Below are positions 1-64,000 of a DNA stretch of 64,000 bases, in pieces. The notes below the pieces were generated by a model. That model did not search any database, was not told the DNA's origin, and saw only the letters and a program-made list of their open reading frames with translations. Both the position numbers and the translations under genes were made by a program. Source of the stretch: Tetrapyrgos nigripes (taxonomy: Eukaryota; Basidiomycota; Agaricomycetes; Agaricales; Campanellaceae); assembly GCA_013368315.1 (NCBI GenBank), contig JAACJM010000047.1:124001-188000 (forward strand), read 5' to 3'. Each line of letters starts with the position of its first letter. The stretch's first letter is position 1.

Positions 1-3000
1 AGGAGAGGTCCTTCTTCGTATCCCACAAAGGCCTGTCGCAGGTCCATTACATGTTTAAGCTGGGAAATAGTAAGATCTAGCAGGTCTGAAGGGATAGAAC
101 GAGGATGACAGACCTGGTCAGCGGCAACCAAGCCATCGAAATTGCCTGTCTGCGCCAAAGATCGGACGGTGTCATTGTCAAGGTTGATACGATAGTTGGT
201 ATCTGCTAGCCAAATGATGTTGCTAAAGCCTCGGATTAACACTGAACCTTCGACGAGGGGCACGCTTCAGTGGAACTCACTCATGGCTAGATATAGTCTT
301 TTCTTTAAGGAACCGCAACCCGTTGACGATCGTCCAGTAATCTTGATTCCTTTCTTCGACATTCGCGTGACCAGCAGCAAGGTGTGCAGTCAGGAAACAG
401 AAGTTTGTATCGTGGTAGTCTAATCGGATACCAACCGCTCCTTTGTTTCCAGACATCCCTCTTAGGCCAGTCTGTGATGTCAAGTTAGTAAGGTATTAGT
501 AACGAGATGTGATTGAATCCGAGCCTTGCGAGATGTGGCTTCCACGTTCCTGATCACCGAAGCCAGTTCGGATTTCACCAGGACGACCAGAGCAGTACCT
601 ACGAGCTACGGGTGCAATAACGCTCGATCAGTGAGGTTCTTTTAACGGAGAAAGGTCAAAATATAGACAACCTGCTCGCTCCTGAGAAGAACATAGCTAG
701 ACTTCTTGTTCGGTCTTCTGTCCAGCGTGTCTAGTATCCTGTGTTCCCATACTCGCCTGACATGACAATAAGTTGTCGGGAAGATAATCGCCGCCGAAGC
801 CTGGACTCACCGTTTTTCAGGGTCAGCTTGGACGATCTGCTGTGCTGTTAAAGGTACGATCTCCTGGAATCCGAGGACAAACATGTCCGGGCTAGGACAT
901 TACATCAACACACGTTGCCCGTGCGTAGGAATCGGATAGCTCACTCTTCAATGCCTGAAAGGTTTTTTTTTGGATGAGATGGCCTGACGGTCTTATTAGA
1001 GTTCAGGCTCACTTTCTCTAGGGAAAAGCCAAGACAACAGGGATTCAGACGGTGGCTAATTGGAAATTCAGCCTAAGTAGAAAGGCCGAAGAAACACCAC
1101 CTACCCGACCGTTCAGATTCCAAGTCCCTACAAAAATGATGCATTTCTTCATTGAAGAGTACTCATTTATCCGATTGTCTAATGCTGCACGAACGGAATC
1201 ATGGATGGGATCAAATATCGTGACTTGTCTCTGGGTGCTCAAATTCCCCTATGATCGTGGACGTTAGCAATACTTGCTCGCAAACGTCATCAGCAGCTTA
1301 CCAAGAACATGTCAATCGCAGTTTGCTTAGCCTTGTCCTGGAAGTTGTTGATATACGCTCGCGAGACACTCTTCGTCGCGTCAGAAAGCACACCTAGTTT
1401 GGCGATCAGTACGGGTAGACCACAGACAGTGTAACTCACCAGCAAGAGTGCGTTTGCCGCTTCGAGTGAAGCTCGTGTTGAGAGCACCTGTTCCTGCATA
1501 TATCTTGGACAAAGCATCACCATTCTCCGCCCAGAGTTCACGATGATGCACCCATAATGCCTGTGCGAGTATCCACTCGCGGCGGACTAGTAGCAGATAA
1601 GACTCTAAAGTCGTCCGGGAGAGAATATCTTGTATGAAATTGGTACGATCAAGACTGGAAGACGGAACTTAGAGCTTGAGATACGCATAGAAAAGGATTA
1701 ATTACCAATCCAAGCAATTGGTCCTGAAGACGCCTTTCTGGTCCGTGATGATCTCGTCGGTACCAGCGTCACACATTGTGAACCCAAATTTATCTATATG
1801 GTCTGTAATGTCTTCAATCCGTCTGTAATTACACGTCAGCTGAAAAAAACTTGAACAAGAAAGATAAACACACCTAAGCTCCCTCATCACGCTATCATGA
1901 CCACCTATCCTCACTTGATTATGGAAGTCGAAATGAGTGATGCTAATGCTATCACCCAGTACACCCCGAGCAATTTGAAGATGCCGGTCATAAGCAGCGG
2001 AAAGAATCGTTTCGTTCTCCTTGGCCCCTAAGAGATTGATTGCATGGGCCGCCCCATATTCTTCAGTGACCTGAGCAAAATGGCGTTCAAAAGCGGGCTG
2101 AGATGCATGAGGTCGTGTAATTTGGATTCGTTGCCCAAACGTCTGTATTCCTTGCTGCTCCCAAAACACTGCGAAAGTGACATGAATATTTGAAAACAGT
2201 TTATTCGTGAAAGCAGAGTAATACATACACGGGACACTGCCTCGGACTTGTACATAACTAACACAGTGTTGGTCATTGCTAAATACCGTCTCCGTCTGAT
2301 GAAGCCTCAAAAAGTCGGAATTAATGGCAAAGCAGTGTACACGCACCTCGACAAAGTTGGCACAATGGCCGTCATCGTCTACTCCACGAGTGTTGAATCT
2401 GGTGCCGGCGCGTTTTGAGCCAAGACGAGATATCAAGGAGAGAGTTGCGATTGTGGGAGCACCATTTGTGGGCGGAGCCGGGAGTGCCATAGTGAATGTA
2501 CCGACATAACCTTGGATAGCTAATATCTGGAGAAGCCAAGCTTGAGTCCCAATTACAATCAGAAAGTCAGATATAAGCATACGATGAATTGGCAACGGTC
2601 GAAATCATCTCGCTCATGAGGGTCCAGTCTTGCCCGGAAATCGAGTAAACTACGGGCAATGTATTCGTTCCATACAAAACGTTCGTCAAATATTGCCAGA
2701 TCTCGATGGGTCTTTTCATTTCTATTCAGGCGACGAGCCAGTCGAGACGAAAGATCCCAGGACGAGTCAGTGGCATAATAGAATGAACCAGAAGACAGGA
2801 TCTTGGTCAAGGGTACGCAAGGATGTTCAAAGGTTGTAGGAGTAGATGTGTAATTGGCATTATCGTCAAGGACTTCCATCGAATCTGCAGTATGGTCATC
2901 CCATATAGGCGATGTCAGACTGAAGAAAGAGACTTCATGTATCCGTGCAACGGATTCTGGGGTTGTACTAGACGGTCGTGTGTTCCCTATGTCAGTTGCG

Positions 3001-3306
3001 GAAGTGACCAGAGCAAGAAATATATCTGTGAATGAGACATTGGTTAACGGCAAGTACGCGAAGGGCTGTAAACGCACCATTCTCTATGGATATCAGTCCT
3101 AGACATCCTCTTATCCCTCTAGTGGTTAGTCGGACAGTATTGACGAGGTTGACTTCGCTTTTTGGGAGGAATTCGACAATAGCTTGTGTGGAATGGTTTT
3201 CCCCTGCACGAAACACGAGAGCACGACCTGGGAGCCCTGATCTTTCTTCTGAAGAGTCAGTGACCAGATAGAGCACACGAGGATTGCTGGCCAGATGAAG
3301 GTGCAT
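1..3306 (-). CDS. inp52-like: Synaptojanin-like inositol polyphosphate phosphatase (SAC + 5-phosphatase), 3' end cut by window
   Basis: A two-domain phosphoinositide phosphatase that would strip phosphates from PI(4,5)P2 and related lipids during endocytosis and actin control. The start chosen is the ATG at 3306, which opens directly into a SAC N-terminus. After a short intron near 3040-3090 the SAC domain continues. It contains the conserved stretch RAGTRFNTRGVDDDG (about 2390-2430), and its catalytic motif NCLDCLDRTN is rebuilt exactly across an intron at about 1650-1700. A linker leads to the 5-phosphatase domain, which begins VGTWNLNGR (about 1100) and holds GFQEIVPLT (about 860), SGNKGAVGIR (about 440) and WLADTNYRI (about 205). 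The last differs from the usual W-x-G-D-x-N by Ala for Gly. The reading frame leaves the window at position 1, so any proline-rich tail is not visible. This resembles yeast Inp51/52/53. Family assignment is firm; the exact orthologue is not. Confidence 0.9.
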
Positions 3307-3599
3307 GTCGAAGAGATGTATACTAATACAAATTATGGATAGTATGACATCGCGATTCGCTTCTTTCCTCATTGTCTTGACTAACGACATCCTCTAGGAT
3401 GCAAGGCTTTCCAAGCCCCTTTTCAAGTATTGCCTTCGGACATTTGAAGCCCAACTGCTCCGACAAGATCAATTCACATACTGGAAAAAAATTGCGGTTA
3501 GTACGAACTACGCAAACTCAAGTGGCGACGTTTTGCAGCTGCACTTTCAGACGCGCTACAAGCACCTTCCACGTACCGGCCGACATGGCTAAGGCTACC

Positions 3600-4095
3600 G
3601 CACGCCCAACTACCCCCACAAAAAGTATCACGGCTTACCCTCACCTATTAAATGCTTCTGAAGACGCCAAGAGGACCTTTTGGACGCAATGAACGGACCA
3701 TAGTCGACAGAAATGTCACGGATACGTCGCAAATTGATGCGTTAAGAGTTCACTTCACAAACCCAAAATTCACGAAGTGGTTGAAGACGAAGCTCTTGCA
3801 AAAAGTTGCTGCAGACCTAGGGATACAGGCGACCGACGCGACCATCGAGCTATATAAGCTTTTGTTGTATAGGGAGGGATTACAGTGAATTCTTCACGAT
3901 ATTCTTCCCAAACGAGTATTTACTTAAATGTTTCACTGTTTCAAAGCGCATCAAGACACCCAAAAATGCGAAGGCATGATTGGATCCATAATCATCATCC
4001 TTCCATCCTGGTACACTGGTGGTGAACTGGTCCTCAGCCACGGAAAAGCTTCGAAAACACACGACTTCTCTACCCTGTCTTTTTCCACTGTCGGC
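3600..4095 (+). pseudogene. Copy A: N-terminal fragment of the 2OG-dioxygenase/helical family, frameshifted
   Basis: A relic of the gene family seen five more times in this window. The first part reads in one frame (…LLNASEDAKR) and the continuation (GPFGRNERTIVDRNV…) in another, so a frameshift lies near 3672. It aligns with copy C through the region before the catalytic domain (HFTNPKFTKWLKTKLLQKV and ELYKLLLYREG). An intron at about 3888-3940 is kept at the family position. It is followed by the iron-binding HxD segment AHQDTQK and by the sheet WYTGGELVLSHG. Similarity stops at about 4090, before the distal His and the Arg of the domain. No C-terminal half follows on this side of the DUF6535 gene. 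It is almost certainly nonfunctional. Confidence 0.75.
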
Positions 4096-4428
4096 TGTCC
4101 TATATCTGTCCTATAGCACCATACAGAATTCACCCAATCTCCAATCTTTGCTCTTGTGATAAGCAACCTTGCGCCGCACTTTGCTCCGATGTCTCTTCCA
4201 CCTTTTCAAAGCTAACTCGCGAGTTTGCTTGAGTGTATCAACGGGAAAGAGACTCGAGAGCAGTGGCAGAAGGATTTCGCCATCAATTACTTTTATTCTG
4301 ATCGTTTTAACTTTCGACACCACCTACCAAGATGTCCCTGTACCGTGCAAGTTGTAAATACATATTCAAAGTGACACAGCGTCTATCAAGATTTACATAT
4401 GCTTATAGTCCAGTTCTCAACCCCGTCG
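4096..4428. other. Short gap with no gene recognised
   Basis: Between the break-point of fragment A and the 3' end of the DUF6535 gene. Open frames here (for example 4111-4323 on the minus strand) match nothing I recognise and show no further family A similarity. It may be decayed remainder of copy A. Confidence 0.4.
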
Positions 4429-7300
4429 TTACTGAGAAACGGGTGTTTCTTCTGCAGCGCCAGCTCTTTGAATAACCTCCATACATCGAGCAAGACACAC
4501 ATCCTCGTACCACACTATGCCATTGAAATTAGCATCGTTTTTGTGAAGCTGTATGGCTTCTGCCAGGATCTTCGCACTCTCCATATCCGTGACCCAGCAC
4601 CAAGTATGGCTGAGACGCCAGAGGTAATCGAATAGCTTCGGCTTTGAAGATCCCTTGGGCTGGTTCCAGGGATGGAGAGACATCAACTCCATAATGCTCT
4701 TCGCGAAATGAAGTTGAACTCTCTCGTGTATATGTATATGTCCTTGGTACATTCTAATCGAGTTCTGAATGTTACTCCAATCACCGGGAAGTGTGCCCTG
4801 TGTATCCTCAGCCACGATGTTGATGTATTTGGCGGCAATGAGAAGATGGATGGATAGCACGTAATCTTGGATATCGGTGACCCAGTGTTGGTACACGTCG
4901 ACTGGGCAGGGTAATGGACATTCAGGCACAGGTAATTCGGGTAACAGCCTCCGACCGAGGGCGTGTATATCGCTCATGGTTAGGGTAATGAAAGAGGAAA
5001 TGCCATGACTATTCGATATATCGTAGCTGCGCGAAAGATATTCCAATTTCTTGATGATGTCTTTACAGAGGATGCGCTCGGTATCCGTTGACATATAGAG
5101 CCACCAGCGGTGCTGAGTGAAGTTGTTAGATGCTGCTGGGATGAGTCTGAAAATTCCTTTTGCGAATGACAATAACCGAGGGGAAACCGTCGACTTCTGG
5201 AAACCCATGCCGTAATATACTTTATCCAACCCATTTATACACCAGTTAGCGAGGTCGTCAGCACCATTACTGCTAAAATCCAGAAATATGCACTCTTCCA
5301 AACGACAAGCAGAGTCACTCTCTATGAGCAGGTTCCTCTGATCGTTGGTGCAGAAATAGAGATACTTGTATAAGACAACCCTGGACGCGAGGGCTCCAGT
5401 AAAATGCAATGCCCGTTCGGTTGAGAATAGAAGCTGAAATACTAGAGTGAAGAGCTTAGCAGGAATAGACCTAGCGTCTCCCGAGGTGCTCTGAAGCACA
5501 TAGGTAGCCCGTGCTTCATCTTCCTCTACGTTGATAGACGCATCAAAGACATCAAGTGTCGGTATGCTTGAGTGAATAAGGATGAAAGTCCTATCCATCT
5601 CAAAAGGTACCGAGGCCGCACCTGTCACGGCCTTTGAAAGGAACTGACTGAGAACAGATATCAGCGCGGCTTTCTAGCGTGACATGTCCATGAGTTGCGC
5701 AATGTGCTCTTGCACCTGCTGGACCAGAGCAGCTGCATCGGTTTCTGGCATACCCGACGTACAAGCACTCTTCAGAGTGCTGTCAAGTTTATCGAAGTGG
5801 TCTGTAAATTTCTCCGAGGTCCAATCGATATCTTCTCGAGACAAGTTTGCAAAAATGGATTTGACCTCGCTGAGTTGCTCGGTGCATGCCTTCCGGGAAG
5901 ACAGAACCTCGGCCATCCTCTCTATGCACCGCCTGAAGCTCTGTACTCTACTTGTTCGCAGCATTGCGACCGTCGAGATGAGGTAATCTTGTGGCAAGGA
6001 AGGCGAAGAAGAGAGTAATGCCAGCAGATCACGCTGGAACCAGAACGTCGGGTACTGTCGTGATGTCCTAGTATTCTCCATGGGGTGATTAATGACTAGC
6101 CGAGCTAGCAAATTGAGAGTGTGCAGGCAGGACTTCAGGGCTTTATTTGTAGATTCTCCTGGAGTACTGAAGCCCGAAATGAAGTTGCGAATACGAGAGC
6201 TTATGTTGATCTCGGGAACGGATGACTGAAGGAGAGGAGCGACAATTCCAAAGTTTTCAAGGCGAACACCGCTAGCTCGGGAACTAGCGAGGGCTTCAGA
6301 GACGGCCTCAAACATGGGAACAAGCTCTGTATCGTGGTTTAACAATGACATCGTAAATTCCATACATCGCCGATCACGTTCTGGCGATCTGTGCAACGAC
6401 TTCTCCACCATCGCTTCGGTAAGGCTGAGGTTGCCGGACAAGCTATGCTTTCGCACAGGAAAGCCATTGCCTATGCGCCAGAGAAAATCGGAAAGGGGGG
6501 TACGATAAGGTGTGTCAAGAGACAGTAATGGGAGGAGTGTGAGAGCCGAATAGACAAGCACGAAGATGAACAACACGCATGCCATGAGGATTGTAAGAGG
6601 GAGATTGACTGGTAGTAGGAATGCGACTAAACCAGCGAAGAAAAGGAATAGGGAGATATGCAGCAGAATTGGGATGACATCTACGAATGTGTGCATTCCA
6701 AAACGCTGCAATCCAAAGTATGAGAAAGCAAGAGCTCTCGCTCGAACGACAGGCGAAGGCCTCATCGTAGTTTTGTGCAAGAAGTCTCGAGTCCACTGCT
6801 GCACAAACGTTGCCAACAGTGAGCAAGTGAGGGCTAACGCGAGACTGAGGAACCAAAGCATGTTGCAAATCAAAGATGATGTCATGGGTTTGAAGGACAT
6901 GTCGGGAAGTCCGACTGTCGTGGTTGTCCCATTTGATATGGACGCGAGTTGCAAAGATATGGTGGTGAGAAGGGATGTGGTTAAATCTGCTGGATCCAGT
7001 TGTAGCTTTTTGTAGCTCTCGACAATGAGGGCGGTAAGAGTGGCCGAATAAAGAGCAGACTAGGATTTTTTCAGGAGGCTGAAGTGATGTGAGAATAAAA
7101 AGAGACGCACAAAGAGTAGCATCCCATCCATGTCACCTTTCCAGCCTTCGAGAAGAGCCTTGTCGTACTCGTGGGCTTGGCTGATGTACACATTCCAGAG
7201 CTTGAAACATGCATCGTCATTTGCAGTGGGTTTGAACCGTCCTGGTGTGCTTCATCAGAATCACGCTCTCATATTTAAAAGTTGGTTTACTTACCAACAC

Positions 7301-7309
7301 CATCAGTAT
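7301..7309 (+). repeat. Left 9-bp target-site duplication of the MULE
   Basis: CATCAGTAT immediately precedes the left TIR and is repeated exactly after the right TIR. On the minus strand it is part of DUF6535 exon 1 (…GATACTGATG). Confidence 0.92.
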
Positions 7310-7560
7310 ACAAAACGCTATCCACCCACCCAACGACACTGTCACGTGACCATAAAGTCACGCAAAAATCAGTTGGTAAAGCTGAGTCAGCTCGCGCGCA
7401 TGCAAAACCATTTAAGTCCAGCGTCGCGCACCCTCCCAACCTTCCTCACAGCCGAACGGTCCCTCCCTAAGGCTCAAAACTTCGTATATAGCTTTAGATA
7501 GATCTCTTAATTATATATAGCAAAAAAATTGACTGTCTAACAAGATTAAATAATAAAATT
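7310..7560 (+). repeat. MULE left terminal inverted repeat
   Basis: Matches the reverse complement of about 9303-9553. It includes the stretch CACTGTCACGTGACC near the tip and TCAAAACTTCGTATATAG near 7476-7494. Confidence 0.85.
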
Positions 7561-9252
7561 CTAACTTTTTTGCACCTGGTAGCCCATGGTATTCCTTTCA
7601 CGCCGTTTCGCTGTTTTACTTGATGAACTGGCCCATGTCGTTGGCTGAGTTCCCCGGGAATCCTCAAAACTTGCAATATATGACACAAAAAGACCCACAT
7701 CCCATCCCAATTTCCCATTGTGCAAGCCTTTGAGCCAAGTGAAGTTTCTGTGAGGAAGCTGTGCTTCAATCATGTTTGCTGCATGGCGAAGTTCATGGAT
7801 CTTTGCTTGGGCTTCCTCAACAAATTTATCAAGCTGTGAACTGAAGTTAATTGAAGATTTGATCAGTATGCACTCAAATGCTTACCGCATGTTCATTTTC
7901 ACTACCATAGTCAACATTGTCGATTGGTGGAATTGGCCTGCTAGATTGTGGGGATGGTGATCGTGCAGTTGGTGTACTAGAGAATGCTGAGCTTTGGCAG
8001 CGCTTTAGCCCAGATGAAAACTCTCTCCATGCACCACCTGTCAGCTGTGAATGGTCACCAAGCCAGTCTTGGTCATCACCATCAGTGAATGATCCATCCT
8101 CAGCTGTTGAGAAGCTCCCATGAGGCCCCCCCTTGGGAACAAGCTGAGGATGTTTATAGAATGGATGTACTCACTGCCGAATCACCTACAGAAATGTCAG
8201 TATAAATCTCATCCAGGGTAATTTAAAGAGATATATACCTGTTGGAAGAAGTGCAAATCAGGTTCACCAACTGCTTGAACCAAGTGCTTGCACAAGCAGT
8301 GTGAGTTGTACTTTTGTTGCCCACAATTGCAAGTCCAAGTATCAAGCTGCACAGTATACTTGGAGGGCAAAGCTATAACCCCTTTTGCCAATTTCTTCCA
8401 ATCAGACTTGAATGATTTTTGGAAGGGGGATAAAGCCTTTGAAGTCCCAAGATGAGATGTTGATTTGAGCTCCTCGATACAGACAATGTAAGTTGGAAGA
8501 ACTTCATGAATCAAGATCCAGACAAGTTGATCGAGTCGAGGATGAAGGATGTGATGAAGGTTCTCATGCTTGAGCTGTTTCCAAAAGTTTTCAACATTCA
8601 TGGTAGTTCGGAGACGTGAAAGAAGATTGGCTTGGGTTGAATGAGCCCAGAGTTTCCACATCTTTGGTGAATACCATGAGGTCCACATATAGCCCCACAC
8701 CTCCCGCAATCCACGCTGCAAGCAAAAGGTGTACATTTCGATCACAGCATTATGACAAATCTGGTCAGCACTCTGGTAGTTCATGTCAAGTTGCTCAGGA
8801 AGGAGAGAATGTTGACAGAAGTGACGAGTGAAGAGATGGAGGAGTTGTTTGCGGTGGGGAGCTGGACAGAATACATACTTTGGATCATTTGATGGCTTTT
8901 CATCAGCATCAAACATCCAATCTGGTCCCAACTCATCATCTGTGTCATCCTCGTTGAAGAACTCTGAGAAATCAGGATCATGAGTATAGGTATCCTCATC
9001 ATCCTGATTGATATGGTCAGGTTCTGGAGAAATGTCATCAGATGGATCCAATGCAGGACTCTCATCCTGGACAGGCTGAGTGAGACCATTTATCTGAATC
9101 ACCAGGCGTGGCTTTGGAGGTGCAGTGTTCTGCAAAGTACCTCCCAGACGAATGACAAGTCTTGGAATGGTGCTCTCAACCACAGGGAAATTTGATAGAC
9201 AACGGCGACGAAATGAATGAAAAGAAGCAGCAGTGAAATGCTTTGTTGGCAT
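7561..9252 (-). CDS. MULE transposase C-terminal portion with SWIM zinc finger (DDE core not seen)
   Basis: A multi-exon frame inside the MULE, starting at ATG 9252 (MPTKHFTAASFHSFRRR). The first exon has an acidic linker and then the block typical of fungal MULE transposases: FCPAPHRKQLLHLF, EVWGYMWTSWYSPKMWKLW, TTMNVENFWKQLKH. It ends with a SWIM finger of form C-x-C-x(n)-C-x-H (WTCNCGQQKY…CLCKHLVQA, about 8280-8340). Further exons (about 8130-7890 and 7840-7561) give a Ser/Pro linker and the C-terminal segment NFTWLKGLHNGKLGWDV, ending MGYQVQKS. Only about 2.2 kb fits in the element, and I find no catalytic DDE region, which lies N-terminal in this family. The encoded protein is probably not an active transposase, and the element would need one in trans. 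Confidence 0.75.
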
Positions 9253-9302
9253 TGTTTGTCACAAAGTGCACAGGTAAACAAAGAATAATTGAGGGATTTT
9301 AT

Positions 9303-9553
9303 TATTTAATCCTGTTAAACAGTCGATTTTTTTTGCCATATGTAATTAAAAAATGTATTTAAATCTATATACGAAGTTTTGAGCCTTAGGGATAGACCGT
9401 TCAGCTGTGAGGAAGGTTGTGAGGGTGCGCGACGCTGGACTTGAACGGTTTTGTGTGCGCGCGCGCGCGAGCTGACTCAGCCGTACCAGCTGATTTTTGC
9501 GTGACTTTATGATCACGTGACAGTGTCGTTGGGTGGGTGGATAGCGTTTTTGT
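9303..9553 (-). repeat. MULE right terminal inverted repeat
   Basis: Inverted partner of the left TIR. It contains a CG dinucleotide run (about 9457-9469) that is shorter in the left repeat. Confidence 0.85.
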
Positions 9554-9562
9554 CATCAGTAT
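9554..9562 (+). repeat. Right 9-bp target-site duplication of the MULE
   Basis: CATCAGTAT directly follows the right TIR and is identical to the copy at 7301-7309. Confidence 0.92.
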
Positions 9563-9617
9563 CAGGCTGCTTCTCATTCTTTTCCAAGTCGGGCTGAGGC
9601 GAACGGTGAGCAGACAT

Positions 9618-10340
9618 TGGTAGGTGTTTTTCAGCGTCTCTTTCTATCCGGACAGAGCGTGAGGCAGAAATCGTTGCAAAGAACTTGATGGGGTGTACCA
9701 CTGCGAGGCAACAAAACGTCTGACTCCTGAGTATATATACTCAAGACATCATCTGCGTGGGTATGATTGGGCGTCGTTGAGTATATGGTGAGAAGCTGTG
9801 GGCAATTCACTTCTTGAGCAGATAACAAGGCCCGTTCGAACTATTTGCAGAGTGAGGACCCAACCACGAAAGAGTTGTTGTTTTGGGGCAACTCGAGCAG
9901 CGTAAACTATTTGATATTTAATAGTCATGTCGCCAATCGTTCACGAAAAGTTTTGAGAGACATTGCGACTTGCAGTGGTTCTGTCAGTGTCAGAGTGGAT
10001 CATGGGAAGACGGATGAAATCAAGTCTCGGTGAGTTCTAATTTAAATCACCCGGGCCGAGACATGATTTCATCTAGTTCTGTCTTCGTCAGGCCTCCCTG
10101 CTTTTCATTGGTCTTTCAGGGCAATCAAGAACAGAAAGACCGCGTACCGTCTACGAAAATGCTACCTCCATCCCACCTCTTCTCCATGGTCGACGACAAA
10201 AGACTCGGCGACAATTGCGCTCGAGTCAGTCTTGTCTAGCGCAGGCTCAAGCACCCAACTTGAATCGATTATGGTTCGAGCTAAAAGCGTGTACATCTAA
10301 CCTCAATCTCTGAGTGTAAAACTTATTTTCGTTTTCTCAG
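9618..10340. other. Intergenic: promoter side of the DUF6535 gene and lost 5' part of copy B
   Basis: No gene recognised. Short open frames at 9845-10033 and 10030-10239 match no family here. A pyrimidine tract ending TTTTCTCAG at 10340 is the acceptor that opens the surviving copy B exon. Confidence 0.5.
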
Positions 10341-11439
10341 TATCCTTCCAAAAATCCCCAAAGACTCGGAACCTGCCAGAGCACACTTCTTTTCGTTGCT
10401 GCAAGAGTTGTGGAACCTGAAAGAAAGTCAAGCAACTGACGTTCAGTTGTCGGTGTATGTTCTGCTCATTGAGAACGTAATGGAAATCACTCTGAAAATG
10501 AAATGTAACCCGGAACATATACCCCTTATCCTCAAGGTTATACAAGCCAACGGAACGTCTTGGTTCAATGACAAGTACGTTTTTGATCCTGCATCTTGTC
10601 TATTTTTTTCTGGTTCTTACTCGACCCAGACTCTCAGCATCTGGAAATCTGAAATCATGTACACCTTCTGGCTAGAGTTCACCAAGTCTCTATGGGATCA
10701 TCAGCTCGGAACACCCTCTATGCAAACATCCAAAGTGCTCATAGTCCGATGCTGGGAAGTCCTTGTCGGTTTGTAGGAAGTCCAAGTTGCGGCTCCACCT
10801 TCAAGGACGTTCTGGCGTTACGGCTACAGCTCGTATGGCCAGCCCGCGAGAAAGCCAAGCGTTGACCGTATCATCGACATCGTCGAGCTTTGCGTTCGGA
10901 CCAGGCGTCCCAAACCCTGCTCTCCCCTTTCCGTGGCTATCCTGAAGGAACGCGCCCCGACCAAAGTAAACTTTACGTCTTTCTACGAAGTTCTGATATC
11001 CCTTACGGTTCAGACTAAGGACCTCGACGTGTGTACTCCACCCTTTAACCAGGTCATGGAGGTTCTCATCGGCGCTTATCTCCAGAACGTCGTCGGTCCC
11101 AAATCAGCAACTATCGCAAGTCTTCGTACGCGGAACATCGAATGTGGTTGTGCGAACTGTGCCGATGTGAACAGGTTCCTCCAGAGTCCTTCAACAGAAC
11201 TTCGGGTGAACAAACAACCGAGATTCAACTTGTTGCATGTCTGCGGGTACCTAAACACTGCCACGGATTTGGTGACCTATACTGTTGGGAATTATAGCCG
11301 ACCGACACCAGTCACGGTGAGGAAGACACCGATCCTATTGGCGTATGTACAGTGGGCTCAGAGACAGACGAAGGCGCAAGCGTTTTTGACGACTGTTGGG
11401 ACTGATGACGTCATCGCGAAGGTGGTTGGCAGAACCTGA
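10341..11439 (+). pseudogene. Copy B: C-terminal fragment of the 2OG-dioxygenase/helical family, amber stop
   Basis: Only the C-terminal third of the family is present. The first exon (ILPKIPKDSEPARAHFFSL) aligns with the helical region of C-F, down to LILKVIQANGTSWFNDK. After an intron at about 10575-10630 it continues MYTFWLEFTKSLWDHQLG and CWEVLVGL. There a TAG at 10774-10776 replaces the Trp found in copies C, E and F. The same frame then stays open to 11439 with VDRIIDIVELCVRTRRPKPC, VVGPKSATIASLRTRNIE and the family motif C-G-C-A-N-C. No catalytic domain is found upstream. It is a decayed copy, possibly the missing half of fragment A. Confidence 0.75.
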
Positions 11440-11722
11440 TGTGCTCAGAGCGATTGAGGGCTCGCAGGCTTTTGTTTCCATGATTGGTGCTGCAAGGCCA
11501 CGGCATACACGAAAGCAATGATTGCTTCTCTCCTTTTTCTGGGTTCCTTTGTCAATTCTTTGAAGTGATGTACACTACTGTCTTGCAGCAATGATAATTG
11601 TACTCTTACTCCGGTGTATAGTCTGTTTTGATTCAAACTAAGCCGCCTTTCTAATTTTGAGATTACACAGCAAATGTGTGGTATTCCTGAATGATAATCT
11701 ACGAACAAAGAGCGTTCAGCTT
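11440..11722. other. Convergent 3' intergenic region
   Basis: Lies between the 3' ends of copy B (plus) and SVP26 (minus). Nothing recognised beyond untranslated sequence. Confidence 0.4.
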
Positions 11723-12857
11723 CTAGTCATCCTTTCTTTCACCAAGACTACTGGAGGAAGCCGTAGTCCTCAGACCCAATCCCACACCCGCGTCCGGCGT
11801 CAGGCTGGCCATTCGAGATACAGTGCGCCGGGGAGGAGTTCCCAGCTGAAAGTGGGAACTCTGTGAATCAAAAGTACTCGATGCTCGCATGGCTGGTGAC
11901 CTTGGAGGACCATCAAATGAAGGAGACCGAGGAAGGTTGGTCGGATTTGAGAGGTAAGGATTGGGAGAGGGCGGTGTGTGATAAGTGCCCAGGGAAGGAG
12001 ACGAAGATGCTATCAGTCCGTCTGAGGCCCCTCGTTTCGAGCTTATGCCGGGAATGAAAGAGAAGATGGATCGAAAGAGGGAAACTCGTGGTTGAAGCTG
12101 TTTGGGCACCATTGAAGGTGATCCTTCTATTTATGAAAAGAAGTAGATGTTAGCAGCTGAATCTGGTAGTAAAATGGGGCTTACACACCTGACGAAGTGG
12201 GTAATGCGTTGTCATTGGCGCTGAGACTGAGGAATAAGAACAAGGGTACCAGCCAAACACACATTCCGAAGAAAGTTGCTATCTCAGCGAAGCTGTGGGC
12301 ATGGACATGGGGTCCAGCTCGGTATCTTTGATGTTTTGCCTCTTGAGTGACTCGTGCAAAGTAGAAGAACCACATAAAGTGGTCAATGATCACCAAGACA
12401 CAAGAGCTTATAAAGGACAGGGACGAGAGGCTTATGAGGGGCCAGCTGCTGGAGAAGTTTTGGAGGTATACGGCGTGACATGCAATGGAGAATAGGATGT
12501 GCCAGAATGGCAGGGGTTCGGTCATATACAATATGACATGAAGGACTATGATGACCTGAACAGGACACGTTAGACGCAAACCGGTCAAGACAAGCTGCGA
12601 CGCACATATATGCCTCTCTGTCCGATAGTTTTCGCTGGTTTAGAGTGCTCTTCAATGAGTTCAGAGATGTATAGGAGCCCACTCGCTGCAGGTAGGCTTG
12701 TTAGGCGACTTGTGTCTTGAAATGGGCTACGTACTGACCTAGTGAAAGAGTAACGAATGCAAAGGCGACCAGAGCTGCTACATAACTGGTAAAAGGGTTA
12801 TTTATCTTCAAGACCGAGGAAACGAAGAACCTACCTGACATAGTGAAGTAAACCCAT
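11723..12857 (-). CDS. svp26: SVP26/TEX261-family ER-Golgi membrane protein
   Basis: A multi-pass membrane protein of the early secretory pathway. Yeast Svp26 acts as a COPII cargo adaptor for Golgi mannosyltransferases. It starts at ATG 12857 (MGLLHYVS) and has five coding exons with clear GT-AG introns. Family landmarks in order: YVAALVAFAFVTLSL (first membrane segment), ASGLLYISELIEEHSK, VIIVLHVILYMTEPLPFWH, HAVYLQNFSSSWP, SCVLVIIDHFMWFFYF and a last hydrophobic stretch around CVWLVPLFLFLSLSAND. The last exon adds a Ser/Pro-rich cytosolic tail of about 130 residues (…GERKDD), longer than in yeast or animal members. It shares a 103-bp divergent promoter with DID2. Confidence 0.9.
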
Positions 12858-12960
12858 TAGAAGAATGAGATGATCGTCCAAGAACGCGTCTTCGGACACG
12901 TGTGAACGATTTCCAAAGTCAGTGTCACGGACGCGATCCTCTCTTCTCTCCTCTCTCACC
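12858..12960. promoter_or_regulatory. Compact bidirectional promoter of svp26 and did2
   Basis: Only 103 bp separate the two ATGs. It contains ACGCGT (12884-12889) and CACGTG (12897-12902), a possible MBF-type box and an E-box. Roles are inferred. Confidence 0.55.
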
Positions 12961-13830
12961 ATGAGCAATCTCGAGAGTACGTCGTCTCTTCTTCACCATT
13001 CTTCCCGGCTAACTTGTACTAGAAACCCTCTTCCAACTCAAGGTACTATCTGCAAACCCACAACCAATGACTCAACCTGACCTCCGCACCGCAGTTCACC
13101 GCCAAGACCCTAAATCGTCAAGCAAAGAAAGCTCAGAAAGACGAGAACTCTGAGAAGTCCAAGTTAAAGAAGGTGGATTTCTTCCTTACCATTGGAATCA
13201 TACAAACCCCTAACATTGACTATTAAATTTCCTCAGGCACTCCAACAAGGAAACAATGAGGGCGCTCGTATATACGCTTCCAACGCAATTCGCAAGAAGA
13301 GCGAGGCTCTGAACCTTTTACGACTCTCTAGTCGTATAGACGCAGTGGCTAGTCGGGTAGAAACAGCAGTGACGATGCGCCAAGTAACAGGAAATATGAC
13401 ATCAGTCGTACGAGGGATGGATAAGGCTATGGAATCGATGAATCTCGAACGGGTGTGTCTTCAATTGCCTATCCTATAACTTCTTTTTTGCTCACTACTC
13501 CAACCCATTCCTATTATTCCACCTAAAATCCACCAACCCTCCCAGATCTCCCTCGTCATGGACAAATTCGAAACCCAATTTGCAGACCTCGACGTTCAAA
13601 CATCATACATGGAAGACGCCATGTCCTCCACAACTGCTGTATCAACGCCTCAAGATCAAATCGATCAGTTAATGCGGCAGACGGCTGAAGAGGCTAATAT
13701 TGAGCTACAGCATGATTTGGAGGCAAAGGATCTTGATGCTGTTGCGGATATTGCTGCACCTCCGACTAAGGTTGGGAATGAGGATGATAAGCTTGCGGAA
13801 AGGCTTAGAGCGCTTAGGCCAGCGACGTAG
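12961..13830 (+). CDS. did2: ESCRT-III protein DID2/CHMP1 (Vps46)
   Basis: An ESCRT-III accessory subunit that recruits Vps4 and helps disassemble the complex on endosomes. It starts at ATG 12961 (MSNLE) and runs through several short exons: [64 protein letters not shown], then [20 protein letters not shown] and a C-terminal helix. The end, [15 protein letters not shown], matches a MIM1 motif (L-x2-R-L-x2-L) for binding the Vps4 MIT domain. Length is about 205 residues, normal for the family. The first intron follows only about 15 coding bases. Confidence 0.94.
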
Positions 13831-14533
13831 GGTGCCCAGGCTTTAGAAGATGGAGGAGTATTTAGCTTGCAGTTACGGTTTTTGGTTGCTCTCCCTATTC
13901 AATATTCATCTATGTATGTATGACTCAATTCTTTGTTGTTGGACCAGTAGTATCATCTATAGTATCATCTGTATAACATTAAAGCTTGATATGAGCACGT
14001 AGCAAGGATACATCAAAGAGTAATTATACGACGTTTTCATGAGGCAGAACAACCCAAACGAGAAAAAGGAGGAAGCACGTAAACGTATGAAGCACATGAA
14101 CATGGAGAACATGACGACCGTAACCGTAACCGTAACCTGCTCATGGACAGAAAGATCATAAAGGCAGCTTGAACGTAGAAAATCTTGAAGGGCGAAGAAT
14201 GAACAGCAAAGTAGGGTTTGACAAGAACGCAAACACTCAAGAAAATTAGAATATAAATACCATGAAGGCGAAGCAAGATAAGATGGGCGCAATAAAGATA
14301 GATAGATAGTATATCTATGAATGCAGGAAAGATGGCCAATATGAAACGAAAAAGCAAATGTCGTACGTTGCGAAGCCGTAGAAGGTAGATACAGTAAGAT
14401 GATAGATGATAGAAAGATGAGTGACAAGAGCACAAGCATAGCAAGACGATTAGACCAGACCAGACCAATAGCAAGGGAAGGGAGAAGGAGAGAAGGTATG
14501 GGATCATGATGAGAGCAGAAGTAATAAACCACG
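13831..14533. other. Convergent 3' region with simple repeats
   Basis: About 700 bp between the 3' ends of did2 and the next gene. It holds three tandem CCGTAA units (about 14118-14135), a GATA run (about 14298-14312) and A/G-rich sequence. The hydrophobic minus-strand frames here look like chance readings of low-complexity UTR. Confidence 0.5.
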
Positions 14534-17500
14534 TCATGCGTTCTGGAGAATAATACGAACGAGACTGTCCACCAAACGCCGTTTACGATCCGCCTCTAGA
14601 TTCGAGGATTTATCCAAAAGCCGTTCTGCACGAGAGATAATACCAGTGGGACCATCAAAAGGTATCTCATGAGCATCGAATTGTAGGACATCTACGTCAC
14701 GAAGGAAAAGTAAAACCAAGCAAGTCAATCACAATGAGCAATGCATAGCGCAAATATCCCACTTACATTTCTTAAACTTTGCAAAACCCTCTGCATCCAA
14801 AGCAGTCTTGAACATGTCTGCAATTTCTTTGCCCACTCTTGATCTATCCCTGTCATCCATTTCTGCTCCTGCAGCACCTGCAGCACGACTCAACCCTCTC
14901 CTCGAAGAAGCACTATGACTCTTCCTACTGTTATTGAGTCCATTCATTAGCACCCCCGAGGGTAATAACGCATCTTCTCGGACTTTGGAAGGAGCCCAAG
15001 CTAACCCTATTCCTAGATCCAGCGAACGTCCTTTACCGTTTGGACGTACACTTGAAGATGCGTATTTAGCTGGCAAAGAGGGAGGTGGTGGTGAGTTATC
15101 CTCGAATCTAGCTCTATGGCGAGACTTTGTCGTTGGCTTTTCTCTTTCCCTGTCTCTCGTCTTCTCCTTCTCTCTTCGCCGTCTTTCTCTGTCTCTCTCG
15201 GTAGCAGTCAGCTCTCCATCACTAAAGGCACCCTCTCCGGGATGCCTGTCATGATCGTGGCCACTATGATTGTTCGTCGGGGAAGGTACCGGTGGCTCAA
15301 ACGAGAACGGACCATGACCTTTACCGATAAGTCGAGCGAACCCAGAACCTATAGCGGTCTTCCCACTGCTCCTTCCTAGACTCGATGATAATCCCAATAC
15401 AGACGCTGTACGGTGCCTCTGCTTTGGTACGTTGGGGTCTTCTGTCTCATCTAACCGTAAAGGCTCTGGACGTGCCTTTCGACTGGGTTCACCGGTCTTG
15501 TCTCTACTCTTCTCTTTTTCCTTCTCCTTCCTCGATACTGCCGAGTCCCTTACCCAACCCCCTAACAAGAATCCCACGACTCCCTCCTTCATCCAAACTC
15601 CTACTACTCCCCGAAGTAGCACTCAACGACCTAGTAATGACCCCAGTTCCCCATCCAGGCCGCTCAAAATCAAACGAACCATGTTTGGTCGCTCGAATAT
15701 TGACTGACTTGACGTTGGTGGAACTCATCGGTGGGCCTCCACGTCTGCTATTAGCGTGCCCGTTTCCGTTTCCGTTTTCCATTTCCATTTCCACCACTCC
15801 CATGCCCATTCTTAGCTGAAATATCACTCTTCTCGCTCTTACTCAGACTTGTATTGAGTTCCTTCCCCTTGCCCTTACTATCCGTCAAAGAATCCCTCTC
15901 TTTTTCCTCATCTACCATTAATAACGGCCTATAACGGTATCCAACAGATGAATCCAAAGAATTTTTCCTGTGGCTAATTCTTGACGGAGGAGATAGTGGT
16001 GTGGATTTGAGAGGAGTGGCAGGGGTAGTGGTTATCCTGGGAATGTTACTGACAACGTCAACACCCTCGGTAGAATCATTGGTTCGCGTGGAACGATCGC
16101 GATGACCAATGGAAGACGTCGACGCAGTTGATTCATTCGTAGACGCACGTCTACGCGCTATTCTGGAAAGAAGAAGTCTGCCGTGAAGGACCTGAAACGA
16201 AAGGCGAAGTATGTGAATGATTAGATATAGAGGCGGCATGTGAGGAATTTTGAAGAGGACGGGGTAGGAAGCGGATCAGAGCCAAGTGTTCCTGAAGGTA
16301 TAGGAATGCTAGGGGAGCATCGGATTTCCGAGAAGAAAAAAAATCCATTTTTGAAATTGAGCTTGGAGCCTGATGACGATACGGAAGAAGTCAATGGATC
16401 GGAACTCTGATGAGAACGAGGTAAGGGTGAAGGGCTTTCAGGACGGGTGAAGGGAATGGGTGATCGTGCGCTGCGGAATTTGGGAGTAGGGTCGTCGTCA
16501 CCGGCTTTGGGCGTTGGGGTCGTGATCGTGAGCGAGGTCGGGATGGTGAGGAAGAGGGGGTACATCGGACGGCGGAAGTGGTTTGGAGGATCCTCCAGGA
16601 CTAGTCCCTCGTGAACTACTCACGGAGGACTTGCGAGAGCTGGACAACGTGATACCAAAAAAATTTGCGGCGAGAAGTCGGACTTTTGGGTGTAGACGGT
16701 CGTGATGAGGATGGATGAAAGTCATGATCTTGAGAGGACTCGGGCTGAGTGGAGGATGAAGATGGGATAGATTCGGTAATAGTTCTGGAAGCTTTGGGAG
16801 TAGGTGGTGAAATAGTGGTGTTGGTGGTAGAAGTGTTGGTGGATATAGGACGTGATTGGAGGATAGAAGCAGGTTTTGAAACTGGAAGGCATAAGATTGT
16901 CATGATTGCTCCTTCGACTGGACCAACTTGAATTGCGGGAATGAGAGGGGTCGTAGGCTGAAGAATCCACATCACTGGAGGAGCTGGATTGGCTCGTGAG
17001 CGTGATCGTGACCTAGTGAGTAAAGAGTATAACTGAAAGAAGGATGAGGACCTAAACGGCACAAGTTGGATATTACAGTGGCGTACCCGATTTCAAACTT
17101 GGATTTCCGTGTAGGGCGCTCATCGTCCGCCGCGGGGTACATGGTGGCCATCATCTCTGCTGTGGTGGGCGCAGGACCATAGTCTAGCGACAGATGGCTT
17201 GGAGAGTGGCGAGACTGTTGACGACAGTGAGCTGAAGACGAAGGAGACGGGACGGGACGGGATACCTGAGAAAATGGAATTTCACGAGTGTGAACGAGAA
17301 CTGTCGTGAACGACGTAGGAGAGAAAACTACCAACACGTGTTAGGCACAACATCATCCCCTGGAAGATCATGAGCTCACCTTCACGTCGCCCTTGAATAA
17401 CACCAGGCTTCGTCGCCGTGATTTCTGTGCAAGCGAGTCAGATGTACTTAACGACGAGACCGCAACCAATGGATCGTCCTGAGCCTCGACGTCGGTCGTT

Positions 17501-17574
17501 GAAGGGACACTGGTGGAAGGCGCAGAGGAGAGTAGACTGACAGAGTAGTCGAGGCTTGGACACTGGTCGTGCAT
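14534..17574 (-). CDS. Large Ser/Pro-rich, mostly disordered protein of unknown function
   Basis: Not recognised. The likely start is ATG 17574 (MHDQCPSLDYSVSLLSS), followed by introns at about 17280-17395 and 17030-17090. Most of the protein is low-complexity Ser/Thr/Pro with charged runs: RRRASTNEST, GNGNGNGNGHAN and a DRERRRREKEKTRDREREKP tract. The only region that looks folded is the C-terminus: RVGKEIADMFKTALDAEGFA, then, after an intron at about 14700-14765, FDAHEIPFDGPTGIISRAE and RKRRLVDSLVRIILQNA before the stop. Between about 16690 and 16240 the frame changes more than once near poly-T runs, and I could not settle the splice structure there. It may be a signalling or cytoskeletal scaffold; that is only inference from composition. 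Confidence 0.6.
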
Positions 17575-17761
17575 CGAAGACGATGACGAGCTCAACGATG
17601 GCGATGTTGAACACGGTCGGCAAGGAACCCTTTTCTAAATTTCTGCCCTTAAAGGTTTAAATTAACGGTCAACTCGGACCTACCCGACCAATAGGGGGAG
17701 CTGTGCTTCAAGTTCCTTTCAGTTAGTCCACTACTACTGCTATTACCTACTGTACAAATGC

Positions 17762-20700
17762 TCAATCAGACGTCAGATCAATGACACCATGGTCTACCAT
17801 AGGTGCTCTTCGTTTCTTCCCAGCAACAGGTTGGGAGTACTAGGCCCAGCGTGCGCAACTTGCACTGGTACCCCTGACGGTTTGACACCTTCCCCAAGTG
17901 CATTCACCAGCTCCTCATACTTGTTCGGCATCAAAGTCCTCAATACTTCCTCACTCCCAATCCGAGTCACAAACCCAACTGCTCTTTCCTGCTTCCTCTT
18001 CCACTCTCCCGCAGCCGTAACAACCGGTGATGTTGTAATATCCATCGGCGCCATACTAAACGATGCCACCCTATAAGAAACCAAGTCTTTTGCCTGATCC
18101 AAAACCTTGCAGAGATGCTCTCTCTGTTTCTTGTACAGCCTACCCAAGCTCAAGGAGGCGCTGTACGGTTGAGAACCAGACCCGCTCGTGTAGCCCGTCC
18201 CCGTAGTCCCTTTCAGCCACTTGTTCACTTCGGAACAATGCGAACATCCACACCCAATCGTCCGCATACGGATATTATCAATCCCCGCAGGCTTAGATCC
18301 AAGAACATGTCGGAGGTACTCGGTAATCATCACTTCGTAGAACTGGTTGAAGGGTTTCTCGAATATGTTCAATCCTTCCACGTTTGCAATCCTCGGATAA
18401 TCTTCTCGTAGACAGTCTCGAAGGTATCCGGACTAGGTCGACGTTTTGACAGGAGATCCATGAAGAGTGGTGTACACAGATCGGGATGTTTTGCACGGAC
18501 ACATAAATGGACGATTTGGACTATTTGGTCTGAGACGTTTGCTTCTTCACCAACATGTCTCCCTTGGGCATTCCATAGACCAATTAGGATTTCCAGGCAT
18601 TGAAGCAATGGTGATTTTTGGGGAGGATCCACCGTGGTGTCCATTGCTGGAGACGAAGCATCGAGAGACCGAGTTTCTGAATATATTCCAAGGCCATTAT
18701 CCAGCAAAGCCTCGACGAGTCTACTCCAAAACTTGTACACTGAATGACGCGGGTCCTTGACGAAGTTCGGAAGAATCCTGTCAGCCACTACGTCAGAACC
18801 TTGTCGACAGCTTTTGAACCAAGAAACTTACTGCTGCATAAACCATTCCATGCCACGCTCCCTAATCACTCTCAAGAGTATAGGAACGTCACGATCGTAC
18901 GCTTCCTTATACCTCAAGAGATTCTCCTGGAACATCCTTTTGCACCATTCTTGCACTACAGGCGCTTCCTCCTTGGAATTTTCCTTATCACAAGCGTGCT
19001 TTTCGAGATTATCCAGTAGCGCATCCACTGAAACCAAGTCCTCCAGTCTTGGTAGCTCATTTTCAAGCCTTCATTATGCAATTAGCTCAAACGTTCAAAG
19101 TAAGGATCGACTCCACTTACAAAGTGCTCATAACATCCCATCCAAACACCTTCCATATCTCAAAGAGTGTCTCATGGAACATTGAATCGCCGATGTCCAT
19201 CCGTTTAAAGATGGCTCCCAAATAACTGACGTCCTTCCAAAGACACGCAAAATGCACCAAAGTATCCTCTTTTTCACAATCCAGCGAAGGAATGTGATTC
19301 AATGCCCCGTAAGCCAACGTGCGATCTGTCGGCGTGGGCTCGGAGGATTCTGCAGAAGACGATTCTCGCAAACGACGGAGACACCGTTCTCCCTTGTATG
19401 GGCGGGCAAAGTTGGGTTCGTCTCCATTTATAATGACCAGTGCTGTTGCATAGTAATCTAGATTATGAAAATCAGGAATACAGACCAAGACCAAGAGATC
19501 AAGTAGCAAACGTACATTGGTCAAGTTGTCCGCCTTCCTGTTCATCAATTATGCCGGATCAGTACAAGAATATCCTTTGCTTCAAAGAAAAGACACATAC
19601 ATTACCCATATACCCCTCATACTCCTTATCATCTGGCTCTTTATCCTCAAAATAATCATCCGGTACCAACGCTCCCTTCTCAATTGTCACCGAACCAAGA
19701 TCACCACCATCCAAATCATAAAAACGCCTTCACATTCAACTCGCTTTCATACACTTCCAGCATCCCCACTTCCTCATCATCATCATCATCATCATCCTCT
19801 GAGTCAAACGCATATCGACCACGCTTATTCCAACCATACCCAGCATCATCAGGGGCACCAGATTCATGTAGATCCAAATTCCCCAAAGCTAGTACGAAAC
19901 CAGTATCTTCGGCTACTTCTCGGACGTGTGCGAGGAGTTGGGCATCTTGACCTTTAAGCCCTTTGACGCCTTCACGGAGCTCAGATTCACTATATTGGTG
20001 ATCCAAAATATAGGCAGCAGTATCCCAGAGCCTGTGTTGATTTTCTTTCCAATCGTTCAAAACCTTGCGAAAGGCTTCGATGCCTCGTGTAAGGTCGGGT
20101 AATCTGGGAAGAGGGACAGAAGGGTTGGACGAACGAACGAGATTGAAAGAGAGGGCAAGTCGGTATCCGGAGGTGACGGGTTTGACTTCGTGGAAGACGT
20201 CCGTGTACCATGCCATTGCGACACATGAGAAGAGGGAGTCGTTGGAAAAGTCGAATATTTTTGAGGTATCGGAATGGGTGAGAATCAGTTCGCCTCCGGT
20301 GTATTCAGAAGGAAGTAGGATGATTAGGCTTCCGTACATCCCCGCTTGCTTCTGCGTATCTTGGTGTTTAGCGAAACTGTCAAGGATGTTAGCAAAAGGA
20401 ACCTCAATCCATAAGGATTGCCCCTACTGAGAACCAGTCTTGTATAATAAGAGCTTATACAACTCTACACTCGTCGTAACTTGAGCTTCCGTACCAAGCT
20501 CTGTCGTCACTTTTCGTAACACTTGTTCCTTTAACCATGTCTCAAATTGCGGGTTCTTGAAATGAACTTTCGACGCGTCAATCTCGAATGTATCGCGAAC
20601 CTTCGTGTCGACGACTGTTTCTTGATTATGTCCAAAGGGTGCTTGTCGAGAATTCTCGGAATCCATGATGAGTTGAGCATCTCTATCAGTTAATGGGAGT

Positions 20701-21118
20701 CCAATTCGACCAATACCGTCGATGGTGAGAACGGGGTTTGGCGCGTTTGGATAGGCATCCCCAGAGGCGAAGCTACCTTTGAACTGGAAATCGTCATTTT
20801 AAAGCGTGATGGAGGTCGTTCTGACATTGACGGAGACCTTGCGTGAGCTGGATGTGGAAGAGACGCGAACGCGAACATATACGTGACAATGGACTGACCT
20901 TGAAATCTTCCACCATAGCCTCATCAGCATCCAGTGCAGCATCTTCTGTCGTATGACCTTCTTCAGGAGCTTTCGGGATGGTGGAGGCTCCGAGCATAGT
21001 AGGAATGCGACGTAGAGGAGCCAAACCTAGTGTTGTTTTAGTTGTTTGCATTTCGCAAGAGGCACGAGTACTACCAACCTCCAGAGGATTTGCGAGCACT
21101 CTGCTTCGTCCGGGCCAT
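17762..21118 (-). CDS. Copy C: 2OG-Fe(II) dioxygenase with histone H3-tail-like N-terminus; two frameshifts near 3' end
   Basis: The only family member here with a complete active site. Exon 1 (ATG 21118) encodes MARTKQSARKSSGG and joins LAPLRRIPTMLGAS. An acidic stretch follows, then NPVLTIDGIGRIGLPLTD. The prolyl-4-hydroxylase-like domain has FAKHQDTQKQAGM (HxD ligands), PSEYTGGELILTHS, WYTDVFHEVKPV (distal His) and SGYRLALSFNL (2-oxoglutarate Arg). A poly-Asp run (GAT repeat, about 19778-19800) and the helical C-terminal region follow. At about 18385 one base is missing, so the frame ends RGLQTWKD instead of continuing to VEGLNIFEKPFNQF. At about 17834 a second missing base separates GPST from PVAGKKRRAPMVDHGVIDL and the stop at 17762. 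These may be real mutations or consensus errors. Without them the product carries the C-G-C-x2-C motif, a basic tail and a SUMO-interaction-like VIDLT. The substrate is unknown. Confidence 0.75.
21079..21118 (-). other. Histone H3 tail-like first exon of copy C
   Basis: Forty coding bases give MARTKQSARKSSGG. This matches the first 14 residues of histone H3 except Ser for Thr at T6 and T11 (initiator Met not counted). K4, K9 and S10 are kept. The donor is GGAG|GTTGGT, and the acceptor AACACTAG restores the frame into GLAPLRRI, which still resembles H3 GKAPRKQL. Reading through without splicing hits TAG two codons later. Confidence 0.75.
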
Positions 21119-21639
21119 CTTGCTGGAGAAAATGGATGAAAATGAGTGGCACTGGCACGATTTCAAGAGACGCGTCTCACTTTGGTCTCACTTTCCCGCT
21201 GTGACGTCGACGCGTCGAAGAAAATTTATGGTGGCTCCTGACGGATACTCGAGATTCTACGACCATATGCATTGCCAACGCCCCGCAGGGTCAGAGTGTT
21301 CTACTTTTCCTTCGAAGTTCCTTCAGCAGCAGAACGTTGGGCGCTGATTCCTAAATAGGCGCCTAATTTTAGCTTCACCTTGCCAGTAAGACCCTTTTTT
21401 ACATAATGGGCCAAGGTTTGAGGCCAATCCGAACAGGCTCTTAGAACGCCCATGCATTTCGAGACCCTTAGGACGCCGTTAAAAAGGACGCCCATGCAGA
21501 GGCCCGCTGCGCCTTTCTCTTTCCCGTCACTTTCTAGTTCCCTCCAAGTGTCAATTTGCTATTGTGCTGTCTGTTATCTGTGCATCTCAACTCAGGCTAG
21601 TTCCTATCATCACATCCTACTCTACATCTACACTTCATT
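21119..21639. promoter_or_regulatory. Divergent intergenic region of copy C and the Zn2Cys6 gene, with ACGCGT boxes
   Basis: ACGCGT occurs at 21170-21175 and 21210-21215 upstream of copy C. The leader of copy C (about 21131-21150) matches that of copy D. No further gene is seen; short frames here are shadows. Confidence 0.5.
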
Positions 21640-22808
21640 ATGCCAAGGTCCGCTTTCCCCAAGAAACCCGGAGCACCCAAAGGGCAGGTACAGACAAAAT
21701 CTGGATGTTACACGTGCAGAATTCGTCAAAAAGTGCGCGCTTTCGTTTTTCACTGTGTTGACTTGTCGCTTATTGTTCTTTTCGACGCGTCTCATTTTTA
21801 CCTCCGTCGTGTGCTTGTGGCATAAAGAAATGCGACGGGCGACCTGATGAACTTGGCCGATGCGAGACCTGTGTTCGTCTTCGTCTGCAGTGTCTGGGAT
21901 TCGGTGCCAAACGACCTGATTGGCTACGAGTACGCCATTTGGATTCTGCTCGTCGGGCTTATCACTGACTCGTCTGATCTTCAGGAGAACAAAAAAGTCT
22001 CCGATATCCGAGAGAAGATCAAAAACTTCCTTGCATCCCAAGGCATGATCAAGGGCCCCACAGTGACAGAACCTCGAGCTGCTGAACAAGGGCAGACATC
22101 ACGCCGTGCCGACGAGAAATATCACGCACAATCCGAGTCCTCTCAATCCAACGTCCTCGTTCTCAAAGAAAATCTCTTCGAACTTCCAGCTTCCGAGTCG
22201 GAATCTGGTGGAGAGCCTGAAGCAGAGATTTCCGAGGGAGATAAAGAATATCATATCCCACCTCCTGAAGATCTTTCTTGCAGCAAGGAACATCCAGTCG
22301 ACCGGTCAGTGCCACCCCTTACTTGGCTTTTACCGCCTATAAACCTAGAGTCCATAGTTCTCATACTGGATGGGAAGAAGAGCCCGGTGATATAGACGAT
22401 CCTGTTCCTCCGCCTGAATCACCTCTACCCAAACATGACGAGGGCGCTAGCACTGACGCCCTTGTCATTAATAACGTATCTGGTGATGCTCATTACTCTA
22501 CTACCAACGACAGTTCCACGACGACAAATTCCCACAACATCCATATCCACATCACGTCGAGTTCGCACAATACCACCTCGAGTTCCCCCAATGATACTAA
22601 TCAAGGAAATCGTCGAAGTAGATGGAGTGTGACAAAATTCATCCATGTCCATGTTCCAACCTTCCTTCCTATCCCGTACTTTCCTCAAGGATTCGTTCAA
22701 TGGATTTGGGATGCCATGAATCAGCGTTGGCTGCAGAGCTTTTTGACTCCCGTGGTGCAATGGTTCCACAGTGCCACCGTCCCGTTCCCAAGTCCATGCT
22801 ACCCATGA
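21640..22808 (+). CDS. Zn(II)2Cys6 zinc-cluster transcription regulator, small
   Basis: A fungal-specific DNA-binding protein. It starts at ATG 21640 (MPRSAFPKKPGAPKGQVQ). The binuclear cluster GCYTCRIRQK/KCDGRP…CETCVRLRLQC is split by an intron at about 21733-21826. It has the spacing C-x2-C-x6-C-x9-C-x2-C-x6-C and is followed by GFGAKRPDWL, a common linker in basidiomycete members. A second intron (about 21930-21984) leads to VSDIREKIKNFLASQ, an acidic region (SESESGGEPEAEISEG) and, after an intron near 22314-22357, a Ser/His-rich tail ending SATVPFPSPCYP. It lacks the long middle homology region of classic zinc-cluster activators. The target genes are unknown; it is divergent to copy C. 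Confidence 0.85.
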
Positions 22809-23772
22809 TTGATTTCGTCGAGTATGTTCCTCCACATTCAAGGAATTGATGGATTTGTCTGATATTCTCTTTGTTTCGCATGCGCATCAACCTGACAGCC
22901 TCAGGCCTCAGGTCACTGATACCCTCGGATCGTACTCCCCAGCCACTAAGTTCTGAGCACTGAGTCTCAAACGCTCTGCCTCGCTGTTGGTGGTATAACT
23001 GGAGAATTTTTGATTCGTTGACTAATGATAAGGCCGTTATGATTCATAAAGTCTTTCGTACTTATCGTGACCACTGTGACGTATTGCCAGAATGCCATCC
23101 TCCGACATTCTTCACATCTCCATCTCCATCTCCATCCCACTTCTCCATCTCACTCCCCTAAAAGCCACTGCACTGGTGTTTATGGCCCATAGGCCTTGTA
23201 TATGCGATATTCGCGAGTGTGAGGTAAGGGTTCCCATTAAACTCGTATACATTTTGGACCAGTGCTGACGTGATTCCACAGCTTGCAGTATTAAAAACGA
23301 AGTTATTGCTCTTTCCTATCCTTTCCTTTCCATCTCACTGCGTTCTCACACCTCTCGCACTTTTCCGCGTTCGCTCACTATACCCTGTCCCAGCCCCTTT
23401 CTCCAAAACACTCACATGTACAAAAAGCCTAGATCTTATTTTTCATTCAATGAGCAACGATCGGTTTTCCTCTTGAATTGCCCGAGACTATCATTCACAA
23501 AAATCTCAAGGAAATTCTCTCAACGGTAACTGTTAATTGAGGGAAAGCGCGTCAGCCCCTATTCACGTATCACATTTCACACGATTTATACGATGTCCTT
23601 TTTTGGTAGAGAGTCGGAGGTTGTGGTTCGGGTGAAAGGTTGAAGCGGTGACGGATATAATCTTTAGATACACCATCCGCTGGCTCCGTCTTCTCAAAAC
23701 GATAACCCACACCTCACAGCCGTCGAGCCGGCCTCTCTTGCTCATCAGCCTGGACGTTGATTAAGTAGTACT
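22809..23772. other. Intergenic, about 960 bp, with a CCATCT microsatellite
   Basis: Holds several CATCTC/CCATCT units at about 23110-23150. No coding sequence recognised. Confidence 0.5.
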
Positions 23773-24030
23773 CTACCGCTGCTGCAGATGCGTTGGGATG
23801 GTATTATAGCCAACTAGCCATTGGAGGAGTGAATTCCCCGACTTGTATTCTATGGTCTCGGCCGTCGGCTTACGTAGTGGGAATGCGAGTGCACGAGCGG
23901 AAAGAAAGGATTCGTTGGTCTGGTTGAAGGTTGCGAGTCGATGAGAGTAGGGAGGTAAAGCATCGTTATACTGTTGTCCTCGTCGTGAAGTAGAGAGGGT
24001 GGGAGGCTTCTGGTTTCCTGTCGTTGCCAT
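23773..24030 (-). CDS. Possible small protein, unrecognised
   Basis: An 85-codon frame from ATG 24030 (MATTGNQKPPTLSTSRRGQQ) to 23773. It is Ser/Thr-rich, with no domain I recognise, and is divergent to the frame at 24146. It could be spurious. Confidence 0.25.
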   Translation of the reverse strand: MATTGNQKPPTLSTSRRGQQYNDALPPYSHRLATFNQTNESFLSARALAFPLRKPTAETIEYKSGNSLLQWLVGYNTIPTHLQQR

Positions 24031-24145
24031 TAGCTGCGTGATAAAACAGGTTAATGATGGTAGAAGGCGCACGTCGCGAACTTCACAGCGTTGAACTCTG
24101 AGCTCGAATATCAAACCACGTGATTTTCCAATCTTCTCCTTTTAT

Positions 24146-24401
24146 CATGTTGGACCTCGGGCGAACATTGGGAGCCTATGAAGGCGGCAGGCTCGACTTG
24201 GACTCCGACACACCCGTGCAACTTTTAAGATTATCCAAGAGTGAAACCGAAGAGCCTAACGACGATGTGGTTGATCTTTGTCGTGAACAGATGCTGGTTG
24301 AAGGGGACTGGCCAGAGGACGAGCAGGAAGCCGGTCTCGGTTTTGTGGTTGAGGATTCGCTTCCTTATTTGATGAGACCGCGCCGGTATTCATTTATTTG
24401 A
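24146..24401 (+). CDS. Short acidic open frame upstream of the kinase-like gene, unrecognised
   Basis: About 84 codons from ATG 24146 (MLDLGRTLGAYEGGRLDLD), rich in Asp and Glu. It may be a 5' exon of the following gene, but I found no in-frame splice with a normal intron length. Confidence 0.25.
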
Positions 24402-24447
24402 AGTTTTCAGTGTCTAAGAAGATCACCCAATCGGTTACGAAACGAAA

Positions 24448-26198
24448 ATGCCATCGAAACTTGGTTTTACTCGCTGGAAGGATAGAACACGGGAGGACGA
24501 ACTCCAAAGCGAAGGATTCGAAAAACCCCTCTTCGATGACGAAGGGCAGTTATTTCCACTGCGGGACTGCGATTCCAGTGTCGTGATGGGGATTGACGTG
24601 GAACCCTTTCAGGACAATGGTCTCACACACGTCTTTTACCGTCAGTGCTCGTTCTTCATGACCTTTACTTCGGCAACTTCATCCAATAACCTCGACCCCA
24701 TCATTCTTGATGATGCTGCCCAGGAAGCCGAATTGTTTGCTCACATGTCGTCCTCTAAGCCGATATGTCATAGGGATACTAGTATGCAGTGGCGAGTTCC
24801 GAATCGGGTTATTTTCTCGATGCGGGGTATCCTTGTCTTCTACTCATCAACTGACAGACGGCATTTTCATCCGACTCGTAAAAAGGTTGACTTGTGATGC
24901 GTCCTCTGTCATGTTGGGTTTGGATGCGACAGTCTTCCCCCGGGACCCGTTCTATGCTCCTAGCTATCCTCACTTTGTTCTACCACCTGGGGCCTGTTGG
25001 GAGGTCATATTGCTGGATACCTCCTCGATGGAGTTCGAGCTATTGCCATGTCATGACAATCTAACGACCGAGGGACCGCCTTTGTGGGTGTCGTTACCTC
25101 TTCTTGGGCCAGGAGTTTCGTTGTGGAGATGTACAGACGGGACAGTACTACAAATTTCATGGAGCACGAGTCTTGTCACTTCCTGCGACGGTATGTGTGG
25201 ATTTGATATCACCTTATGATGAAGGTCTGACCTCATTCTTCAAGGTACATTGCAATATGACTACTGTACTCTTTCCGGCTCGAGCCCGGAGATGATGTTT
25301 GAGCTCAATTTGCGATGTGTTCGCTTGCCACCTGGTTTCCAGCCATGTACATGTATGATTCTCCAGAGCATTTGCATCGAACACTACTCGGACTTTCAGA
25401 CAGTAAGTTTTATCTGAACTTTTTCTCCCACAAATCCAACTCACTTTGTAATGTTGTATCCTCGACGACAGAACTGCGTGCCCTGCATTTAGAAGATTTT
25501 CAGCTCGACAGTCATCCAGGAAATGTGTTCATAGCTGACTGCACTGAAATGGGCTCTTTTCTGCACTTGGGGCGAGCCCGGAAGATACTCGGGAACAGGC
25601 CTAATTTGTATGATCAACCCAGTGATCCAGAAGAAATTCGATACTGCTTCTGCAACGTAGGCCCGCCTTCACTTCGCTTTGGCCAACTTGCTGATTATTT
25701 ATTGTTCAAGGCCGATCTACATTTCACGTCACACTGGCTCCTGTGTAAGCGTGTCGCTTATTCTGGTCCTCACTGCGTTTCACGCGAAGCACATCACGAT
25801 TTGGAATCATTCCTTCTGGTCATAATTTATTCTCTGTATCGACATGTCCTCTCAACGCACAGCGACCTTACACCACCTATAGAGCCCGCAACATTATCCA
25901 GCGTGTTGGATGAGTACCATCGAATATTCTCCCCTTCAGCCTGTTCGGCATCTCCGTGAATAGATGTATATTCACTGGAAGATCTTACAAGGAATTTGCT
26001 TTGGATCGCTGTTTTTCCACTCATCACGAACAGAAGCTTTTTGAGCAATGCTGCTTTTTGTTGCAAATTCAGATGGAACCGGTTCTGAAGAAGACGAAGA
26101 AGGGTTTAACCGACACAAAGGCACCGATGACCATACAACCTCTGAGGCACGAGTGGGTGGATGTTGCTATTAACACGATGTACGATGTTGAAGCGTAA
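24448..26198 (+). CDS. Divergent FunK1-like (fungal-type kinase) gene, probably degenerate
   Basis: Resembles the FunK1 kinase-like families of mushrooms only in its later part. LHRTLLGLSD joins, across an intron (about 25400-25472), to LRALHLEDFQLDSHPGNVFI, which sits where FunK1 has a HRD…GN catalytic loop. REAHHDLESFLLVIIYSLYR matches the FunK1 HDLESF-x-WVL-Y block. The HRD Asp position and the DFD/DFG Asp (here SFLHLGRAR) appear lost. The front half (MPSKLGFTRWKDRTRED…) is spread over three frames. One junction near 24824 would need an intron of only 31 bases. The end, HEWVDVAINTMYDVEA, lies at 26198. Either the gene model is more complex than I can resolve, or this is a decaying pseudokinase. 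Confidence 0.4.
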
Positions 26199-26682
26199 AT
26201 ATGAATTATTTAAATCTTAGTGTATGCGGCATATAAAATGGAGGACTTAACGTTCCCAGTGAAAACCCGCTACAGTGCGCTGGTCCGCGTTGGTATACGC
26301 AAATATGCGAAATATGCATATTTCTGCGCAATTTCCCAATCTGGAATTGAGTGACGTCATGTCGTTTACAGTAAAAGGTACACAGTATAGCATCGGCGCG
26401 ACTTGGATACATGATGAATATTCAGTGCATAAGTACATATACCCCAGCGAACTAAAGAGCAGGCGGATCAAGGTCTTCAGACTCCAGAGTACCGTTCAAT
26501 CCAAACTCATTCCTCGGATTGTGCTCAGTCAACGAATTCGAAGTTGGACCATTTCTGAGCAAAGCTTGCACAAAGGATGCGTAGTTCTATATACATACAG
26601 ATTATAGCTATCGTTAGTATCTCAAATAGTAGGTGTAACGAAGTCAAAATAGGCGTAAATCGAATATACAGTAAATGCAAAA
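26199..26682. other. Intergenic region containing a displaced P450 3'-UTR copy
   Basis: Lies between the kinase-like gene and copy D, whose 3' ends converge. It includes the direct repeat at 26375-26517; otherwise nothing recognised. Confidence 0.5.
26375..26517 (-). repeat. Direct repeat flanking copy D, left copy
   Basis: Shares ATCGGCGCGACTTGGATACA and about 140 bp overall with 29925-30073, in the same orientation and roughly 85% similar by eye. Similarity begins at the bases of the P450 stop codon and runs into its 3' UTR, so this is a displaced UTR copy. Confidence 0.75.
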
Positions 26683-29600
26683 TCAGTCCATAGCCTTCCT
26701 TTTCTTCCCAGCTGGCAAGCTAGAAGCGTTTCGTTGACCTTGCACTGGTGCAGATGTTCCAGCACCCGCCAAACCCTCCAGAGCCTTCACCACCACCGTA
26801 TCATAATCATCTCCCATAACCCTAATCACATTAGCATTTCCAATCCGTTCTAAAAAAGCCTTCCCCTTGATGACCTTGTCCCTCCACCGCGATGCCAACT
26901 TGTATTTTGGTTTCTTGACAATGTCCATCTGCCCCACTTTGCCATTTTTACCTCGTCTGCTTTTCGACGCCACTTTGTACGACACCCGATCAGTTGAGTC
27001 ATCCAAATACTTGGATAGATGTTGGATGATTTCGGAATTTTGATGCATGTCGAGAGAGCGGCGGTTAGCGCTTTGATCCTTTAAAAACTCGTCCACCCTG
27101 CTGCATTCCTCACACGAGCCGCATCCAAAAGGTTGTGTTGGGAGATCATGGATACCGGCAGGCTTGGGACCGAGTACTCGCCGCATGTACTCAGTAATGA
27201 CTGTCTTGATGAATTGGCTGAAGGGGTTCATGGCGAAAATGTCGAGCCCTTCCACCTGGTCAAGACGTTTAATGAGGCTCCCGTAGTGGTTCTCTAGCGT
27301 ATACACAAGACGCGTATCTCTCTCGAGCAAATTTTTGAAGAGCTCTGCACATACTTCGGGATGATGTGCACGAACGGAGAGCGTCACGGTCTCGGCTACG
27401 TCTGACGTATTCCAAAGCGAAGTTCTGAATGCTGGACCAGTGTCAATACAGAGTTCTACGAGGATCTTCAGGCTCTTCAACAATGGTGTCGTTGGGGGGA
27501 ATGTAGCAGTTCCTACAGCAGAAGAGTATTCTGTAGGCTCTTTTCCAGCATATTTGTCAAGCAAACCTTTGACAAACTCCTTCCAGAAAGCGTGCAGATC
27601 AAGGGTTGAGCCTTCAATCTCTTTGGGAAGATTGGGAAAAACTCTGCGAAGGGATTCAGTGTCTGACTGACTGTAACGAAGGTTAGAGCACGCACTGTTC
27701 CATAAACCACTTCATGCCATGCTTCTCAATCAACGAGAACATGATTGGGACATCCAGCTTGTTCACTTCTTGGAGCTCTCGAAGGATTGCGTTGAAGACT
27801 TTATCCCTCCACTCTCTAACTATGCCAGCTTCCTGTACGGAAGAAGGGTGTGTCGAAAGGGCTTCCAGAAACTCATACTTTGTGGATAGTCCCTTCATCT
27901 GCCGCAGCCTGGGTTGAATTCTAGAAGAGTTTTAGTACAGCTCTCTCTTTAATGGACGACCGGGATACCTTTCACTGAAAATCTCCCAACCAAAAACATC
28001 CCATACTTCAAAATAGCGCGAAACCTCGCCGAGTTGGAGGTCTACGCCCTTCATCACACCGTCCAAAAGATCATTGTCTTTCCAAAGACATGCACAATGC
28101 ATGAGCTGATAGACTTGTTCTTTCTGAAGACGTGGCAAGGATTTCAAGAGCTCGTGAACAGATTCCTTCTCAGCAGAAGACGGTTCAGATGCGGCAATGG
28201 AGGCTTTCTCGAGACGTTGTATCATCTGGAATGCCCTAAGGCGAGTGCAATATGGCTTGTCTCCGTGGATGATGATGAGAGCAGTAAGATTGTAGGCTTG
28301 ATAGTGCAGAATGTTAGTTACAGAGGTAAAAAGATTCGGTATAACATGACACTCACATTGCTCCCATTGTTCATACGACTGTTTTAAAAATCAGAACCAG
28401 ATCGCAGATAAGGTAGATCACCTACTCACCCTATCCACAACTGCATAACCCTGAAATGTTGGGACATTTTTGTCGAAAAAGTCGTTCTTTAGAATCAGAG
28501 AGCTACATTCCAATTCCATGTGCTCCATTTTGACGCCATCTAAATCATGGAATGCCCAAATCTGTGAGTTGGTCTCAAAGACCTCCGTCATAAGCCTGTA
28601 GCGGTTATCCTCCGTCACGAACCCATAGCAGAGATCATCTCCCGACCAAGAGTCGTCTGAATCGATATTACCTCCCCTATTTAACTCAAACATTGCAATT
28701 CCAAGAAAGAAGCCAAGCCCTTCAGCGACATTACGGACATTTGACACCAAACGGGCATCTTCGTCATCGAGAAATCGTATACCACTACGAAGTTTATCGT
28801 AATTTGAACCATATTGACCACCATTGAGTACGTAGGCGACGGTATCACCAGATTTACTGGCGAGCAGATTGCGGTTGTCTTTCCATTTGGTTAGAACAGC
28901 GCGAAGGCCCTCGTCGCTCGAAACTGCAGAATCCAATCTGGGAATGCCCGATGCAGAGTCGATGGCGTGGAAGAGGTTGAAGCAGAGACAGAGGCGGTAT
29001 CCAGATGTCACTGGTTTGACTTCGTAGCAAACACCAGTGTACCAGCCCGTCACATCGATTACATCGAGGGAGGTTGTGGAAGACTCGTATGTTGTCGTAG
29101 AGTTTGAGTGCGTGAGAACGAGTTCGCCTCCGGTATGTTCACATGGTAGAGATACGAGGACTGTTGCAAACATCCCAGGCGCATTCTCGGTGGTTTGCGT
29201 TGCCTGTAAGCTGCAAAACTATCAGAGTAAGTTGATACTCGTGAAAATGCTATACACACTGCGATCCGTTTCCTTCGAACAACAACAACTTGGAAAGCTG
29301 CATAATCATGTCGCTGGGCTGAAGGCCAAACGCAGCAGCCACCTTTGGATCCAATGTCTTCCTCAACCAGCTGTTGAACTCGGAATTCAGGAAGTGAAGT
29401 TCTGACGCGTCGATTTTGACAGGCCCGTTACTGGTAATAGATGCCTGCTGAGCTTTTTCGATGAGCACTTGTGCTTGTGCTTCGTCTAACGGTAAGCGAA
29501 GACAACCGACGCCGTCGACAGTCAGAGCTGGATCCGGAACTTTTCGAGCATCGGTCACCGGTTTGAGCGAGAAAGTCCAACTACCGTGAAAATCCTTGAC

Positions 29601-29834
29601 ACTTTCAAAGGCGATTTGAAGTGCGTTCTGCGACTACAGGTCAGTACCGTGAATTTGGACGCAGAAGACTTGTGTACTTGGAAACTATTGTCTTCGGTGT
29701 CCATGGTATTACCGCTTTCCACCTCTGTAGGACTACTCGAGCGATTTCGATAACCTATTGGCTTACAAGGCGTGTACCCTATAGCTAGTATGTCAGAATC
29801 CAGCCATCATTGAGATTCTGCACTCACCTCCCAT
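26683..29834 (-). CDS. Copy D: 2OG-dioxygenase-family protein without iron ligands
   Basis: Apparently intact multi-exon gene. Exon 1 is only ATGGGAG at 29834, followed by GYTPCKPIGYRNRSSS. The family N-terminal block PALTVDGVGCLRLPLDE is present. In the catalytic domain, the segment that reads HQDTQKQAGM in copy C is here TQTTENAPGM, and the distal His is Tyr (TGVCYEVKPV). The Arg (SGYRLCLCFNL) remains. Iron binding is therefore unlikely, and the protein looks like a pseudoenzyme. The C-terminal region carries HCACLWKD, KHGMKWFMEQ, LGPKPAGIHDLPTQPFGCGS and CEECSRVDEFL, ending in the basic tail GKKRKAMD. It is flanked by direct repeats of P450 3'-UTR sequence. Confidence 0.75.
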
Positions 29835-29924
29835 GGCTGTTGTAAGCTAGTTGAATATGGATGAAAATGAGTGGCTGGGCAGCAAGAGACCCTCACTTTC
29901 AAACCCCGCCGCCGCGTCGAAGAC

Positions 29925-30073
29925 GTAAAAAGTACACAGTGCATAACATCGGCGCGACTTGGATACATAACGAATGTTCAGTACACAAGTACATATACCT
30001 CAGCGAACCAAAGAGCAGACGGATCAGGGCCTTCAGAGTACCATTCAATCCAAACTCATTCCTCCTCTTCCAA
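29925..30073 (-). repeat. Direct repeat flanking copy D, right copy (P450 3' UTR)
   Basis: The resident copy, overlapping the stop codon and 3' UTR of the P450 gene. Its partner is at 26375-26517. Confidence 0.75.
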
Positions 30074-32438
30074 GAACCCATCCTTCATTAACTTCACGGC
30101 CTCTTCAGATCGAGGAACGAATCGACATTTGTACGGCTTGAGATGACTACAACACTCATAAGCTTGAGGAAAAAATCCAGAAGAGCAAAGGCAACTTACA
30201 CGACCAGCCCATCCTCATATTCAATCACAGGCACAATCTCTTTCCCATTGGAATCGAGAGGTTTCTTGATGGTACATGTCGCGAGGATACATGCAATGAT
30301 CAACCAAGTAGTGTCGAGTGCTAGCCATCTTCCGGGACAGATACTGTAAAATGGTGAGGGTCGGTCCTCATGAGGCAAGTGCTGGTTCAAACAAGTTGTG
30401 ACGCACCGACGACCGAATCCAAACCCATAAAGTGCGGCATCAGGCTGAGGTGGAATCTCCTCCTCGGAGGTAGCACCCTTGCTTTTCATGAATCTCGAGG
30501 GATCGTATGTCATTGGGTCAGGGTACACCTGCTCGTCGTGAAGAATTGCCCTGAAGTTAAAGATGAGGACATCGGTCAGCAGACACGTACAGCTGGAATC
30601 TCACTCACCAGCAGTTGCCCAGAATTGTTGAGCCCTTCGGGATGTGGTAGCCTTCGTAAACATCGTCTTCCAGCGATTGATGAGGCACAGCTTTCAAAGA
30701 AATGGTAAAAATCTACGAAAGGCTCATGCTCATAACTCACCTAAAGGCGTTATTGGGTAGAACCTCAATGTCTCGCTGATAATCGCATTGAGATATGGTA
30801 AATCCTCCCGATCACTGTAATTAGGAAGCCTCGCGTTGGATTCTGTTCCCAAGACTGAATCTAATTCTGCTTGCGCGCGTTCTTGAACCTCTGGGTGGAT
30901 AAGCAGGGCAACGATGACGCAGCGTATCAGAGAGATGGACTAAATGGATTCATGATTAAAACAAAAAAGTCGGAGCCAAAGGACGTTGATACTTACAGTA
31001 TCGGATCCAGCTGTAAATACGGGTTGTAGTACGAAAGGAATGGTTTGAAATTTTACCTCTTTACCATTCTCAGACACGCACCGATATAAGCAACTCCAGC
31101 ACAGTTCTTGATGACCTCGATTTCTTGTTTCAGATCTGAGGCCGGTGCCTCCAAATCGATGCTGCCAAGATTTCGCGTCACGAAACAGGGAAGAGCAGTT
31201 CCTTCATTCTGTCCACCATACATTCATTGAAGCTTTGTGGCTCAGAGTAAGAGAAAAGGGCTGACCATCTCCGACTGGACCGTTTCCCAAGGTTTCTCCC
31301 TCAGATCATGAGAATACTGAGCCCATACTTTTGCTTTCCTTTTAAATCCAGCACCAGGGAACCAACCTGAGATAAATGATTGGTTGAGTTGACTCGAGAG
31401 CAAAAGGTGGCATGCAGGACTCACTCGGCACATACTTGAGCAATGGGAAATAATCAACCAGGTACGTCCCATGAATTCCAGCATGAAGAATCGGAGTGAC
31501 AGCCCGTTGAGCGAGTTCAACATAATATTCCTTGTCCTTAGGGGAGGCGATACCATAGGTTGCACGAAGGATAACAGAGCTAGCGTAACTGTCATCAGAA
31601 GCCAAATTAGTGCCCGATGACTTGAGCGTAATAAACAGAAGACCTACTGTTGAATCCATCCTTTGAGTTCAAAAACGTCGGGTTCCGGCGTCGTAAGCAA
31701 CTTGTTGAGTAGATCCGTGACAGATTTGCGCTGGAAGGAATGATACTCTCTTATAGCTTGCGGTTGGAAGTGATGTGTAAACGTTTTTCTGTGGCGTCTG
31801 TATAGAAGAGTGCGGGTAAGTGTAAAAGCGTTAAAGCAGATTGTAAGGCACTGACCTCCATCGGTCGGAATACCCCATATCTATTTAGTAAATCAGTTTC
31901 CACTGCGGCCAAATCAGCAGCTGTACTCACGACCAAAGTCCCATCCCCATCTTCGTAGCATGTTCAGTCAGAGTTGACCAGAGCGACTTGGAACCAGCAG
32001 CTACTTACCCCATCAGATCGTCAAGCATGGGCATGGCTACATTTAAGAAAACCGCCGTCAGCTTAAGATAATGGAACAGTACCAAACCCACTTACCCGGC
32101 CTACCCGAATAATTCAAACCCCTATGATCCAGCAACTCCGTCACCGCTTTCGCAGAGTTTAGCACGACGGTGTGATCCCCCAAAACGTCGATGTGGATGA
32201 TATCGGAATTGCATTCCTTCCCAAGCTTCAGAAATTGTTGATATATGGGGGTTGGATTTGGGTTTGGGGCTCTGAGGCCAATACGTTCAGGAAGAGTATT
32301 GAGTAGACTGCCGATTAGAGGAAGGCGTTTTGGACCAGGGGGAAAGCGTGCTCGACGATTCACGGTTTTCGCGATCCAGTAATAGCAGATGACAGAGAAC
32401 AGGACGATGCCAAAGAAATAAGGATTTGAGATAGACAT
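30056..32438 (-). CDS. Cytochrome P450 monooxygenase
   Basis: A membrane-anchored haem monooxygenase; the substrate cannot be told. It starts at ATG 32438 (MSISNPYFFGIVLFSVICYY), an N-terminal ER anchor, followed by the hinge FPPGPKRLPLIGSLL. Many exons follow. Motifs in order: the I-helix segment AGSDTVSISLI (about 30990), the K-helix ETLR in ISETLRFYPI (about 30780), DPSRF in TYDPSRFMKSKG (about 30490), and the haem-binding loop FGFGRR/ICPGRW, rebuilt across an intron at about 30345-30408. The stop is at 30056 after GFLEEEE. It resembles the O-methylsterigmatocystin oxidoreductase-like P450s that are abundant in mushrooms. The neighbours do not form an obvious biosynthetic cluster. Confidence 0.9.
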
Positions 32439-32931
32439 GGCATCGACGCTTTCTTTCTTCGGTGGAAGATGGGGAGAGAGGGAACTGCTCGTAGAGCCAT
32501 TTTTCAGCGTATTATATTAGACTGGATATCTGGTCACCCTGAAAGTGGTGCTGAAACGATGACGGAATAGACGAATAATATATATAAGAGTAAGAATCTG
32601 TACACGGCCTTGGACGCTCACCTGGGTAAGGAGACGGAGAATCCTGCGTCCAGTAGAGTATGTAGTCAAGTTGTCCTCCATAAGCCCGTACCGCGCCAAA
32701 TCTTCAGGTGTGAGCTTTCAACTCGATAGAAGCAAAAAGACGTGCTCGCTGGAGGAGGGTTCTCTCAGTGTGGGACTATCCGTTTAGTACGGTTTTACTG
32801 TGCCCATCGAGGGATGTGTAATGGCCATATGCCATTGCCATAATGGGAAAGAAAGAGCCCGTTTGTCAGATCATGATGTCGCAATTCTTTCGCTTTTACA
32901 TACAAAGGCTCGGTCAGTATAATCCTCTTCA
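32439..32931. promoter_or_regulatory. Divergent promoter region of the P450 and O-acetyltransferase genes
   Basis: About 490 bp with no supported gene and no motif I would name with confidence. Confidence 0.4.
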
Positions 32932-34564
32932 ATGTCCCTCTTCTTCAAAACTTCACTAACGCGCTGTTCACGCAGAGTTCCAGTTCGCTTTGCTCGCGCG
33001 GTCTCCAGTACTCGTCCTGATTTTCCCTGTGTCGACGCACACGCCCTCCGCGAGTCCCAAATCCGAAAGAACAACGGCACCTTGTACAATTCTTCATCTC
33101 CGACTGACGGTCCTGAACCTCCCTATGCTCGTCCATCTCCCAAGTCTTACCAGGTTTATCATGATTCCTCAGCACTTCCATTGACATACACATCTCCTCT
33201 TCCCTCTTTTGATGTCGCATACGAAACCTGGGGAACCTTGTCTCCTCAGAAAGACAACGTCATTCTTCTACACACTGGTTTATCAGCTTCCTCGCATGCT
33301 GCATCTACTGCTCTCAATCCTGCAGAAGGCTGGTGGGAAAAGTTTATTGGCCCTGGAAAACCTCTCGACACCAACCAATTCTTCATAATATGTACGAACG
33401 TCATTGGAGGTTGTTACGGCTCGACAGGACCTTCATCAATAGACCCGTCCACGGGAAAGCACTATGCAACCAGCTTCCCCGTCTTGTCTATATTTGACAT
33501 GGTCAGGGCTCAATTTCGACTGCTGGATGATCTGGGAGTGAAGAAGCTTTATGCCAGTGTAGGATGTTCAATGGGAGGCATGCAAAGCTTGGCCGCAGGT
33601 TGGTTACATCCTGAGCGTGTTGGAAAAATAGTCAGCATTAGTGGTACCGCGAGAAGTTCGCCGTCTGCGGTAGCTATGCGTTATGCTCAGCGAAGTGGTG
33701 TGTCCTCCACCTCGCTAGTTCTTCCAAACACCGTCTGACATTCGTGCTAGTGCTCATGGCAGATCCTAATTGGAACCATGGTTTCTATTACGATGGACTA
33801 CCGCCGCATACAGGGATGAAATTGGCCAGACGTGAGTTACCAGTAATCTTTGTCATTCGCATATTGTGACACTCCCTTCGGCCTAGAAATTGCTACTATA
33901 ACATACCGGTCGGGTCCAGAATGGGACTCACGTTTTGGTCGCCATCTGAGACCACTCCCATCCTCGGATGACTCTGCAGACCGTGGATTACCGCGTACCC
34001 CAGCTCTTTGCCCAGATTTCCTCATTGAAACCTATCTCGATCACCAGGTATGTGTCCGAAGTTTCTCAGGACCAGCATTCCAGTGTCTGTCAACTAACGT
34101 TGATATTTCATTAGGGCGAACAATTCTGCCTCAAATACGACGCCAATTCCCTCATATACATCTCTAAAGCCATGGATCTGTTTGATATGACGGCGTCTAC
34201 ACTCAAGACCTTAAATCTCCGGCCAGACTTTTCATCGTCCACCCCATCAAGCTCATCAATCTCTTCAACTCAGTCACACAAAACATCCCACTCAAAGTCA
34301 CATCCACCACCAGTGAATCCTCCTCCGTATCTTTCCGACCTTGCAGAAGGCATGAAACCGCTGGCACATATACCTACGCTTATTTTAGGTGTGCAAAGTG
34401 ATATTTTGTTTACTGTTGAGCAGCAGAGGGAGATGGCGGATGCTTTGAGGATGGCTGGGAATGATTGTGTTTCATATTATGAGCTTGGTGGGGTGTGGGG
34501 ACATGATACGTTTTTGCTGGATGTTCTCAATGTGGGAGGAGCTATCAGAGGATTTTTGTCGTAA
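32932..34564 (+). CDS. cysA-like: MetX-family O-acyltransferase, probably mitochondrial serine O-acetyltransferase (CysA/Cys2 type)
   Basis: An alpha/beta-hydrolase-fold acyltransferase of sulfur amino-acid synthesis. It starts at ATG 32932, with an Arg-rich mitochondrial-type leader ([20 protein letters not shown]). Family motifs are [49 protein letters not shown] and the nucleophile elbow GCSMGGMQ (Ser). After introns (about 33696-33749, 33832-33885, 34048-34114) come [22 protein letters not shown], the acid in GVQSDILF (Asp) and the base in WGHDTFLLD (His). The [11 protein letters not shown] block and the leader fit the Aspergillus CysA/fission-yeast Cys2 group better than yeast Met2 homoserine acetyltransferase, but acyl donor and acceptor cannot be proved from sequence. 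A Ser/Pro-rich insertion (about residues 345-385) is unusual. Confidence 0.85.
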
Positions 34565-34682
34565 TGCTTGCATCTAGAGTTTGGAATATCTGTATTTAGG
34601 GATCTATATACATACCACTCAGATCATTATTATTCGAACTAAATTCTTCAACTTCTGAAGATTTTGAGCTTGTCAGTCAACG

Positions 34683-34688
34683 ACGCGT
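34683..34688. promoter_or_regulatory. ACGCGT (MCB-like) box upstream of mutY
   Basis: ACGCGT within GACGCGTCGCGAAA, 51 bp before the ATG. MBF regulates G1/S and repair genes in yeasts through this hexamer; the role here is inferred. Confidence 0.45.
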
Positions 34689-34738
34689 CGCGAAAGCGTT
34701 ACGTCAGATTATCCCTTTCTCCTCTTCTTCCTACGAGC

Positions 34739-36796
34739 ATGGGCAAGCGACACTACTCAGATTCGGAAGACTATGACGATGAAGACTATGTGACTTCTAG
34801 GAGGCCCGCTAAAGCACCAAAAACGCGCAAAAGTGCTACTACCAAAAAGAACACCAAAACGAGTGAATATTTTTCAACAGACTTGGAGGTGCTTCAGTCT
34901 ACCACCCCACAGCATAACAAAGCCCTACATATTATCGATCCATCCACCTCATCCGCTATCCAATCTTCCTTATTAGAATGGTTCGACAAAGTCCGCGACT
35001 CCCGAGGAATGCCCTGGCGAAAACCCTTCGACCCATCTCTAAATTCCGAACAAAGATCACAAAGAGCTTACGAAGTCTGGGTCTCGGAGATTATGCTTCA
35101 ACAAACTCAAGTTGCAACGGTAATACCTTATTATAATGCTTGGATGGCGAAGTGAGTTGTTTTTTAACTTGTGTTGTGTGTCGAGTTGTAGTTGATACAA
35201 CTTTAAGCTCATTTGCTCATCTAAAGGTTTCCTACTATTCGTGAACTTGTGAATACCTTGCTCCTCAGTCAACCCTTGTTATGCTCACGCTCATGTAGGC
35301 CGCTGCTTCTATCGAAGAAGTCAACAGCCTCTGGAAAGGACTAGGCTACTACAGCCGCGCCAGTCGTCTCCTAGCTGGTGCACAAAAGGTCGTTAAAGAT
35401 TACAAAGGCGAATTACCAGACAACGCGAAGGATATGGAATCAAACATACCTGGAATTGGTCGATATAGTGCGGGAGCAATTTGTTCGATAGCTTATGGGG
35501 AGCGGGCTCCTGTGGTGCGTAATGCAGCTTCAGTTTTGTGCTAAAGAAGGCTGATGTTTTCTCCACTTTTAATGAATTCAGCTCGACGGGAACGTCCATC
35601 GGTTGCTCAGCCGACTTCTCGCTCTCCATGCCCAACCGAAAGCCAAACCGACCTTAGACATCCTTTGGTCTGCCGCAGAAGCTCTTGTGCAGGATGCCAG
35701 TAATAGTAGCACACAAACCGAGTCGTCATCATGTATGTGATAGTGGTTTATTGTTTTCAAGGGATTTGCTCAACTAGTGCACCCGATGCAGCAAAGACAA
35801 CCACTTCAAATCATCCTGGCGACATAAACCAAGCTTTGATTGAACTGGGGAGCACCATTTGCAAAGTACGGGATCCTTCATGTGGTGATTGTCCATTGCG
35901 TTCCCGGTGTCGTGCATATGCTTTTGCAACGAAGGTTAGTTCGATTGTCTTTGCTTTAGCCATTCCTTGCTGAAGATCTTCCCAGACAGGAACAGATTGC
36001 ATAGTGGATATCGAAGACGCGTGCACACTTTGTGAGCCTTTACCAGAAGGCAGTGATGTTACTATCTATCCCATGAAGGCAGAGCGTAAAAAGGCTAGAG
36101 AAGAATTGGACCTCGTCAATGTGATTGAATGGTGTTCATCAACTGACCCGCAGGATCGTCGTTTTTTACTGGTCAAGCGACCAAATAAAGGTAACCGTAG
36201 TACTGATCTTTCTTGCAACCTGCACTGACTCGGACTGGATCTGATTTCTGCTCAGGGCTCCTGGCTGGACTTTACGAATTCGTGACCACACCCGACATAT
36301 CTTCAACCTCAACCAAATCTGACCTTTTGAAGCTGACTTCTGAGCAGCTGATCTCGGTTTTCAACGATTCTCTTGGTGTTCTTTATACTAAGTCTCCCAG
36401 GGACGCAGACGTCAAGGCCACAATTTGCCGTGCTGTGGACGTCGTCGCAGCGGGCGATGTAATACATGTCTTCTCGCATATCAAGAAGACTTACAGGGTC
36501 CAATGGCTGGTTTTGAAGGGAGGATCCTGTCCTCCGGCCGTCGGATCTGGCTCAATCCAGCCAAGCCCGCTCAACAGCAAGAAAGCAAAGTCAGGCAAGA
36601 AACGGGAAGATGAGAAAAGTACGAGTCAGCCCTTGTCTCAGCGCGCGATGTGGGTGCGGCTTGAAGATGTGAAGGATGCAAAGTAAGTTGGGAGCTTTCT
36701 CTGGTCACGAACCGAGTGCTTACGGTGTAGCGCAGTATTGGGACCGGTGTGGGGAAAGTCTGGGATTTGGTGCAAAGGCTATGGAACCTTCAGTAA
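34739..36796 (+). CDS. myh1: A/G-specific adenine DNA glycosylase (MutY homologue)
   Basis: A base-excision repair enzyme removing adenine opposite 8-oxoguanine. It starts at ATG 34739 (MGKRHYSDSEDYDDED), with a basic N-terminal region (RRPAKAPKTRKSATTKKN) likely for nuclear targeting. The catalytic region has MPWRKPF, SEIMLQQTQVATVIPYYNAW (Glu), the helix-hairpin-helix NIPGIGRYSAGAI, LDGNVHRLLSR (catalytic Asp) and GDINQALIELGSTIC. The iron-sulfur cysteines follow the C-x6-C-x2-C-x5-C pattern (CKVRDPSCGDCPLRSRC). After an intron at about 36193-36255 comes the Nudix-like C-terminal domain (LLAGLYEF, VFSHIKKTYRVQW). The last exon gives IGTGVGKVWDLVQRLWNLQ and stops at 36796. All key residues are intact. 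Confidence 0.94.
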
Positions 36797-37192
36797 AACT
36801 TGTTCTGCCGTCGGATTGTAGTAGGTATTTCCTGCCCACATCGGCATACTGAACCCGACCTGAACATGTCCGTCCCTATCGTCTGACTTCATCTCACAAG
36901 CCCTTTCAGCCATGGATACTGAAGTGCGGTTTCGTTTTTGCGACGTGTACATATCACCTCACCCCTTGGATTCGCTGACGTATGAGTCCAATTGAGTCTG
37001 CCATACAGTGCTCGGTAAGAAGCAACGAATGCAGATCTTGGCTATTGTAAAAAACGTCACATTGCTCTCAGCTTGGCTTCTATCTACTCAATGTGATTCA
37101 TTTCCATTCTTTCGAGAGTGCTTAAAAGGATGCCGGGAGAAGTTCATTGTTTGGCGCATTCCTGCTGATCAACCCAAGTGGTTCTGTCAGCC
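36797..37192. other. Intergenic, about 400 bp
   Basis: Terminator side of mutY and promoter side of the peptidase gene. Nothing further recognised. Confidence 0.4.
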
Positions 37193-39697
37193 ATGATTCT
37201 CGGTTTTGTGTCTCTCCTTTCTCTATCATGCTTGTCCACAGTCTCTGCCTCTCTTCCTGACGGTCGAAGAAATGCCAACATGATAAGGATTTCGGCAATA
37301 GACATGACCCAGGATCTCCAGAAAGTAAGTCGCGTCGTCATCAGTCGTAATGGCACCGAGCTCCCTCCCTTGGGTAAGTGATTTGGACATTGCGTACTTT
37401 TGTTCACTCGCTCATGTACGTCGTTTTAGACACCGTACATGAATTCGACCAACTTGTGAGCAGGATAGTAACAGGTTTATAGTCGCGCCTGAACCGAAGG
37501 ATTTCCAGATTGATCACAACAATCCGTCTTTGGGCACCTTCAAGCAACGATATTGGCACAATGCAGAGTTTTATCAGCCCGGTGCGTACCTCCAGGACCA
37601 TAACACTATACCGTCGTACTTAAGTTGAGCCTTTGCAGGTGGTGCGCATTCTCTAAGCTGGCATAGGTTTGACTTTCGCTGAAACTCTACTCCAAGGACC
37701 CATCGTGTTGATAACACCGGGAGAGATAAATGCTGAAGGTACATCGCACATTTACTGTCACATTTACCTGCTTCTTACGTGCGTGATCCCACAGGTCAAA
37801 CTCGCTATTTGACAAACGAAACCATCACTGGAATGACTGCTCAGAGAAACAATGGGACTGTCGTTGTGATTGAACACCGGTTCTTTGGTCTCAGTAATCC
37901 GGCGCCTGACCTTTCCGGCAAGAGCTTGCAAGGACTACACACTGTTCAACAAGCAATTGACGATCTCGAATACTTTGCTTTCAATGTGAAGCTTCCTCAG
38001 CCGGATGGTGACAATGTAACTCCTGATAAGGCACCTTGGATTTTGGCGGGTGGCTCATACCCTGGAGCGTTGACTAGCTGGACCATGGTCAAGTAAGCCC
38101 GATACTCCTCTGCTTGCTTTAGTATACTTACTGAACACTTCTTCAGCAAACCAGGTCTCTTCGCTGCGGGATATGCTTCTTCTGCCGTTGTACAAGCGAT
38201 CGAGTATGTCTAATTCTTGTAACATCACGATGACTAACTTACCTTGATTCAGTGCTTACTGGGGCTATTGGGAACCTATTCGTAAATTTATGCCCAAGAA
38301 TTGCTCTGCTGATATTGAAACTGTTATCGCTCACGTTGACGCTGTCTTCTCCGGTGACAATGAAACTGCCATCAACGAGCTCAAGGATAACTGGGGACTG
38401 GGGAATGTTACTCATTTGGACGATGTTGCAGCCGGTAAGCTGTTCCTTTGAACCAGGAAGCCTCAAGTTCTCATTCATTGGCTTTTAAAATCTCACATAG
38501 CTCGTACGTTTATTTGATTTCTCGACCATGCTACCTAGTGTTAATGTTGATGTTGATCCCAACCCCAGTCCGAAACAATCTCTTCGACTGGCAAAGACTA
38601 GAGGTTGGCAATGTTGGCAATGTATTGTTCAATGTATTCTGCGATTTCCTGGAGGTCGATGCCGAGACCGGTGCTACCGCTCCGGAAGAAGGATTTGGTG
38701 AGCTTTTACATCTTCCATGCACTCTGAGGCCCACGGTCTGAATCTATTTTTCCTTACCAGGTCTTGAACATACTTTGAAGGCATGGGGTGACTTTTGGGT
38801 GGCACCGCGCACGCGTTATATACGTATCTGTGAGTGGATTATCTTGGCAATTTTGTATGCGTTCTGTTTATACTGATGTCTGTGTAGTATGTGGTAACAC
38901 TGATCCCGAGTGAGACATCTTTCTCAAGACATGTCTACCGATGATTAACATTGCATTTCCAGAGAATGTCTGGGCACATATAACGCGACCGCAGAGTTTT
39001 ACACGGATACTTCTATCAACAACGCTCAGCGGTCTTTTCTGTGGATGTCGTATGTATCACTCTTTCTTGCTGAGTGTAACACCTGAACGTGCATTGACTA
39101 GGAAATATTGTTGATTATAGTTGCAACGAGCTCGGTTTCTTCAAGCCTTCACCTCCCGAGGGTCAGCCTGCCATCGTTTCCAGCTTGGTCAAGCTCGAAT
39201 ATGATATTGTAAGCTGGTGTCGGCGGGTTTGCCCTGACATGAGCTGACCTCCTATTAGCGCCAGTGTGAACTTCTGTTCTCCGATGTCTTTTCCGAGAGT
39301 AACCCTCCCCCTTTGGCAGAGGGAGTTGCAAGGACAAATGAAGTCTATCATGGATGGAACGTTAGTGTAGAGCACTTGTTCTTCACTGACGGTAAACGTG
39401 AGTGTTCGTTATCCTTTTCGCTCCTTGTCACTAACGGTTACCCAAATCGGAACAGGTGACCCATGGATCGAAGCCAGCGTTTCTGCGACCGGAGTCGACG
39501 TTCCAAGCACCTCATCCCAGCCCGTTCTCCTCAGCGAGGGTTTCCACGCCTCTGATCTGACTATGGAAAATGGTGATTTTGAACCGAGTATCAAAGCGAT
39601 TCACGATCAATGGTTCTCGACTATCCCAATATGGTTGCAAGAGTGGACACCTGGGAAGGTCGAGATGACCAAGAGTGGTGGTTCCATCGAGACCTGA
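37193..39697 (+). CDS. S28-family serine peptidase (prolyl carboxypeptidase-like), secreted
   Basis: A secreted or vacuolar serine peptidase releasing residues after proline. It starts at ATG 37193, with a signal peptide (MILGFVSLLSLSCLSTVSAS). More than ten exons follow: FDQL/IDHNNPSLGTFKQRYW, GGPIVLITPGE, NNGTVVVIEHRFFGLSNP, the nucleophile motif AGGSYPGALTSWT (Ser), ECLGTYNATAEFY, VYHGWNVSVEHLFFTDG, DPWIEASVSATG (Asp) and SEGFHASDLTMENGD (His). It has many N-x-S/T sites. The C-terminus WLQEWTPGKVEM is typical of fungal S28 members. The catalytic triad appears complete. Confidence 0.9.
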
Positions 39698-40289
39698 GGA
39701 AGAGAAACATCCAAGGTGATAGATAGAACAGACTCCCCACTAAGAAGGGCTGACCTTGGAAAGTGACTGGATGGTAGTAGTAGCAGATGGACAAGTAGAA
39801 AGGACCATTGTAGAGTAGATCCATATCCCATTCCGAGGTCCTCAGAGTTTGCTCAGTCCTCTGGTTCGCAATTCACCGCTGATGTAAGCACTTACCGTTC
39901 CTTCTTCCAATCTTGCACAGCATCAGGACTATGTCTTGCCAGATTCCTCTTTGGTCTTTCGGTCACCAGAGGGCAACCAGAGGGTGTCTTTCCCCCTTGA
40001 GCACGCGTGATGCAACTCGGCGAGGGACGCGTCTCAGGCTTATCTACAGTCTCAGCAGCTTGGCTCTCTGTTGAGCACTCAGCGAAGGACGCGTTTCATG
40101 GCTAAGTAGCATCGCAGGATACGGATAGTCTACACACAGACCTTTCTTGACCACGTGTGCATGTGGGAGGACATTTGTATTATATTAAACTGAACGCCGT
40201 TACGCGACCAGTGGCCACTCGTAGGTTCGACTTGAACGTCCATAGTCTTCTGCACAGAGCTATCAACGGGCGGGCCACCATTCGCTATC
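39698..40289. promoter_or_regulatory. Promoter region of copy E, duplicated in front of copy F
   Basis: The last ~220 bp, from about 40060, is nearly the same as about 44310-44526 and includes GACCTTTCTTGACCACGTGT. ACGCGT occurs at 40027-40032 and 40089-40094. Confidence 0.6.
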
Positions 40290-43200
40290 ATGGCAGGTCA
40301 GTCTCATTCATCACATTCAAATTACCCTTTGTTGAAGTTTGGACCGTGGTGTTAGACCCCAATGCCAGCGCAAGTACTATGCCACCACCAGAGTTATCCA
40401 CCGGTGCCACTGAACCTGCAGAAACGAGTGACGCCGATATCTCCATGGAAGATAGCGGTCCTGATTTTAGAGCACGTATCATCTCTGAAATGTTACATAG
40501 ATGCTATCTGTTAACATTGTGACGACAGGAGGAACTTCGAGCCGCATTCAACAAGTTCAGGGATTTTCAGTATCATCGCAGCTACAAATTTCGCAACCAC
40601 AAAAAAGCAGCGCCGAAACCCCTTCTCACTGTCGATGGCATTGGTCAAATTGACCTACCCTTGACCGAAGCCCATGCGTGTCTCATAGTCGAGAAGGCCC
40701 AGCAAGTGCGCTCTGGTCAAGATCAGGACCAAGACCAAGAGATGGTCGTCGACGGAGATCATTTCGAGATTGATGGGTCGAATGTGCATTTCATGAACCG
40801 ATCTTTCAAGGATTAGTTGAATGACGAGGTCCTGCAAAGGGTGACCTCTGGACTTGGAACCCAGGCTGGAGATACGACTATTGAGCTTGACAAGTTGCTC
40901 TTGCTCAAAGAAGGATCATCTGGGTATGCATGTTTTGCTGAAATACGAGTTTATTATCTCATATGGACCCACGCATTCTACAGGCACCAAATCGAAGGAT
41001 TAGTGAAGCCTCTTGGACTCTTCGCCGCTGTCATCGTCTTTTTACCCAGCGAATACACTGGGGGCGAGCTGGTGCTTACGCATGAGACTCGATCAAAAGC
41101 GCTGGGCAAGTTCTCGAAGGAGTCTCTCAAATCCGTCGTTGTGGTTGCTCATTTCGCCGATGCGCGTTGCGAGGTCAAGCCATTGTTGTCGGGTTACCAG
41201 CTCGCACTCTCATTCAACCTTATTCGCTCCGTTGACTCTCCCCTGGGCATCCCGAAATCGCCAGACACCGCCTTAGGCGTTGAAAGCGCTCGCGCTGTTC
41301 TAAGCAAGTGGAAGAATGGTCGGAGCGAAATAAAGGGAGCTGGGGATATGATCGCGTATGTCTTTGGTCACCGGTACGGCAAACTTGAATTTTGGAAAGG
41401 CGACAAATGCCTGAAAGATCAAGATGCGCACCTAGTTGCCCACATTCGCAATGTCGCAGAAAACTTTGGGTTCCTTCTCTGTATTGCCAATCTTCACCTA
41501 GATCAAATAGGTACCACAAATCCAGAAGACGAAATGGTATGCGGCTGGAAGCGAATGAGGTATGATTCCGATAGTGAATCGGAATACGGTCACACCCAGC
41601 ACTAACCAATATTCATTGGCCAAAAGTTAGTTCGGAAAGGTCAAGTTTTCGAGGGACCAGGAAACTCATTTGGAAACGAAAGGTTTTCGTGCTTCAGAAA
41701 TTTATCGGAAGCGGATCCGAGCCAATCGGATCGCTTGCCGAGGCTTCGGAAATTTAAAGTTTTCGAATCCGTTTTCGAGCACCAGAGATTTGATGTTTCC
41801 TAATTAACTTCTGGCCACGGAATATTGGTTACTGCTGGGTGTGGGTGTTGATTCAGAAATCGAATATGATTCGGAGGAGCCTGAAGAGATTGACAATCAT
41901 CCTCCCTTACGCATGTTGAAGGTCACTCAGAACAACCTCTCTACACTGGCGATGTTCGACATGGACGGAACTTACATCCAAGGCAGGATGTCCATTGATT
42001 TTGATGCCTTGGTTCCGATGGACTTTTTCAAGAACAGAACACCAGATAGACAGGAATATGGCGAGAGATATAAGGTGGGTGCTAATTTCAAGTCGTGATC
42101 TCCCTTTTCACTGAATGAGAATCAATTAGGGTGACGAGGGACTTGAACAACGTGAGTGATTCCTTTCGCTGACTTTTGTTTCTGGGCTTATAAGATGTAC
42201 ACATGTAGGATACTCTAATATCTCGACTCTGATCATGATACATGCAGATGACCCGAAATACGCTCCAAAATTCAGAGCGGACCAAGCGATACGCCATCTC
42301 GGAATCTCATTCTCCACTTCAGCTTCGTCCAGGCCAACTCCAGGCGAGCAGGAACTGGCTCATACTGCATCGAAGTATTTGCAAGATCTAAGGCCCAAGA
42401 GAAAGAGAGCGCTCACGTTGCTACATTGTGCGTGTCTCTGGAAAGACATCGATCTGTTCGACACGACGATGAAGGTCCTGGAACTCCGACCCACTTCGGA
42501 TATGTCACTGTTATATGAAGTCTGGGATGCTTTTGGATGGGATATCGTCAGTGCTCGGTGAGTTAATCAATCATTTTATGCACTGGAAGTCACTTAGGAG
42601 TATTGCAGAGTTGAAGAGAAGCTTCCGGAAATGACAGAACTGTCCATGTTCGAGACTTTCCTGGAGAAGTTTGTTAAGCACGCCTCTGATCAGGAAACCG
42701 TCCTGGTCAGCAGATGGAGGGAAAGAGTGGTTAAATTGCACATTTCACAGTTCAGGCGGCCCAGAGAGTCAGAGGTTCCCCTGCTCTTGAGAGAAATTGA
42801 GCAGCACGGCATTGGGTGGTTCATGGAAGAGTATGTGTTTCAGGCTACTCTATTCAACGACATGCTGACTCAAAGAATGATAGTGTTTTTCCGAAGCTTA
42901 TCAAAGACTATGGCGGTTCTGTGTATGACTTCTGGAAAAAACTAGTCATGGGTTTATTGGCGAAGAACCTTGGCAACACCACCTCTTCCACCTCATCCGC
43001 AGAGTCTCATTCAGCAACGTCAGCTGGTGCGAAAACGCCATTTGTGCAATGCTTAGAGGTTCTTGTGGATCTATGGGATCCCACTCGTGCAGAGCGGGTA
43101 CACTATCCTTCACTATTCAAATATCAAGAGGACCGAGTCTTCGAGATCGTGGAACTTGCCACGCAGGCAAAACATCTTGAAGTGTGCACCTCACTCTTCA

Positions 43201-43898
43201 CAGATATTCTGGAGAGGCAGGCGCCAACTGCAAAAACTTTGACGGACTTCTACCAAAAGCTTCTTCCTCGTCTCGCCCAGATCAAGGGTTTGAACATGTT
43301 CAGCAAGCCGATTGACCAGTTTACGAACACGGTAGTCTCTGAATACCTGACCCAGGTACTTGGTCCCAAGCCTGCGGAACTGAAAAGGGTTCATTCAAGT
43401 TTTGGATGTCATCACACAGATTGCCAGAAAGTACTGGAGTTTCTGAATGCGACTCGCAAAAGATCTCTCAAAGGCAGATCTCTGAAGTTGAGCCGTAAAC
43501 CGGCCATTGTCCAGCACTTGTGTAAGCACCTGGATGAGCTTGAGCCCTCGGACATGGTTTCGTATGTCGTAGGAAGCGAACGCGCGAAACGAGGAAACCA
43601 GATGATAAACATTACCAAAAACTCGATCCTGTTCACAGCGTTAGATTGGAGGTCTAAAGAGGAGGTAACAAAGATGTTTTTGAGGCAGATTGCCGGGGGC
43701 AGTGACATTGTCAAGACATTTTTGGGTACCAAATGTCTAGGCGCCGTTCTAAAGTTTTTGGATGGTTCAGGGCCGACTTCTATGCTGGAGCAGAGCGTAG
43801 CCGGCCCCAGCAACGTCGCAAACAACTCGCAGCCCAGCATCGGTGGTGGTCTCCCGACGAACCCTGTCGCAGGTTCCAAAAGGAAAACTATGGATTGA
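40290..43898 (+). pseudogene. Copy E: 2OG-dioxygenase-family gene with amber codon and MITE insertion
   Basis: Tandem sister of copy F. A tiny first exon at ATG 40290 leads to MPPPELSTGATEPAET and LLTVDGIGQIDLPLTEAH. At 40814-40816 TAG replaces the Trp codon of copy F (RPFKGWLNDEV). The catalytic domain follows (LFAAVIVFLPSEYTGGELVL) but lacks ligands: GHQIEG for HxD, ADARCEV for the distal His, SGYQLALSFNL for the Arg. At 41591 a 253-bp MITE splits the codons of YG/VDSEIEYDSEE. Beyond it the frame resumes (LRMLKVTQNNLSTLAMFD), with HCACLWKDIDLFDTTM, GPKPAELKRVHSSFGCHH and the tail GSKRKTMD. A conserved-position intron would use a GC donor (TTTAGA|GCACGT). With a nonsense codon and an insertion it is very probably dead. 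Confidence 0.8.
41591..41843. mobile_element. MITE, 253 bp, imperfect long TIRs, 3-bp GGT duplication
   Basis: Begins CACACCCAGCACTAACCAAT and ends with its inverted partner (ATTGGTTACTGCTGGGTGTG). The inverted match extends imperfectly to about 43 bp each side. GGT occurs just before (41588-41590) and just after (41844-41846). There is no coding capacity. Removing the element and one GGT restores the reading frame seen in copy F. The superfamily is uncertain: a 3-bp duplication fits CACTA or PIF/Harbinger, but the tip sequence is typical of neither. Confidence 0.85.
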
Positions 43899-44526
43899 TC
43901 AGTGTTGCTCTCATGTCGTCTCTACTTGTACCTACCGGACATACACTAATAGTCATAATGTACATATACGATACCAATACTCCGTACTCAGCAGTACTGC
44001 GTGTTAAAATTGCTAGGACGTCTGCTTTTCTTGTCTGAGCCAGTGGAAGGAAAATTTTTGTCACTCTGCCTCAACTCGGCCTCGCGCGCGTCGCTGGCTT
44101 TTCTCAGGCTTCAGCCGTTTCTCCCACAGTCCCTGCCTCACTAATGTCTTCCTCTCAGACCTGGACAAGACATTGGTTCTCAGTCCAGTAGTGAGCGCTT
44201 GAGCGCTCAGTCGACGCTCGGTTTTTTATCTGTGATTACTTTCATGGTAGTCTTTGAGACCCGACATACTCCGTGTCTTTCCCCTACGGATTCGAAAGCA
44301 CAAGGCAGCTTGGCTCTTTGAGCACTCAATGAAGGGTGTGTTTCATGGCTAAGATACGGATAGTCTACGCACACTCGCACAGACCTTTCTTGACCACGTG
44401 TGCATGTGGGAGGATATTTGTATTGTAAACTGAACGCCGTTACGCGACCAGTTAGCCACTCGTAGGCTCGACTCGAACGACCATAGTCTTCCGCACAGAG
44501 TTATCAACGGGCCACCATTCGCTATC
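43899..44526. promoter_or_regulatory. Intergenic region with duplicated promoter of copy F
   Basis: From about 44310 it repeats the sequence before copy E. The second ACGCGT of E is here changed to a GGTGTG form (44335-44341), as expected from CpG transitions. Nothing else recognised. Confidence 0.55.
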
Positions 44527-47500
44527 ATGACAGGTCAGTCTCATTCATCACATTCAAATTACCCTTTTTTGAAGTTTGGACCGTGGTGTCAGATCCCAAT
44601 GCCAGCGCAAGTATGCCACCACCAGAGTTATCCACCGGTGCCACTGAACCTGCAGAAACGAGTGACGCCGATATCTCCATGGAAGATAGTGGCCCTGACT
44701 TTAGGGCGCGTATTATCTGTCTCTGGATTTTCAGATGCCCCCTGCTAATAATTGACCACAGGATGAACTCCAGACCGCTTTCAGCAATTTCAAGGCTTTC
44801 CAATATCATCGCAGCTACAAATTTGGCGACAGTCGGAAAGCGGCTCCAAATCCACTTATCACTATCGATGGCATCGGTCAGATTGACTTACCCTTGACCG
44901 AAGCTCATGCGCTTCTCATCGTCGAGAAGGTCCAGCAAGTGCGCTCTGGCCAAGGTCAGGACCGAGAGATGATCGTCGACGGATGTCATTTCGAGATTGA
45001 TGGGTCGAATGTCCATTTTATGAATCGACCTTTCAAAGGTTGGCTGAATGATGAGGTCCTGCAAAGGGTAACCTCTGGACTTGGAACCCAAGCGGGTGAT
45101 ACGACTATTGAGCTTGACAAGTTGCTCTTGCTCAAAGAAGGATCATCTGGGTATGCATCTTTTGCTGATATCCAAGTTCATCTCTGATATGACCCACAGC
45201 TTCCACGGGCACCAAACCGAAGGAGCCGCCAAGTGTTCCGGACTTTTCGCCACCGTCATCGTCTTTTTACCCAGCGAATACACCAGGGGCAAGCTCGTAC
45301 TTACGCACGAGACTCGCTCCAAGGCTTTGGACTTTTCAGAGGAGTCTCTCACATCCATCGTAGTGGTGGCTCATTACCAGGATGCAGTCTACGAAGTCGA
45401 ACCACTGTTGTCAGGATATCAGCTCGCACTCTCATTCAACCTTCTCCGTTCCCTCGATTCGTCTTTGGGCATCCCACAATCTCCAAACACCTCCTTGGGC
45501 ATCGAGAGGGCTCGTACTGTTCTGAGCAAGTGGAAAGATGGTCGAAACAAAATCAAGGGAGCCGGGGATATGATCACATACGTTTTTGCTCACAAGTATG
45601 ACGGTCATCGTGGAAAACTGTTCTCTGATGGTGTAAAGTGTCTAAAGGATCAAGACGCTCACCTCGTCGGGCATATCCGCGATATCGCAGAAAATCTTGG
45701 ATTTGTCCTAGGTATCGCGAATCTTAGGCTGGTGCAGGTCGGCACCACGAATCCAAGCGACGAATGGTCATACGAGTGGAAACGTACGAGATATGACTCG
45801 GACAGTGATTCAGAATGGACCCACCCTTATGAGGAGTTTGATGATCATGTTCCGTTACACATGGTGAAAGTCCTTCAGAATGATCTGTCGACCTATGCGT
45901 TGTATGACATGGATGGCACCCATATTCAGGACGACATGTCCATTGATTTTGGTGCATTGGTTCCGCAGGATCATTTCAAGGATAAAACCCCAGACGAACA
46001 ACTTTATTGCGAGGTAGGCACCCGGGTTCCTGGTTTGTAAAAACTCGATACTGAATCCTCGCGCAGGATGCGAAAGATATCCAGCAATGTGAGTCATCGT
46101 CGGATTCATTGAATCTTTTCTATGTCTTAATCACCAGCACCATCTAGTTTACTACGGTGTCACAGCCCTGATTATTATCCACGGCGACGATTCGCACTTC
46201 GCTCAAAAACTCAAAGCAGACCAAGCAATACGCCTTCTCGAGAATTCGGCTACTGCTTTTTCACCTGAACCGACTCCATCCGAACAAGAGTCGGCTCGTG
46301 CGGCGTCAAAGTTTTTGAGCAATCTAAGGCTCAAGAAAGAGCGATCACAGACGCTGCTGCACTTTGCATGTCTGTGGAAAGATCTTGTTCTGCTGGATGC
46401 GACGATGAAGACCTTAGAGCTTCGTCCCACTTCAGACATGTCTCCGTTGTTTGAGGTATGGGATACCTTTGGATGGGACATTACTAGTGTTCGGTGAGTT
46501 ACTTGAATGTTCCAGATTTGCCCGATTATCGAACACCTTGCAGAGTTGAAGAGAAACTGCCAAAGATGCAAGAGCTGGCTATGCTCGAGGTTTTCCTGGA
46601 AAAATTCCTGAAACACGCCTCTGCCCAGGATGTCCAAGCGGCGGGTTCATGGAGGGAAAAGGTTGTTAAATCATATGTTCCGACATTCACCAAGCCCACC
46701 GAATCAGATGTTCCCACCCTCTTAAGGTTGACCGAGCAGTATGGCATTGCATGGTTCATAGAGCGGTGCGTATTTTCACCTGGCCATCGTTAGTTTGGAC
46801 GCTGAAGAAGCCACTTAGTGTTTTCCCAAACCTTTACAAAGACTATGATGACACTTGGTACTGCGCAGTGTTTGGCTTCTGGAAGGAGTTTGTCAAGGGT
46901 TTACTGGACAAAGACCTCGGGAGGACCACTCTTTTATCCGAGAAAACACCCTTGCTGCAGTGTTTGGAAGTCCTTGCACATTTATGGGACCCTACTCGCC
47001 ATAAGAAGGTCATCTTACTTTCGCCTTTGGAAAAACAAGCAGAACGGGTCTTCGAAATTTCAGAACTGGCTGTACGTGCCAAGCATAACGAAGTCTGCGC
47101 ATCGCTCTTCACGGATCTCCTTGAAAAGCAGCCGCCATCTCCAACAACCTTGAAGGGACTTCACCAGAACCTTCTTCATCGTCTTGCCAAAATCGAGGGT
47201 GTGGACTTATTCGACAAGCCTTTTTATCAGCTCACGGAGGCCATCGTTCCTGCGTACCTGACGCATGTACTTGGTCCCAAGCCTGCGGAACTGGTCACTC
47301 GTCCAAATTTTGGGTGCGGTTGCGTGGATTGCAACCATGTAGCCGAGTTCCTGAATGCGCCAGCCGGCTCCTTCAATGGGGGTAAATATGTCCGCAAAGG
47401 GACCTGTTTCAAGCTGAGTCTTAAAAAAAACACTGTGGAACACTTGTGCCAACACTTGGAGCGAGTGAAGGATCTAGTGTCATATGTTGCAGGCGCCCAC

Positions 47501-47869
47501 GTTTCCAAGCGAGGAAAGCGCACATTGGAGATTACCAAAAACTCAAAGCTGATGGCACGAGCGGAGTGGAGGACAAAACAGGAGGCAGTCAAAGTGTTCT
47601 TGAATCAAATCGTCGATGATGAGGACATAGTCAGGAAATTTTCGGGTACGAAATTTATAGGCGATATTGTAAAGGCTTTGGAAGGATCAGAGGAAGTGGC
47701 AGCGACGTCTACGCCGGTACAGAGGGTAGCTGGTCCCAGCAACGTTGTGAACAATTTGCAAACCAACATTGCTACAGGCCATGGGTCATTGCCGACGAAA
47801 CCGTTCGTTACAGGCCATGGATTGCCGACGAAACCCGTCGCTGGCTCCAAAAGGAAGACTAGGGGTTGA
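44527..47869 (+). CDS. Copy F: 2OG-dioxygenase-family pseudoenzyme, reading frame apparently intact
   Basis: The best-preserved reading frame of the family here. A tiny exon at ATG 44527 joins VWTVVSDPNASASMPPPE. The N-terminal block LITIDGIGQIDLPLTEAH and NRPFKGWLNDEVLQRVTSGL precede the dioxygenase fold (LFATVIVFLPSEYTRGKLVL). Its ligand sites are changed: HGHQTEGAAKCSG for the HxD region, YQDAVYEVEPL (Tyr for distal His), SGYQLALSFNL (Gln for Arg). Then come ALYDMDGTHIQDDMSIDFGA, LLHFACLWKDLVLLDATM, YGIAWFIERC, GFWKEFVKGLLDKDLG and GPKPAELVTRPNFGCGCVDC (motif C-G-C-x2-C). Near the end a short repeat (TGHGSLPTKPF / TGHGLPTKPV) precedes the tail AGSKRKTRG. It would have no iron-dependent activity; a binding or scaffold role is inference. 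As in E, one intron appears to use a GC donor (TTTAGG|GCGCGT). Confidence 0.75.
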
Positions 47870-48091
47870 GGTGCTGCTTTTTGTTATTTCTGACTATAGC
47901 TACATCTCGCTCTAATCAATCTTGGACATTGGACATCTACGCACGCATGTATATACGATACGAGTCTGCGACTTAACTATTGTCTGTTTGTTACGTCATT
48001 CCAAATTCAGAAATGGCCTGCGCTTCACAGTTGACTTGACTCGAGTCTACTTGCTCCGAACTACCATCTTCCTGTTCGCTTGTATCACACA

Positions 48092-49047
48092 ATGAACCGC
48101 ATTTTCGGATCCTCAGCAAGTCGCAAACCCAAGCCCTCTCTCCAAGATGCCATTGCTTCAGTCAGTCGGCTCCAGCCGTCTGATCTCCTTGGTACTCACT
48201 TTGAAACTCGATTTGCAGACAGATACTCGAATCTCCTCGATTGAAGTGAAGATAAAGAAACTTGATGGGGAACTTGGAAGGTACAAAGAGCAAATGAGCA
48301 AACTTCGCAATGGACCTGGCAAAGTACGTCCAGCCTTTCATGTTGTCTTTGTCCTGCGTATTCACGATGGCACCGTATCTCTTGCTCTATGACCTGTGAA
48401 TTCATTGAATAGCAAGCTATCCAACAACGCGCACTGAGAACACTCAAGCAGAAGAAGATGTACGAGTCTCAACTTGCGCAGTTAACTCAACAAACTTTCA
48501 ACATGGAGTCTGCTGCCTTGACCACCGAGAACCTGAGAAATACGATGGCGACGGTTGATGCTTTACAGGCTTCGAATAAGGAGATCAAGAAGCAGTATGG
48601 AAAAATAAATATAGACAAGATTGAGGTAAGTGTCCTTTGCCTGCTGGCATACGTTTTGTCTGACGCTATCTCCAATCTGACAGAACATGTATGACGAGAT
48701 GGAAGACTTGATGGAACGTGCAAATGAGATACAAGAGTCGCTGGGAAGGTCGTATGCAGTCCCTGATGAGCTAGACGAGGCAGATCTGGAAGCTGGTTAG
48801 TGCGGTCTTTTGTCTGCTCAGGTATCCTCGACTCATGATAACTTAGAACTGGATGCACTACAATTGGAGGAAGAAGAAGAGGGTGCTTCATACTTGACGG
48901 ACATGAACAAAGTGCCTGACTTTGTGGACGAAGCTCCTGTTGAGCTCAACGAGGTACGTGTACATGAAAAAAGATTCTCCAGAGGTATTGACAGATCTTG
49001 TCCTGTAGACACCAGCACCCCACCAGGCGGTCAAGGAAACTGCATAG
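48092..49047 (+). CDS. vps60: ESCRT-III protein VPS60/CHMP5
   Basis: An ESCRT-III accessory subunit that binds Vta1/LIP5 and stimulates Vps4. It starts at ATG 48092 ([20 protein letters not shown]). Exons read [94 protein letters not shown] and an acidic C-terminal part ending [12 protein letters not shown]. The characteristic CHMP5 order ([31 protein letters not shown]) is clear. Length is about 220 residues, normal. It is the second ESCRT-III gene in the window, 35 kb from did2. Confidence 0.93.
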
Positions 49048-49223
49048 ACGTATCAATCTCCTTTCTTTCTCTTCTAGTATACTCTGTAGGACGGACTAGA
49101 TCTGGCTAAAGGACAGAAACTTGTATATCTAACTGTTCATATATACACCCCTTGAATACTATGTACTTCCAAGTAATCAAAAATTCTTCTGAAGATCCTC
49201 AAAGGCGATCGTCTATTCGTGTG

Positions 49224-51488
49224 CCTAACCATATCTGCGTCCTTCTGCGACTTCAGCAAACCAGTCATCGCTTTGTCTCGACTCTTCGACTGGAGCAATA
49301 TTAACGATTGTGGACTTGCTTTGTGAATCTAGAGAACAAGGTCAGCCATCTGTCAAGGCAATCAATGCAAAAAGACCACGCACAAGCCTCAAAAGCTTCC
49401 AATCCATTTTCCCTTCCAATTCCACTTTCTTTCATTCCGCCCCTGCATGAGGAACGTCAGGCAATGCGTATAATGAACGAGAAAAAAAGCTCACCATGGA
49501 GAGCTCGGGTCATTGCGATGATGAGTATTCACCCAACACAGTCCAGCTTGCATGTCGGCAGCTACTCGATGGGCCCTAGAAAGATCTGATGTCCAGATAC
49601 CAGCTCCTAATCCATACTTGCAAGCATTAGCAAGCCCTACGCCTTCTTGTTCCTCCTGACTACCCAGTCAGCTTTGAGGTGGACGCAGGAATAATCATAA
49701 TCATGAAAGAACGTACAGAGAAACACTTCACAACCACCACAGGACCAAAGATCTCTTCCTCCCAAAGCTCATCTTTCACATCGATGTCGGTGACAATAGT
49801 AGGAGCAAAAAAACTTCCTTTGGAGAAGTCAAATCCATCGAGCTCTGATTTGCCTAACATTCGTTCGCCTCCAAAAATGACCTTTCCTGAGGTACGCTTC
49901 ATCATTTCTTCTATGCGCTGAAGATGGCGCAGGGATATGACGGTGCCCATGGTAGATTTGGGGTTGAGAGCTGCAAAGACTCGGTTTAGACATCGTTAGG
50001 ATGCGTGATGCAAGACGTACGATCACCCATCCTATCGCGAATACTTTTCACCTTTGCGAGAAACCTGGTAAGGAATTCATCGTAAATCTTGTCCTGAATG
50101 ATGAGTCGAGTCCCAGATACACATGTCTGACCAGAGGCAACAAAGCAAGCGAAAGCTGCCCCATTGACCGAGGTTTCTAAATCAGCGTCGTTGAATATCA
50201 CTATCGGTGCCTAGCGATAAGTTAAGTCCCCCAGTTCAGTGAAAGTACAGACTGGAGGACTGTACCTTTCCTCCAAGTTCCGCGGTGAACGACGCAAGAT
50301 TAGCACCAACGATACTCCCAAGTACACGTCCAGTTTGTGTTCCAGCCTGAAATTCACGTCAAGCCAAAGCCCGGACAATCAAAGAGAACAACCTACGGTG
50401 ACATCCACCTTGCGAATAAGGGGATTACCGACGATGGCCTTTCCAGTTATGTGTCCGTACCCTGGTACAATAGACAGAACTCCTTCCGGAACTGTTGGGA
50501 AAGGTTTGTAAAGGAGTGCCAAGCATGTATAGAGAAATCGCTTACTTACGTCCCGCCTCGATGGCCATTTCAGCGAATTCCAGAACGGTTATTGGGGCCG
50601 CCTACATCAAGTTCAGAAAACAAGAAACCACTTTCTCGACGCGCAGTACCTCCGATGGTTTCACAATGACACTATTCCCGGCGGCCAGAGCAGGAGCAAT
50701 TTTCTTGATGGCTATTAACAGTGGGTGATTGAATGGCTGAAGTTCGATAAGAACGATGTACGTGGAGTCGAGGAGCACATCTTACTGTGATTTGGGCAAC
50801 GACTCCAAGAGGGATCCTTTGGACATAATTTAAGAGCTTTCCTTGCGTTGGCGCGACGAATGCTTGGTTTGTGCGTAATAGGGCAGCATAATACTCTCTG
50901 CAAATCCTTATGAGATAGTCAGAATCATGAAAAATTGGCCAAAACGCACATCCACTCTGGTAATCTTCCCAATTGCGCATTCATCTCCCGTATAGTCCTG
51001 CCTGTTTGCAGCGACTCTATCTTCGCCAATTCCGGTATCTGAGCTTCCAATGTCCTTGCGAGACGCGAAAGGACTTTTGACCTATGAACCGCTGGTGACT
51101 TGGACCAAACACCTGAGTCGAACGCAGCTTGTGCTCGGTCAATGATGGCAGAGACGTCTTCTGTGGATGCGATGGAAACTCTGTTGTTGTTTCAGACTCG
51201 ACCTCCTTCGGGAGTTAGCTAAAGAACACTCACTGGCATAGCTCTTGTCCAGTGGCTGGGTTGCAAACTGCGAATCTTTGGAAGTGGATTAGAACTCAAT
51301 AGAAGGAATACAAGTAATGCAAACTTGTTACGCACTCTTCTTTTGATGCAACGTTAGAAATATTGGGAAACGAAGTATATCGATCTTTGTGAAGCAATCT
51401 CTACAGGTTTTCAGCAAGATCATGGCACGAAAGCCGAGGATTGACTTACTATCTGAAGAAAGGGCCTGCAGAGGAGTCGTGACTTCAT
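49224..51488 (-). CDS. Aldehyde dehydrogenase (NAD(P)-dependent, ALDH superfamily)
   Basis: Oxidises aldehydes to acids; the substrate cannot be told. It starts at ATG 51488 (MKSRLLCRPFLQI) and has many short exons. Landmarks reading along the protein: FAVCNPATGQELC, GVVAQIT with a downstream LAAGNSVIVKPSE, VLSIVPGYGHITGKAIVGNP, LGGKAPIVIFNDADLE (general-base Glu just before), the catalytic Cys in ASGQTCVSGTRLIIQD, then KVIFGGERMLGKSELDG, FFAPTIVTDIDVKDELWEEE, IFGPVVVVKCF and GLCWVNTHHRNDPSSPW/GG. The C-terminus FAEVAEGRRYG stops at 49224. The N-terminus is too divergent to call a targeting signal. The gene looks intact. Confidence 0.88.
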
Positions 51489-52019
51489 GGTCCTCCGCAA
51501 CCTAGACGTGTTAGGCAGACGCGTTCTGACTTCTGACTCAAATCAAAGTACTGCTCCAACCTTCCTTTGAGTATGCAATAAGTACTTATTTGCTATGATA
51601 GACAAGTGCGATGATAAATGGTACAAAGCGTAGACACTTGAAAATTTTGTGAAAGCTCCTCCCATTAACTCAATGTTGATTCGACTGCTGTATATGGTTG
51701 AGCAGGATATGAATCGAAGTAAGTACTTCGGAAGAAAGCCGGTTTCGGTGTTGGCTTCGGTGATGGGAAAGATCTACCTGGTCATAAGAAGTTGGATATG
51801 AACGCTATGTGACTGATAACGGGGGTGCAGATGATTCGGAGGATTAATTCTCAACTGCGTGAAGACATGGTTTGACCTGACTACATACTCTCGGACGTCA
51901 ACCATGCATGCTGTCTTCATAGTGATAGATAAGAGAAAGGGACATATCATATGTACTACGCCCCTTGAGCTGGTCTATGTCGCAAGGCTTTTTGGTGAAA
52001 CAATGTTTGACTGGTCATG
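51489..52019. other. Intergenic, about 530 bp
   Basis: Promoter side of the aldehyde dehydrogenase and 3' side of the next minus-strand gene. Nothing recognised. Confidence 0.4.
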
Positions 52020-52742
52020 TCATTTCATATCCTTCTGGATGATAGGCAGCCAAGACTGCACAGTCTCGTCAAACTGGGCATCCACAGCCCACGTCTCGTT
52101 GTTAGACCAAGCCATATGTAGGAAAGAATCCCACCACAAGATCTGGGTGACTCCATCCGACGGATCCATAAGAAAGCCAGCAATGCAAGGTTGGGGGCCT
52201 AGATATTCGTCTGCGCCAGACGAAAGAGGTTAATAGAGATAGAGAAATAAAGTCGGATCCCAGAGGGCTCACATCGTCTCGGGGCAATACCATCCGTGCT
52301 GACATAGTTCTTACTGGGTAACTCCTCCGATGGTGAAAAGGCTTTCGAATAATGATAATATGTGAGACTGAAAAGGTGCTGCCCTTCTCGAAAGGGTATC
52401 TCAAGTCGAGGGTTGAATGTTGGGAAGAAAAAGATGATGTAAAGATGAGTATACTTACCTTCTGAGCAGGAAAAGCCTTTGCTTCGAGACTTTGGGGACA
52501 GATGAGTGTGCTTGAGCCAGGAGTAATGGTTTGTTTCAAGGGGTACCTTTCAAGCGGGCAAGCCTGGGACAAAAGTAAGAATAAGGACCAACAATCAGTC
52601 CGCGGGCCACCTGTAGCCTCAGTTGCCCCAACTCGAAAGTGATGACAGCCTCCTTATCAGCGTCTGAGTTGCGCTGCAGAGCTCGTTTTGCATTATAAGC
52701 TGCGAGTGCTTCAGCGGTCCACGATCGTCGTGTCAAGTACAT
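52020..52742 (-). CDS. Small hypothetical protein
   Basis: Not recognised. It starts at ATG 52742 (MYLTRRSWTAEALAAYNAKR). An intron of about 47 bases (near 52564-52610) leads to PLERYPLKQTITPGSSTLIC, and a second exon set leads to GPQPCIAGFLMDPSDGVTQI, WWDSFLHMAWSNNETWAVDA and QSWLPIIQKDMK before the stop at 52020. Splice sites are reasonable, and the acidic, Trp-rich C-terminal part looks like a folded domain. No catalytic motif is visible. Confidence 0.55.
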
Positions 52743-53258
52743 GGCTTCAACTTGATTAAAAAACTATACCGACAATGAGGACGTAATGAGGACGTCATCA
52801 GGTCTTCAGGTTCTTCAGAACATCCATTGGGCTGACGACCTGACAGGCTGATGATGATCCTGTAAGTGTAACTGGCTTTGAATTGGCTATCCATGATTGG
52901 AACTTGCCTAACTCTATCATCGAGACGATGGCCGCCAGATCAGCGGTTTGTCACTCTGTCAATTGTGAAATTCAGATGCGTTAGGTGAGGAAGGAGTGTC
53001 TCGGATCCCGACGAAGAGGTATATTTCGGACGGCAATTTTACATAATTATCCGTACCTCGGCAAAAAACTTGCCACTTTTGAAAGTGTACAAGTACTAGC
53101 TAACTACGTACGTAGTGGCCATGAAACTCTTCTAACTTCATAGTAGAAACCCCACAATTCTCGTGGTATCATCAACTGTTCCCAAGCACGGAAATTCCGT
53201 AATCCATCCTGTATCCCGGTCCTCAGAGAAATTCTCCTCTTAGACGTAGTAATCCCAG
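52743..53258. other. Intergenic, about 515 bp
   Basis: No gene or motif recognised. Confidence 0.4.
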
Positions 53259-53900
53259 TCAGACTTCTTCAATCTGACACTGCAACAACTGGAGTCGCAG
53301 CTCACCGAGAAAACCTGCTGGAAGGGATATCTTCTTAAGATTGCCGAGGTCATGCAAGCACACTGTCAAAACGCCCCGAATCCTTACTCTAAGCTCTGGA
53401 TGCAGTTCCATCAATGTTGAAGATTGCAGTTCCAGCACCTCAAGGCCAGGAAATTTCAGCAATTTGGGAAAGGCGTCGGCATTGACCAACCCGATGTCAA
53501 GGGCTAGTCGGGTTATAACCCCCTGGACTACTTCAAGGACTAGTACTGAAGTACACTTGACCCTGATAGTGAATCGGCGACCATCTTGAGGAAAGGTCAT
53601 ATCCCAAGGAGACGAGACGAAATCCACAACGTTTTGTGGTATCGCCAAGTGTCCTTCGTCAGAATATATGACGAAAAGGAGCTCTCGAATGGAGGGATAT
53701 TTTTGTGGAGCCAGCTCGAGTATGTCTGTTAGGGCCTGACGATCCTGCTGTTCTAAAGCTCTCCCAATATGAATATAAATCGACCGCTGTGAAGAGAGCC
53801 TGCTCTCAGTCACTTCACGGAGTATGTGACTGGGTAAGATTCGAGTTCCGCAAGGGTCGTCTTGCCTGGAAGATAAGAAGGCGCGTCAGGCGATAAGGTG
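53259..53900 (-). CDS. Hypothetical leucine-rich protein fragment
   Basis: Open frame ending at 53259 (…RLQLLQCQIEEV) with leucine-rich stretches such as FPGLEVLELQSSTLMELHPE and HDLGNLKKISLPAGFL, which recall F-box/LRR proteins of mushrooms. Its 5' end is unclear: no ATG is in frame before about 53813. It may continue through an intron ending CTTCCAG near 53875 into an exon reading QDDPCGTRILPSHILREVTE. The front of the gene is not resolved. Confidence 0.4.
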
Positions 53901-54512
53901 TCAATCATGAGAAATGCTGAGTATGAGTCTATGGCAATCCTCGCCCCAGACAGACTCGGAGGCAGGCTGAGAGTGGGCATTGTAGCGAGGAGCAGGAGCG
54001 TCCAGCAAGGAGCATTTAAATCCCAAGCTGAGTACAATTGTACAGTACTTTGCTTGTTCCTGATTGGGAAAATCGTTAGCATCTGCTACATTTCTTTGTT
54101 TTTTTGTAAGGATGAAACGACATACTGGTAGTGGCACTTAAAGCGTGAGTGCGGTGCACTGCGCAGGAGATATCTGGAAAAGGATAGCTTGAGCCAGCAA
54201 AATGACAGGGTGTAAGACCAGAACGGGAGTTGAAACAAAGTTGGAAACTGCCATAATGCGACCGAGCAAACACAAAAGAACTCACGAGAAAAGAGAGATA
54301 GATCGGTCCAGAAGCAATAGATGGGCGCATCCATGAAAGCTCGCTGTGCTATGTACATGTAGGCCTAGAATTTGAAACGATTGAAATAACGACGCGTCAG
54401 TCACATGACCAAATCACGTCTACAGGACCGTAGGTTGACAAACGGTCCTTGTTCTTCTTGTTCCACCACCACCACCTTCCCAAGGTTACTCTTCAGAGTA
54501 CCTCTGATCAGA
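53901..54512. promoter_or_regulatory. Region upstream of rcc1 with ACGCGT box; possible unresolved minus-strand exons
   Basis: ACGCGT lies at 54392-54397, 116 bp before the chosen rcc1 ATG. Weak minus-strand frames at 53980-54358 might be 5' exons of the preceding hypothetical gene, but none is convincing. Confidence 0.4.
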
Positions 54513-56299
54513 ATGCCTCCTAGACGTTCTTCTCGAGCAGCCTCTACCAAACCTCCTTCGAAGCCTGCTCAGGCAGAGAAACCTGCTTCTCGCAAGCCAG
54601 CCAGTAAAAAACGCGCAGCCTCTCCGGAACGGAGTTCATCGCCTCCCCCCAAGCGATCGAGAACTAAAGGCGAGGAGCAAAACATTGCTCCTCGAGCATC
54701 TTCTAAACCTGCTTCCAAAACTGCAGCTCAAAAATCAGGCCAGACCCAGGACAAACCCTCCCGCACTAAACTCGCCACCATTCCTGAAGGATCGGACCCT
54801 AAGCCCCAAGCCGCCAAAAAATCCAAGGCTCCCGCTGTGCAGACAAAGCCCTATTTCAACCCTCTTCCAGCACCTCCGCCGAAAGCGAGACCAGGTCTTC
54901 AACTGTTCGTTTGGGGCGCTGGTAATTTCGGGCAGTTTGGTCTGGGACCTGATGTCTTGGATGAGTTCGACAAGCCGAAGAAACATGCTTGGGCTGAGGA
55001 GCAGATACAGAAAGGAACCTTTGGCGAAGAGGGTGCTGGCCTCGAAGCTATTGCAGGTGGTGGCATGCACAGTCTTTTTATCGATGAGAAAGGCACAGTA
55101 AGTCATCGTGCTTCGTATTTTGACATGTATCTCACAATATCCGTAGATATGGTCGTGCGGACTCAACGACGATGCTGCTCTTGGTCGAGTAACGAAAGAC
55201 GTCCCCGATCCTGAAAATCCTGGGAGCTTTCTGGATATTGATGAGCTCACGAGTGTACCCTACCCACTCCAATTCCTTGCCGATGAAAAATTCCGAGCGG
55301 TTCAAGTCGTTTCCGGTGATAGCATCTGTGCCGCCGTCAGTGATCAAGGAGAACTTCGAGTGTGGGGTTCTTTCCGAGTAAGCGGTCATCGAATTCCTGG
55401 ACAATTACTGGAGATATTCACTCCTTCTCCGTAGGTCAACGAAGGCTCCCTAGGTTTTTCTTCTGATCTCAAGCATCAGTTTCTTCCGGTCCCGATTCTC
55501 AACTCGCAGCTGAGTCATAAGCCGGGCGACATTGAAAAGGTCTCTTCCATTACTGCTGGAGTCAACCATCTCCTCGTGTTGACAACACACGGCAATATCT
55601 ACGCGTGGGGTGCTGGCGAGCAAGCTCAACTCGGCCGCAAAGTACTCGAGCGTCGCAAGATCCACGGCACGGTTCCCGAAAAGATCAGCCTCGGCCTCCG
55701 CAGCCGAAAAGCCAAAGTCATTGGCGCTGGAAGTTTCCACTCGTTCGCAGTCGATGACGCCGGTGATATATGGGGCTGGGGCTTGAACACTATGGGTCAG
55801 CTTGGTACTGGTTGGGAGTCAGAAGATGACGCACAAGTTCAACTCCCCAAGAAAGTCCTGGGTCTGAGCAAAGAGGAGTTGGGCGGCGACACAGTCGTCG
55901 AGATCAAGCGGAGGAGAGCATCACTCGGTGTTTTTGACCTCTTCTGGCAAAGTCTATGCTTGCGGCCGTTCTAATGCTGGCCAACTTGGCTTACCGGACG
56001 ACGACCCAGTTTTCAAGGACCGTACCGATCCCGACTTTTTCCCTGAACCAGTCCAGGTCAAGTTCCCGGATGACGATGATCCCGTTGTGCACATTGCCAC
56101 TGGCACCCACAACAATCTTGCTATCACCCAGGACGGTGCTTTGTATTGCTGGGGACAGGGCACACAAGGCGAACTTGGTGTGCCTGATGTTGAAGTGAAG
56201 ACTCCACAAATGATAGTCCGTCGGGAGGGCGGTTCTTGGGCAGCAATCAAGGTGGCCTGTGGAGGGCAACATACACTTGGGCTGTTCAGGAAGAAGTGA
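54513..56299 (+). CDS. rcc1/pim1: RCC1-family Ran guanine nucleotide exchange factor, with a probable 1-base frameshift
   Basis: A chromatin-bound exchange factor for Ran, needed for nuclear transport and mitosis. The start chosen is ATG 54513 (MPPRRSSRAASTKPPSKPAQ); an in-frame ATG at 54405 is an alternative. A basic, Pro/Ser-rich tail comes first, then RCC1 repeats: LQLFVWGAGNFGQFGLGPDV, IAGGGMHSLFIDEKGT, IWSCGLNDDAALGRVT, LRVWGSFR, HLLVLTTHGNIYAWGAGEQ, DIWGWGLNTMGQLGTGWESE, VYACGRSNAGQLGLPDDDP and LYCWGQGTQGELGVPDVE. It ends GGQHTLGLFRKK. At 55906-55908 the reading changes frame: …GGDTVVEIK is followed one base out of phase by GGEHHSVFLTSSGK. A single extra A is the simplest cause. A 40-base intron (GTCCTGGG…GACACAG) would also restore frame but would delete conserved residues. 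Confidence 0.9.
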
Positions 56300-56658
56300 A
56301 TGTGCTGTCCGCCCACCTAGATTACATCGATTTGTCAATGGTCTTGTTCTGTTCAGATTTTCTCTCAAATCTACCATCTACATTTAATTCTCTACATCTT
56401 CACGTATTATCCCCATCATTCAAGCTTGTGCAACATCATCTACATACCTGGTCGTTTTACATGTATCCGTACTTACACTTACTGGAGAACATTCTTCAGC
56501 CGCATCGGACTAGCTATTGTTCAATATAGATAGATTTCCGACACATTCAAGTACATTTTCAGTATATATGCTTCGCTCGTAAAACTTCAAGCTTCAAGCC
56601 CAGATAACTTTTTAAGTAGCAAAGCCAACAAAACCTAATCCAAAATCTCCACCAAAAA
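56300..56658. other. Convergent 3' region
   Basis: AT-rich 3' untranslated sequence between rcc1 and the next gene. No gene seen. Confidence 0.4.
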
Positions 56659-58179
56659 TTACATGTAAGTCGCAGCGAGACGACCGACGATATACTTTTC
56701 GGTATTCACAGAAGGATATTTTGCAGGACTACCACAGTTGGGCAAGCATTCAATCTCAGCGTCAAAGTTGGGGTTTGAGAAGAATGCGATTGACTGTCGA
56801 GCTGGGGTGATGGCTTCGGTCTCATTGATCTTCTTCGCGGGAGGCGCAACTACCCTGTGAAGTGTTGAACGGAGGACATCGTTACTCCATCTTGCTAAAA
56901 GGTCGCCCACGTTAATCACGATAGTCCCAGGCTACCAGATAAGTTAGGAGAATGAAAGGTAGAGAAAAAGAGAAGCCTCACAATTGGTGTCGCAGGGATG
57001 AAATTCCCAGTGTGAGGATTCTTGACCTCCAAACCGCCAACCTATTGCATCAATGGCTTAGGATAAAATGTCTTCGAAGGAAACTCGAGCTTTTCATACC
57101 ATGTCCTGGAAAAACAGTCAGCACGCAAGAAAACTGACGGTAACCAAAAGACTCACCTGGAATAGTAGAGTTAAGGTGCCATAGTCCGAATGTGCACCCG
57201 CTCGAGCCTGTCCGTCCGAATCGAGAAGAGAACGTTTCATGGGCGGGTAGGACAGAAGCCGTAGATTGTGGCATTGCTTGTCGATCTTCTTGTCAAAGAA
57301 ATCCTCTTGCAAATCCAATCCCAGAGCAATAGACCTCATCATTTCGACTTGAAGGTTATGACAAGTCTGCGTGAGAGCTCAGTGAGATTGGACGCAGTTG
57401 AAACAACAAAGGTTACCTACCTGGAAAAAGTCCAACATCGTACTCTTGAATCCCGGAGCGTCAGTCTCACTAGGCCACATATTCTTCCACTCCGAGTCCC
57501 AGTCTCGGCCAATCTCCATACTCTCCTTAAAATCTGGTGCTTTTTCACGAAGCGACGCTATCTCTGCAGCATCCACAGCTTGAGTGACACGTTCACGACC
57601 AACTTGCACGTATCCACGATTTGAATGAGGGTCTTCCCAAGCCAACTTTTGCTGTGAAGCTTTTCAGTAAGAGCCGACTACAAAGAGCGAGGGTCTAAGC
57701 ACCTTGGTCTCTGTCGGTAGCTTGAAAAATTCTGCACTCTTTGAAGCATCTATAATTGTAGGGCAAGACCATTCGAGAGGCAGAAGCAGCGCACCTTCTT
57801 GAATGTATTGCTCACTATTTCTGTTGACAGAGGTCTCGGTCAATAGAACGCAGAGAACCAGAAATAACTGCGCACCGGTTGGGATACCGTGTCCTTCGAC
57901 ATAGATAAACCCACTCTCCTTGAAAGCAGATACAATGTCGTTTGCAGTGGCCTTCTTTTCCGAGTCTGATTTAGCTGTTCTAAATTGAGCAAAGTTTATG
58001 ACCGGGATCCGAAAGTTATCAGCAATGGTCGCAAGACCTCGTTTCTGAAGGCGGGAAGACTGCAAGAAGGTAGCCCGGACGCAGAACATGGGGGATGGTC
58101 GTTGAAGTGAACCCGAGCTCAGAAGTTCATTTTTATTAGTCAAAGATAAGGTACTCGACCGCCGAGGCGATGCAACCAT
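56659..58179 (-). CDS. 2-oxoglutarate/Fe(II)-dependent dioxygenase (isopenicillin-N-synthase-like)
   Basis: A soluble oxygenase unrelated in sequence to copies A-F. It starts at ATG 58179 (MVASPRRSSTLSL). An internal ATG (MFCVRATFLQSSRLQKRGLA) would give a mitochondrial-type leader. The N-terminal DIOX_N part is IPVINFAQFRTAKSD and FKESGFIYVEGHGIP. The core is LGLDLQEDFFDKKI, LRLLSYPPM, the ligand motif GAHSDYGTLTLLFQ (His, Asp), PGTIVINVGDLLARWSND, STLHRVVAPP (distal His) and RQSIAFFSNPN (Arg for 2-oxoglutarate). It ends KYIVGRLAATYM. All active-site residues are present. The substrate is unknown. Confidence 0.9.
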
Positions 58180-58280
58180 GCGAAGCAACTTCTAGCGGTA
58201 CATCATTACATGAGGTAGACAACATTGATGGAGAGTTGTGCAGTACAAATGACACCCAATATGAAAACTGCGAAATCTAT

Positions 58281-60786
58281 CTACTGACGAACGTACATAA
58301 GAGCAGTTGGAGAACGAAGACGACGGAATAGAGCCGTCATTGTCTTACCACCTTCTGCACCCCATCTAGAACATACATGTCAGTGATTCAAGCCTCTCAT
58401 GTGATGAACAAGGAAAGACTCACTCTCCACCGGCAACCTCTTGACAACATTGCTCAAACTCCGGCGATACTGACACTTCATCCCATTTATCCACCACGTA
58501 GTCCTGTTAAGTAAAGAGACTTGAGCGGAAGCTACAGTAAAGAGAAGTATGTAAACAAACCTCGACCATGTTATGAAGGTCCTCCCAAGCCGTGGTAGCC
58601 AGCAAAAGTGCGAAGCTCGACTGAGGAGTGATAGTAGACATCATATGCTCCAGTGCAAGAACCTGCAACGCCGGCATTACATATCTATGAGCAACCTGAT
58701 ACATTGACAAAGGAGAAGCGGGCGCAGGCGGTGGCGTCGGATGCTGGTGAGGATCTGGAGCTTGGTTAGATGATACACGAGGTCTATTGGTGTGAGGTGA
58801 CACTGGGTAATGTGATGGGGTGGAGAAGTTGGAGTTGGCGACGGATAGAGGTATTGGCTTTGTTCTAGCAGCGGAAGGGGAGGCGGGCATTTTCAGAGAC
58901 ATGTGAGAGCCTGAAGCAGGTGCTTGGGTTGGACGACGGGGAGTCGAAGGCCCAGTAGAACTAGTAAGATTTCGCGAGGACGTAGCATTGTTGGAGGTGC
59001 CTTTAGGAGTGGATCCTGAGCTCGTCACTCTGGATGTAGTGGTCTCATAGATGTAGGATTGGATACTACTCTTTGGCCAGATGGAAGTGTCTTTGACTGC
59101 TCAGGCGATCTGTTGCCCTCACCATTAGAACAAACGCTGTCGCCGCTTGCCGCGCTCCTTGCATCCCCTGAGGGACTGTCATCGGCCAAGCCATGCTTGT
59201 TGAATGTTTTCCAATCCCATTCTCCACTTCGAGAATGTAGCCAACTGGCGCTCCAACCAGCACCAACACCTTCTACTGCAACTCGAGGGTCGTCGACTTC
59301 CTTGAATAAAAGCCAATTTGCGTAGCAATATTTGAGTAACCAATATATCGTCTCAAAGTCTGCTTCCTCGACAACGATGGTGAAAATTTTGCGCTCTCCG
59401 TGCATTATGGCCTGATTTTCAGAAAAGGATGATGTGAGCATTGTAGCGAAGTATTCAGAACGTCGCGTGAGGATATCAGAATGAGCGTAGATGATCCTTT
59501 TCCGTGCAATCATTTCTGCAGCAAATGGGGAGTAAGACGATGCAGATGATGGGGGACGACGAGTAGAGGGAGAAATGGCATCAGGGGACAGCAATGGAGA
59601 GTTCTGTTCATCGGGCCTCCATCTTTCCAGGCAAACGAAGCGTACCTAGAGGGGTGTCAAAATTAGATGTATACTAGAATGTATAAGACGAAGCACGCAC
59701 ATCCCCGGTGTCTGTAAGGTAATATAAGTCAGGCTGAATCAAACTGACGAGAACCAAAGAGTACTAACTGGGATTATCAAGCGAAGCCTCGAGTCCATCC
59801 AACAGGTCCCGAGGAACATAGTAGACAGAAGGTTGGGAAGGAAAAAATGGTCCAATGGGACAGTGAATTTGAATGCAAATAACGAACGAGTCTGTTTCTT
59901 GGATACGAGGGTTCTCCAATAAAGACGACAATGAAGGTAGAGAGCAAGCTAGAAGATAATTAAGGACACGATTTATTAACAGAGCTTACGAACTCACCCC
60001 AAAACTCGCTGTCTTGTCTGAAAGACCAGCTCCCCTGCCAATGCTCCCAGATAAAATCAGGACGAGCTCCTCGCTGCCCGAGACGGTCGTCTTGGCACTT
60101 GATAGCAGCCATCATGGAAGCAGACATCTCATACTCAGCATGTGCATAGTCCATCATCAAGGACGTTACATAGAGCGAAAGCCCGGGCGTTTTAGCATTG
60201 GGTTCTCCGTCGTTCGAGGGTGTGGGTACTTCAAGAACAAATTGAGAAAGACCAGTATGAATGACAGAAGAACGCGCACCGATTTCAAGTTTGAACTTGT
60301 TGTCACCCAGTATAGGCGATAGCTTGAGCACTTCAAAGTCAACATTGACGTTCCTTGAATCTTCACTCGAACCATCAACCGCTCCGCTGCCTACCCCTTC
60401 GATAAAGTCTCTCAATTTTGATGCGTTGCGAACAGCCCATTCAAAGCCCTGGTCTGGAATGAACTTGTGTGTTTAGGGGAGTGTAACTTTTGACGCACCA
60501 TGTATGTCCACTGTCTAGTATTCTCAGACTCATCATTCCCCGAATACCCCGTGTTCTGTTTCGACATTGAGCCCGTTCCAGCAGCAAGTGACGGCGCAGG
60601 ACTTGCAGTCGCTCTTTCCCAACCAGCGCCAGGAACAGGAGATGCTACAGAGGATGTTGAAGACCTATGCGAGTGTCTGAGGCTAGAGGATGAAGCTGAA
60701 GACCAGGGCCAAGCTGGACGCGAGATGGAAGTGGTACGACTGGGAGAAGAACCGAGAGGCGAGGAGATTCTTTGAGGGTCCGACAT
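58281..60786 (-). CDS. BTB/POZ-domain protein
   Basis: It starts at ATG 60786 (MSDPQRISSPLGSSPSRTTS), with a Ser-rich N-terminus. A conserved part follows (FEWAVRNASKLRDFIEG, FVLEVPTPSNDGEP, WEHWQGSWSFRQDSEFWG) that may be a MATH-like domain; I cannot confirm this. Then come ETDSFVICIQIHCPIGPFFP and YYVPRDLLDGLEASLDNP. The BTB domain lies at about 59350-59520 (YAHSDILTRRSEYFATMLTS, FETIYWLLKYCYANWLLF), with a long Ser/Pro insertion inside its C-terminal half. The last exons give YQVAHRYVMPALQVLALEHM, DYVVDKWDEVSVSPEFEQCC and FRRLRSPTALMYVRQ, stopping at 58281. Such proteins often serve as CUL3 adaptors or self-assembling scaffolds; the role here is unknown. Confidence 0.75.
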
Positions 60787-60976
60787 AAGGAACGTGTATG
60801 CGGCGAGAACAGGGAATGAATATTCAAACCCCTGTCGAAATCAGTCTTTATTCGGTAAACACATGGGCGCTAGAGTAGGACAAAGAAATATCCAATGGCA
60901 ACTTTCTTCTACCGGAAAACAAAAATCTTTGCATGTATATAGGTCTACTATATATCCATCCATGTACAATCACAGC

Positions 60977-63096
60977 TCAGGTTCCTAGTAAGTCTCCCAG
61001 AACACATCTGGCAAGACTTGCCTCATCACTGGACAGGTTGATGATATGAGCCTCATCTCTAAAAACCAAATTCGATAGCGACTTACGCAGCCAGTGTTCA
61101 AAACCCTGTTCTTCTTGCAACCTGCCTAGTGGATTGTTTGCATCAGACAATACTGTCAAGTCAGGGTCTTCTTCGTAAGACTCCCTTAGGACATCGAGAT
61201 TGACCTCCCTATCTGGAAGGGTGTCCAGCATATGCTTTGTTAGCAGGGATCCTAGGTAATCCTTCACGGTGGGAGTCCGGAATGTGATGGACTCAGTGGA
61301 CATGGTGCAGAAATAGACCTAGGATGAATCGTCAGCGCACGCGCAAACACAGTTGGTATCTTCCAAGTACCTGATTTCCAAAGTCATCTCCATACTTTTC
61401 TTCTGGTATTTTTTCTAGCGAATCGTAAAACGCTCTGCACCTCGGAAACACCGATTCAAGCGTGAAGAGCAAAAGTCGCGTCGCCTGTGAGTTGATTTGC
61501 CCTGCAATATTGACAGCAACGATTCCGGTTGGACGGACAATTTTCTTGAGATCGTTCCAGAACTCCACCGAGTATAGTTGTTCAGGGACACCTCCACCAG
61601 AAAAGCAGTCATGGACGACTATGTCGTAAAATACCCCTTGCTTTCCGGACTCCATTTCAGCGCTTCTGGCAGCTGTCCAGCCCCTTGCATCTTCGAGGAA
61701 AACATTTCCTACGCCAGGATCTGGTAAGCCGAAATATCTCCGTGCAGCATCATAGACAGCAGGGTCAATCTCAACAATGGTAAGACTCATCCGGTGACGA
61801 GCAAAAGCAGTTGCTGAGATCCCAGTTCCAAGGCCGCTGCAAACCGGAGAAAGGGTGAACAAAGTGCACTTAGAGATAGAATGCAGACACCTACATGATC
61901 AAGGCATTCTTCCAATCTTCCGTTGAACTTCCTTTCCCTGTACTATTGACCAATCTTGCAGCTTCCTGTAAAACAAAGGTGCCATAGATCGAATCTCCAA
62001 GTGCTTTCCCTCGGGAATCATACATAGGTGCTTCATCATCCAAAGACCGGACATTTGAGCCAACCCATACACCCCCGAGGATCGAATGAGCAGCACGCAA
62101 ATAACGAACAGCGTGCGGGACAGAACCTTCTGCATTGGGATTTTCCAGAGCCTCCCCTACGACGATGAGCCCAGTGTCGGACTGCACAGATGAATGTATT
62201 ATGAGAGGATAAGATGGATGCCTAAACGGTAAGCCTGCAGGCCGTCTAGGACCTTTGGACAGTATTTTGGGTTCTTCGACGCTTGTTGGTGGGTAAGGGT
62301 GAGGCAGGACAGGTGATTGCAGCTTGCTGGAAAATGATAGCCAGAGACTGAGGAAGATAGCTAGAATCAATCCTTTGATTTGAAGTGAAGAGTAGGTCGA
62401 GCTAGTGGTGGTCTGCTTCCTTCCTTTGGTAGTTTTTACGGTCGAAGGAGCTGAACTCGTAACGTGTAAATGGACAATTCCAACGCATATCGCAAGAGCA
62501 GCATGGACAAGGAACTATGTTACGGTCAGCGACGACTGAGGCAGAGTCATGAACCGAGGACGTACGATTTGGTCATCCGAAATGTCCCTCAAGAAAACAA
62601 AATTTGCCCATAATCTCCTCGCCCAAATAGCTCCTAGACACGATACACAACCTGCCGTGGCACGTAACAACACGTTGGATCGAGGTTTCTAGACATCTTC
62701 AGTGACCAACTACCTCGATGAAATGTCGCGGCGTACCACCAAAGTTCCGTACGAGAGGGTCAACGGCACCAGAACAGCGGCATGAACGATTGCTGGACCC
62801 CAATATGGGTCCTTCCACTTCCTGATGGTCCAAACAGGCACCCAGTACGTGACATTCGGAGCCAAAGTGAGTAAAATTCCCGCTAGGAACCACTCGGAGG
62901 ACTTGCTAAGTCGAATGGGGTTTATGAACGCGACAAGTGCGGCACAGAGGAGGAATTTGTCCAATAGGAAAGTGGTCGGGGTAGAGGCGTAAAGCGGGAC
63001 CAACGCCCGTTCATATGCAAACAGAAGGAGAGATAAGGGAAGGATACCGCCAGCGGACCTCACTGCATACTTGAATCCATCTGGATAGCTGGACAT
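60977..63096 (-). CDS. Membrane protein with spermidine-synthase-like (PABS) methyltransferase-fold domain
   Basis: It starts at ATG 63096 (MSSYPDGFKYAVRSAGGILP). The first ~300 residues have several hydrophobic segments (LSLLLFAYERALVPLYAS, FLLCAALVAFINPI, FLAGILLTLAPNVTYWVPV, FLVHAALAICVGIVHLHV, ILAIFLSLWLSFSS). The soluble part carries YPLIIHSSVQSDTGLIVVGE and DEAPMYDSRGKALGDSIYGT. The nucleotide-binding core GLGTGISATAFARH / TIVEIDPAVYDAARRYF follows, with EDARGWTA and VHDCFSGGGVPEQLY. After an intron at about 61320-61371 the protein continues TFRTPTVKDYLGSLLTKHML to the stop at 60977. Fungal proteins of this layout are not classical spermidine synthases, and the reaction is unknown. Confidence 0.82.
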
Positions 63097-63533
63097 GGTG
63101 AGTCTTGAGAAGAACTAGACCACTTGACACCATTGACCCTGTCGCTAGACGCAAACTCTCACTGTGCTCTTATCACCAACATCCTTCTTCGGCGAAAAAA
63201 TTTGCCTGCACTTCGCGTTCAGGCGGAGATTATTTGATTTTTGACCTAATAATGCTACTGCCAGTGGTTACACTGCCTGCTATGTAGGAATTGCGCATTT
63301 TCGACCACTAGTGCCATTCTAAAGATTGGACACATGCCTAGAATGACATTGTACTGCTGGAACAGCTACTAGGCTGGTTTCTAGGCGCAAAGTGGACATG
63401 TCCCGGATCCAGGACGAGGTCCATGCCGGAAAACGCCGATGTCGTCACTTTTTTGCAATAGGAGTCATTGGGACTCAGGACCCCTCAGGCACTCATCTTC
63501 ACTCCAACTAATCTTGCTTTTCTGCTATCAAAT
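63097..63533. promoter_or_regulatory. Divergent promoter region
   Basis: About 440 bp between two genes pointing away from each other. No motif I would name. Confidence 0.4.
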
Positions 63534-64000
63534 ATGTCTCGCTCGGTTTCTCGTGGCCATGAAAATCTGGTATGTTTTTGTTTCTTCATCTCTTCTCATC
63601 GTATTTCTAAATTTGACGTCATCTCTGTCCTTTCCTCAATCATCTTCAGACGATGTCTGGTAGAGGAGGCGCCGGAAACTTTCGTCCATCTACCGACGTT
63701 CGTCCAGAAGATGGCCCAGATGATTTTTCTTTAACTCGAGGAAGAGAGCAAACTGTGCATCCAGACAAAGCACGTCCAAACTTTCTGTTCTATGCTAAAT
63801 TCTCACCTTATCGTAGATATGGTCTACAGGCAGAGGGGGTGCAGGCAATATTAGATCTCCGTCTCGTGACGCACCTCCAGCCGGTCCAGACGCGGCAGAG
63901 CAAGAGATAATTCGCCAGGGGGCACAGAGGGATGTGGTGAGCATTCTCCGCAGTTGCGTTATCTTCCGCACTCATGTCCACTACTCCTCTCTCAGTATTC
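63534..64000 (+). CDS. DUF3602 (GRGGAGN-repeat) protein, 3' end cut by window
   Basis: It starts at ATG 63534 (MSRSVSRGHENL), followed by an intron and TMSGRGGAGNFRPSTDVRPE. After a second intron a further copy of the motif appears (GRGGAGNIRSPSRDAPP, about 63835-63880), then AAEQEIIRQGAQRDV and another donor near 63937. Repeated GRGGAGN units define the DUF3602 family, which includes fission yeast Par32, linked to TORC1/nitrogen signalling. The acceptor of the second intron is not certain. The protein is likely disordered. Confidence 0.75.

What the first reader, a model, noticed from the sequence alone, without database searches (positions are those of the whole stretch)
21079..21118. Histone H3 N-terminal tail mimic on a 2OG-dioxygenase-family protein
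The first exon of copy C encodes MARTKQSARKSSGG, equal to the histone H3 tail except for T6S and T11S. Even after the splice the next residues (LAPLRR) echo H3 (KAPRKQ). K4, K9, R2, R8 and S10, the sites written and read by H3 modifiers, are all kept. A match of this length by chance is very unlikely. The sister gene D has the same leader and the same GGAG|GT exon end but lacks the peptide, so it was gained in C or lost in D. A diffusible protein with an H3 tail could titrate or recruit H3K4/K9 methyltransferases, demethylases or readers. I know of no described fungal system of this kind.
Basis: partly seen in the sequence, partly recalled or inferred. Interest (0 to 1): 0.92.

Follow-up and report, generated by a model that had tools for sequence, protein, structure and literature searches.

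The report
Histone H3 exon on fungal hydroxylase
In the mushroom Tetrapyrgos nigripes a gene of a 2OG-dioxygenase family begins with a near-copy of the first exon of histone H3, most likely copied from the fungus's own H3 gene, so that its product would carry a histone tail; this copy of the enzyme gene is frame-broken, but a predicted Trametes versicolor protein of the same family also begins with an H3 tail, so histone-tailed enzymes may exist in such fungi.

Summary
Observation confirmed. On the minus strand, 21118-21079 encodes MARTKQSARKSSG(G), ending at GGAG|GTTGGT. It is homologous to exon 1 of the host's histone H3 genes: 33-34 of 40 bases, same intron position and phase, same donor as the C181 copies. 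The similarity is confined to about ATG to 6-12 bases into the intron, while the leader belongs to sister gene D. So this is H3 exon 1, most likely captured by a 2OG-dioxygenase paralogue (predicted prolyl-hydroxylase-like fold), not convergence; A, B, D and the nearest orthologue lack it.

No transcript evidence was available.

In favour: Trametes versicolor TRAVEDRAFT_68036, same family, a 679-aa predicted protein with its iron ligands, starts MARTKQTARKS (1 of 238 listed relatives). A second Tetrapyrgos locus holds two small tail-only H3-like genes; the first shows one amino-acid change among seven unique base changes in its tail. Most likely role (inferred): an H3-like docking or decoy peptide on a nuclear hydroxylase. 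Histone mimicry is known; I found no report of an H3 exon on this enzyme family.

The parts
21079..21118 (-). Exon 1 of gene C: ATG...GGAG, encodes MARTKQSARKSSG(G), homologous to histone H3 exon 1
   Evidence: 33-34 of 40 bases identical to six host H3 exon 1 copies; same phase-1 intron position
21027..21078 (-). Intron 1 of gene C (52 nt, predicted); first bases GTTGGT shared with H3 copies of contig C181
20899..21026 (-). Exon 2 of gene C, LAPLRRIPTM...EAMVEDFK, partly acidic linker
   Evidence: in-frame translation
21119..21230 (-). Leader/promoter of gene C: part near the ATG aligns to the D leader, not significantly to H3; two ACGCGT (MCB-like) sites at -97 and -57 from the ATG
17762..21118 (-). 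Gene C, whole: PF13640 2OG-dioxygenase paralogue with HQD...H...R kept; frame broken near 20800, 19731-19720, about 18396 and between 17878 and 17836
26683..29834 (-). Sister gene D, open, 930 aa (D9758_004798), 7-nt first exon ATGGGAG, iron ligands not kept
   Evidence: own splice model equals the database protein; ligands by reading
40290..43898 (+). Paralogue A (D9758_004801), first exon ATGGCAG; in-frame stop near 40815 and an insertion about 41591-41845
   Evidence: stop and insertion by reading
44527..47869 (+). Paralogue B, first exon ATGACAG by analogy with A
3670..4092 (+). Fragment of a further paralogue
10657..11415 (+). Fragment (C-terminal part) of a further paralogue

Best explanation
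The first exon of gene C is homologous to exon 1 of the fungus's own histone H3 genes and was most likely captured from one of them, between the start codon and the splice donor of a 2OG-dioxygenase paralogue, where it would give the encoded enzyme a flexible histone H3 tail. Shown: the homology and its confinement to exon 1, the shared intron position and phase, the D-like leader, the frame breaks in C, and a listed Trametes versicolor family protein with MARTKQTARKS at its start. Inferred: microhomology-guided template switching (ATGGC and GGAGGT are common to both sides) placed the piece; after removal of the first methionine the tail would be read by proteins that recognise H3 K4 and K9 (writers, PHD fingers, HP1), so it would work as a docking or decoy peptide for a nuclear, predicted prolyl-hydroxylase-like enzyme (C-terminal KKRK-type signal and VIDLT motif, roles recalled). 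In Tetrapyrgos this copy appears to be decaying and is likely not making the full enzyme.
For: H3 exon 1 identity 33-34/40 to six copies and identical donor GGAG|GTTGGT in the C181 copies; homology confined: leader alone and post-exon stretch alone against H3 not above shuffles (21-135 and 71-238 of 300), whole stretch above all 300 (five of the six H3 copies used); leader homologous to D, score 47 with shuffle maximum 29; paralogue first exons ATGGCAG, ATGACAG, ATGGGAG; frame breaks; iron site kept and PF13640; TRAVEDRAFT_68036 with 10 of 13 tail residues against at most 4 in the other 215 M-starting listed hits; tail modelled with low confidence as for disorder, and core closest to prolyl hydroxylases such as 4j25, 4iw3 and PHD2; the only two amino-acid changes in C are Thr to Ser, chance about 0.013-0.016 for so few and so conservative changes (criterion chosen after seeing them); ACGCGT upstream of 6 of 6 H3 genes and of C.
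Against: No transcript or protein data. C is frame-broken, so selection for function today is doubtful; the bare count of amino-acid changes does not show constraint (P 0.34-0.38). Nearest orthologue P0003 lacks the tail. With the C64 H3 copy the best local alignment runs on, with gaps, through about 30 bases of leader and 12 of the intron, so the ends of the captured piece are not proved. The Trametes protein is a database gene model whose DNA I could not see; a mis-joined exon from a neighbouring H3 gene is not excluded; the query itself carried the tail (though its alignment to that protein starts at residue 49). ACGCGT is twice as common in the window as expected (16 against 7.9) and paralogue A has three upstream of its start. 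No binding partner was tested.
Confidence: 0.6

Rival explanations
1. Neutral genome accident: H3 exon 1 was copied into an already failing dioxygenase copy; the tail has no role and gene C is a plain pseudogene.
For: Four frame breaks in C against open D and orthologue; paralogue A also carries a stop and an insertion; nearest orthologue lacks the tail; amino-acid change count in the tail compatible with neutrality (P 0.34-0.38).
Against: Both amino-acid changes in the tail are Thr to Ser; exon 1 stays open and keeps its donor; another member of the same family carries the tail in Trametes; a second, separate H3-tail locus in this genome shows signs of constraint.
Confidence: 0.35
2. The 5' part of C is still a gene: it makes a short H3-tail protein (64 aa with the D-like splice acceptor) or a 394-aa H3-tailed dioxygenase (with the downstream acceptor TTTCCAG), as a decoy like the small tail-only proteins on contig C95.
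For: Both products are open reading frames after plausible splicing; the C95 pair of predicted 75 and 94 aa proteins suggests that tail-only H3 derivatives exist in this genome.
Against: No protein for C of 217-690 aa or about 512-1627 aa among listed hits; the 115-nt intron needed for the longer product is unlike the 48-60 nt introns of D.
Confidence: 0.2
3. Chance or convergent resemblance to H3.
For: None found beyond the shortness of the peptide.
Against: 8 genome places and 0 control places for the pattern; base-level identity and shared splice junction.
Confidence: 0.01
4. Sequencing error created the frame breaks and gene C is intact.
For: Two of the four breaks lie in or beside short A or T runs (by reading).
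Against: D is open over 930 codons and equals its database record; the other two breaks are not in long homopolymers.
Confidence: 0.12

Closest known systems
Histone mimics such as G9a/EHMT2 and its non-histone targets (ARK[S/T] motifs)
   Same: Short H3-like peptides outside histones that are written and read like H3K9 (PMC10611923, passages seen).
   Different: Those are short motifs within proteins (that they are convergent is my recollection); here an H3 exon with N-terminal Ala1, K4 and K9 together, homologous to H3 at DNA level.
EZHIP (K27M-like peptide)
   Same: A non-histone protein that acts through an H3-like peptide (PMC6513997, passages seen).
   Different: Mimics H3 around K27, inhibits PRC2, C-terminal position, in human tumours.
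Influenza NS1 H3-like C-terminus
   Same: Mimic of the H3 N-terminal tail around K4 (PMC12937675, passages seen).
   Different: Viral and C-terminal; not described there as a captured host exon.
Swi6/HP1 auto-inhibiting H3 mimic in fission yeast
   Same: H3 mimic in a fungus (PMC7192584 citing Canzio 2013, passages seen).
   Different: Part of a heterochromatin protein; no exon capture or dioxygenase mentioned in the passages seen.
PHD2/EGLN-type and bacterial PHD-like prolyl hydroxylases, OGFOD1
   Different: Titles listed mention no histone tail; sequence identity about 9-17%.

Membership tests
Histone H3 | N-terminal tail ARTKQTARKSTGG | tested here: met
   12 of 14 residues identical counting Met and the split Gly
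Histone H3 | H3 exon 1 boundary, phase 1 in the second Gly codon, as in this genome | tested here: met
   same as in six host H3 genes
Histone H3 | Histone fold (alphaN to alpha3) | tested here: not met
   downstream exons belong to a PF13640 family; C47 is not among the 30 H3 matches listed (best candidates only)
2OG-Fe(II) oxygenase PF13640 | Pfam profile above the gathering score | tested here: met
   C 27.1 bits against 27; P0147 29.1, P0003 37.4; D no match
2OG-Fe(II) oxygenase PF13640 | HxD...H...R ligands | tested here: met
   C has HQD...H...R by reading; in the 56-sequence alignment H257 and R267 of P0147 are invariant and H199 at 90% or more, D201 is not in the 90% list; roles recalled
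Prolyl hydroxylase (PHD-like) | Double-stranded beta-helix fold closest to prolyl hydroxylases | tested here: met
Prolyl hydroxylase (PHD-like) | Hydroxylates proline of a protein | not testable with these tools
   needs enzymology
Histone mimic | H3-like peptide is bound or modified by H3 enzymes or readers | not testable with these tools
   needs binding or methylation assays
Expressed intact gene | One open frame through the family's conserved exons | tested here: not met
   four frame breaks in C

The most novel reading that the evidence does not exclude
A family of nuclear, prolyl-hydroxylase-like 2OG oxygenases in mushrooms has acquired the histone H3 tail more than once by exon capture, making H3-tailed enzymes that compete for, or are steered and modified by, the H3K4 and H3K9 machinery; the same fungus also keeps tail-only H3 paralogues that act as free decoys.
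Probability: 0.27. Interest if true: 0.9.

Novelty: new variant of a known kind. Interest (0 to 1): 0.72.

Why it matters
Histone mimics are usually short motifs. Here the mimic is the histone exon itself, carried over with its splice donor, which points to a simple route by which a protein could gain one of the most heavily regulated peptides in the nucleus. The Trametes relative gives an uninterrupted predicted gene in which the idea can be tested at once, and the tail-only pair on contig C95 gives a second test: whether cells tolerate, or use, free H3 tails. It also warns that anti-H3 tail antibodies and tail-based searches in such fungi may see non-histone proteins.

Tried and rejected
Protein search with the 75-aa C95 protein: 3 candidates, none at E up to 10. 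No DNA homologue of the C 5' region or of the first C95 gene elsewhere in the genome at that tool's sensitivity. Looser tail patterns ARK[S/T][S/T]GG and PRK[S/T][S/T]GG: 35 places (control 5) and 8 places (control 17). Of the 35, the 30 with fetched flanks were read; apart from H3 and H3-like pseudogenes, CenH3, gene C and C95 I saw no ATG-led H3-like start. Of the 8 only the C95 neighbour had one. A larger captured piece including intron 1 and exon 2 was tested and not supported. PDB sequence searches: no relevant match. Literature: searches (listings; long lists were cut) showed no paper on an H3 tail on a fungal dioxygenase; 'histone mimic' with 'Agaricomycetes' gave 0 papers; this speaks only for those terms in an open-licence library. 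A recalled report that a mammalian EGLN hydroxylates H3 P16 could not be read (not held) and carries no weight here. The Trametes gene could not be checked at DNA level: no tool here gave me its genome. The helical C-terminal half of the model was not searched by itself. One search translated the wrong strand (P0001) and was discarded.

Full report
What is there. The window is contig C47:124001-188000 of a 98.46 Mb assembly. Sister gene D, in my own splice model, is 100% identical over 930 aa to database protein D9758_004798 of Tetrapyrgos nigripes, a mushroom of Campanellaceae, Agaricales. The finding lies on the minus strand: ATG at 21118, exon end at 21079, MARTKQSARKSSG plus one base of a Gly codon, intron 21078-21027, exon 2 from 21026, in frame.

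It is H3 exon 1, not a look-alike. A degenerate pattern for MARTKQ[S/T]ARK[S/T] has 8 places in the genome and 0 for the reversed control. Six are canonical H3 loci (C4, C64 twice, C181 three times; one search shows later exons at each; one C181 copy is interrupted in exon 2, by reading). All six have their first intron at GGAG|GT in the same codon and phase as gene C, and the three C181 copies share the donor GTTGGT. Exon 1 of C is 33-34 of 40 bases identical to them. Local alignments with five of the six copies beat all 300 shuffles over the whole stretch, but the leader alone (21-135 of 300 shuffles as good) and the stretch after exon 1 alone (71-238 of 300) do not. In four of the five the best alignment starts at the ATG and ends 6-9 bases into the intron; with the C64 copy it runs on, with gaps, through about 30 bases of leader and 12 of the intron, which tells slightly against sharp ends. 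The leader of C aligns to the leader of D (score 47, shuffle maximum 29), not above shuffles to A or B (35 and 67 of 300). Paralogues A, B and D have tiny first exons, ATGGCAG, ATGACAG and ATGGGAG, also ending in phase 1 (D and A agree with database proteins P0002 and P0004; B by analogy). ATGGC and GGAGGT occur on both sides, which would suit microhomology-guided template switching (inference).

Gained in C. D, A and B lack the tail, and so does the nearest listed orthologue of C, Stygiomarasmius scandens VKT23_001844 (P0003), 60% identical over the dioxygenase part, whose start is MSAGMHMAEQPTGG.

The gene behind it is broken. Against D, B and P0003 the frame of C changes inside conserved exons at the start of exon 3 (near 20800), at 19731-19720, at about 18396 and between 17878 and 17836 (the first by reading together). 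With the D-like acceptor for intron 2 the product is 64 aa; with a downstream acceptor it is 394 aa and still contains HQD...H...R. No T. nigripes protein for C is among the listed hits (candidates about 512-1627 aa, only the 7993 sharing most words scored; 217-690 aa); a self match would have headed the list. D is open but lacks the iron ligands (by reading) and the Pfam match. The assembly may hold alleles: PMC7368018 reports removing potential alleles for this species (passage seen); the 5' region of C nevertheless has one copy.

A second fungus. Searches list 238 different family proteins (best 120 of 216 and of 246; many are bacterial, metagenomic or partial, and I did not count the fungal ones). 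One has an H3 tail: P0147, Trametes versicolor TRAVEDRAFT_68036, 679 aa, MARTKQTARKSLHVSV..., 39% identical to C over 355 aa, with HVD...H...R and a C-terminal KRRK...VIDLT. Among the 216 hits that start with Met it matches 10 of 13 tail residues; the next best match 4. The query carried the tail, so the search was not blind to it, but the alignment to P0147 begins at residue 49. Its tail ends at S10, not at the H3 exon end, and its closest listed relative, Trametes sanguinea P0006 (56% identical over 568 aa), lacks it, so it would be a separate gain. The caveat is serious: it is a gene model seen only as protein. If about two non-histone genes per genome carry the tail (as one search suggests) and a genome has about 20,000 genes (assumed), about 0.02 such cases would be expected among 216 proteins; this is a rough figure made after seeing the case.

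Tail-only relatives. On contig C95 two neighbouring genes encode MARTKQSARKSTGGRAPRRALAS... (75 aa) and MARKKGEPRKSTGGVSRC... (94 aa). By my reading of the sequence both have a phase-1 and then a phase-0 intron, the order found in H3. They are most alike in the first 14 residues (10 of 14; 32% overall). In the first gene the tail differs at 7 sites from all H3 exon 1 forms compared (three distinct forms cover the six copies), with one amino-acid change, T6S (chance 0.0017-0.0026 without selection); part of that constraint may date from a time as true H3.

Constraint in C. Four unique base changes, two of them amino-acid changes, both Thr to Ser. The number alone is compatible with neutrality (0.34-0.38); number and kind together have chance 0.013-0.016. 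The kind was chosen after seeing it.

Promoter. ACGCGT lies 111-143 bases upstream of the ATG in 6 of 6 H3 genes and at -97 and -57 in C; but the window has 16 against 7.9 expected and paralogue A has three about 200-290 bases upstream of its start. A paper on Aspergillus histone promoters reports lower-scoring MBF motifs (PMC6900853, passages seen). Whether C is made in S phase is open.

Verdict.

Noticed in passing
L039 (G000:C95:208500-213500), minus strand, 3962-3551 and 2814-2415: Two neighbouring small predicted genes with H3-like tails but no histone fold (75 and 94 aa); the first was not found among database proteins of 41-131 aa.
   Followed up: partly
P0147 (Trametes versicolor TRAVEDRAFT_68036): Member of the same dioxygenase family starting MARTKQTARKS, uninterrupted as listed and with iron ligands.
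   Followed up: partly
L027 (G000:C181, H3 copy with ATG at 46213) and window about 41591-41845: A same-looking short element starting CACACCCAGCACTAACCAATATTCATTGG interrupts exon 2 of one H3 copy and an exon of paralogue A; likely a MITE (by eye).
   Followed up: no
L049 (C92) and L050 (C126): Two genes that look like CenH3, with long tails containing ARKSTGGKPPR; in C92 the tail block is present twice.
   Followed up: no
L046 (C137) and L047 (C252): H3 copies whose QTARKSTGG stretch lacks an in-frame MARTK start: H3 pseudogenes or mis-sequenced copies.
   Followed up: no
window 3670-4092 and 10657-11415: Truncated further copies of the dioxygenase family; with A, B, C and D the window holds a partly decaying array.
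   Followed up: partly
window 21170 and 21210: Two ACGCGT boxes in the promoter of C, as in all six H3 promoters examined.
   Followed up: partly
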